From assembly GCA_019638635.1 (NCBI GenBank), contig JAHBTM010000023.1, positions 1 to 32,712 on the forward strand: a stretch of DNA of 32,712 bases. Direction: 5' to 3'. A model generated the notes under the pieces. It was given only the letters and a program-made list of their open reading frames with translations. It was not told where the DNA came from and ran no database searches. Position 1 is the stretch's first letter; each line of letters opens with the position of its first letter. This stretch comes from Ferruginibacter sp. (lineage in GTDB: Bacteria; Bacteroidota; Bacteroidia; Chitinophagales; Chitinophagaceae). Made by a program: the position numbers and the translations under genes. Of this stretch, positions 1-32,712 are shown piece after piece.

Positions 1-1
1 T

Positions 2-934
2 CCTATTTGCAGTAGTATCCTGCAGTTCCGCGAATTAACGAAACTCCGGTCTACTTACGTGGATGCGTTACCGTTATTAATACATCCGGTTACGCACAGG
101 GTTCATACTTCCTATGCACAGGCTATTGCAGTTACGGGCCGGCTAAGCAGTGTAAATCCGAACCTTCAAAATATTCCCGTTCGCACCGATCGTGGAAAGG
201 AAATCAGAAAAGCATTCATTCCGCGCAATGAAAATTATGTATTGCTGTCGGCCGATTATTCACAAATTGAACTTCGTATTGTAGCAGCTATCAGCGGCGA
301 TGAAAATATGTGTGCCGCTTTCCGTGATGGGAAAGATATCCATACCGCAACGGCCGCAAAGGTATTTGGGGTAGAAGAGTCAGCGGTCACCAAAGAAATG
401 CGTTACAAGGCCAAGAGCGTGAATTTTGGAATTATATACGGACAAGGTGCCTTCGGACTGGCAGAGAATCTGAAAATACCACGGGCTGAGGCAAAAGCCA
501 TCATCGACAATTATAAAGCACAGTTTTCCGGAATTCAAAAATATATGGACAACACCATCGAATTTTGTAAGAATAACGGTTACGTGCAAACGATTATGGG
601 CCGTAAACGCTGGTTGAAAGACATCCAAAGCAGCAATTTTACCGTGCGGGGATTTGCTGAAAGGAATGCCATCAACTCTCCGATTCAGGGCACTGCTGCC
701 GACATGATTAAAATGGCCATGATTCGAATCCATCGGGAACTGAAACAAAAGAAATTAAAAACCCGTATGCTCCTTCAGGTACACGATGAGTTGGTTTTTG
801 ATGTGCCCTCCGATGAACTGGCATTGGTGAAACCCCTGATTATATCCAACATGGAAAATGCCCTGGAGCTTCCCAACGACGTACCCGTTGTAGCAGAAAC
901 CGGCTCCGGCACCAATTGGCTGGAAGCTCATTAA
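2..934 (+). CDS. polA: DNA polymerase I, C-terminal polymerase domain (5' end outside window)
   Basis: Template-directed DNA synthesis in repair and Okazaki fragment processing. The reading frame is open from base 2, so this is the last 310 residues and the gene begins outside the window; the GTG at 59 is internal. All three family A polymerase motifs are visible: motif A (DYSQIELR, bases 254-277, with the metal-binding Asp), motif B on the O-helix (RYKAKSVNFGIIYG, about 401-442) and motif C (VHDELVFD, about 779-802, with the second catalytic Asp). The upstream TGRLSSVNPNLQNIP segment is also typical. The 5'-nuclease and 3'-exonuclease regions cannot be judged. No clear terminator hairpin follows the stop. 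The family assignment is certain. Confidence 0.97.
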   Translation, partial: PICSSILQFRELTKLRSTYVDALPLLIHPVTHRVHTSYAQAIAVTGRLSSVNPNLQNIPVRTDRGKEIRKAFIPRNENYVLLSADYSQIELRIVAAISGDENMCAAFRDGKDIHTATAAKVFGVEESAVTKEMRYKAKSVNFGIIYGQGAFGLAENLKIPRAEAKAIIDNYKAQFSGIQKYMDNTIEFCKNNGYVQTIMGRKRWLKDIQSSNFTVRGFAERNAINSPIQGTAADMIKMAMIRIHRELKQKKLKTRMLLQVHDELVFDVPSDELALVKPLIISNMENALELPNDVPVVAETGSGTNWLEAH

Positions 935-1053
935 TCTACCCAAAGAACCGCTTCATTGACCCATCACCGTTTTGGATAGAAAAGGCCAAACAGCGCAATA
1001 TTTTTTTATATTATGCTTATTTGATATACTTTTAACACTTAAAACCTTCAACA

Positions 1054-1698
1054 ATGAAATCAATATGTATCCCCCTGATTGCAGCAACTGTATGGTTATG
1101 CAGCTGCGCTGAAAAAAAAGCAGAAACGCCGGTGACTGAAACACCCGCTCCTGCTGTAGCAGAAACACCGGAAGTGAAAGACATACCGGATTCCGTAAAA
1201 ATGCAAAACTGGCAGGCTTATATGACGCCGGGCGACATGCACAAAATGATGGCCTCCTGGGATGGAAAATGGGTGGATAGCATGACCATGTGGATGGCTC
1301 CCGGTGCACCACCTGAGAACTATGTTACCAACTCAGAAATTAAATCGGTTATGGGTGGCCGTTACAGCACCGCAACACACAGAGGCAATATGATGGGAAT
1401 GGATTTTGAAGGATTGAGCACCATGGCGTGGGACAATCAGCGTAAACTTTTTATCAACACATGGATAGATAATTTTGGCACCGGTGTTTCCGTACTCGAA
1501 GGCCCATGGGATGAAGCTACTAAAACCATTACCCTGAAAGGTAAAATGCTAGATCCATCATACGGAGATGGCCGCATGTTAGATTACCGCCAGGTCATTA
1601 CCCTCATTGATAACAATACACAAAAGTTTGAAATGTACCACGTTGGTGCTGATGGTAAGGAAACCAAGAATATGGAAATTATATCCCGTCGCAAGTAA
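1054..1698 (+). CDS. DUF1579 family lipoprotein
   Basis: A 214-residue protein with a short hydrophobic signal and a lipobox (LCSC, lipidated Cys at residue 18), so it should be anchored in the cell envelope. Residues about 20-45 form a Pro/Thr/Glu-rich linker. The rest matches DUF1579: a start like MxxxxxpGxxHkxLxxxxGxW, here about residues 55-75, followed by alternating beta-strand segments with conserved Trp and Gly. The biochemical function of DUF1579 is unknown to me, so none is claimed. It lies 119 bases after polA and ends in a clear terminator, which suggests a single-gene unit. The Met-rich stretches (MHKMMASW, GNMMGMDF) are notable but not diagnostic. Confidence 0.82.
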   Translation: MKSICIPLIAATVWLCSCAEKKAETPVTETPAPAVAETPEVKDIPDSVKMQNWQAYMTPGDMHKMMASWDGKWVDSMTMWMAPGAPPENYVTNSEIKSVMGGRYSTATHRGNMMGMDFEGLSTMAWDNQRKLFINTWIDNFGTGVSVLEGPWDEATKTITLKGKMLDPSYGDGRMLDYRQVITLIDNNTQKFEMYHVGADGKETKNMEIISRRK

Positions 1699-1717
1699 AG
1701 GATATACATTGAATGCT

Positions 1718-1746
1718 AAACGTCGTGTTATACACGGCGTTTTTTT
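1718..1746 (+). terminator. Rho-independent terminator after the DUF1579 gene
   Basis: The stem AAACGTCGTG / CACGGCGTTT (1718-1727 with 1733-1742) has one T-G wobble and a TTATA loop, and runs into a seven-T tract (1740-1746). It starts 20 bases after the DUF1579 stop and separates that gene from the DsbA-like gene. Confidence 0.85.
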
Positions 1747-1748
1747 AT

Positions 1749-1756
1749 GACCTTTG
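1749..1756 (+). promoter_or_regulatory. Candidate -7 box of the DsbA-like gene
   Basis: GACCTTTG matches the Bacteroidota -7 consensus TAnnTTTG at five of six fixed positions. It lies just after the terminator and four bases before the chosen ATG at 1761. It therefore supports that start over the upstream in-frame ATG at 1713, which sits before the terminator hairpin. Confidence 0.5.
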
Positions 1757-1760
1757 CACT

Positions 1761-2405
1761 ATGACGAAGCCTGCTTTGATTTATTGTTATGATGCTTATT
1801 GCGGATGGTGTTATGGTTTTAGTCCCGTCATCCAGAAAATTGCCGCCACGTTTCAAAACCAGTTAGACGTGGAGGTGCTGAGCGGCGGAATGATGCTGCC
1901 AGAAAAACCCGTGCATATTAAAACCACTGCCGGTTACATTGCTACGGCATATAAACAGGTAGAGGAGACAACAGGCATCCGGTTCGGGCAAGACTACCTC
2001 TGGCATATTATGAACCCGGAAGACAGCGACTGGTTTCCGCATTCCGAGAAACCGGCTATTGCATTATGTATCATCAAATCATTGTATCCTGAACGCGCAC
2101 TGGAGTTTGCTACCGGTGTTCAATATGCACTGCATTTTGAAGGAAGAGATTTAACGGATGATGAAGCGTACCGGCATATGTTGGATACATATGGCATATC
2201 GGCAGAACATTTTTATGAAAAACTACACAGCGATGCATTTAAAGAAGCTGCGTATTATGATTTTGCCTTGGTGAAACAACTTCAGGTTACCGGTTATCCT
2301 ACAGTATTCATTCAAACAGAAGAACTGAAATTCCATATGGTAGCACGGGGGTATACCGACTACAATACACTTGAAAAGAGGATTCAATTGGTGCTGGAAA
2401 CATAG
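1761..2405 (+). CDS. DsbA-family (thioredoxin-fold) oxidoreductase, cytoplasmic type
   Basis: A 214-residue thioredoxin-fold protein of the DsbA superfamily (COG3531-like). Residues 8-17 read YCYDAYCGWC, giving the redox pair C14-x-x-C17 right after the first beta strand. A central helical insertion follows, and near the C-terminus GYPTVFI supplies the cis-proline loop next to the active site. There is no signal peptide, so it probably acts in the cytoplasm, like FrnE-type relatives, rather than as a periplasmic thiol oxidase. The start at 1761 was chosen because an in-frame ATG at 1713 precedes a terminator hairpin and the -7-like box at 1749. It converges on the Spy-like gene, with stops two bases apart. 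The substrate is unknown. Confidence 0.85.
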   Translation: MTKPALIYCYDAYCGWCYGFSPVIQKIAATFQNQLDVEVLSGGMMLPEKPVHIKTTAGYIATAYKQVEETTGIRFGQDYLWHIMNPEDSDWFPHSEKPAIALCIIKSLYPERALEFATGVQYALHFEGRDLTDDEAYRHMLDTYGISAEHFYEKLHSDAFKEAAYYDFALVKQLQVTGYPTVFIQTEELKFHMVARGYTDYNTLEKRIQLVLET

Positions 2406-2407
2406 CA

Positions 2408-2869
2408 CTAATCCCTTTGTTTACCTTTTCTGGAACGCTTTTGAAACATTTTGTACAGGGTGGTATCGAAATGCTGTACCTGTTGCGCATTACAGATGGA
2501 ACGCACATCGCCCAGATGTTTCAACATCATTCTTTGCGCCTCCAGTTGCTTATTTGAAAGTTTCTGCGCCGCAACATCCAGTGCACTATCTGTAAATCCA
2601 TCTACCGTGAGCTGCTGATATACTTCGTTTATGCCTTTACGTGAGTCTTTCATCAAACCCTTCATAATATCCTGATGTAGTTTGTACGTACTGTCATATA
2701 TATCCATCTGTTTCTGGTCAAACCCTACTTCCTTCATGAGGTATTCCTTCATCCGGCTACCCGAACGCTGCATCGGTTTCTTGTCTGCATTATATAGCAT
2801 GGCCAACGTAGCAATATTGGCTATCAACAACACCACAATGATTAATATCAACATCTTACTTCTCTTCAT
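2408..2869 (-). CDS. Spy/CpxP-like periplasmic protein (possible metal or stress sensor)
   Basis: A 153-residue protein with an N-terminal membrane segment or uncleaved signal (about residues 5-27) followed by an almost entirely helical, charged domain. Segments such as VGFDQKQMDIYD and MKGLMKDSRKGINEVYQQL resemble the helical-hairpin Spy/CpxP/CnrX superfamily, whose members bind unfolded proteins or metals in the periplasm. Its ATG overlaps the stop of the upstream membrane-protein gene by four bases (ATGA), so the two are translationally coupled. Lying after an ECF sigma gene and a single-pass membrane protein, it takes the position of CnrX in the CnrY-CnrX-CnrH metal-response system. The fold is inferred from sequence pattern only; the sensing role is inference. 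Confidence 0.65.
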   Translation of the reverse strand: MKRSKMLILIIVVLLIANIATLAMLYNADKKPMQRSGSRMKEYLMKEVGFDQKQMDIYDSTYKLHQDIMKGLMKDSRKGINEVYQQLTVDGFTDSALDVAAQKLSNKQLEAQRMMLKHLGDVRSICNAQQVQHFDTTLYKMFQKRSRKGKQRD

Positions 2870-3186
2870 GGCTCCATATTTTCAGCATTATAAATATCAT
2901 AGGAATAAAAATCAACTGGTTCTGCAGAAGCAATGACATTGCCAGCCGGTACAGCATTACCCTTAAAAATAATAAGGGCATTAATGGCAACTACCACTGC
3001 AATACAAGTCAATGTTACAACAGGGCGTGCCATGAAAGCTGATATGCGCTCCCAAATGGTTAGCGTTTGCCGTCTGTATACTCCCGATAAAATTTTAGCA
3101 TACAGGTAACCGGGAGCCTGAGCTCTTTGCATACCATCCACACTGTTCATTGCCTGTTCAACCGATGATGTGATTTTTTCTTTCAT
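2866..3186 (-). CDS. Single-pass membrane protein, candidate anti-sigma factor
   Basis: A 106-residue protein with a charged N-terminal part (residues 1-53), one membrane segment (about 54-75) and a short tail of roughly 30 residues. The predicted orientation puts the N-terminal part in the cytoplasm. I recognise no zinc-binding anti-sigma motif. Support is contextual: it starts three bases after the ECF sigma factor stop and overlaps the Spy-like gene by four bases. Size and layout (short cytoplasmic segment, one membrane helix) match CnrY-type anti-sigma factors, which hold an ECF sigma factor with a short cytoplasmic helix. Residues 3-15 and 28-50 are plausible sigma-binding helices. Role inferred, not shown. 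Confidence 0.55.
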   Translation of the reverse strand: MKEKITSSVEQAMNSVDGMQRAQAPGYLYAKILSGVYRRQTLTIWERISAFMARPVVTLTCIAVVVAINALIIFKGNAVPAGNVIASAEPVDFYSYDIYNAENMEP

Positions 3187-3189
3187 TGT

Positions 3190-3759
3190 TTACTTCGTGT
3201 TTACCTGTGCTTCGTAATAATTTTTAAGCCATTGCCTTAAATGTTGATTGGCCCGGCTCAGCAACGATTCCACGCCCGAAACGGAGCGCTTCATAATCTC
3301 TGCAACTTCAGCTACACGCAACCCTTCCATTTTGTTCAGTACAAAGGCGGTACGCTGGTGATGAGGCAACCGTTGCAAGGCATTGAACAACACCGTTGCA
3401 TGATCTTTGTTTTCAGCCAGTACACCGGGATGTTCAAACGTGATCCAATCTCCCGCGGAAGGCTCCTCTCTTTTTCCCCACCATGTCTTTCCCCTTTTTC
3501 GTTGTCGCAATACATCGGTACACCTGTTAATGGTAACCCGGTACAACCAGGTAGAGATGGCTGCTTCTCCTCTAAACGTGTGACTGTTTCTGTAGAGCGC
3601 TACAAAAACATCCTGTGCCACATCTTCCGCATCTGTTTCATTCATCAACATGCCCAACGCGGTGTTGTACACCATATCCTGCCAGGTGTTCACCCACAAC
3701 TCAAACACGCCGGGGTTGGCATTGTGCCAGCGACTGATATCATCGTCCGTATTTGCCAA
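3190..3759 (-). CDS. ECF-type RNA polymerase sigma factor
   Basis: A 189-residue sigma-70 family protein of the ECF class, which recruits RNA polymerase to a small regulon. Region 2 covers about residues 25-92, including DAEDVAQDVFVALYR (region 2.2, core binding) and WLYRVTINRCTD (2.3/2.4, -10 recognition). Region 4 covers about 128-180, with the helix-turn-helix around EGLRVAEVAEIMKRSVSGVESLLSRA. The predicted start codon is TTG: an in-frame TAG lies ten codons upstream with no ATG or GTG between. It follows the receptor gene by 30 bases on the same strand and precedes the candidate anti-sigma gene by three bases. The WWGKREEP linker between regions 2 and 4 is ordinary for the class. Confidence 0.93.
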   Translation of the reverse strand: MANTDDDISRWHNANPGVFELWVNTWQDMVYNTALGMLMNETDAEDVAQDVFVALYRNSHTFRGEAAISTWLYRVTINRCTDVLRQRKRGKTWWGKREEPSAGDWITFEHPGVLAENKDHATVLFNALQRLPHHQRTAFVLNKMEGLRVAEVAEIMKRSVSGVESLLSRANQHLRQWLKNYYEAQVNTK

Positions 3760-3789
3760 GCAGGAAAGATTTTGTTGGCTCTAAAGTAA

Positions 3790-6642
3790 TTAAAACGGAC
3801 GGAATCCACCCTGACCTCCCTGCATTGCCGGTCCACGCATACCTCCACCTTCATTTCCTCTTTCCGGTGCAGGAGCCTTACCAAAGTTTCTCAACCGGTA
3901 AGAAAACGTAACCATGAAATATTGAGTCAGCACACTGTTCGATACATCTTCCACATAACTCTCCGTCACCGAACGACTGATACTTTGATTCTGCTTCAAC
4001 AAATCAAACACCGACAACTTCAATTCACCGGCCTGATTCTTTAAGAATTTCTTCCCTATTGCCGCATTCCACAACCAATAGTTCTGATTGAACCCTTCAC
4101 TCAATCCACTGATGTTCTGATTGCTCACATCCTGCTGTATAAACCAACCATTTTTAGACAGTAGATTCAACTGCACACCGGTTGACTGAAACAAGAATTC
4201 ATTATTCAATAAGGGCTGAACGTTATTCTTCACCACATTGTAATTGGCGTTGTACGATACATTGAAATCAACATACTCACTGATGTTGCTCGATACCACC
4301 ACACCGCCCGAATACGTGAAATTATCTGAAACACTGCGCACATTATTTACAATACCCGGTGTTTTGGCCCAGCTCACACCTCCATTCACATTCAAATTCG
4401 ATTTCATGAATTTCAATGGGGTTCCATAGGTGAGGAATGAACGCGCACTTACATATCCATCCATATTCACAGGCTTCGATAACTGTGCACCACGATACAG
4501 GATGATGTTATTCCCCAAAGCGGAATCTGCAGTGGCTACAAAACTGGCCTGACCAATATAATCATCCGATTGCTGCAAATAGATGTTGGCAAAAAAGCTG
4601 CTCCCCTTCTGTGTGTTGGTATAGGTGTATCGAATACTCATTGTATGACTATACGATTGTTGTAAATCGGGATTACCGGTACGTAAGAATAACGGATTGC
4701 TGTTATCCACTACATTTTGTAACTGATTGATAGATGGTGTGGATGTGCTCCCCCTGTAAAACAACCGGATGTTTTCCCTGGCATTGAATTTTTTACGAAA
4801 CATGGCAAAGGGGAGAATGTTGTTGAACGACTGATCAACCACAGTAGCAGAAGGAAATTCCTGCTCACTGTACAAATTGGTGTTCCGGTAATTCAATCCC
4901 ACAGAGATCATATTATCCCGATCACCACGGCGGTAATTCACCCCGGTGGTATGGGTAACTACACGATTGTCGAACACGTTGGATAATGATGTATCAAACT
5001 TATTGTATTTATTGCCCACATAATCGTATTGGAATACTTCCTGGTCGGATGTGGTTTTACTCACCGAGGGGTTGTAGGAAAATTGCAACTGCCCTTTCTT
5101 GCCAACAGGCTCTGTGTAAGAAATGTTCGCACCAAAATTATTTCCACGCGTGTATTGATCGGTAAACTGCTTAATGGTATCATTCTCTTGTAATGAATTA
5201 AAAAACTCATTTACAGATTCCAGATAACGTTCTCCCGTGCGTTTGTTGAATCCGGCAGACAGGTTCACAGACAACGTACGCCCATTCTTAGCAAAGCTAT
5301 GTCGCCACAACAAGTTATTGTTTGAATTAAAACCATTACTCATGGCCGTGGTTGAAAACAAGGTGCGGCTCAATAAATCATTCAATGTATAAAACCGAAC
5401 ACCATTTACGTTCGTTGCCTGGTCGTTGTTCTGAAAACTGATACTCGGGCTGAATATGAATGAATTGTTTGAATCCATTTTATGTTCAATCCGCAGGCTG
5501 GCGCGGTTGTTGAAATTATCGGCATCGGAAAAATTCAGTTCATCATAATATTGGATGGCTGAATCCTGCAGAAAATATTGTGCGTTCGATCTTTCGTTAT
5601 TGTCTGTATTAGATTGATTGAGGAAAACACTTCCTGTTACCTCTGTTTTCTTGCTCCACATATCAGAATAGTTGATGCCAAGTGCATTGGTGGTACTCAC
5701 TCCGTTGGCCTGGCCAATGAGGAAGTTGTTAGACCCTCCACCGCGGCCACCTCTTCTTCCACCACCTCCACTACCGGTAATGCCTAAAAGATCTTCAGAA
5801 GAAAAATTTTGCTGGTTCACGTTGTTAAATAATCCTGCAATCGAAATTCTGCGGTCGCCTTTAAAGAAGCTCACGTTTCCTCCGGCTGCATAACGATTGT
5901 CTGTTCCATATCCGGCATACACCCGGCCAAACTGACCGTTGCGCGTGCCTGTTTTAGTAACAATGTTGATAGCCCGTGTTCCGCTTCCATCATCGAAACC
6001 GGTAAACTGTGCCTGGTCACTCAAACGATCAAACACCTGAATTTTATCAATAATTTCTGCGGGAAGATTTTTCAGCGCAGCAGTGGCATCATCCCCAAAA
6101 AAGCGTTTACCGTCTACCGTTACTGAACGCACTTGTTCCCCCTGTGCGGTTACCGTTCCTGAGCGATCTACCGTGATGCCGGGCATTTTTTTAATCAGGT
6201 CTTCGGCATTGGCATCCGGATTTACTTTAAACTGACTGGCATTATATTGTGCCGTATCGCCGCGTTGAACTACGGGAGGCACTTTAGCTACAAGTACCAC
6301 CTCGCCAAGATCTGTGTCCTGCCCGGTCATCACCATCTCTCCTAAATCATATTCCTGCCCTTCAGCAAGTGTTACAAATGAAATATATTGACGATATCCC
6401 ACCGACGTTACCGACACAATAAAACTATCCGCCGAAAGTTGGCCTATTCGAAAAGCCCCCTGGTTTCCGCTTACAGTGCTTTTTACCAAAGTACTGTCTG
6501 ACTGCTTCATCAGCGTTATGGTAGCTCCTGCCAGAGGAATTTTTTTGTCGTTGCTCACAAAGCCCGAAATAATACCGGTTTGAGCGTGTAAAGTGGTTGA
6601 TAATAAAGTAGTTACAATTAATAAACCCAGCCAATGCTTCAT
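3790..6642 (-). CDS. Outer-membrane beta-barrel receptor (TonB-dependent receptor-like, OMP_b-brl_3 type)
   Basis: A 950-residue outer-membrane protein. Residues 1-20 are a signal peptide (ending LHAQ). Residues 24-105 form a carboxypeptidase-regulatory-like beta sandwich, the N-terminal extension common in Bacteroidota receptors. Residues about 145-230 are the plug (for example GITVDRSGTVTAQG and SVTVDGKRFFGDD). The rest is a barrel with alternating aromatic strands. A Gly/Arg-rich loop at about 292-304 and a Gly/Met-rich C-terminal tail ending GGFRPF are low-complexity additions. I see no SusD partner nearby, so a SusC-type glycan importer is unlikely; this family has few known ligands. It is upstream of, and on the same strand as, the ECF sigma gene, as in cell-surface signalling loci. 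Ligand unknown. Confidence 0.88.
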   Translation of the reverse strand: MKHWLGLLIVTTLLSTTLHAQTGIISGFVSNDKKIPLAGATITLMKQSDSTLVKSTVSGNQGAFRIGQLSADSFIVSVTSVGYRQYISFVTLAEGQEYDLGEMVMTGQDTDLGEVVLVAKVPPVVQRGDTAQYNASQFKVNPDANAEDLIKKMPGITVDRSGTVTAQGEQVRSVTVDGKRFFGDDATAALKNLPAEIIDKIQVFDRLSDQAQFTGFDDGSGTRAINIVTKTGTRNGQFGRVYAGYGTDNRYAAGGNVSFFKGDRRISIAGLFNNVNQQNFSSEDLLGITGSGGGGRRGGRGGGSNNFLIGQANGVSTTNALGINYSDMWSKKTEVTGSVFLNQSNTDNNERSNAQYFLQDSAIQYYDELNFSDADNFNNRASLRIEHKMDSNNSFIFSPSISFQNNDQATNVNGVRFYTLNDLLSRTLFSTTAMSNGFNSNNNLLWRHSFAKNGRTLSVNLSAGFNKRTGERYLESVNEFFNSLQENDTIKQFTDQYTRGNNFGANISYTEPVGKKGQLQFSYNPSVSKTTSDQEVFQYDYVGNKYNKFDTSLSNVFDNRVVTHTTGVNYRRGDRDNMISVGLNYRNTNLYSEQEFPSATVVDQSFNNILPFAMFRKKFNARENIRLFYRGSTSTPSINQLQNVVDNSNPLFLRTGNPDLQQSYSHTMSIRYTYTNTQKGSSFFANIYLQQSDDYIGQASFVATADSALGNNIILYRGAQLSKPVNMDGYVSARSFLTYGTPLKFMKSNLNVNGGVSWAKTPGIVNNVRSVSDNFTYSGGVVVSSNISEYVDFNVSYNANYNVVKNNVQPLLNNEFLFQSTGVQLNLLSKNGWFIQQDVSNQNISGLSEGFNQNYWLWNAAIGKKFLKNQAGELKLSVFDLLKQNQSISRSVTESYVEDVSNSVLTQYFMVTFSYRLRNFGKAPAPERGNEGGGMRGPAMQGGQGGFRPF

Positions 6643-6779
6643 ACAATTTTTTTTCAGATATGCCCATTAGACGGTGGCCGGCATTTTATCCTTCGCAACA
6701 ACCTGAACATTTAGAAAACCTTAACAACTTCCTCTATCCGAAAGATGTTTACTCAAATCCAATTATCTTGCAACATTAA

Positions 6780-7310
6780 ATGAGCACAGAAATGACGTAT
6801 AACAAATTGGTATCCATATCCGGAATGGGTGGATTATTTGAATTGATGAGCACAAAAGCGGATGGCGGTATTGTTCGTTCGCTCGAAGATAAAACCACAA
6901 AATTCGTGAGCAATCGCGTGCATCATTTTTCACATCTCGAAAGCATTGAAATTTACACCGTTAAAGACAATGTAAACCTGGTTGATATTTTTCAGGCCAT
7001 GGCCGCCAGCAAAGAAACATTGCCTTCACATCAGGCCGACACGGCTGCGTTGAAAGCTTATTTCGAAAAAGTATATCCTGATATGGATTTTGAAAGGGTA
7101 TATGCCAGCGACATGAAAAAAATGATTCGTTGGTTCAACACACTGAATGAGCACAACATCAAAATTGAATTATCTGAACATCCGGCAGACGCCGATACGG
7201 ATGTCGTTAGCGAAAAAACAACAGCACCTAAAGCCGTAGCCCAATCCAAAGCGGCTGCGGTAAAAAATGCTCCGGCTAAAAAAGTAAATGCCCCCAGAAA
7301 GATGGCATAA
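6780..7310 (+). CDS. DUF5606 family protein
   Basis: A 176-residue soluble protein without signal or membrane segments. Residues 1-135 match the Bacteroidota-specific DUF5606: an N-terminal beta-rich part with LVSISGMGGLFEL, a central segment on the pattern SIEIYTVKDNVNLVDIF, then helices ending FNTLNEHNIKI. The tail, about residues 140-176, is Ala/Lys/Pro-rich and probably disordered; it is basic and could contact nucleic acid, but that is speculative. The function of the family is unknown to me. It is divergent from the receptor gene (137 bases between starts) and 36 bases before the oligopeptidase gene, possibly in one transcript with it. Confidence 0.8.
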   Translation: MSTEMTYNKLVSISGMGGLFELMSTKADGGIVRSLEDKTTKFVSNRVHHFSHLESIEIYTVKDNVNLVDIFQAMAASKETLPSHQADTAALKAYFEKVYPDMDFERVYASDMKKMIRWFNTLNEHNIKIELSEHPADADTDVVSEKTTAPKAVAQSKAAAVKNAPAKKVNAPRKMA

Positions 7311-7346
7311 GCTTTTAATTACAGATTCGTTTACATCCCGACGTGT

Positions 7347-9077
7347 ATGAAATATACTGCCCAAATTGAAAAAGCTGCTAGGCATTTTTTGCCTACCGAT
7401 TTTTCAGTAACCGATTGGCCCTCTCTGGAGCCATACTTTAAAGAACTTCTGGAAAGACCGTTGGAATCAAAGCAAGCACTTGAACAGTGGTTAAAAGATT
7501 TGAGTGAATTGGAAGCTGCAGTGAATGAAGATGGTTGCTGGAGGCAAATTCGCATGACGTGTGACACCGAGAACAAAACCCTTGAAGAAGCATTCAACTT
7601 CTATTGTCTCGAGATTTTGCCACCTACTCAACCGTACACCGATGCGCTGAATAAAAAACTAATTGAAAGCCCGTTTGTACAAGCGCTTGATCCTAACCAA
7701 TACGGACCTTACCTCAGAAATATCCGTAAGAATATTGAACTCTTCCGGGAGGAAAACATCCCCTTACAGGCAGAAGCGAGCGTGTTGCAACAGCAGTACG
7801 GACAAATTACCGGTGCCATGAGCATTGAGTATAACGGAAATGAATATACGCTGCAACAGGCCGGGCAATTTCTTGAAAACCCCGACCGCACCGTGCGTGA
7901 AACAGTTTATCATAAAATTCAGCAACGACGGCTGCAAGACCGTGAAGCCCTGAACGATTTGTTCAATAAACTGATGAACCTGCGCATACAGCAGGCAAAG
8001 AATGCCGGGTTTGCTTCATACACCGAGTACCGCTTTCGCGAATTAGGGCGATTTGATTATACACCGGCCGATTGTTTTTCTTTTCATGATGCTGTGAAGC
8101 AACATGTACTGCCGCTGGTGAACCTGATTCACCGCCAGAAAAAAGAAGCCTTACAGGTGGATCGTTTACGCCCATGGGATATGGATGCTGAGCCGGCCGG
8201 AACACCTCCCTTGCGGCCTTTCACCAACGGAAAAGATCTATTGCATAAAACCATTTCCTGTTTCAGCAACATGAATCCATTCTTCGCCGACTGTTTACGT
8301 ACCATGGAAGGAATGGGGCACCTTGATCTGGAAAGCAGAAAAGGTAAAGCACCCGGCGGATATAATTGTCCACTACCGGAAAGTGGTGCACCATTCATTT
8401 TCATGAATGCAGCAGGGCAAATGCATGATGTAACCACGATGGTGCATGAAGGCGGACATGCCATACATTCTTTTCTGGCCCACCCCCTACCGTTGACGGG
8501 CTTCAAGGAATATCCGATGGAAATTGCTGAGGTAGCCAGCATGGCGATGGAATTGTTCAGCATGGATCACTGGCACACTTTTTTTGATGATGCTAAAAGT
8601 TTGCAACGCGCCAAACAACATCAACTCGAACGGGTGATTACCTTGTTTCCGTGGATTGCCATCATTGATGCATTTCAACATTGGATATACAGCCACCCTA
8701 ACCATACTACCGAAGAACGCACGGTTGCCTGGTTGCAAATTCTGGAGGAGTTTAAAGATGATGTTACCGATTACAGCGGCCTGGAAACATTTCGCGCCAA
8801 TGCCTGGCAACGTCAGTTGCATCTGTTTGAAGTTCCTTTTTACTACATCGAGTATGGCATTGCACAATTAGGCGCCATTGGTTTGTGGATGCAGTATAAA
8901 CAACATCCGGAAACGGCCATTGAAAATTATTGTAAGGCCCTGCAACTGGGAGCAACGAAAACATTACCGGAATTGTACAAAGCGGCCGGTCTTGAATTTG
9001 ATTTCTCGCCGGAGAAAATTAAAGTACTGATGGATTTTGTAAAGCGAGAATTGGATGCCTGTGCATCACTTGCATGA
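7347..9077 (+). CDS. M3 family oligoendopeptidase (PepF-like)
   Basis: A 576-residue zinc metallopeptidase that cleaves oligopeptides in the cytoplasm; no signal peptide is present. The zinc site HEGGH is at residues 367-371, inside MVHEGGHAIHSF, and the downstream glutamate segment EIAEVASMAMELF (about 392-404) supplies the third ligand, as in family M3B. Tyrosines near the C-terminus (FYYIEYGIAQLGA) match the substrate-binding region. Length agrees with oligoendopeptidase F-type proteins. Its last 12 bases overlap the 3' end of the convergent fur-like gene, so neither has room for its own terminator outside the other's coding sequence. Confidence 0.93.
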   Translation: MKYTAQIEKAARHFLPTDFSVTDWPSLEPYFKELLERPLESKQALEQWLKDLSELEAAVNEDGCWRQIRMTCDTENKTLEEAFNFYCLEILPPTQPYTDALNKKLIESPFVQALDPNQYGPYLRNIRKNIELFREENIPLQAEASVLQQQYGQITGAMSIEYNGNEYTLQQAGQFLENPDRTVRETVYHKIQQRRLQDREALNDLFNKLMNLRIQQAKNAGFASYTEYRFRELGRFDYTPADCFSFHDAVKQHVLPLVNLIHRQKKEALQVDRLRPWDMDAEPAGTPPLRPFTNGKDLLHKTISCFSNMNPFFADCLRTMEGMGHLDLESRKGKAPGGYNCPLPESGAPFIFMNAAGQMHDVTTMVHEGGHAIHSFLAHPLPLTGFKEYPMEIAEVASMAMELFSMDHWHTFFDDAKSLQRAKQHQLERVITLFPWIAIIDAFQHWIYSHPNHTTEERTVAWLQILEEFKDDVTDYSGLETFRANAWQRQLHLFEVPFYYIEYGIAQLGAIGLWMQYKQHPETAIENYCKALQLGATKTLPELYKAAGLEFDFSPEKIKVLMDFVKRELDACASLA

Positions 9078-9476
9078 TTTACACACGCCGGTTACAATCA
9101 TTTTCACATCATTTTGCCTGAACCCTCGTGGTAACTTTACCACCGGTACAACCACCTCATCGAGGCAGGTGGTGATTTCACACTCGGTACATAAAAAATG
9201 AACATGGTTATCATGATGGTGCCCATCGGTACAATCCTCTTTACATAAAGCGTACAGCACGGCATTATCAATCGTAGGTATTTGATGGATGATTCCCTTC
9301 TCCGCAAATGTTTGTAGTGTACGATATACCGTTACCCTGTCATGAAAACCTTTCAACCTACTTTCAATATCACTGTGCGACAAAGCGCCCCCGGCTTGCA
9401 TAAATATCTGTAACACCGATAAACGACTATCGGTAACGCTTAATTGATATTTCTTTAAAATGTCTTGCGCATTCAT
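9066..9476 (-). CDS. Fur-family transcriptional regulator (Zur-like)
   Basis: A 136-residue metal-responsive repressor. Residues 1-75 are the winged helix, with the DNA-recognition segment FHDRVTVYRTLQTFAEKG (about 44-61). The C-terminal half carries a histidine cluster (HHHDNHVHF, 86-94) for the regulatory metal and two CxxC pairs (C96/C99 and C132/C135) for the structural zinc of the Zur/PerR/Fur type. Which metal it senses cannot be told from sequence; Zur is my preferred reading. Its ATG shares one base with the SCO gene stop (TAATG), so the two are translationally coupled. A palindrome at 10262-10280, between this operon and merC, is the obvious candidate target. Confidence 0.9.
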   Translation of the reverse strand: MNAQDILKKYQLSVTDSRLSVLQIFMQAGGALSHSDIESRLKGFHDRVTVYRTLQTFAEKGIIHQIPTIDNAVLYALCKEDCTDGHHHDNHVHFLCTECEITTCLDEVVVPVVKLPRGFRQNDVKMIVTGVCKSCK

Positions 9477-10198
9477 TATGAAGGGTTATTGTTAAACCCG
9501 CCCACAAAACGGGTGGAGGTTACTTTTTCACTAAGCAGTTCACGAATGTCGAGCATCATCTTATCTACTTCATCACTGATTAGCCCATCGTATATACCGC
9601 GCACACGGCCCATTTTATCTACCAGTGCAAAAAACTGCGTATGAATAAACTGTTCGTTGATGTGTTGCGTGGTATCCGGTTTGCCGTTATCAATCATATA
9701 TCCTTTCCTGGCCAGAAAATACAGTTCCTGCTTATCGCCGGTTACAAAGTGCCAGTTCTTATTAGAGTCCGGTGTTTGGGTCATCAACTCACCAAAAGTG
9801 TAGGAACCATCCTCCTTACGCAATAGTTTGCCTTGAATCATTTGCTTTTCATAGGCTTTCAGCAACGGGATACTGTCGGTTTCCGGCATACAGGTATGAG
9901 AAACAATCAGGAATTGTTCTTCATGCTTATACGTATCATATACACGGCGCATGTTGGCATTCATTTTCGGACAAATCCCCTTGCAGGTTGTAAAAAAGTA
10001 TTCCGCCACATATACCTTTCCTTCCACCTGACGCTTGGTAATGGGTTGGTTGTTCTGATTCACAAAATTGAATTCGGGTATTTCTGCATTAATAACCGCC
10101 AGTTTCGATCTTGAAAAATCATATCCCTGCAATGCGAAATACAGGAACCCTCCTACGAGCGCAGCAAAAAATATCAGGTAAAAAGTGAGCTTATTCAT
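9476..10198 (-). CDS. SCO1/SenC family copper-binding protein
   Basis: A 240-residue thioredoxin-fold protein held by an N-terminal membrane anchor (about residues 5-23) and facing the periplasm. Copper-binding residues of the family are present: C72 and C76 in TCKGICPKM, and H186 in FIHTQFFALVDKMGRVRG. SCO proteins deliver copper to the CuA centre of cytochrome c oxidase or act as thiol reductases; no oxidase genes are visible here. The start at 10198 was chosen because the longer frame begins with TTG inside the -7 box at 10217-10224. It forms an operon with the Fur-family gene, which suggests metal-controlled expression. It diverges from merC. Confidence 0.9.
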   Translation of the reverse strand: MNKLTFYLIFFAALVGGFLYFALQGYDFSRSKLAVINAEIPEFNFVNQNNQPITKRQVEGKVYVAEYFFTTCKGICPKMNANMRRVYDTYKHEEQFLIVSHTCMPETDSIPLLKAYEKQMIQGKLLRKEDGSYTFGELMTQTPDSNKNWHFVTGDKQELYFLARKGYMIDNGKPDTTQHINEQFIHTQFFALVDKMGRVRGIYDGLISDEVDKMMLDIRELLSEKVTSTRFVGGFNNNPS

Positions 10199-10216
10199 AA
10201 TCATCTGCAATTGGTA

Positions 10217-10224
10217 CAAAGGTA
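10217..10224 (-). promoter_or_regulatory. Promoter -7 box for SCO-fur
   Basis: Reading the minus strand, TACCTTTG is an exact match to TAnnTTTG. A TTTTTG that could serve as the -33 element lies about 18 bases upstream (10243-10248). The box ends 18 bases before the ATG at 10198. Confidence 0.65.
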
Positions 10225-10261
10225 CTGCATCTATACCGGCATCAAAAATTCGCCGTATTAT

Positions 10262-10280
10262 TTTGCAACATTATTGCAAA
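10262..10280. promoter_or_regulatory. Perfect 7-5-7 palindrome, candidate Fur/Zur operator
   Basis: TTTGCAA-CATTA-TTGCAAA is a perfect inverted repeat of 7-base arms with a 5-base spacer. It lies between divergent promoters: seven bases upstream of the merC -7 box (so over its -35/-33 region) and just upstream of the SCO-fur -33 element. Size and AT content suit a Fur-family dimer site, and a Fur-family regulator is encoded by the adjoining operon. The link is inferred. Confidence 0.6.
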
Positions 10281-10288
10281 TTTAAGAT

Positions 10289-10296
10289 TATCTTTG
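10289..10296 (+). promoter_or_regulatory. Promoter -7 box for merC
   Basis: TATCTTTG is an exact match to TAnnTTTG, ending six bases before the ATG at 10303. The upstream palindrome would overlap the polymerase site, so a bound repressor would block it. Confidence 0.7.
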
Positions 10297-10302
10297 CGCA
10301 CG

Positions 10303-10692
10303 ATGAAATTAAAAGTGAACTGGGATGGTGTAGGCGTAGCGGCATCATTGGTATGCGCCATACATTGTGCGGTACTCCCGTTGATTTTAACCAGTTTGCC
10401 CATCCTGGGTATCGACCTGATACACGATCCGTATTTTGAATGGGGCATGATTTTATTGGCCATCGGTATTGGCGTTTACTCCCTTTACCATGGATTCGTG
10501 AAACACCACCGAAGATTACTCCCCTTTATCCTTTTTGCCACCGGCGCATTGCTACTCGTCACCAAGCAGATATTACACGATCAACAAACAATATTTCTAA
10601 TCCTGGCGGTGCCTTTCATCATTGCAGCCCACTGGATCAATTACCGGCTTTGCCATAAAAGTGTTTGTACATCGGAACACCATAAACATTAA
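10303..10692 (+). CDS. MerC-domain membrane protein
   Basis: A 129-residue integral membrane protein with about four hydrophobic segments. Residues 15-24 carry the MerC-type metal-binding signature CAIHCAVLP (C18, H21, C22) in the first membrane segment. The C-terminal tail is rich in Cys and His (CHKSVCTSEHHKH), suggesting metal capture. Canonical MerC imports Hg(II), but there are no other mer genes here; in this context (Fur-family regulator and SCO next door) transport of another soft metal such as zinc or copper is more likely. The ATG at 10303 is preferred to an in-frame TTG at 10294 that falls in the -7 box. The next gene follows after eight bases. Confidence 0.85.
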   Translation: MKLKVNWDGVGVAASLVCAIHCAVLPLILTSLPILGIDLIHDPYFEWGMILLAIGIGVYSLYHGFVKHHRRLLPFILFATGALLLVTKQILHDQQTIFLILAVPFIIAAHWINYRLCHKSVCTSEHHKH

Positions 10693-10700
10693 CTTTAAGG

Positions 10701-11123
10701 ATGAAATATTTTCTTTCATTCTTTTTGTTTTTCATATCAGTTACCATTTTGCAAGCGCAACCGGCAGAAACCATCATCCGCCAAAAGATGGGTGCTCAGG
10801 TAATAGCATGGAATAGCGGCCATCTGGAAGCATTTATGGAACCTTACTGGAAAAATGATTCACTCACTTTCATCGGTAAAAACGGTATAACCTACGGCTG
10901 GAATAACACCCTGGAAAGATATAAGAAAGGATATCCGGATGCCAAGGCAATGGGCAAACTGACATTCGAAATTATACACATACAAAAAACAGGTACGCAT
11001 TACCGTTATGTAACCGGAAAATGGATGCTGAAACGTGATGCCGGAGATTTAAACGGTCACTTCACCCTGGTGTTCAGAAAGTTGAAGGGTCAGTGGGTAA
11101 TCATTTCTGATCACAGCAGTTAA
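10701..11123 (+). CDS. Secreted SnoaL/DUF4440-like (NTF2-fold) protein
   Basis: A 140-residue protein with a clear signal peptide (about residues 1-19, ending LQAQ), so exported. The mature part fits the NTF2-like fold of DUF4440/SnoaL_3: an N-terminal helix with QVIAWNSGHLEAFMEPYW, then GITYGWNNTLERYKKGYPD, and final strands TLVFRKLKGQWVIISDHSS. Such proteins are often small-ligand binders or stand-alone stress proteins; no catalytic assignment is possible. It begins eight bases after merC and probably shares its transcript, although a near-consensus -7 box (TAACTTTA, 10690-10697) also precedes it. It ends one base from the convergent small membrane-protein gene. Confidence 0.8.
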   Translation: MKYFLSFFLFFISVTILQAQPAETIIRQKMGAQVIAWNSGHLEAFMEPYWKNDSLTFIGKNGITYGWNNTLERYKKGYPDAKAMGKLTFEIIHIQKTGTHYRYVTGKWMLKRDAGDLNGHFTLVFRKLKGQWVIISDHSS

Positions 11124-11124
11124 T

Positions 11125-11358
11125 TTATCTCCACTTGTTTCGGATGTATCGAAAAACCCACCAGGCGGTAAACACAAACTGCAGATAAAATATACCATTC
11201 AGCCAAAGAGGCACCGTATCGCCGGTACTTAAACTGCTGAAGTATGCCCACTTGAAATACATTCCCAGTGCTATTTGGACAATCATCCACAATAACCCCA
11301 TGCCAATAGATTGGACAATTTTGATGAAGAACAAACGGGTGTTGATGTTATCCGACAT
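11125..11358 (-). CDS. Small two-helix membrane protein, unknown function
   Basis: A 77-residue protein with two hydrophobic segments (about residues 10-35 and 48-68) and a basic C-terminus (RYIRNKWR). No family is recognised with confidence. It is judged real because an exact -7 box (TAACTTTG, 11363-11370 on the minus strand) ends four bases before its ATG, the same spacing seen at several other genes in the window, and because residue composition is typical of an inner-membrane protein. It is convergent with the DUF4440 gene. Confidence 0.6.
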   Translation of the reverse strand: MSDNINTRLFFIKIVQSIGMGLLWMIVQIALGMYFKWAYFSSLSTGDTVPLWLNGIFYLQFVFTAWWVFRYIRNKWR

Positions 11359-11362
11359 GCTA

Positions 11363-11370
11363 CAAAGTTA
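11363..11370 (-). promoter_or_regulatory. Promoter -7 box for the small membrane protein
   Basis: On the minus strand TAACTTTG matches TAnnTTTG exactly and ends four bases before the ATG, predicting a nearly leaderless mRNA. Confidence 0.6.
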
Positions 11371-11411
11371 TGGAAGGATTAGAAAAATGAAAGTATATAC
11401 TCCTCAACACA

Positions 11412-12170
11412 TTATGGAATCAGTAACCTTTTAAATGCAGCACTGTCGCCATTAAATACATTAAAATCCACGTTCCCCTGAATGCCACTCACCTTCCCCG
11501 ATTCGCTGTGTTGCCAGAAATGCCAACTCCGCCCAATGCGCGGACGCTGGGTTTCGTAATGAGCAATCCAAAGCGGATACGCATCAAAATGGCCGGCTAG
11601 CCAGGTTTCATAAAAATGCGAACCGGTATACAAGATGGGTTTCACTCCATAAGCGGCTTCCACTTTCTCCAACCAGATTTTCACTGAAGCGATCAACGCT
11701 GACCGGGAGACTCCATTGGTTTCTTCAATATCCAATACCGGCGGCAGGTCGCCCGGTTTCAATGTAACACGCCGGATGAAATGAGTTGCCTGTGCAGCAG
11801 CATCCACCGCCGGATGAAAATAATGATATGCTCCACGAACCATTCGGTTGGCGCGGGCCTCTCTCCAGTTGCGGTTGAAATGATGATCCTTTATCCTCTT
11901 CCCTTCGGTGGCTTTGATAAAAACAAAACCTAGGCGGATCCCTTCTACCTCCATATTCCGTACCTCATGCCAGTCGATTTTTTGTTGATAACGGCTCACA
12001 TCAATTCCATGAATATGGTACCGCTTCGGAATGGAAATTCCAAACTCACGGCAATGCACACTCGAAGATAAAAACCCCTGTCGTGCATAATAAAATACGA
12101 CCGCAGTAATTGATAACATCACTACCGTTGTTATCACTATCGGTCCAACCCTGCGTTTCCTGCGCGCCAC
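11412..12170 (-). CDS. GH25-family lysozyme-like glycoside hydrolase, membrane anchored
   Basis: A 252-residue protein with an N-terminal basic stretch and one membrane segment (about residues 10-28), so the enzyme domain faces the periplasm. The GH25 (Chalaropsis/Cellosyl lysozyme) signature is clear: HGIDVSRYQ at 54-62, with D57, and the catalytic acidic pair in PVLDIEE (D147 and E149/E150), followed by ILYTGSHFYETWL and a final PLWIAHY-like strand. It should cleave peptidoglycan between MurNAc and GlcNAc. The start is GTG, sharing one base with the stop of the upstream M1 peptidase gene (TAGTG), so translation is probably coupled. The next in-frame Met is inside the membrane segment and is a poor start. 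Confidence 0.9.
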   Translation of the reverse strand: MARRKRRVGPIVITTVVMLSITAVVFYYARQGFLSSSVHCREFGISIPKRYHIHGIDVSRYQQKIDWHEVRNMEVEGIRLGFVFIKATEGKRIKDHHFNRNWREARANRMVRGAYHYFHPAVDAAAQATHFIRRVTLKPGDLPPVLDIEETNGVSRSALIASVKIWLEKVEAAYGVKPILYTGSHFYETWLAGHFDAYPLWIAHYETQRPRIGRSWHFWQHSESGKVSGIQGNVDFNVFNGDSAAFKRLLIP

Positions 12171-14107
12171 TATTTCATTATTTTTTTAACTACCCTCTCT
12201 GAGGCATTGAATATTTCAAGATAATACACTCCGCGTGGTAGATCAGACCAATCGGGCTGCCAGAAAGCTGCGCCGTTCAACAGGTTAATGGTGTGTTGCT
12301 TCAAACGTTGTCCGAGATTATTAAACAACGACACCCGCACACTGGTACCCTGAAAATTCTGAAACACCACCTGGGTGGGGCCTGTAACGGGATTGGGGGA
12401 CACCTGTACGGTTGCCGGACCACTCACCACGTAAGGCACTTCCTGCACTACATTGTTATCGGAGAGCAACCACAGCTCCGGATCTACAAAAGCAGAATCG
12501 GGTGTAAAGCCCAACTGCTCAATGAAGGTTTGTCCGCTAAACCGATGATCGACCACCACCGTCTTCTTCAGATTACCGCTTACAAACTGAATGGGAACGG
12601 GCATTTCATAAAAGGCAACCGACGGATGTGAAGTAGTTTGATGAAGTTGAAAACGCACCCCTGTAGGCCCATATTTACTCCATTGCAACCTATAGGTAGG
12701 ATACCCTTCTCCTTCAAACCATTGCCTGAAAAAGGCAGTGAGGTTTTTACCGCTCGCCTGTTCGAGGTGTTGAACCAGTTGTGGTGTGCGTGCAAAACCA
12801 TAGGCCAATGCAGGATCATTTAAATAATTACGCAATCCGGTGAAGAACGCTTCTTCTCCCAACATGAATCGCAACATATACACCAGATACGCCCCTTTGT
12901 AATAAGATAAGCGGGCGGAGAAAATTCTGGACACACTGGTGGTATCATCCACCTTTACTGACCCCCCGGGCTCCTGTGTTATGTTATCTATCAAGGCTCT
13001 TCGTGTAGGCAATCGCGTTAGTGGATACTTTTCTTCCATCCAGTAAATTGAAAAGTGGGTGGCGAATCCCTCGTTGAGCCAGATGTCTTCCCAGGAACCA
13101 CAGGTAACTTTATTGCCAAACCATTGATGCACCAGTTCATGCGCCACCAGCGTTTCATCGAGTGTGCCGATAAAAGACATGGTCTGATGTTCCATCCCTC
13201 CACTCCAGCTAAATTGCACATGTCCGTACCGTTCATTCATAAAGGGATACGGGCCCAACCAGCGGTCGTAGTACACAAGTTGATCCAGCACCTCCTGAAT
13301 TTCAGCAATGAAAAAGTTTACATGTTCAGGATAACAATAGGAGTACATGGGCAACACCCCACCACTCAATGTTGCAGCATGTTGCAGTACCGTATAATTG
13401 GTAATGGCAAAACAAACCAGATATGTTGCAATTGGATAACGGTGCTTCCATTGGGTTAATACCTGATCTGTACCTACAGGCGTTTCAAATTGTAACATAC
13501 CATTGCTTGCCGCACGAAACTGTGAGGGATGCAGAATAGACACCCGGATACTGTCGGCCTTATCATTCAACCCATTCTTACAGGGCCACCAATCCATAGA
13601 GCCATACGGTTCGCTCAACGACCACATTACAGGAACGCCTGAGTGAAAACGCTGGGCAAAAGAGCCAAATCCGTTCACAGGTGGAACACCCCGATAATAC
13701 ACATGTACTGAATCTCTGGTTCCCGTAGGAACGGTTTGATTCATAGAAATTTCAACCGCATCACGGGTATGCGTAAACGCAAGTTGTGTGTTCCCGTTTT
13801 TCACACTATCTACGGTTAGGGCGTTGGTAAGGTCGAGCACAAGGGTTGACACATCCTCTACTGCTGTGAAATGCACTCCCACATTGCCCTGAATGCGGCG
13901 CACCGCCGGGGTCATTTCCCAAAAGCAATCATAAAAATGTACATCAATGTTCTCGGTGGACTGCGTACGCGCTTGTGCCATTGTTGCACCTTCGAGTAAA
14001 CGTTGTTGAGAGACCGCCTCTGTAAAGTGCTTACATACGGCAGGTTGCGCATACACATTATTTTTAATAAGAAACAATGCGCTTACACAGAAAAAAAATA
14101 GCCGCAT
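12170..14107 (-). CDS. Secreted M1-family metallopeptidase with type IX secretion C-terminal domain
   Basis: A 645-residue exported aminopeptidase-like protein. The signal peptide spans about residues 1-20 (ending VYAQ). The zinc motif HELVHQW (13121-13141 on the minus strand), with NEGFAT 18-24 residues later, gives the M1 HExxH-x18-E site. The exopeptidase motif, usually GxMEN, reads GGMEH here, so amino-terminal recognition may differ. The last 75 or so residues are a type IX secretion sorting domain (SPNPVTGPTQVVF, LFNNLGQRL, LPRGVYYLEI, ending KKIMK). The protein is thus probably released or attached at the cell surface. ATGs at 14113 and 14107 both fit; the longer frame starts with TTG. 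It is translationally coupled to the GH25 gene. Confidence 0.92.
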   Translation of the reverse strand: MRLFFFCVSALFLIKNNVYAQPAVCKHFTEAVSQQRLLEGATMAQARTQSTENIDVHFYDCFWEMTPAVRRIQGNVGVHFTAVEDVSTLVLDLTNALTVDSVKNGNTQLAFTHTRDAVEISMNQTVPTGTRDSVHVYYRGVPPVNGFGSFAQRFHSGVPVMWSLSEPYGSMDWWPCKNGLNDKADSIRVSILHPSQFRAASNGMLQFETPVGTDQVLTQWKHRYPIATYLVCFAITNYTVLQHAATLSGGVLPMYSYCYPEHVNFFIAEIQEVLDQLVYYDRWLGPYPFMNERYGHVQFSWSGGMEHQTMSFIGTLDETLVAHELVHQWFGNKVTCGSWEDIWLNEGFATHFSIYWMEEKYPLTRLPTRRALIDNITQEPGGSVKVDDTTSVSRIFSARLSYYKGAYLVYMLRFMLGEEAFFTGLRNYLNDPALAYGFARTPQLVQHLEQASGKNLTAFFRQWFEGEGYPTYRLQWSKYGPTGVRFQLHQTTSHPSVAFYEMPVPIQFVSGNLKKTVVVDHRFSGQTFIEQLGFTPDSAFVDPELWLLSDNNVVQEVPYVVSGPATVQVSPNPVTGPTQVVFQNFQGTSVRVSLFNNLGQRLKQHTINLLNGAAFWQPDWSDLPRGVYYLEIFNASERVVKKIMK

Positions 14108-14157
14108 ACACATAAAATTATAGGTGAAAATTGACAATAATTTTTTGAAAAGAACGT

Positions 14158-14165
14158 TAGATTTG
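14158..14165 (+). promoter_or_regulatory. Promoter -7 box for the lytic transglycosylase
   Basis: TAGATTTG matches TAnnTTTG exactly, 23 bases before the ATG at 14189. It lies in the divergent gap with the M1 peptidase gene; a TTG at 14131-14133 is a possible, slightly distant -33 element. Confidence 0.5.
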
Positions 14166-14188
14166 CTGCCTTATTGCAAAAAAATCCA

Positions 14189-15043
14189 ATGTCTAATCTA
14201 TTGAAAAAATGCTTCTTCATCTTCCTGTGCCTGGCGGTGTTTTCCGCTGCCGGAGCTTCCACCATATCAGACACCGGCCGGATACAACTCGCCCATGCCG
14301 AAGCACCTATTTGCACAGAAATATACAAAGCGAATGTGGTATTTCCGAGTATTTTTTCCGGACAGGAAGAGCGGATGAAAACGTATATCCTCAACTTCTC
14401 GAAAAACCGCCGCGATTATGTTATTCGTATGCACCAAAAAAGTCGTCGGTATTTTTCTAAAGTATCTAACATATTCAATACATATGGAGTGCCTGCGGAG
14501 TTCAGGGTGCTGATGGCCCTTGAAAGCGCATTCAATGCACAAGCGGTTTCAAAAGCAGGTGCCGTAGGTTTCTGGCAGTTTATGGATCAGCCCGCCAAGG
14601 AATACGGATTGAAAATTATTGAAGGCCAGCTTCCGGGGAAATCCATTTCCACAGCCAAAAAGCATACAACGGTTAAAGGAAAAAGCGTGCTGCCGACCGA
14701 CGACCGTACGCATTTTACCAAATCCACCTATGCCGCGGCCAAATACCTGCGCGACAGAAGCAGGAACTTAAACAATAACTGGTTGCTCATCGCTGCCAGT
14801 TACAACTGGGGCATTGGAAATGTGTGGGCCGCCATGAAGAAAACCAAACTCGAACAACCCGACTATTGGGATATTGAACCATATGTTCCTGCTGAAACCC
14901 GTGCTTACGTGTTAAACTTCATCACCCTGAATGTATTGTTTCATAATTACGATGCCTTCCTGAAAAACGATCTTCGGTTTGAAGACCGGGAGGTGAAGCA
15001 ACTACTCCTGCCCGTTATCAACCCCACCGCACAAACCCTCTAA
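14189..15043 (+). CDS. Lytic transglycosylase (SLT domain, MltD-like)
   Basis: A 284-residue exported enzyme that cleaves peptidoglycan glycan strands to 1,6-anhydro ends. Residues 1-24 form a signal peptide. The SLT domain includes the catalytic glutamate E112 in LMALESAFN, followed by SKAGAVGFWQFM (about 121-132) and ASYNWGIGNV for the canonical AYNxG motif. A Lys/Ser/Thr-rich insertion sits at about 147-170. No LysM domain follows, unlike full MltD, so wall targeting must rely on the catalytic domain or partners. The start was chosen at the ATG after the promoter; an in-frame TTG at 14174 is less likely. With the GH25 gene nearby, this is a wall-turnover neighbourhood. Confidence 0.92.
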   Translation: MSNLLKKCFFIFLCLAVFSAAGASTISDTGRIQLAHAEAPICTEIYKANVVFPSIFSGQEERMKTYILNFSKNRRDYVIRMHQKSRRYFSKVSNIFNTYGVPAEFRVLMALESAFNAQAVSKAGAVGFWQFMDQPAKEYGLKIIEGQLPGKSISTAKKHTTVKGKSVLPTDDRTHFTKSTYAAAKYLRDRSRNLNNNWLLIAASYNWGIGNVWAAMKKTKLEQPDYWDIEPYVPAETRAYVLNFITLNVLFHNYDAFLKNDLRFEDREVKQLLLPVINPTAQTL

Positions 15044-15060
15044 AGAGCTTAGGAAAGAAG

Positions 15061-15068
15061 TATCTTTG
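15061..15068 (+). promoter_or_regulatory. Promoter -7 box for the radical SAM gene
   Basis: TATCTTTG matches TAnnTTTG exactly and ends four bases before the ATG at 15073. No clear TTG -33 element is present. Confidence 0.65.
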
Positions 15069-15072
15069 TTGC

Positions 15073-16101
15073 ATGCCCCGTTTCCATTTAGGCGATAGCC
15101 TGAATTTATTGCGCAAGCTTACTTTTCGCCGTGTGTGGAACGGACTTAAAGTATTCAGCAGTTTTTATATCAGCCGCATCACCGGACGGCCAGTGCAATG
15201 GGGTTTGCCGTATTCCATCTCTTTTGAACCAACCACCAGTTGCAATTTACGATGCCCTGAATGCCCCAGTGGCATGCGTAGTTTCACACGACCCACAGGA
15301 ATGCTGCAACCGTCATTTTTTGAAAAAACCATCAACGAAATCCATCGCGATATTTTCTACCTGATTTTTTATTTTCAGGGTGAACCATATCTGAATCCGC
15401 AATTTTTGAACATGGTTCAATACGCCTCTTCCAAAAAAATTTACACCGCCACCTCTACCAACGCCCATTACCTCAATGACGAAAATGCCAAAAAAACGGT
15501 TGAAAGCGGATTAGACAGACTCATCATTTCTATTGATGGCACTACGCAGGAAGTGTATGAACAATACCGGGTGGGAGGAAAACTAGAAAAAGTAATTGCA
15601 GGCACAGAAAATATTGTGAAGTGGAAGAAGGCATTGAAATCGAAAAAACCATTTGTCATATTTCAGTTTCTGGTAGTGAAACCGAACGAGCATCAAATGA
15701 AAGCGGTTCAGGAGTTGGGTGCACGCCTTGGCGTAGATCAGGTAAGATTCAAAACGGCGCAGGTGTACGATTACGAAAACGATCCCCATCAACTGATTCC
15801 CGATAACCGCGCTTATAGCCGGTATCATCAATCACCTGAAGGGAAAAATATCCCCAAAAACAAATTATCAAACCGTTGCTGGAAACTTTGGCACGCAAAT
15901 GTGATTACATTTGACGGACGGGTAGTGCCCTGTTGCTTTGATAAAGATGCCACGCACCAATTGGGCAACCTTGCAACCGAATCGTTTCGAGACATCTGGA
16001 AAAACCCGAACTACCGGCAGTTCCGTAAAGAGCTGTTGCATAGCAGGAAGAACATAGATATTTGTGCCAATTGCAGCGAAGGCCTGTCTGTTTGGAAATA
16101 A
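15073..16101 (+). CDS. Radical SAM protein with SPASM-type C-terminus
   Basis: A 342-residue iron-sulfur enzyme. The radical SAM cluster motif CNLRCPEC (C57, C61, C64) follows YSISFEPTTS, and later beta strands RLIISIDGTTQEVYEQYR fit the partial TIM barrel. The C-terminal region has the SPASM/twitch-like pattern CWKLWHANVITFDGRVVPCC, then LGNLATESFRDIWKN and a final CANC, enough cysteines for at least one auxiliary cluster. SPASM proteins modify peptides, proteins or small molecules; no precursor peptide gene is apparent next to it, so the substrate is unknown. The AI-2E permease gene follows after ten bases, suggesting cotranscription. Confidence 0.9.
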   Translation: MPRFHLGDSLNLLRKLTFRRVWNGLKVFSSFYISRITGRPVQWGLPYSISFEPTTSCNLRCPECPSGMRSFTRPTGMLQPSFFEKTINEIHRDIFYLIFYFQGEPYLNPQFLNMVQYASSKKIYTATSTNAHYLNDENAKKTVESGLDRLIISIDGTTQEVYEQYRVGGKLEKVIAGTENIVKWKKALKSKKPFVIFQFLVVKPNEHQMKAVQELGARLGVDQVRFKTAQVYDYENDPHQLIPDNRAYSRYHQSPEGKNIPKNKLSNRCWKLWHANVITFDGRVVPCCFDKDATHQLGNLATESFRDIWKNPNYRQFRKELLHSRKNIDICANCSEGLSVWK

Positions 16102-16111
16102 ATTGTTTTAT

Positions 16112-17134
16112 ATGGATAACCTTACATTCAATAACCGGCTCCGGCAGGTCATTTTACTCGGGCTGATTATTTTAATCTTGCTGGTATTGTTCGGCACGCT
16201 CCGTTCCCTGCTTACCGGTATGCTGGGCGCGGTTACTCTTTATATACTCACGCGTGGAATGTACTTTCAGCATACCATGAAACACAAGTGGAACAAATCA
16301 CTCACTGCGTTTCTGTACATTTTCGGATTTCTGATTATTGTGGCTATTCCTATCTATGCGAGTGTGCAGCTGGTTTCTCCCAAAATCAACGAAATGCTTA
16401 AAAACCAGGATGCCATCATGAACAGCCTGAAAGGGTTTTCTGACCGGGTGTTCAGCATGACGGGCTTCAGGGTGTTATCAGAATCGAACGTTCAAAATAT
16501 TTCGGAGAAGGTTACGAGTTTAATTCCACAACTCCTCAACAGCACGGCCAATGTGTTCTCCAATTTATTGCTGATGTTCTTCATCTATTATTATATGCTG
16601 ATGAACGGACTGGATATGGAGAAACAGCTCACCCGCATGGTGCCTTTGAAAAAAAGCAATATTGATCAGCTCACGTCGGAAACTAAAATCATGGTAAAAG
16701 CGAATGCATTGGGAATACCCATCATTTGTGCCGTACAGGGAATTTTCGCTACACTCGGTTACTGGATTTTTGGAATTGAAGACTGGGGTTTGTGGGGATT
16801 TGTAACCGGGGTGCTGGCATACTTCCCCATCATTGGAACGATGGCTGTATGGGTTCCATTGGTAATTTATCAGTTTTCTGTGGGAGATACCGGGCCTGGA
16901 ATCGGGCTTACCATTTATAGCATCATTGTTACCGGTAACGTAGATTACATCACCCGACTGAGCCTGATGAAAAAAATGGGCAACGTGCACCCGCTGGTAA
17001 CGGTGATGGGTGTAATTGTAGGACTGGGTTTGTTTGGGTTCATCGGACTGATATTCGGGCCCTTGCTCATCAGCTACCTGTTTATTTTAATTAAAATTTA
17101 TGTGAATGAATTCTCTGAAACAGAGGATAATTGA
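16112..17134 (+). CDS. AI-2E family transporter (permease)
   Basis: A 340-residue polytopic membrane protein of the AI-2E transporter family (PF01594-like), with about eight membrane segments: two at residues 10-50, one at 57-80, one at about 150-170 and four in the C-terminal half. The family pattern GIPIICAVQGIFATLGYWIFG and the late LFGFIGLIFGPLLISYLFI are visible. Members export small molecules or ions; the substrate here is not predictable. The ATG at 16112 is preferred over an in-frame TTG at 16064 that lies within the preceding radical SAM gene. Its 3' end leads 29 bases later into the MarR gene. Confidence 0.9.
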   Translation: MDNLTFNNRLRQVILLGLIILILLVLFGTLRSLLTGMLGAVTLYILTRGMYFQHTMKHKWNKSLTAFLYIFGFLIIVAIPIYASVQLVSPKINEMLKNQDAIMNSLKGFSDRVFSMTGFRVLSESNVQNISEKVTSLIPQLLNSTANVFSNLLLMFFIYYYMLMNGLDMEKQLTRMVPLKKSNIDQLTSETKIMVKANALGIPIICAVQGIFATLGYWIFGIEDWGLWGFVTGVLAYFPIIGTMAVWVPLVIYQFSVGDTGPGIGLTIYSIIVTGNVDYITRLSLMKKMGNVHPLVTVMGVIVGLGLFGFIGLIFGPLLISYLFILIKIYVNEFSETEDN

Positions 17135-17163
17135 CAGATGTTTCCCACCTTTGCAGCACCATT

Positions 17164-17616
17164 ATGGGCATTGAAGAAGATATAAAACAACAACAGTTCA
17201 GAAATCCTTATCAGAAAGGGCTCATCAACATTATCTACACGTTCAACTGGTTGAACGAAAGGTTAAGAACCATTCTGAAACGTGAAAAAATTACCGAACA
17301 ACAATTCAACATCCTTCGCATACTGAGGGGAGCAGGAAAACCCATCTCCACCTTACAAATCCGGCGTAGGATGCTGGATAAAGCCAGTGATACCAGCCGT
17401 ATAGTTGACCGACTCATACTCAAACAGCTTGTAAAAAAAGAAACCTGCACCAATGATAAACGACTGGTAGATGTCTCCATTACGCAGGAAGGACTATCTC
17501 TTTTGGAATCGCTCGACCAATACGCCCAAGAAATGGACGCCCTCATTGGCAACCTCACCACTGAGGAAGCCAACACCCTCAATACCCTGCTCGATAAAAT
17601 CAGAAAAGGAAAATAA
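17164..17616 (+). CDS. MarR-family transcriptional regulator
   Basis: A 150-residue winged-helix repressor. Helices 1-2 (about residues 15-45) form the dimer interface. The DNA-binding part includes EQQFNILRILRGAGKPISTLQIRRRML and SDTSRIVDRLILKQLVKKE, and the wing has NDKRLVDVSITQEG. MarR proteins usually sense phenolic or oxidising ligands; which one is unknown. The ATG at 17164 is preferred over a TTG at 17131 because a near-consensus -7 box (CACCTTTG, 17146-17153) lies between them. It may regulate itself or the upstream permease. No terminator hairpin is evident after it. Confidence 0.88.
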   Translation: MGIEEDIKQQQFRNPYQKGLINIIYTFNWLNERLRTILKREKITEQQFNILRILRGAGKPISTLQIRRRMLDKASDTSRIVDRLILKQLVKKETCTNDKRLVDVSITQEGLSLLESLDQYAQEMDALIGNLTTEEANTLNTLLDKIRKGK

Positions 17617-17849
17617 TTTTTTATAATCCTGCAGAAACCTTCGCCCAAAATCAATAGCCCATACCAGAAACCTACTGGCTACATCCTCTGTAACCCGCTA
17701 CTGTGGCTAAAAATGTGTAATTAATCTCTTATAGTTTTTTTTAACATCAAAAATCGTGCAATTTTTTTCTGAATGTAGATTCGGTGTCGTAATTTTATCA
17801 GACCAAGCATCTGACTGCTGTAATTCCGTGAACCTTAAACCGTTTTTTT

Positions 17850-19334
17850 ATGGCACTACATCAAAGTTTACAGCAAAAACTGTTACAAAAGCTTTCTCCC
17901 CAACAAATTCAGCTGATGAAACTGCTGCAGGTTCCTACTGCCGTATTGGATGAACGCATTAAGGAGGAAATGGAAGAAAACCCTGCCTTGGAACAGGGAG
18001 AGGAAGGTGTGGTAGAGAATGAGTTTGAAATGGAGGAAGAATTACACACTCCGGAAGAAACCGAGCCGGACGGCAGCGAGGAGGATTATGAAAACATTGA
18101 CATCAGTGAATATGTGCAGGATGGGGACGACGAAGTGGGTGATTACAGGCTGCGGGATGATAATTATCCGGAAATAGACGACAACCGGGTGATACCACAC
18201 AAGGTGGAAACCACCTTTATTGAGCAAATGCTTCAACAACTGGGTATGTTGCAAATGCCGGATAAAGAGCGCAAAATAGCTGAGCACATCATCGGCACAC
18301 TGGATGACGACGGATATCTTCGCCGGGAACTCAACGCATTAACCGATGATTTAGCTTTTCGTCAGAATATAGAAACCAACGAAGATGAATTGATGGAGAT
18401 TATACAGAAAATTCAGCAGTTCGACCCTCCGGGTGTGGGTGCCCGTTCGCTTCAGGAATGTTTGCTGCTACAACTATACCGCAAACCGAACCCGGATACA
18501 ACCACCGAAAGCGCCATCCTGGTTCTGGAAAAATATTTCGACGAATTCACCAAGAAACATTACGAAAAAATTCAGCGTGGTTTAAACCTGGATGATGAAC
18601 AATTGCGTGCAGTCATTCGTGTGATTGTAAAATTGAACCCTAAGCCCGGCGGAAATATCGGTGGCGGTTCCATGAAAGGTGAAAACTACATCATCCCCGA
18701 TTTTTTTATCGTTAACAACAACGGTAAACTTGAATTATCACTCAACAGCAAAAATGCGCCTGACCTCCGCATCAGTGAAGGATACAGGGATATGCTGAAA
18801 GATTATGAGCGGGGTGCCAAAAAAGACAAACGCCAGAAAGAAGCCGTGCTGTTCATCAAACAAAAAATTGATTCCGCCAAATGGTTTATTGATGCCATCA
18901 AGCAACGTCAGAACACCCTGCTCAACACCATGGAGGCCATCATGAATTACCAGTACGATTTTTTTGTAACCGGTGACGAAACCACTTTGAAGCCGATGAT
19001 TCTGAAAGATATCGCCGAAAGAACCGAACTCGATATTTCTACCGTGAGCCGCGTGGCCAATTCAAAGTTTGTACAAACCGAATTCGGAACGTACCGGTTG
19101 AAATTCTTCTTCAGCGAGAGTTTACAAACTGAATCGGGCGAAGAGGTGAGTACACGGGAGGTGAAAAAAATACTGAACGACCTGATAGATGAAGAGAGCA
19201 AGAAACACCCCTACAGCGATGAAAAACTGACGGAGTTATTACAGGAAAAAGGATATAATATTGCACGCAGAACCGTGGCTAAGTATAGGGAACAACTGAA
19301 TATTCCTGTTGCCCGTTTAAGAAAAACATTATAA
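17850..19334 (+). CDS. rpoN: RNA polymerase sigma-54 factor
   Basis: A 494-residue alternative sigma factor that needs AAA+ activators. Region I (about residues 1-50) is Gln/Leu-rich with LSPQQIQLMKLLQ. Region II (about 50-110) is strongly acidic. The core-binding region has QFDPPGVGARSLQECLLLQL. The DNA-binding region ends with the RpoN box ARRTVAKYRE at about 472-481, which reads the -24 element, preceded by a helix-turn-helix around LKDIAERTELDISTVSRV. Length is normal. No activator gene lies in the window. Its stop shares one base with the next gene's ATG (TAATG). The 233 bases upstream are AT-rich; I see no confident promoter or structure there. Confidence 0.97.
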   Translation: MALHQSLQQKLLQKLSPQQIQLMKLLQVPTAVLDERIKEEMEENPALEQGEEGVVENEFEMEEELHTPEETEPDGSEEDYENIDISEYVQDGDDEVGDYRLRDDNYPEIDDNRVIPHKVETTFIEQMLQQLGMLQMPDKERKIAEHIIGTLDDDGYLRRELNALTDDLAFRQNIETNEDELMEIIQKIQQFDPPGVGARSLQECLLLQLYRKPNPDTTTESAILVLEKYFDEFTKKHYEKIQRGLNLDDEQLRAVIRVIVKLNPKPGGNIGGGSMKGENYIIPDFFIVNNNGKLELSLNSKNAPDLRISEGYRDMLKDYERGAKKDKRQKEAVLFIKQKIDSAKWFIDAIKQRQNTLLNTMEAIMNYQYDFFVTGDETTLKPMILKDIAERTELDISTVSRVANSKFVQTEFGTYRLKFFFSESLQTESGEEVSTREVKKILNDLIDEESKKHPYSDEKLTELLQEKGYNIARRTVAKYREQLNIPVARLRKTL

Positions 19335-20017
19335 TGAACAGAGGTAAAAACGATGTGGCGGCCGTGCATCCTGCGTACAATACGCACCCCTCGGTATTTG
19401 AAAAAGTTTTCGGTTATACCATTTCCGTAGTACTGCACCCCATCTTTATTCCCCTGTATGTTGCCTATTTTTTATTGTACATCCACCCCAATGCCTTTAC
19501 CGGGTTTTCAGGATATGATAAAATAAAAACACTGAGTATCATTGGCATCAATGTAGTGTTGTTTCCACTGATAGCCACCTTATTATCGAAGGCTGTAGGT
19601 TTTATTGATTCTATTCAATTGCACACACGAAAAGACCGTATCATACCACTCATAGCCTCAGGTATTTTCTTTTTCTGGGCGTACCTTGTTTTTAAGGAAC
19701 AGCCTCAATACCCGTTGATGCTGGTGGCCTTTTTGCTGGGAATATTTCTGGCATCTTCCGCAGGTTTAATGGCTAATATTTTTTTTAAGGTGAGTTTACA
19801 CGGGATTGGTATGGGTGGCTGGTTGGGTTTTTTTCTTGCTCTTATTATGCATGGTGAATTGTATATGGCCTGGCCTCTGGCTCTGGTGATTGCACTGACC
19901 GGACTGGTAGCCACTGCCCGTTTAATGATATCTTCCCACACGCCCCGCGATATTTACTATGGCATTTTAATTGGCCTCCTGTCGCAATGGGTAGCGATGC
20001 TTTTCACAGGAATTTAA
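19334..20017 (+). CDS. PAP2-like integral membrane protein, divergent
   Basis: A 227-residue protein with about six membrane segments. The C-terminal pattern ARLMISSHTPRD (R196-x5-H202-x3-D206) fits the third PAP2 phosphatase motif, usually SRx5Hx3D. SLHG (about 154-157) could correspond to PSGH and RKDRIIP (99-105) to Kx6RP, but both are degenerate. It may be a lipid-linked phosphatase with altered active site or a PAP2-fold protein without that activity. The ATG overlaps the rpoN stop by one base (TAATG), so expression is probably coupled to rpoN, perhaps only for economy. Family call is moderate; membrane nature is clear. Confidence 0.6.
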   Translation: MNRGKNDVAAVHPAYNTHPSVFEKVFGYTISVVLHPIFIPLYVAYFLLYIHPNAFTGFSGYDKIKTLSIIGINVVLFPLIATLLSKAVGFIDSIQLHTRKDRIIPLIASGIFFFWAYLVFKEQPQYPLMLVAFLLGIFLASSAGLMANIFFKVSLHGIGMGGWLGFFLALIMHGELYMAWPLALVIALTGLVATARLMISSHTPRDIYYGILIGLLSQWVAMLFTGI

Positions 20018-20028
20018 TATATTTTTTT

Positions 20029-20058
20029 TTTGACACCTATCCGGAAGCGTGTATTTTG
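20029..20058 (+). promoter_or_regulatory. Candidate promoter of the DUF4476 gene
   Basis: TTTG (20029-20032) and TATTTTG (20052-20058) are separated by 19 bases, fitting a Bacteroidota -33/-7 pair, although the -7 part is one base short of TAnnTTTG. It leaves a leader of about 60 bases before the ATG at 20122. Confidence 0.4.
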
Positions 20059-20121
20059 TTGTGCCATTCAGTTGTTGCTGTTTGGCCCTGTATTATCAAA
20101 TTAAAAATTAAAACCCCTTTT

Positions 20122-20982
20122 ATGAAGTTCATTTTTACCCTCTTTCTCTCCTGCATTACTGTGTGCACCATGGCACAAAGCAGGGTTGGCCATCTTAGTA
20201 TATTCTCAGAAGACGGCGACAAATTTCAATTGTATTTAAATGGTGAGTTAATCAACGAGGAGCCTATGGCTAACCTTCGTGTAGAAGATCTTACCCAGCC
20301 GTTTTACAATGCAAGAATTGTGTTTGAAGATCCCGCACGCGTAGAACTGAAAAAACAACGATTGATGATTGAAGATGTGGACGGCAACCTGATGGATGTA
20401 ACGTATAAAATTAAGCGGGACAAAAACATGAGCACTAAGATGAAACTGAATTACTTTTCCTCTACTCCGGTGCAACCGGATTTTATTCCTGCATCCAATG
20501 TACACGTGATACATTACGGTTCACCGCGTCGCAATGAACCCGGTGTGAACATGGGCGTAAACATGGGTGGAGTAAACATTGATGTTTCAATACAAGACCC
20601 TGACATGCAGGTGAGCACACGTGAACAAAGAACGTACACTGAAACACGCAGCCAGCAACAAGCCCCGGCTCCCAGAGGTTGCCGCAACCGTTATGCAATG
20701 TCGGGCACTGATTTCAACAATGCCATGCAAACCGTAAAAAACCAAAGCTTTGATGACACCCGCTTAAAAGTTGCCAAGCAGGTAGCTACCTCGAATTGTT
20801 TATCTGTTCAACAAATTAAACAAATTGCCTCGCAATTAAGTTTTGAAGAAGGTAAATTAGATTTTGCAAAGTTTGCTTATGATTATTGTGTAGACACTAA
20901 AAACTATTTCAACCTGAATGATATTTTTTCTTTCAGTTCCAGCGTAGATGAATTGACAAATTATATTTCTAATAAGCAATAA
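20122..20982 (+). CDS. Secreted DUF4476 protein
   Basis: A 286-residue exported protein. Residues 1-19 are a signal peptide (ending CTMAQ). Residues about 22-115 form a beta-rich domain beginning HLSIFSEDGDKFQLYLNG. The middle is low complexity with a GVNMG repeat, then a Gln/Arg/Thr-rich linker. The C-terminal 95 or so residues match DUF4476: CRNRYAMSGTDFNNAM, FDDTRLKVAKQVATSN, then LSVQQIKQIASQLSFE and the YDYCVD segment, an all-helical domain common in Bacteroidota secreted proteins. Its function is unknown. The long frame extending back to 19987 is not used, since the signal peptide begins at 20122. It sits alone downstream of rpoN and the PAP2-like gene. Confidence 0.85.
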   Translation: MKFIFTLFLSCITVCTMAQSRVGHLSIFSEDGDKFQLYLNGELINEEPMANLRVEDLTQPFYNARIVFEDPARVELKKQRLMIEDVDGNLMDVTYKIKRDKNMSTKMKLNYFSSTPVQPDFIPASNVHVIHYGSPRRNEPGVNMGVNMGGVNIDVSIQDPDMQVSTREQRTYTETRSQQQAPAPRGCRNRYAMSGTDFNNAMQTVKNQSFDDTRLKVAKQVATSNCLSVQQIKQIASQLSFEEGKLDFAKFAYDYCVDTKNYFNLNDIFSFSSSVDELTNYISNKQ

Positions 20983-21163
20983 ATTTTCATGCTTAGGATG
21001 TTGTCTTGCAAAAATTGTATTGCTCAAAAAGGTATTGAAGATCCATACTTATATGTATGATTCAACATAGATAATACCACCAAACATTCGATACGGTTTA
21101 AAACACACATTGGTTTTCATCAGTCGCGGAAATTCAATGCTTCCTTTCAACGCTGATTGTCTT

Positions 21164-21201
21164 AAAAACGAATAAGCCCCGTCCAATAACGGGGCCTATT
21201 C
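21164..21201 (-). terminator. Strong hairpin terminator on the minus strand
   Basis: Read on the minus strand, a 13-base-pair stem (GAATAGGCCCCGT with ACGGGGCTTATTC) encloses TATTGG and is followed by GTTTTT. The single irregular pair is G-U on the minus-strand RNA but A-C on the plus strand, so the minus strand is the likely functional one. It may end the MFS transcript. Confidence 0.65.
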
Positions 21202-21251
21202 TTGTCCTGTAGTGCCTAACAAAAAACACTTATGTTTATTACAACAACCCA

Positions 21252-21353
21252 TTAGGTTATTGGAACAATGCAAAATAATATAAAGGGAGAATAAAAAGTG
21301 AAGCAGGTGTTTTTCACGGTTATTCTCGTATAGTAGTAATGGTTAGTTATCAT
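21252..21353 (-). CDS. Possible leader peptide ORF (33 codons), orphan
   Basis: A short ORF beginning MITNHYYYTRIT and ending FCIVPIT, with six Thr, six Ile, five Phe and four Tyr. Its last codons and stop (minus-strand TCCAATAAC, 21256-21264) are complementary over nine bases to the loop and stem side of the downstream hairpin (GTTATTGGA, 21182-21190). That is the layout of a leader peptide with an antiterminator arm. No biosynthetic gene follows on that strand and no clear promoter precedes it. It may be a relic or chance; codon bias is not focused on one amino acid. Confidence 0.25.
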   Translation of the reverse strand: MITNHYYYTRITVKNTCFTFYSPFILFCIVPIT

Positions 21354-21370
21354 TAATAGCGTTAAAAGCC

Positions 21371-21402
21371 GGATAAAATTGTGTTTATCCTACTACTTTT
21401 TT
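21371..21402. terminator. Candidate terminator of the MFS gene
   Basis: GGATAAA-ATTGTG-TTTATCC (21371-21390) is a perfect seven-base stem. On the minus strand it is followed by GGCTTTT, on the plus strand by TACTAC then six T. The T-tracts are weak or displaced, so the call is tentative. Confidence 0.4.
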
Positions 21403-21449
21403 AAATTTTTATTACACACCTGATAATATATGTATATGTGTTCGAAAAT

Positions 21450-22676
21450 CTACGCAATTTGAGTTGGATTTTTACGTGTTCGTAACGATACATATGCGAT
21501 ATAAATACTTATCGCCATAATAATAGCCGCCAGCATGAATGCCGCACCCGGAAAATATACCGGAGCCTGTTTGGATGTAAAAGTGGAAAAGAGTCCGGTC
21601 ATTAAAGGCGGGCCTATAATGCTGGTGAGGCTGATTAAACTCGTTAGCGTTCCCTGCAGCTCTCCCTGTTCCTGTGTGGGTACTTGTTCCGACAATAAGG
21701 ATTGTAATGCCGGTCCGCCCAAACCACCCAAACAATACGGAATCAGAAACACAAACATCATCCAGGATGTACTTGCAAAAGCGAATAAAACCAACCCGAG
21801 AAAATACATCCAGAATCCGAGGTACACGCTTTTTACATTTCCCAATCGGGGATGCACCACGCGTATCAGCACGCCTTGTACGAGTGCCACCAGCACACCT
21901 ACTACGCCCAATGAAATTCCAATCATGGTTTCATCCCATTGAAATTGTTCGATGGTGAAAAAACTCCAGGTGCTTTGTACGGCGTGAGAAGCCACATACA
22001 CTAAAAAGAAGGTAAGCATCAGGCCCAAAATTCCTTTGTATTTCTTTAAGCTTTTTAATGCCCCGAATGCATTGGCCCGTTTCCAGCTGAATTTTCTGCG
22101 GCTTTCCGGAGGAAGAGATTCTGGCAACAGGAAATATCCATACAACCAATTCAGAAAACTCAATCCGGCTGCTACCATAAACGGCACCCTTGGTCCGAAG
22201 GTTCCGAGCAATCCTCCAATAACCGGACCTATGATAAATCCTAATCCGAATGCAGCGCCTACCAATCCAAAATTCTTTGCCCTGTTTTCGTTGGTGCTGA
22301 TATCTGCAATGTAGGCAGAGGCGGTGGTTATACTTGCGCCGGTAATACCACATAGGGCTCGTCCTACAAAAATCCAACCGAGTGTGGGTGCCAATGCGAG
22401 GAATAAGTAATCTACTCCAAAACCAAACAATGCAATCAGCAACACCGGCCGACGGCCGAAGCGGTCACTTAACGCGCCCAGTATTGGTGCAAAAACAAAT
22501 TGCATCACCGCATAGGTAAATGTCAGCCAGCCTCCAATACGTGATGCCTCACTCACCGAAGTGTGCCCTAAGTCCATGATCAATGCCGGCATGATAGGAA
22601 TGATGAGGCCGAGTCCGGTTACATCCAGTACCAGCGTAATAAAAATGAATAACAGGGGTTTGGAGTTGCGATGCAT
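21450..22676 (-). CDS. MFS efflux transporter, TCR/Tet type
   Basis: A 408-residue inner-membrane antiporter of the drug:H+ type with about 12 membrane helices. The loop 2-3 signature GALSDRFGRRPVLL (motif A) and the helix 5 GFIIGPVIGGLLG pattern (motif C of exporters) are both clear, as is LDVTGLGLIIPIMP in helix 1. This is the TetA-like family; the substrate cannot be predicted and chromosomal members often export metabolites, so tetracycline resistance is not claimed. The ATG at 22676 was chosen because an exact -7 box lies eight bases before it; the frame runs open to 22802 without support. Convergent with the DUF4476 gene across the 467-base gap. Confidence 0.9.
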   Translation of the reverse strand: MHRNSKPLLFIFITLVLDVTGLGLIIPIMPALIMDLGHTSVSEASRIGGWLTFTYAVMQFVFAPILGALSDRFGRRPVLLIALFGFGVDYLFLALAPTLGWIFVGRALCGITGASITTASAYIADISTNENRAKNFGLVGAAFGLGFIIGPVIGGLLGTFGPRVPFMVAAGLSFLNWLYGYFLLPESLPPESRRKFSWKRANAFGALKSLKKYKGILGLMLTFFLVYVASHAVQSTWSFFTIEQFQWDETMIGISLGVVGVLVALVQGVLIRVVHPRLGNVKSVYLGFWMYFLGLVLFAFASTSWMMFVFLIPYCLGGLGGPALQSLLSEQVPTQEQGELQGTLTSLISLTSIIGPPLMTGLFSTFTSKQAPVYFPGAAFMLAAIIMAISIYIAYVSLRTRKNPTQIA

Positions 22677-22684
22677 AAAGGTCG

Positions 22685-22692
22685 CAAAGGTA
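22685..22692 (-). promoter_or_regulatory. Promoter -7 box for the MFS gene
   Basis: On the minus strand TACCTTTG matches TAnnTTTG exactly and ends eight bases before the ATG at 22676, which fixes the start. Confidence 0.65.
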
Positions 22693-22847
22693 TAATATGT
22701 AAGGGGTTGATGATAAAAAGCAGTATATAAAAAATCAATCGGGCAATAGCGTACAATCGTAGCAAATGACACAATACGAGAAGCACCTGCGTAACAAGAC
22801 AATACGTTCTGCTAAAATTACCAATCGTTCATTCAGGAGGATGCCGG

Positions 22848-23222
22848 CTAGGGCATGATGGTGATTACACCCTGAACATTGGGATGTTGCTCACAATAAT
22901 AGGGAATGTTGAGCGGTGCCGCCACTATGGTGTCGGGCCGGTAGTAAAAGGTTTGATAAGAAGCCAGCGGAATACGGAAAAAGGAAGTATCCATAGAAAC
23001 AATCGTGTGCAGTGAATCAGTTGAATTCACAAACCGAACGGCGCCTCCTCCATTGGTAATGATGACTGATTCCGGATTGAAGGTACTATCGGTTACAATA
23101 ATATGCTTAGCAGGCAAATCGCCCCCTACGGGTGTGTGCTCTGTATCTTTATTGCACGAAATCAGTGCCATTGCACATCCCACAAAAGAAAAAACGAAAA
23201 AAATCTTCTTCACGCCAACCAT
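22848..23222 (-). CDS. Cupredoxin-like lipoprotein
   Basis: A 124-residue lipoprotein with lipobox ALISC (lipidated C23). The mature part is a small beta sandwich of the plastocyanin/cupredoxin type: FNPESVIITNGGGAVRFVN (about 48-66), SLHTI with candidate ligand H72, and YYCEQHPNVQG with C110 and H113. The usual axial methionine after the second His is not seen (Val/Gln there), so the copper site may be of altered colour or potential, or absent. Likely a periplasmic electron carrier or copper binder. A possible -7 box (TAAATTAG, 23232-23239 minus) precedes the ATG. It is on the same strand as the MFS gene, but that gene has its own promoter. Confidence 0.8.
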   Translation of the reverse strand: MVGVKKIFFVFSFVGCAMALISCNKDTEHTPVGGDLPAKHIIVTDSTFNPESVIITNGGGAVRFVNSTDSLHTIVSMDTSFFRIPLASYQTFYYRPDTIVAAPLNIPYYCEQHPNVQGVITIMP

Positions 23223-23470
23223 TTTAGGGCACTAATTTAGGTTATTTCATGCTGGGCAACAACTTTAATAGGTTTGATCCATAAATGCCGGTACCTTCTC
23301 AATGTATCAATACCATTACCTCTGATAAAAATATCTATGTAATGTTTAAGTTCCCCGCAACAACTTCACAATACAAATCAAACCGCAACATTTTCCTCAG
23401 TAATTGATATACATCCGGTACCTTTTGCAATATTACCCATCATCAACTTCTTCAACCCATGGATAGCATG

Positions 23471-23478
23471 TACCTTTG
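23471..23478 (+). promoter_or_regulatory. Promoter -7 box for the PcrA/UvrD helicase gene
   Basis: TACCTTTG matches TAnnTTTG exactly and ends four bases before the ATG at 23483. An in-frame ATG at 23459 lies upstream of the box and is therefore rejected as start. Confidence 0.65.
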
Positions 23479-23482
23479 CAAC

Positions 23483-25801
23483 ATGTTCAAATATCTGGAA
23501 GAATTAAACGGTCCGCAACGAGAGGCCGTTCTCCATACCGATGGCCCTTTGATGATTATTGCCGGTGCCGGCAGTGGAAAAACAAAAGTACTTACAACGC
23601 GCATTACACATTTAATGGCATCGCATAAAGTGGATGCGTTTAATATCCTCGCCCTTACATTTACCAACAAGGCAGCAGCCGAAATGAAGGAACGTGTAGA
23701 AAAAACGATGGGCAATACTGAGGCGCGCAATTTATATATTGGTACATTTCACAGTGTTTTTGCCCGCATCCTGAGGGCCGAAGCTACCAAGTTGGGATAT
23801 CCCTCCAATTTTACAATTTATGATACCGATGATGCCAAAAGTGTTGTGAAGGCGGTGATCAATGAATTGGGGCTCGACGATAAAAATTACAAGCCGAACA
23901 CTATTTACAACCGTATTTCATCTGCCAAAAACAATTTAGTGCGGGCAGAAGAATATGCAGCAGACCAGCAATTGATTCAGGAAGATGCACGCATCAACAA
24001 ACCGATGTTTCATAAAATTTATCTGAACTACAGCAATCGTTGTTTTAAAAATGGGGCGATGGATTTTGACGACCTGTTGTTGAACATGCACACCCTGCTC
24101 ACCCGGTTTCCTGAAGCGTTAAGCAAGTACCAGCGCAAGTTCAAATACATTCTGATTGATGAGTATCAGGATACCAACCCTGCCCAATATGAAATTGTGA
24201 AATTGTTAGGTGCCATGCATGAAAATGTGTGTGTAGTGGGTGATGATGCGCAAAGTATTTACAGCTTCCGCGGAGCAACGATTCAGAATATTTTACAGTT
24301 TAATAAAGACTACGACGAAGTAAAGGTTATAAAGCTGGAACAGAACTACCGAAGCACAAAGAACATCCTGCATGTAGCCAATCAGGTGATCTCGAACAAT
24401 AAAGGACAGATTGAGAAGAAGTTGTTTACGGATAATGTGGAAGGCGATAAAATCAATCTCATCCGCACCCAAACAGACAATGATGAAGGACGTATGGTTG
24501 CTGATACCATTCAGGATTTGAAATTGCGCAAGCATTTTTTCAACCGAGATTTTGCCATACTGTACCGCACCAATGCACAGAGCCGTTCTTTTGAAGAAGC
24601 ATTAAGGCGCATGGGCATTGCTTATAAAATTTATGGGGGCATGAGTTTCTATCAGCGCAAAGAGGTAAAAGATATGCTCGCTTATTTGCGTGTAGTGGTA
24701 AATCCTAATGATGAAGAAGCATTGAAACGCATTATCAACTATCCCGGGCGTGGAATAGGTAAAACCACTATGGAAAGAGCCATTCTCGCAGCCAACACCA
24801 ACAATGTTTCGATGTGGGATGTATTGACGCGGGCTTCAATGTATGGGTTTAGAGCTTCTACACTTGAGGCACTGCAAGACTTTGTTACTATGATACAAAT
24901 GTTTCAAAGTGAGTTGTCTAAAAAGAATGCGTATGATATAGCTTTTATGGTGGGGAAGGACACAGGGCTGGTAAAAGAGTTGTTCAATGATAAATCGGTG
25001 GAAGGATTGCAACGCTATGAAAACGTTCAGGAATTACTAAACTCGATTAAAGAGTTTACTGAAACGCCCATGAACACCGAGGATGGTGAAGTGGGTGAAA
25101 AAGACCTGGGCGCCTATTTACAACAAATTGCATTGCTGACCGATCCGGCAGAACAGGAACAAGATGGCGATGTGGTGAAGCTCATGACCATACATGCATC
25201 GAAAGGATTGGAATTTCCGGTGGTGTTTGTAGGGGGGTTGGAAGAAACTATTTTTCCGAACGCTATGGCCATCAACACCCGTGAAGACCTGGAAGAAGAA
25301 CGTCGGTTGTTTTATGTTGCAGTTACCCGGGCTAAAAAATTATTGTATCTCAGTTTTGCGAATGCACGTTACCGTTTTGGTCAGCTTCAGCAAAATGAAT
25401 CCAGCCGTTTTCTGGAGGAAATTCCTCAGGAGTATATTGATTATAAATTGGCAGGCTCATCTTCTCGCGCACAAAGCTCGAACATGGGTAGCGCGTACGA
25501 GCGGATGCACCGTGGATTTGCGAAGCCTTCTGAACCTAAACGAGAGGGTAGTAATGTGTATTCCAGCTTATCTGCGCGTCCTAAAACCGTGGAACATGTT
25601 CCTTCAGAAAATTTTGTGGCCAGTGATTTAAAAGCATTGCGTGCCGGACAAAAAGTAGAGCATCTGAAATTCGGTTTTGGTGAGGTTACAAAAATGGAGG
25701 GCGCTGCACACAACCCGATTGCTACTATTCAGTTTAAATTGAACGGAGAGAAAAAAATTATGTTGAATTATGCCAAATTGCGCATACTGGATGACGAATA
25801 A
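23483..25801 (+). CDS. ATP-dependent DNA helicase, PcrA/UvrD family
   Basis: A 772-residue SF1A 3'-5' helicase acting in excision repair and replication restart. All helicase motifs are visible: Q motif LNGPQREAV (about 8-16), Walker A GAGSGKTK (28-35), motif Ia LTFTNKAAAEM, Walker B LIDEYQDTNP, motif III VVGDDAQSIYSFRG, motif IV EQNYRS, motif V LMTIHASKGLEFPVVFV and motif VI VAVTRAKK. The C-terminal 50 residues (KVEHLKFGFGEVTKMEG and so on) form the small beta domain seen in PcrA, used to contact RNA polymerase. The start is set by the adjoining -7 box. A strong terminator follows directly. Full normal length, no defects seen. Confidence 0.96.
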   Translation: MFKYLEELNGPQREAVLHTDGPLMIIAGAGSGKTKVLTTRITHLMASHKVDAFNILALTFTNKAAAEMKERVEKTMGNTEARNLYIGTFHSVFARILRAEATKLGYPSNFTIYDTDDAKSVVKAVINELGLDDKNYKPNTIYNRISSAKNNLVRAEEYAADQQLIQEDARINKPMFHKIYLNYSNRCFKNGAMDFDDLLLNMHTLLTRFPEALSKYQRKFKYILIDEYQDTNPAQYEIVKLLGAMHENVCVVGDDAQSIYSFRGATIQNILQFNKDYDEVKVIKLEQNYRSTKNILHVANQVISNNKGQIEKKLFTDNVEGDKINLIRTQTDNDEGRMVADTIQDLKLRKHFFNRDFAILYRTNAQSRSFEEALRRMGIAYKIYGGMSFYQRKEVKDMLAYLRVVVNPNDEEALKRIINYPGRGIGKTTMERAILAANTNNVSMWDVLTRASMYGFRASTLEALQDFVTMIQMFQSELSKKNAYDIAFMVGKDTGLVKELFNDKSVEGLQRYENVQELLNSIKEFTETPMNTEDGEVGEKDLGAYLQQIALLTDPAEQEQDGDVVKLMTIHASKGLEFPVVFVGGLEETIFPNAMAINTREDLEEERRLFYVAVTRAKKLLYLSFANARYRFGQLQQNESSRFLEEIPQEYIDYKLAGSSSRAQSSNMGSAYERMHRGFAKPSEPKREGSNVYSSLSARPKTVEHVPSENFVASDLKALRAGQKVEHLKFGFGEVTKMEGAAHNPIATIQFKLNGEKKIMLNYAKLRILDDE

Positions 25802-25812
25802 TGTTTTTGTAT

Positions 25813-25859
25813 AAATGCTTTTTTTAATGCCCGTTTCATTTTTTAAAAAAGCATTTTTT
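25813..25859 (+). terminator. Terminator after the helicase gene
   Basis: A 12-base stem (AAATGCTTTTTT, 25813-25824, with AAAAAAGCATTT, 25845-25856) ends in a six-T tract (25854-25859), 12 bases after the stop codon. AT-rich but long. Confidence 0.75.
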
Positions 25860-26206
25860 CTATTCTTTTCTCATAATGAAAAAATTCTTTCCCTCGGAAT
25901 GCCGCAGAAAAAAAATTTGCGGATTAGCGAAGTTTATTTAATCCCTATCAGCGGATATCAGAGTGTGCAATCGGTTCAACGCTTCGGTAAGTAAACCTCA
26001 ATTTTTTCTTTTCTTTTCTTTTTCCATTATGAAAAAGAAGAAATACCCTCCGACCCAATCGCAACTGCTCTTAATAATGTGCCGTTGGATGCTCGCAATA
26101 ACAAGAGTATGTATAAATGAATCAAAAATTATATTATAGATATTTTTATTAATATTTTACACATATTGGTTCTTCTGAATATGCGTACCATCATAACATA
26201 AATTAG
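25860..26206 (+). other. AT-rich gap of about 350 bases with two tiny ORFs
   Basis: No recognisable gene. Two short plus-strand ORFs occur, 25876-25941 (21 codons, starting MKKFFPSECRR) and 26029-26139 (36 codons, starting MKKKKYPPTQSQ), each preceded by a similar TTCTTTTCT pyrimidine run and CAT(A/T)ATGAAAAA start. No promoter box was found for either. Base composition is more AT-rich than the flanking genes. I cannot say whether either is translated. Confidence 0.3.
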
Positions 26207-26214
26207 TATCTTTA
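26207..26214 (+). promoter_or_regulatory. Candidate -7 box for the HNH endonuclease gene
   Basis: TATCTTTA matches TAnnTTTG at five of six fixed positions and ends four bases before the ATG at 26219. Confidence 0.45.
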
Positions 26215-26218
26215 GCTT

Positions 26219-26974
26219 ATGAACAATGGTTATTGGCTTGAACAGTGGAAGGAAGTAACGTTTGATTTTGAGTTTACCAATAAATACAGACTGGAAGTAT
26301 CAAATTGGGGCCGGGTACGCACTTTCACCAAATTGGGTGATGGGCGAATCTTAGGTGGCTCAACAACTGAAGGTTACCGCATCATACGATTGAAGTTTTA
26401 TTCCCCGCGTGAACCCCATCTTGAAGAGCAATTCAAAAACAAACAAAAAGCAATTTCTCAACTATTTGCTGAGAAAAAGAAGCTGGTGAATGACAATGCA
26501 CCCGAAGCTGAGATACATGCAATTACAGAATTGATTGCACAGAAAAAAGCAAAGCTTAGCAAAGAGTTTACGAAAGACCTGGCTCGGCGTACCATACATT
26601 ATCAGTCGCTGGTACATCGTTTGGTTGCTACGTATTTTCTTCCCAAACCTTCACCGGAAGCAAACATTATTGCACATCTCGATTACAACAAGCTGAATAA
26701 TCGAGTGGACAACCTTCGTTGGATGACGGCAGAGGAAAATCAGAAGCACCGGTTGAAGAGTCCAAATGTTATTGCCGACCAGCAAAGGAGAAAATTAAGG
26801 TTGACTCCGCATAAAAACACCAAACTTTCTGAAACAAAAGTGATGTTGCTTAAGAAATTGCTGAATGAAAATAAACCCATCAAGCAGTTGGTGAAGATTT
26901 TTAAAGTAACTGAAACACAAATCCTCAGAATCAAGCGTGGTGAAAACTGGGCTGATGTGAAAGCTGCGGAATAA
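26219..26974 (+). CDS. NUMOD4-HNH endonuclease, free-standing
   Basis: A 251-residue homing-endonuclease-like protein. Residues about 8-36 (EQWKEVTFDFE...LEVSNWGRVRTF) are a NUMOD4 DNA-binding motif. Residues about 70-115 are a Lys/Glu-rich helical insertion, probably a coiled coil. Residues about 127-180 are an HNH_3 nuclease, with VHRLVATYFLPKP and AHLDYNKLNNRVDNLRWMT, which keep the catalytic His and the Asn ligands. The C-terminal 55 residues (ETKVMLLKKLLNEN...VTETQILRIKRGENW) look like a helix-turn-helix module. No intron or intein boundary is apparent on either side, so it is either an independent mobile nuclease or domesticated. The target site is unknown. Confidence 0.88.
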   Translation: MNNGYWLEQWKEVTFDFEFTNKYRLEVSNWGRVRTFTKLGDGRILGGSTTEGYRIIRLKFYSPREPHLEEQFKNKQKAISQLFAEKKKLVNDNAPEAEIHAITELIAQKKAKLSKEFTKDLARRTIHYQSLVHRLVATYFLPKPSPEANIIAHLDYNKLNNRVDNLRWMTAEENQKHRLKSPNVIADQQRRKLRLTPHKNTKLSETKVMLLKKLLNENKPIKQLVKIFKVTETQILRIKRGENWADVKAAE

Positions 26975-26991
26975 CCTGCTCACTATGGTTA

Positions 26992-27774
26992 TTATAACTG
27001 CTCCTGATTCAATAAAGGAGGATGATTCAATGCGTCAATTTGTGCTTTGTATTTTCCGGGAAGTAGTATGGTCCTCACCCAATCATCCATTTTTATATAT
27101 CGGCTGAATGCATACAGTGGTACAGCCGGAGACAACCAGTGCATGCGCCTGAAACCAAGTAACTGCTTAACATGCTTCGGAACCACCAGTTTCTGTGCTT
27201 CAATCAATATTGCGTAACGAGGACCACCCAGATGCTTTTTGTATTGCTTAAATAAATCCGTTGTAAAAGTGCTTTTTTCCAGATTGTTTATCAGATGGGC
27301 CTCCCGTACCGGCAACCACTCGGTGTAAGTAGCTGGTAAATCCTTCAGGTGCATTCGTTTACCTAACCGGTAAAACACCTGATACACCTCTTCTTTTTCA
27401 TTTGTAGATAATGCTTTGTTTAAGAGTTCATACGATGCAATGGAATAATGTATCAGCATAAACAACACATCACGATATGCCCAGTCGGGAATGTGGCTTC
27501 CGCGCTTGTGCTCAACGGCCGTATGGATATGATGAATAGTGTCGATGGTTCTCAATGCATCCGATTCAGGTGCAAACACAATATTTCGTGCATACCTCAC
27601 CGTTGAGAAGAGTCTCCCGATTGGATCTGCCGGCAATTTACCGGTAAAATAAAGCCAGTCTACCGCTTTGTTCAATGCAAATTCTGCTGCAGCTCCGGCA
27701 AAAATAAAAAGTACCGTATCGCTCCGGCCCCAAATTTTTCTGACTACAGATTCTTGTTCAACAAATGGTTTCAT
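26992..27774 (-). CDS. Oxygenase MpaB/DUF2236 family protein
   Basis: A 260-residue, mostly helical protein. The pattern of GRLFSTVRYARNIVF, then IDTIHHIHTAVE, DWAYRDVLFMLIHYSIASYELL and the P-rich KDLPATYTEW segment resembles the DUF2236/MpaB family, whose fungal member MpaB cleaves a sesquiterpene chain oxidatively. Conserved histidines and arginines of that family could bind a haem or metal, but I cannot verify them here. The ATG at 27774 is preferred over a TTG at 27795. It is last on the strand after the alkB and membrane-protein genes, 65 bases from the latter, and convergent with the HNH gene. Confidence 0.65.
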   Translation of the reverse strand: MKPFVEQESVVRKIWGRSDTVLFIFAGAAAEFALNKAVDWLYFTGKLPADPIGRLFSTVRYARNIVFAPESDALRTIDTIHHIHTAVEHKRGSHIPDWAYRDVLFMLIHYSIASYELLNKALSTNEKEEVYQVFYRLGKRMHLKDLPATYTEWLPVREAHLINNLEKSTFTTDLFKQYKKHLGGPRYAILIEAQKLVVPKHVKQLLGFRRMHWLSPAVPLYAFSRYIKMDDWVRTILLPGKYKAQIDALNHPPLLNQEQL

Positions 27775-27839
27775 GTCTATACATATTCTGTTCAACTGCT
27801 ACCCTTACGGTATGTGATAAATCATTATTTGAATCGTAA

Positions 27840-28298
27840 CTACTGCAGGGCAATGCCATGAGGTTCGAACAGTGACAGCAGTTTTTCAGCATAGCCTTCT
27901 TCGATTCGGAATAACACCTCTTTCACCCTGCCGTTTCTTAATCGTAAGCGCACACCACATTCCAGTTCGTTCACCGTTTCCATCTTTTCTACCGATTGTA
28001 TAGCAGAAAGTTTTATGCGATTCTTCCATGTGAACCTAAACAACCAATTAAAAGTATATTCCAGATGAGGGAACATCCATATTAAAAGAATTACTGTCCG
28101 ACTCAGTAATTTAAACTTATCGGCATTTGTGGGTAATGTCTTATCCATATAAATCAGTAGATTCCCTACTATTAAAACCACAAATAATAAAAATGAATGA
28201 GATCGAAAATTATTCTTTTCCAACACACGCCTGAAATGCAACACATCCTGTTTCAGGGTAATGGTTCCGGTGGTGGTTTTAAATACTGTTTGTTCCAT
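27840..28298 (-). CDS. Two-helix membrane protein, unknown
   Basis: A 152-residue protein with two hydrophobic segments (about residues 34-51 and 64-84) flanked by a beta-rich N-terminal part and a C-terminal part of short strands (IKLSAIQSVEKMETVNELECGVRLRLRNG). The arrangement recalls bacterial PH-domain-like membrane proteins (two helices, then a YdbT/PH-like domain), but I cannot confirm it. It lies 62 bases after alkB on the same strand, with a small seven-base-stem hairpin (28331-28350) between, so its link to the asnA-alkB transcript is uncertain. Confidence 0.6.
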   Translation of the reverse strand: MEQTVFKTTTGTITLKQDVLHFRRVLEKNNFRSHSFLLFVVLIVGNLLIYMDKTLPTNADKFKLLSRTVILLIWMFPHLEYTFNWLFRFTWKNRIKLSAIQSVEKMETVNELECGVRLRLRNGRVKEVLFRIEEGYAEKLLSLFEPHGIALQ

Positions 28299-28360
28299 CT
28301 AAACGCAATTTTTTCAAGAGGTACGTGAATATACCATTTTTCGATGGTATGTTTCTCCAT

Positions 28361-28945
28361 TCATTTAACCGGCACAACCGTTCTGAACGTGAGATTGATT
28401 CTGGGTTCAAGCACTTTGGCCGTTTTGGGTATCTGGTGCTTCCAATAACGTTGTGTAGACCCTTTCATTTCAAGCAGACTCCCCTGCTCCAGCATCATCG
28501 AAATGGTTTCGCCGGTAATTCGGTGGCGAAAATCGAACCGGCGTGCAGCACCCAAACTCAGCGAAGCAATGGAGGCGTTGGCTTTCATTTCAGGCTCATC
28601 ATCGCTGTGCCAGCCCATCCCTTCATTGCCGTGATGATACAAATTTAGCAGACAACTATTATAGGATGAACCGGTTATTTTTTCGGTTGCTTCTTTCAAC
28701 CTCAACAATGTGTGTGTCCATTCGAGGGCAACCCTATTCACTTTTCCGTACGTATACGCGATACCGTTATCTCCATACCATGCGGTCTTTCTTTGCGTGA
28801 CCCATTCCTTTCCATAGAGTTTCACTACATCCTGTTTCCATTCTATTTCCTTCAACAGTATATCAAAATACCGTTGGGCGGTATCTTCATCCCACACCAC
28901 CCCATAGTAATATACTTCACCGTCAGTATGTAACAGGTTTTTCAT
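28361..28945 (-). CDS. alkB: AlkB-family 2-oxoglutarate/Fe(II) dioxygenase
   Basis: A 194-residue enzyme that oxidatively removes methyl groups from damaged DNA or RNA bases. The iron ligands are H113 and D115 in WHSDDE and H170 in YWKHQIPKT. The 2-oxoglutarate-binding arginines are in PRINLTFR (R182 and R188). The upstream NLYHHGNEGMGWHSDDEP and ASLSLGAARRFDFR segments are typical of the short AlkB2/AlkB3-like class. It starts ten bases after the asnA stop, so the two genes are most likely cotranscribed, placing a repair enzyme under the asparagine leader. I see no separate promoter in the gap. Confidence 0.92.
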   Translation of the reverse strand: MKNLLHTDGEVYYYGVVWDEDTAQRYFDILLKEIEWKQDVVKLYGKEWVTQRKTAWYGDNGIAYTYGKVNRVALEWTHTLLRLKEATEKITGSSYNSCLLNLYHHGNEGMGWHSDDEPEMKANASIASLSLGAARRFDFRHRITGETISMMLEQGSLLEMKGSTQRYWKHQIPKTAKVLEPRINLTFRTVVPVK

Positions 28946-28955
28946 TTTTTATTTC

Positions 28956-29963
28956 TTACAACAGATGAACACCTTCTTTACTCAATGCAGCACGAAGTGC
29001 CTGAGGCCAGATGCTTACCTGTACTTCTCCAATATGTTTTTTTCGAAGCATAAACATACAAATTCTCGACTGACCAATACCGCCGCCAATGCTTTGTGGC
29101 AGCTGACCGGAAAGCAGCAGGTTATGATACATCAATGTACTGCGTTCTGTGCAATTTTTTTCTTTGAGCTGACGCACCAATGCCAGCTGATTAACACGTA
29201 TGCCCATCGAAGAAACTTCAAAAGCACACTCCAACTGCGGATGCCATAAAATGATGTCTCCATTTAAACCCGAATAACCATTTTCTACCGGTGTTGACCA
29301 GTCATCGTAATCTGCAGCACGCCCATCGTGCGCTTCGCCATTCGACAGCGCACCTCCAATGCCCATGATAAAAACGGCTCCATATTTTTTGGCAACGGCT
29401 GCTTCACGTTCCTTGGCCGTATATTGCGGAAACATCTGCAGCAATGCTTCTGCATGAATACAATGAATTTCATCCGGTAACACCGGAACAATCGACGGGA
29501 TTTTTTTAGCGGTTTGCTTTTCTGTTTCTTTCAGTGCTTCATAAATCTGCTGAACCGTCTCCATCAAATAGTTTACGTTTCTGTCTGACTCCGTGATGTG
29601 TTTCTCCCAATCCCACTGATCAACATAAACTGAGTGCAGGGGAGACAATTCTTCATCCGGTCGCAATGCGCGCATATCCGTCCATATTCCTTTACCTGCT
29701 TCAATTCCGTATTCTTTCAAGCGCATCCGTTTCCATTTGGCTAAAGAGTGTATCACTACAGCACGATGCGGATGCATGGCAGCCAGCGAAAAAGAAACGG
29801 GTTGCTCCACTCCATTCAAATCATCGTTTATGCCGGTGTTTTCCTGCACAATCAGTGGAGAAGAAACATGGGAGAGATTCAGGTTCCGTTCCAATGCACC
29901 GGAGAAAGTGGCTTTTACAAATTGAATGGCTTGTTCAGTCTGAAGTTTTTCGAATGTGTTCAT
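28956..29963 (-). CDS. asnA: Aspartate-ammonia ligase (asparagine synthetase A)
   Basis: A 335-residue cytoplasmic enzyme making asparagine from aspartate, ammonia and ATP; length matches the AsnA family (about 330). Characteristic segments are QTEQAIQFVKATFSGALERNLNL (start of the fold), EQPVSFSLAAMHPHRAVVIHSLAKWKR, DMRALRPDEELSPLHSVYVDQWDWEK, the class II synthetase-like core with SSMGIRVN, and IGGGIGQSRICMFML (motif 3). The start was taken as ATG at 29963; an ATG three bases earlier is equally usable. The frame is open to 30017, but that ATG lies inside a terminator hairpin. Two asparagine-codon attenuators precede it, and alkB follows closely. Confidence 0.96.
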   Translation of the reverse strand: MNTFEKLQTEQAIQFVKATFSGALERNLNLSHVSSPLIVQENTGINDDLNGVEQPVSFSLAAMHPHRAVVIHSLAKWKRMRLKEYGIEAGKGIWTDMRALRPDEELSPLHSVYVDQWDWEKHITESDRNVNYLMETVQQIYEALKETEKQTAKKIPSIVPVLPDEIHCIHAEALLQMFPQYTAKEREAAVAKKYGAVFIMGIGGALSNGEAHDGRAADYDDWSTPVENGYSGLNGDIILWHPQLECAFEVSSMGIRVNQLALVRQLKEKNCTERSTLMYHNLLLSGQLPQSIGGGIGQSRICMFMLRKKHIGEVQVSIWPQALRAALSKEGVHLL

Positions 29964-29985
29964 CATTTTTAATTTATACGTGAAT

Positions 29986-30009
29986 AAAAAAACCCGCCAA
30001 ACAGGCGGG
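29986..30009 (-). terminator. Attenuator 2 terminator hairpin
   Basis: On the minus strand CCCGCC-TGTTT-GGCGGG then seven T: a six-pair GC stem with a five-base loop. Its 5' arm and loop (CGCCTGTT, 30000-30007) can pair with AACAGGCG at 30032-30039, eight perfect base pairs, to form the antiterminator. Confidence 0.88.
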
Positions 30010-30037
30010 CATTGCATTACAACAAACCGATCGCCTG

Positions 30038-30091
30038 TTAGGGTGATGCAGTATTGTTATTATTATTTGAAAATTGAATGGTCGTGTGCAT
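30038..30091 (-). CDS. Asn-rich leader peptide 2 (17 residues)
   Basis: The peptide reads MHTTIQFSNNNNNTASP, five consecutive Asn codons (30053-30067). The UAA stop overlaps the antiterminator arm AACAGGCG (30032-30039). A ribosome stalled on the Asn codons would leave that arm free; a ribosome reaching the stop would cover it and let the terminator form. There is no Shine-Dalgarno sequence, as is usual in this phylum. Confidence 0.8.
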   Translation of the reverse strand: MHTTIQFSNNNNNTASP

Positions 30092-30112
30092 GAGTTAATT
30101 CTTTTTGAGAAT

Positions 30113-30136
30113 AAAAAAACCCGCTAATCAGGCGGG
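30113..30136 (-). terminator. Attenuator 1 terminator hairpin
   Basis: On the minus strand CCCGC-CTGATTA-GCGGG then seven T. The 5' side (GCCCGC, 30132-30137) can instead pair with GCGGGC (30171-30176), extended to about eight pairs with one bulged C, giving the antiterminator. Confidence 0.82.
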
Positions 30137-30161
30137 CTTATCATATGTTGTTGTTGATGAA

Positions 30162-30236
30162 CTACAATACGCCCGCTGTCCGGTTATGATTCCGGTTACC
30201 ATTATCATTAAGGTTATAGTAGTTCAGGTATGTCAT
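30162..30236 (-). CDS. Asn-rich leader peptide 1 (24 residues)
   Basis: A 24-residue ORF beginning MTYLNYYNLNDNGN and ending RTAGVL. Asn occurs at residues 5, 8, 10, 12, 14, 16 and 18, alternating with other residues, so stalling could happen at many points. The antiterminator arm (30171-30178) lies in the last codons, just before the UAG stop. The start is not preceded by a Shine-Dalgarno sequence. Confidence 0.75.
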   Translation of the reverse strand: MTYLNYYNLNDNGNRNHNRTAGVL

Positions 30237-30324
30237 TTTTTTTGTACGATGTACTTTGTGAATATAGAACAGGAATTTTAGATAGAAAAAAAAATTTTAT
30301 TGGTGGTGTGCTGTTTCGTATAAA

Positions 30325-31110
30325 TCAATGTATTTTTTTAAAAAAGTATTTGATGTTGTTTTGTTCGATGACCAGTTCCTTTTCCGTGCTTTCCAATACC
30401 TTAAACTGTTGGCGGTACGTTTCTCCTGAAACATTCAGGGATGTACCCATCTTTTCGAACTGCACCGCATAGGTTTGATTTTTCCCCTGCACCACGGTGG
30501 TTATCGTACCCAACCAATGGCCGGCATTTTTTACAGAATCTACGGAAAGCGACCTAAGTGGCTCATTTTTTTGGGGAAGTTCGCCCGGTGCAGACTGCGT
30601 TCTGTAAACTCCCCATTTACCGGGGAAATACGTTGAGTTTAAATCAACAGGCTGTTCATATTCCTTGCGTTTTACCTGAGTGCGTTCGGCATCTTCCCAA
30701 TGAAATGTGGTTCTTTTTTCCAACACCCGGAAGTAATCTCCGTCATCCAGCATTAGCTGTACAGCAGACTGCTTTAGCACCCGGTAATCATCCCCGGCAA
30801 GTGAAATGGTATTGCCTTCAATCTGGGTAAGCCCTTTCATCGTCATAGATCTGCCCAAACGTACAGCAACCGAATCTTTCTGTAAAAAATGAACATACAA
30901 TGTATCTGAAAATGCTAATGTTTTTCCCTTTTCATCATTCCGGCGGGTTTCCTGCCATTTCCCATCGAGTTGGGATATATACAGTTCATTGCCTTTGGGT
31001 GCAGGTTGTTTCAGGGGGATGGGATCTACCCCTTTTCTTTTAACACGTTGTGCGGTGGCTGGGGTTCCAATGAAAAGGGACAGCACACACAGCCATACTA
31101 TTTTGTGCAT
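30325..31110 (-). CDS. Secreted protein of unknown function
   Basis: A 261-residue exported protein. The signal peptide spans about residues 1-20 (MHKIVWLCVLSLF...PATAQ). A basic linker (VKRKGVDPIPLKQPAPKG) precedes two similar beta-rich halves, each starting with a tryptophan strand: LDGKWQETRRND and FPGKWGVYRTQS. Both halves contain strand patterns such as SVAVRLGRSMTMKG and HWLGTITTVVQGKNQT, so the protein may be an internal duplication of a lipocalin-like or META-like domain. No family is named with confidence. The frame is open to 31254, but the signal peptide fixes the start. It precedes the asnA leader on the same strand without an obvious terminator. Confidence 0.65.
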   Translation of the reverse strand: MHKIVWLCVLSLFIGTPATAQRVKRKGVDPIPLKQPAPKGNELYISQLDGKWQETRRNDEKGKTLAFSDTLYVHFLQKDSVAVRLGRSMTMKGLTQIEGNTISLAGDDYRVLKQSAVQLMLDDGDYFRVLEKRTTFHWEDAERTQVKRKEYEQPVDLNSTYFPGKWGVYRTQSAPGELPQKNEPLRSLSVDSVKNAGHWLGTITTVVQGKNQTYAVQFEKMGTSLNVSGETYRQQFKVLESTEKELVIEQNNIKYFFKKIH

Positions 31111-31278
31111 AGGGTTAACATTTAATGCGTTATAAGGTACAAAATTGAGAGATGAAAAACGAAGAATTCTGTTAAAAAGTGTACAGAACATTACATAAAG
31201 CTTAAAATAGATGGTAAAGAGACAAAGGCTGACCGATGTTTCGTAATTTCGCACAAGGATTAATAAAAATTTTCTATT

Positions 31279-31878
31279 ATGATTAAAACAGGCAATCCAG
31301 TGATTAGTATATATACCGAGATGACCCCCAATCCGGAGACGATGAAATTTGTGGCGAATAAGTTATTGTATCCGGGTAAAAGTATAGACATCCCGGATGA
31401 AGAGAGTGCAAAAGCTTCGCCTTTAGCGCAGGAGTTGTTTACCTTCCCGTTCATTAAATCTATTTTCATCGCCAGCAATTTTGTAACACTCACCAAAACA
31501 TCTGAAGCTGAAGACTGGCAGGACATCATTCCAACCATCAAGCAGTTTCTGAAGCATTATATGGAAGAGAACAAGGTGATTGTGAATGAAGAACTGGCGG
31601 CTACGCTGAAAACGGACAGCAGCAATATTGTGCTGGCAGATGATGATGATGTGGTAAAAAGGATTAAAGAATTGTTGGAAAATTATGTGAAGCCGGCGGT
31701 GGAGATGGACGGCGGTGCTATACAGTTTAAGAGTTATGATGATGGTCGTGTAAACCTCGTAATGCAGGGTAGCTGCAGTGGTTGCCCTTCCAGCATGATT
31801 ACCCTGAAGGCCGGTATTGAAGGAATGATGAAGCGCATGATTCCGGAAGTGAAGGAAGTGGTGGCTGAATCAGAATAA
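31279..31878 (+). CDS. NifU-family Fe-S scaffold/carrier (Nfu type)
   Basis: A 199-residue cytoplasmic iron-sulfur assembly protein. Residues about 10-95 match the Nfu N-terminal domain (YTEMTPNPETMKFVANKLL and the FPFIKSIFIASNFVTLTK strand). Residues about 124-195 are the NifU domain, with VKPAVEMDGGAIQF and the cluster-binding CSGCPS (C166 and C169), which holds a 4Fe-4S cluster between two subunits. This two-domain layout is that of eukaryotic and Bacteroidota Nfu carriers rather than NifU of nitrogen fixation. A good terminator follows. A weak -7 box (TAATTTCG, 31244-31251) is the best promoter candidate. Confidence 0.93.
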   Translation: MIKTGNPVISIYTEMTPNPETMKFVANKLLYPGKSIDIPDEESAKASPLAQELFTFPFIKSIFIASNFVTLTKTSEAEDWQDIIPTIKQFLKHYMEENKVIVNEELAATLKTDSSNIVLADDDDVVKRIKELLENYVKPAVEMDGGAIQFKSYDDGRVNLVMQGSCSGCPSSMITLKAGIEGMMKRMIPEVKEVVAESE

Positions 31879-31900
31879 ACTGATTGAAAGATCGTATTAG

Positions 31901-31926
31901 AGGCTGTCATTCCCGGCAGCCTTTTT
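31901..31926 (+). terminator. Terminator after the Nfu gene
   Basis: AGGCTGTC-ATTCCC-GGCAGCCT (31901-31922) is an eight-pair stem with one G-U pair, followed by a T-tract to 31926. It isolates the Nfu gene from pnuC. Confidence 0.85.
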
Positions 31927-31929
31927 ATT

Positions 31930-31937
31930 TATTTTTA
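31930..31937 (+). promoter_or_regulatory. Candidate -7 box for pnuC
   Basis: TATTTTTA matches TAnnTTTG at five of six fixed positions, directly after the Nfu terminator and four bases before the pnuC ATG. Confidence 0.4.
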
Positions 31938-31941
31938 CTGC

Positions 31942-32583
31942 ATGGATACTCCCGCCATTCTATGGCAAACTTTTATAGATTCTGTTCAGCGTGCCGATTG
32001 GTTAGAGTGGGTGGCTGTAATTACCGGCGTCATCAGTGTATGGTTGAGCAAGCGTGAAAACATTCTCGTGTATCCGGTAGGGTTAGTGAATACTATGATT
32101 TATTCCTATTTGAGTTTGAAAGCGCATTTAGCGGGAGAAGCCGCCGTGAATGTGTACTACACTATCATGAATGTGTATGGCTGGTATTTGTGGAGCCGGC
32201 GAATTGAACAATCGAACCGGCCTGTATGGAATATCCGTTTCAACACATCCGCGGAACAGCGGCAAAGCATTGCCTTCTTTTTAGTATTGTATGTAATATT
32301 GTTTGCCTCACTCACTTATTTAAAGAAGGCCTTCTGGCCGGGTGCTATACCCTGGGCTGATGCGCTGGCGAGTGCGGCTGCCTTTACGGCAATGTGGTTG
32401 ATGGCCAGAAAAAAAGTGGAGAGCTGGGTATATTGGATCATTACCAATATTGTATCTATACCGCTCTATTTTGTAAAGGATATGTCGCTCACCAGTGTGT
32501 ATTACTTCATCTTGCTGATTATGGCATTCTTTGGATGGCACACCTGGAAACAAAAAGCAAATTCGAGAACGGCCAATGCGTAA
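31942..32583 (+). CDS. pnuC: Nicotinamide riboside transporter PnuC
   Basis: A 213-residue inner-membrane protein with about seven membrane segments, which lets nicotinamide riboside in by facilitated diffusion. Family features include the first-helix segment LEWVAVITGVISVWLSKREN, the VYPVGLVNTMIYSYL helix, NVYYTIMNVYGWYLW with the Trp-rich substrate site, and the C-terminal WIITNIVSIPLYF and FFGWHTWK. Trapping of the riboside needs phosphorylation, supplied by the nadR-like gene that overlaps its last eight bases. The short gap with a -7-like box suggests its own promoter. Confidence 0.93.
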   Translation: MDTPAILWQTFIDSVQRADWLEWVAVITGVISVWLSKRENILVYPVGLVNTMIYSYLSLKAHLAGEAAVNVYYTIMNVYGWYLWSRRIEQSNRPVWNIRFNTSAEQRQSIAFFLVLYVILFASLTYLKKAFWPGAIPWADALASAAAFTAMWLMARKKVESWVYWIITNIVSIPLYFVKDMSLTSVYYFILLIMAFFGWHTWKQKANSRTANA

Positions 32584-32712
32584 AATAGTTATCATAGGAC
32601 CCGAATCTACCGGAAAAAGTTCCCTCGCCCGATCACTGGCTGAGCGCTACCATACGGGCTGGGTAAAAGAATATGCGCGGGAGTTTCTGCTTACTCACGG
32701 CAAGGCATATAC
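32576..32712 (+). CDS. NadR-like nicotinamide riboside kinase (3' end outside window)
   Basis: Only the first 45 codons are in the window. The protein starts MRKIVIIGPESTGKSSLARS, with a P-loop (GPESTGKSS, residues 8-16), followed by KEYAREFL, which fits the ribosylnicotinamide kinase domain of NadR. It phosphorylates nicotinamide riboside to NMN, completing uptake by PnuC. Because the domain starts at the N-terminus, it probably lacks the N-terminal helix-turn-helix and adenylyltransferase domains of enterobacterial NadR. It overlaps pnuC by eight bases in another frame. The name is limited by the short visible length. Confidence 0.8.
   Translation, partial: MRKIVIIGPESTGKSSLARSLAERYHTGWVKEYAREFLLTHGKAY

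Follow-up and report, generated by a model that had tools for sequence, protein, structure and literature searches.

The window, that is, the whole analysed stretch of 32,712 nucleotides from a Ferruginibacter sp. genome, carries on its minus strand an asnA gene and the leader that precedes it (the focal locus, L001, entered as "window" in the counts below). Two asparagine-rich mini-ORFs, each followed by its own antiterminator/terminator pair with a seven-T tract, had been described here in the original prediction, and all of them are present exactly where they had been placed (Table 1). The gene downstream, taken there for an ammonia-dependent asparagine synthetase, indeed matches the Pfam AsnA family. 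Upstream, an ORF on the same strand ends at 30325. The candidate promoter element departs from TAnnTTTG, the -7 consensus of Bacteroidota promoters. Between 29700 and 30500, five terminator-like sites were found on the two strands (shuffle mean 0.9), namely terminators 1 and 2, a shorter version of terminator 1, and two sites within asnA. Further downstream, a 2OG-Fe(II) oxygenase gene (28361-28945; Pfam 2OG-FeII_Oxy_2) starts 10 nt past asnA and may be co-transcribed with it.

Table 1. Features of the asnA leader region in the Ferruginibacter sp. window.
Feature	Positions	Strand	Description
Candidate promoter -7 element	30259-30266	minus	TATATTCA; weak; identical letters in locus L010
Leader ORF1	30236-30162	minus	MTYLNYYNLNDNGNRNHNRTAGVL, then stop; 7 Asn codons of 24, scattered
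Gate 1 antiterminator 5' arm	30176-30171	minus	GCGGGC, within the final codons of ORF1; partner GCCCGC at 30137-30132
Terminator hairpin 1	30139-30117	minus	followed by seven T, tract to about 30113
Leader ORF2	30091-30038	minus	MHTTIQFSNNNNNTASP, then stop; 5 consecutive Asn of 17, Pro precedes the stop
Gate 2 antiterminator 5' arm	30038-30032	minus	ACAGGCG, at the stop codon of ORF2; partner CGCCTGT at 30007-30001
Terminator hairpin 2	30010-29992	minus	followed by seven T, tract to about 29986
asnA, ammonia-dependent aspartate-ammonia ligase	29966-28956	minus	336 aa; Pfam AsnA, E 1.9e-98

The trp, his, leu, ilv, and thr leaders are built from an ORF rich in the regulated amino acid, a stem over the control codons, an antiterminator, and an intrinsic terminator with a T tract. 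The asnA leader shares this anatomy, since its sequence contains amino-acid-rich short ORFs, intrinsic terminators ahead of the gene, antiterminators that exclude the terminators, and a region 1:2 stem. It differs from the trp- and his-type attenuators in that it would sense asparagine and consists of two serial units. The amino acid to be sensed is also the product of the controlled gene.

A detector of complete units was set up that requires an intrinsic terminator, an ATG ORF upstream of it that is improbably rich in Asn, and an antiterminator arm located past the Asn codons. It reports two units in the focal region, and the full pattern appeared in 0/1500 dinucleotide shuffles of that region. 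Among 5000 shuffles of the leader, a single one reached the Asn richness of ORF1, none gave an Asn5 ORF, and none gave both. The Asn codons are mixed (149 AAT and 48 AAC over 28 units), so the leaders are not a plain AAT repeat. Five successive AAY codons occur four times in the 2.57-Mb genome itself; the other three sites were rejected as leaders on frame and context, one being a bare MNNNNN before a stop and two lying inside longer frames. Moreover, RNA models were built from both units and used to search genomes. Within the genome of the window, the sole match of the unit 1 model at E ≤ 0.01 is the asnA leader locus. Three weak matches of the unit 2 model elsewhere in this genome, out of five at E ≤ 1, do not resemble leaders.

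The gene asnA is uncommon in the sampled genomes, being found in 9/294 of the family, 21/298 of the order, and 23/394 of the phylum. For comparison, 126 asnA upstream regions were collected, partly from relatives, of which the best 80 of 173 were kept, and partly from the matches of the family, order, and phylum genome searches; owing to this selection, the sample is tilted to close relatives, and it contains some near-copies. L111 (a weak, short match) and L047, L114, and L115 (copies) were left out, and L064 was counted though it has just 57 nt upstream. At least six near-identical pairs had both members counted (L004/L080, L011/L113, L053/L091, L078/L117, L088/L094, and L096/L121), with no tandem among them. 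Conservation of the Asn-run ORFs and hairpins in relatives had been named beforehand as a check, and its outcome is clearly positive. At strict cut-offs, 36 of the 126 regions hold one unit, 10 hold two, and 80 hold none; a complete Asn unit is thus present in 46/126 regions, against 0/2520 shuffles (20 per region). When the detector was reset to K, T, S, F, Y, D, Q, H, or R, it found 0 units for each of these control amino acids in the same 126 regions, and for I, L, and E it found 1/126 each.

By eye, 13 loci are tandem: L001, L010, L012, L016, L017, L025, L052, L067, L070, L074, L083, L086, and L118. They belong partly to Chitinophagaceae, Flammeovirgaceae, Seonamhaeicola, and a bin labelled Draconibacterium, and come mostly from metagenome-assembled genomes. 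In L025 and L052, the early stop of leader 2 is missing. Single gates are also common, for instance of the unit 1 type in Hymenobacter loci and of the unit 2 type in L072 and L077, and one gate is seen in L116, a relative of the same genus that has asnA. When mapped on a tree of AsnA with 125 rows, the tandem state of 12 labelled loci (without L118) requires 7 changes, at least 5 of them by well-supported branches. Given this scatter, the pair may be ancestral and many times lost, may have moved together with asnA, or may have originated repeatedly. Two further patterns were observed at loci without the pair. In Hymenobacter (L014, L020, L023, L035, and others; alignment of 16), a partly conserved stretch AAAAAAC...CCCC..GGGG..TTGCC lies between terminator 1 and asnA, in the place expected for unit 2. 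The Sphingobacterium asnA loci L059, L063, L071, L073, L079, and L082 have a terminator-like hairpin at about -160 and no Asn leader by the detector; another control may act there.

The two units of a pair are distinct in make-up, and each kind is recognisable across distant Bacteroidota. Leaders of unit 1 follow the pattern NN..NNNSNNN..RxGRLLV, and their arm (often GGAAGGCT or similar) lies inside the final codons in 10/12 loci. Leaders of unit 2 follow the pattern NNNNN(S/A)PP directly before the stop, and their arm mostly coincides with that stop or comes immediately after it. Proline is the final residue of leader 2 in 10/14 rows of alignment A1; in L025, L052, L067, and L086, SPP or PPP is followed by further residues. 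As the third positions of these codons vary (CCC, CCA, CCT, CCG), the terminal prolines look kept as amino acids. The 28 units used for measurement comprise 12 of each kind and 4 single units that were grouped with unit 2; two of these four, L084 and L089, resemble unit 1 more closely. Measured from the first base of the final Asn codon, the arm starts 9-23 nt downstream in unit 1 (12 loci) and 11-20 nt downstream in unit 2 (16 loci), which is near the expected front edge of a ribosome that would stall there. Relative to the end of the stop, it starts between 26 nt before and 5 nt after in 26/28 units.

Arms and terminators, as compared across the related sequences, change together on average over the loci. 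When arms were paired with the terminators of other loci, the own partner scored 18.0 against 14.4 for others in unit 1 (4/20,000 permutations as good, kinship ignored) and 16.6 against 12.8 in unit 2 (0/20,000, kinship likewise ignored), the own terminator being the best of its row in only 5/12 and 6/16 cases, respectively. Additionally, stem pairs of the terminators have changed on both sides in 4/8 positions of alignment A1 and 6/10 of alignment A2. Within tandem loci, arm 1 has a better fit to the terminator of its own unit than to that of the other unit in 9/12, and the same holds for arm 2 in 11/12, which indicates that the gates are mostly kept apart. The main exception is the lineage of L001 and L010, with look-alike terminators and possible cross-pairing. 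In the focal leader, the gate 1 arm pairs slightly better with terminator 2 (20.5) than with terminator 1 (18.0), so these two gates may not be independent.

Folded alone, the focal antiterminators reach -17.2 (gate 1) and -16.8 kcal/mol (gate 2), and the terminators -10.9 and -14.1 kcal/mol, respectively. As a whole, focal unit 2 folds into the terminator plus a stem over the Asn codons, and focal unit 1, with no ribosome, into the antiterminator rather than the terminator; the full 266-nt leader fold contains long-range pairs spanning both units. With a ribosome parked at the stop, the terminator forms in 28/28 units under equilibrium folding, and when the last Asn codon is occupied instead, it is still favoured at equilibrium in 25/28, so that antitermination would have to be kinetic. 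In known attenuators the choice is kinetic, and the antiterminator can form before the 3' arm of the terminator has been made. Antiterminators beat shuffles at z < -1.5 in 22/28 units; with the ribosome on the last Asn codon, the focal values are z -1.3 for gate 1 and z -3.0 for gate 2. The last Asn codon of focal gate 1 is only 9 nt from the arm. A stall on it would mask part of the arm, in line with z -1.3, and a stall at an earlier Asn would therefore be needed.

In unit 1 of the relatives, a stem (CTCG-CGAG, TTCG-CGAA, or TCGG-CCGA) brackets the last Asn run like the classical region 1:2. Its halves match each other better within than between loci, at 10.0 for own against 9.0 for other (0/20,000 permutations; 43 distinct rows with the focal locus left out and kinship ignored), where a different ORF or Asn run was picked up in some rows, e.g. 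L074, L015, L061, and L025. The focal unit 1 fold has CCGG-CCGG around AAT CAT AAC, and stems over the control codons are seen in single folds of both focal units. As regards other RNA elements, the window gave no Rfam match at gathering score, and in 20 related loci the Rfam search found just a TPP riboswitch and a tRNA, neither of which lies in a leader. A T-box riboswitch was rejected, as the Rfam models gave no T-box match in the window or in these 20 loci. Asn T-box leaders sense the charging of tRNA-Asn by binding the tRNA directly; the asnA leader would respond to the same signal but lacks any T-box match in Rfam.

The arrangement is very probably one of two ribosome-mediated transcription attenuators of the trp/his type, placed in series on one transcript and both sensing the charging of Asn-tRNA. 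When Asn-tRNA is plentiful, the ribosome on each leader would translate past the Asn codons as far as the stop and cover the antiterminator arm, whereupon the terminator would form and transcription would end near 30113 at gate 1 or near 29986 at gate 2. When Asn-tRNA is short, the ribosome is predicted to stall on the Asn codons and leave the arm free, which would then capture the 5' arm of the terminator and let RNA polymerase read on. AsnA would be made solely from transcripts that get past both gates. Since both must be passed, the leak of one gate should be multiplied by that of the other, and the span between the off and on states should increase, which would be the presumable purpose of having two. 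That one transcript carries both gates is argued by the spacing from hairpin 1 to ORF2, which measures 20-48 nt and is free of TAnnTTTG in 12/12 loci. In the 70 nt before ORF1, a longer stretch than this gap, the motif occurs in 6/12 loci and is absent at the focal locus. The original reading, in which uncharged tRNA-Asn is sensed twice, is supported by these sequence comparisons.

Several other explanations were weighed against serial sensing. The Asn runs might be low-complexity sequence and the hairpins chance, for A+T-rich DNA favours AAY codons; however, the shuffles, the control amino acids, the conservation, and the mixed AAT and AAC codons all contradict this, and its probability is negligible. 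It is also most improbable that gate 1 is the terminator of the upstream gene and that gate 2 has a promoter of its own. The same-strand ORF that ends at 30325 would suit such a role, but ORF1 and its arm stand between that ORF and terminator 1, and the 20-48 nt without TAnnTTTG before ORF2 leave little room for a promoter in the 12 loci. A more serious contender, still unlikely, is that a single gate works, its partner being a duplicate in decay or an ordinary terminator. In favour of this, many relatives have just one unit, whether of the Hymenobacter unit 1 type or of the unit 2 type of L072 and L077, the two focal terminators look alike, and focal gate 1 has a short arm that lies near its last Asn codon. 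Nevertheless, both units are complete in 10/126 loci and the arms track their own terminators within each unit. Furthermore, units 1 and 2 differ consistently in the other tandem loci, which is unlike a fresh duplication.

A further possibility is compatible with two serial Asn gates and concerns what the pair would do. The gates may have different thresholds and yield a graded response rather than squared repression, an option that is less probable than not. Gate 1 has scattered Asn codons, and gate 2 has a solid run that ends in Pro-Pro or Ser-Pro and may hold the ribosome over the arm. The two unit types, NN..NNNSNNN and NNNNN(S/A)PP before the stop, differ accordingly in this respect, and the prolines that end leader 2 in most A1 rows are apparently kept as amino acids with varied codons. 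On the other hand, leader 2 of L118 has no Pro ending, and C-rich pairing at the RNA level may account for the Pro codons.

Asparagine leaders also precede genes of the tRNA-dependent route in two genomes. In the Seonamhaeicola genome of L017, the leader MRNNNNNNNSNNPII (L155, minus strand) stands before gatC-gatA-gatB::aspS, where GatB carries a fused class II tRNA synthetase domain with a GAD domain and the GatC match is just below the Pfam cut-off (22 vs 23 bits). In genome G903, the leader MIINNNNNNFNNPNL (L161) stands before a GatA-like gene, as judged by its likeness to that of L155. Across the phylum, the unit 1 model has matches in 53/392 genomes at E ≤ 0.001. Of the 30 loci listed for this model, 27 were inspected, the other three being the focal locus and two asnA-type matches. 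The inspected loci comprise one asnA, one GatA-like gene, and for the rest mostly single leaders of Ile/Val or Thr genes, with a few loci that have no clear leader. A second terminator was noticed near L206.

Three same-signal pairs for other amino acids appeared among these inspected loci and further matches of the unit 1 model. L174 (1501-1760, the same as L221) has two Ile-rich leaders, each with a terminator, before an ilvN-like gene. L212 (1501-1745) has two Phe/Tyr-rich leaders and two terminators before pheA (prephenate dehydratase), and L216 (895-1225) has two Met/Cys-rich leaders, likewise with two terminators, before a sulfite/nitrite reductase gene. A pair of Ile leaders is present in 13/20 loci of one large genus (L174/L221, L222-L228, L234, and L236-L239), a count over the 20 best-matching of 30 loci that requires two terminators and two Ile-rich ORFs and applies no arm test. 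Two more loci, L231 and L240, have two terminators and Ile-rich ORFs under looser rules alone, and five further loci have neither. In the 30 ilvN-like loci, the strict detector with its antiterminator requirement gave one Ile unit in 3 and two in 0, and a contiguous arm for both Ile units was found in 4/15 (L228, L234, L238, and L239), some of them A+T-only; the putative antiterminators of the Ile pairs are weak. No pair was found by strict and looser scans in 30 other pheA and 30 other sulfite/nitrite reductase loci, so the pairs are not general; the strict scan gave single leaders in 9 of the 30 pheA and 4 of the 30 reductase loci. Taken at its widest, the finding might be a recurrent two-gate design of Bacteroidota (Asn for asnA, Ile for ilvN-like genes, Phe/Tyr for pheA, and Met/Cys for the reductase) of repeated origin and with mostly distinct arms, in which the Pro-rich end of the second asnA leader parks the ribosome and shuts that gate firmly. 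This broader proposal is tentative, its chances being a little short of even.

Among the closest known systems is the mgtCBR leader of Salmonella, in which two short ORFs each form an attenuator, one responding to ATP and the other to proline; in the available part of that report, attenuation is said to use normally one attenuator per signal, and the two-signal mgtCBR leader is termed singular (PMC3641672). The asnA leader likewise has two attenuator-forming leader ORFs in one leader RNA, with the single transcript judged from spacing. It differs in that both ORFs would serve one amino acid instead of two different signals, and the intrinsic terminator in each asnA leader is counted as another difference. 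The rimP leader of several Gammaproteobacteria also has serial terminators, the upstream one with a potential antiterminator, but the available portion of the source describes no amino acid leader peptide (PMC2965389), and its main text contains no words starting with asparagin or Bacteroid. For Flavobacterium psychrophilum, of the same phylum, leader-peptide attenuation of amino acid operons has been proposed, with pheA and hisG among the conserved 5' elements; it matches the mechanism class of the asnA leader, and tandem leaders go unmentioned in the part of the article at hand (PMC9723704), the main text of which has no words starting with asn. Short ORFs reminiscent of leader peptides are described in the accessible part of another study (PMC7366714). 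Engineered antisense attenuators, as far as the excerpt of their description goes, improved the dynamic range when two were composed in series (PMC3753616); they are serial like the asnA gates, but synthetic, driven by antisense RNA, and without a leader peptide.

Compared with this background, the his, trp, thr, and ilv operons named beforehand as known cases of leader attenuation stand, but the list was incomplete, as the F. psychrophilum proposal already exists in the part of that article consulted (PMC9723704). The kind of mechanism is already known, including proposals in Bacteroidota. Judged from listings, neither an Asn leader nor a same-signal attenuator pair was found in the open literature, and the Asn sensor, the use of two gates for one signal, and the conservation of the pair look new.

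The finding adds asparagine to the amino acids sensed in this way. A conserved pair for the same amino acid is a natural test of how serial gates affect leak, dynamic range, and noise, and the one-gate lineages such as Hymenobacter offer a ready comparison with the two-gate lineages. The leaders ahead of both asnA and gatCAB-type genes suggest a shared Asn switch for the direct and the tRNA-dependent routes. As the same pair is kept by several distant relatives, the asparagine supply is probably tested at two points before the cell makes AsnA.
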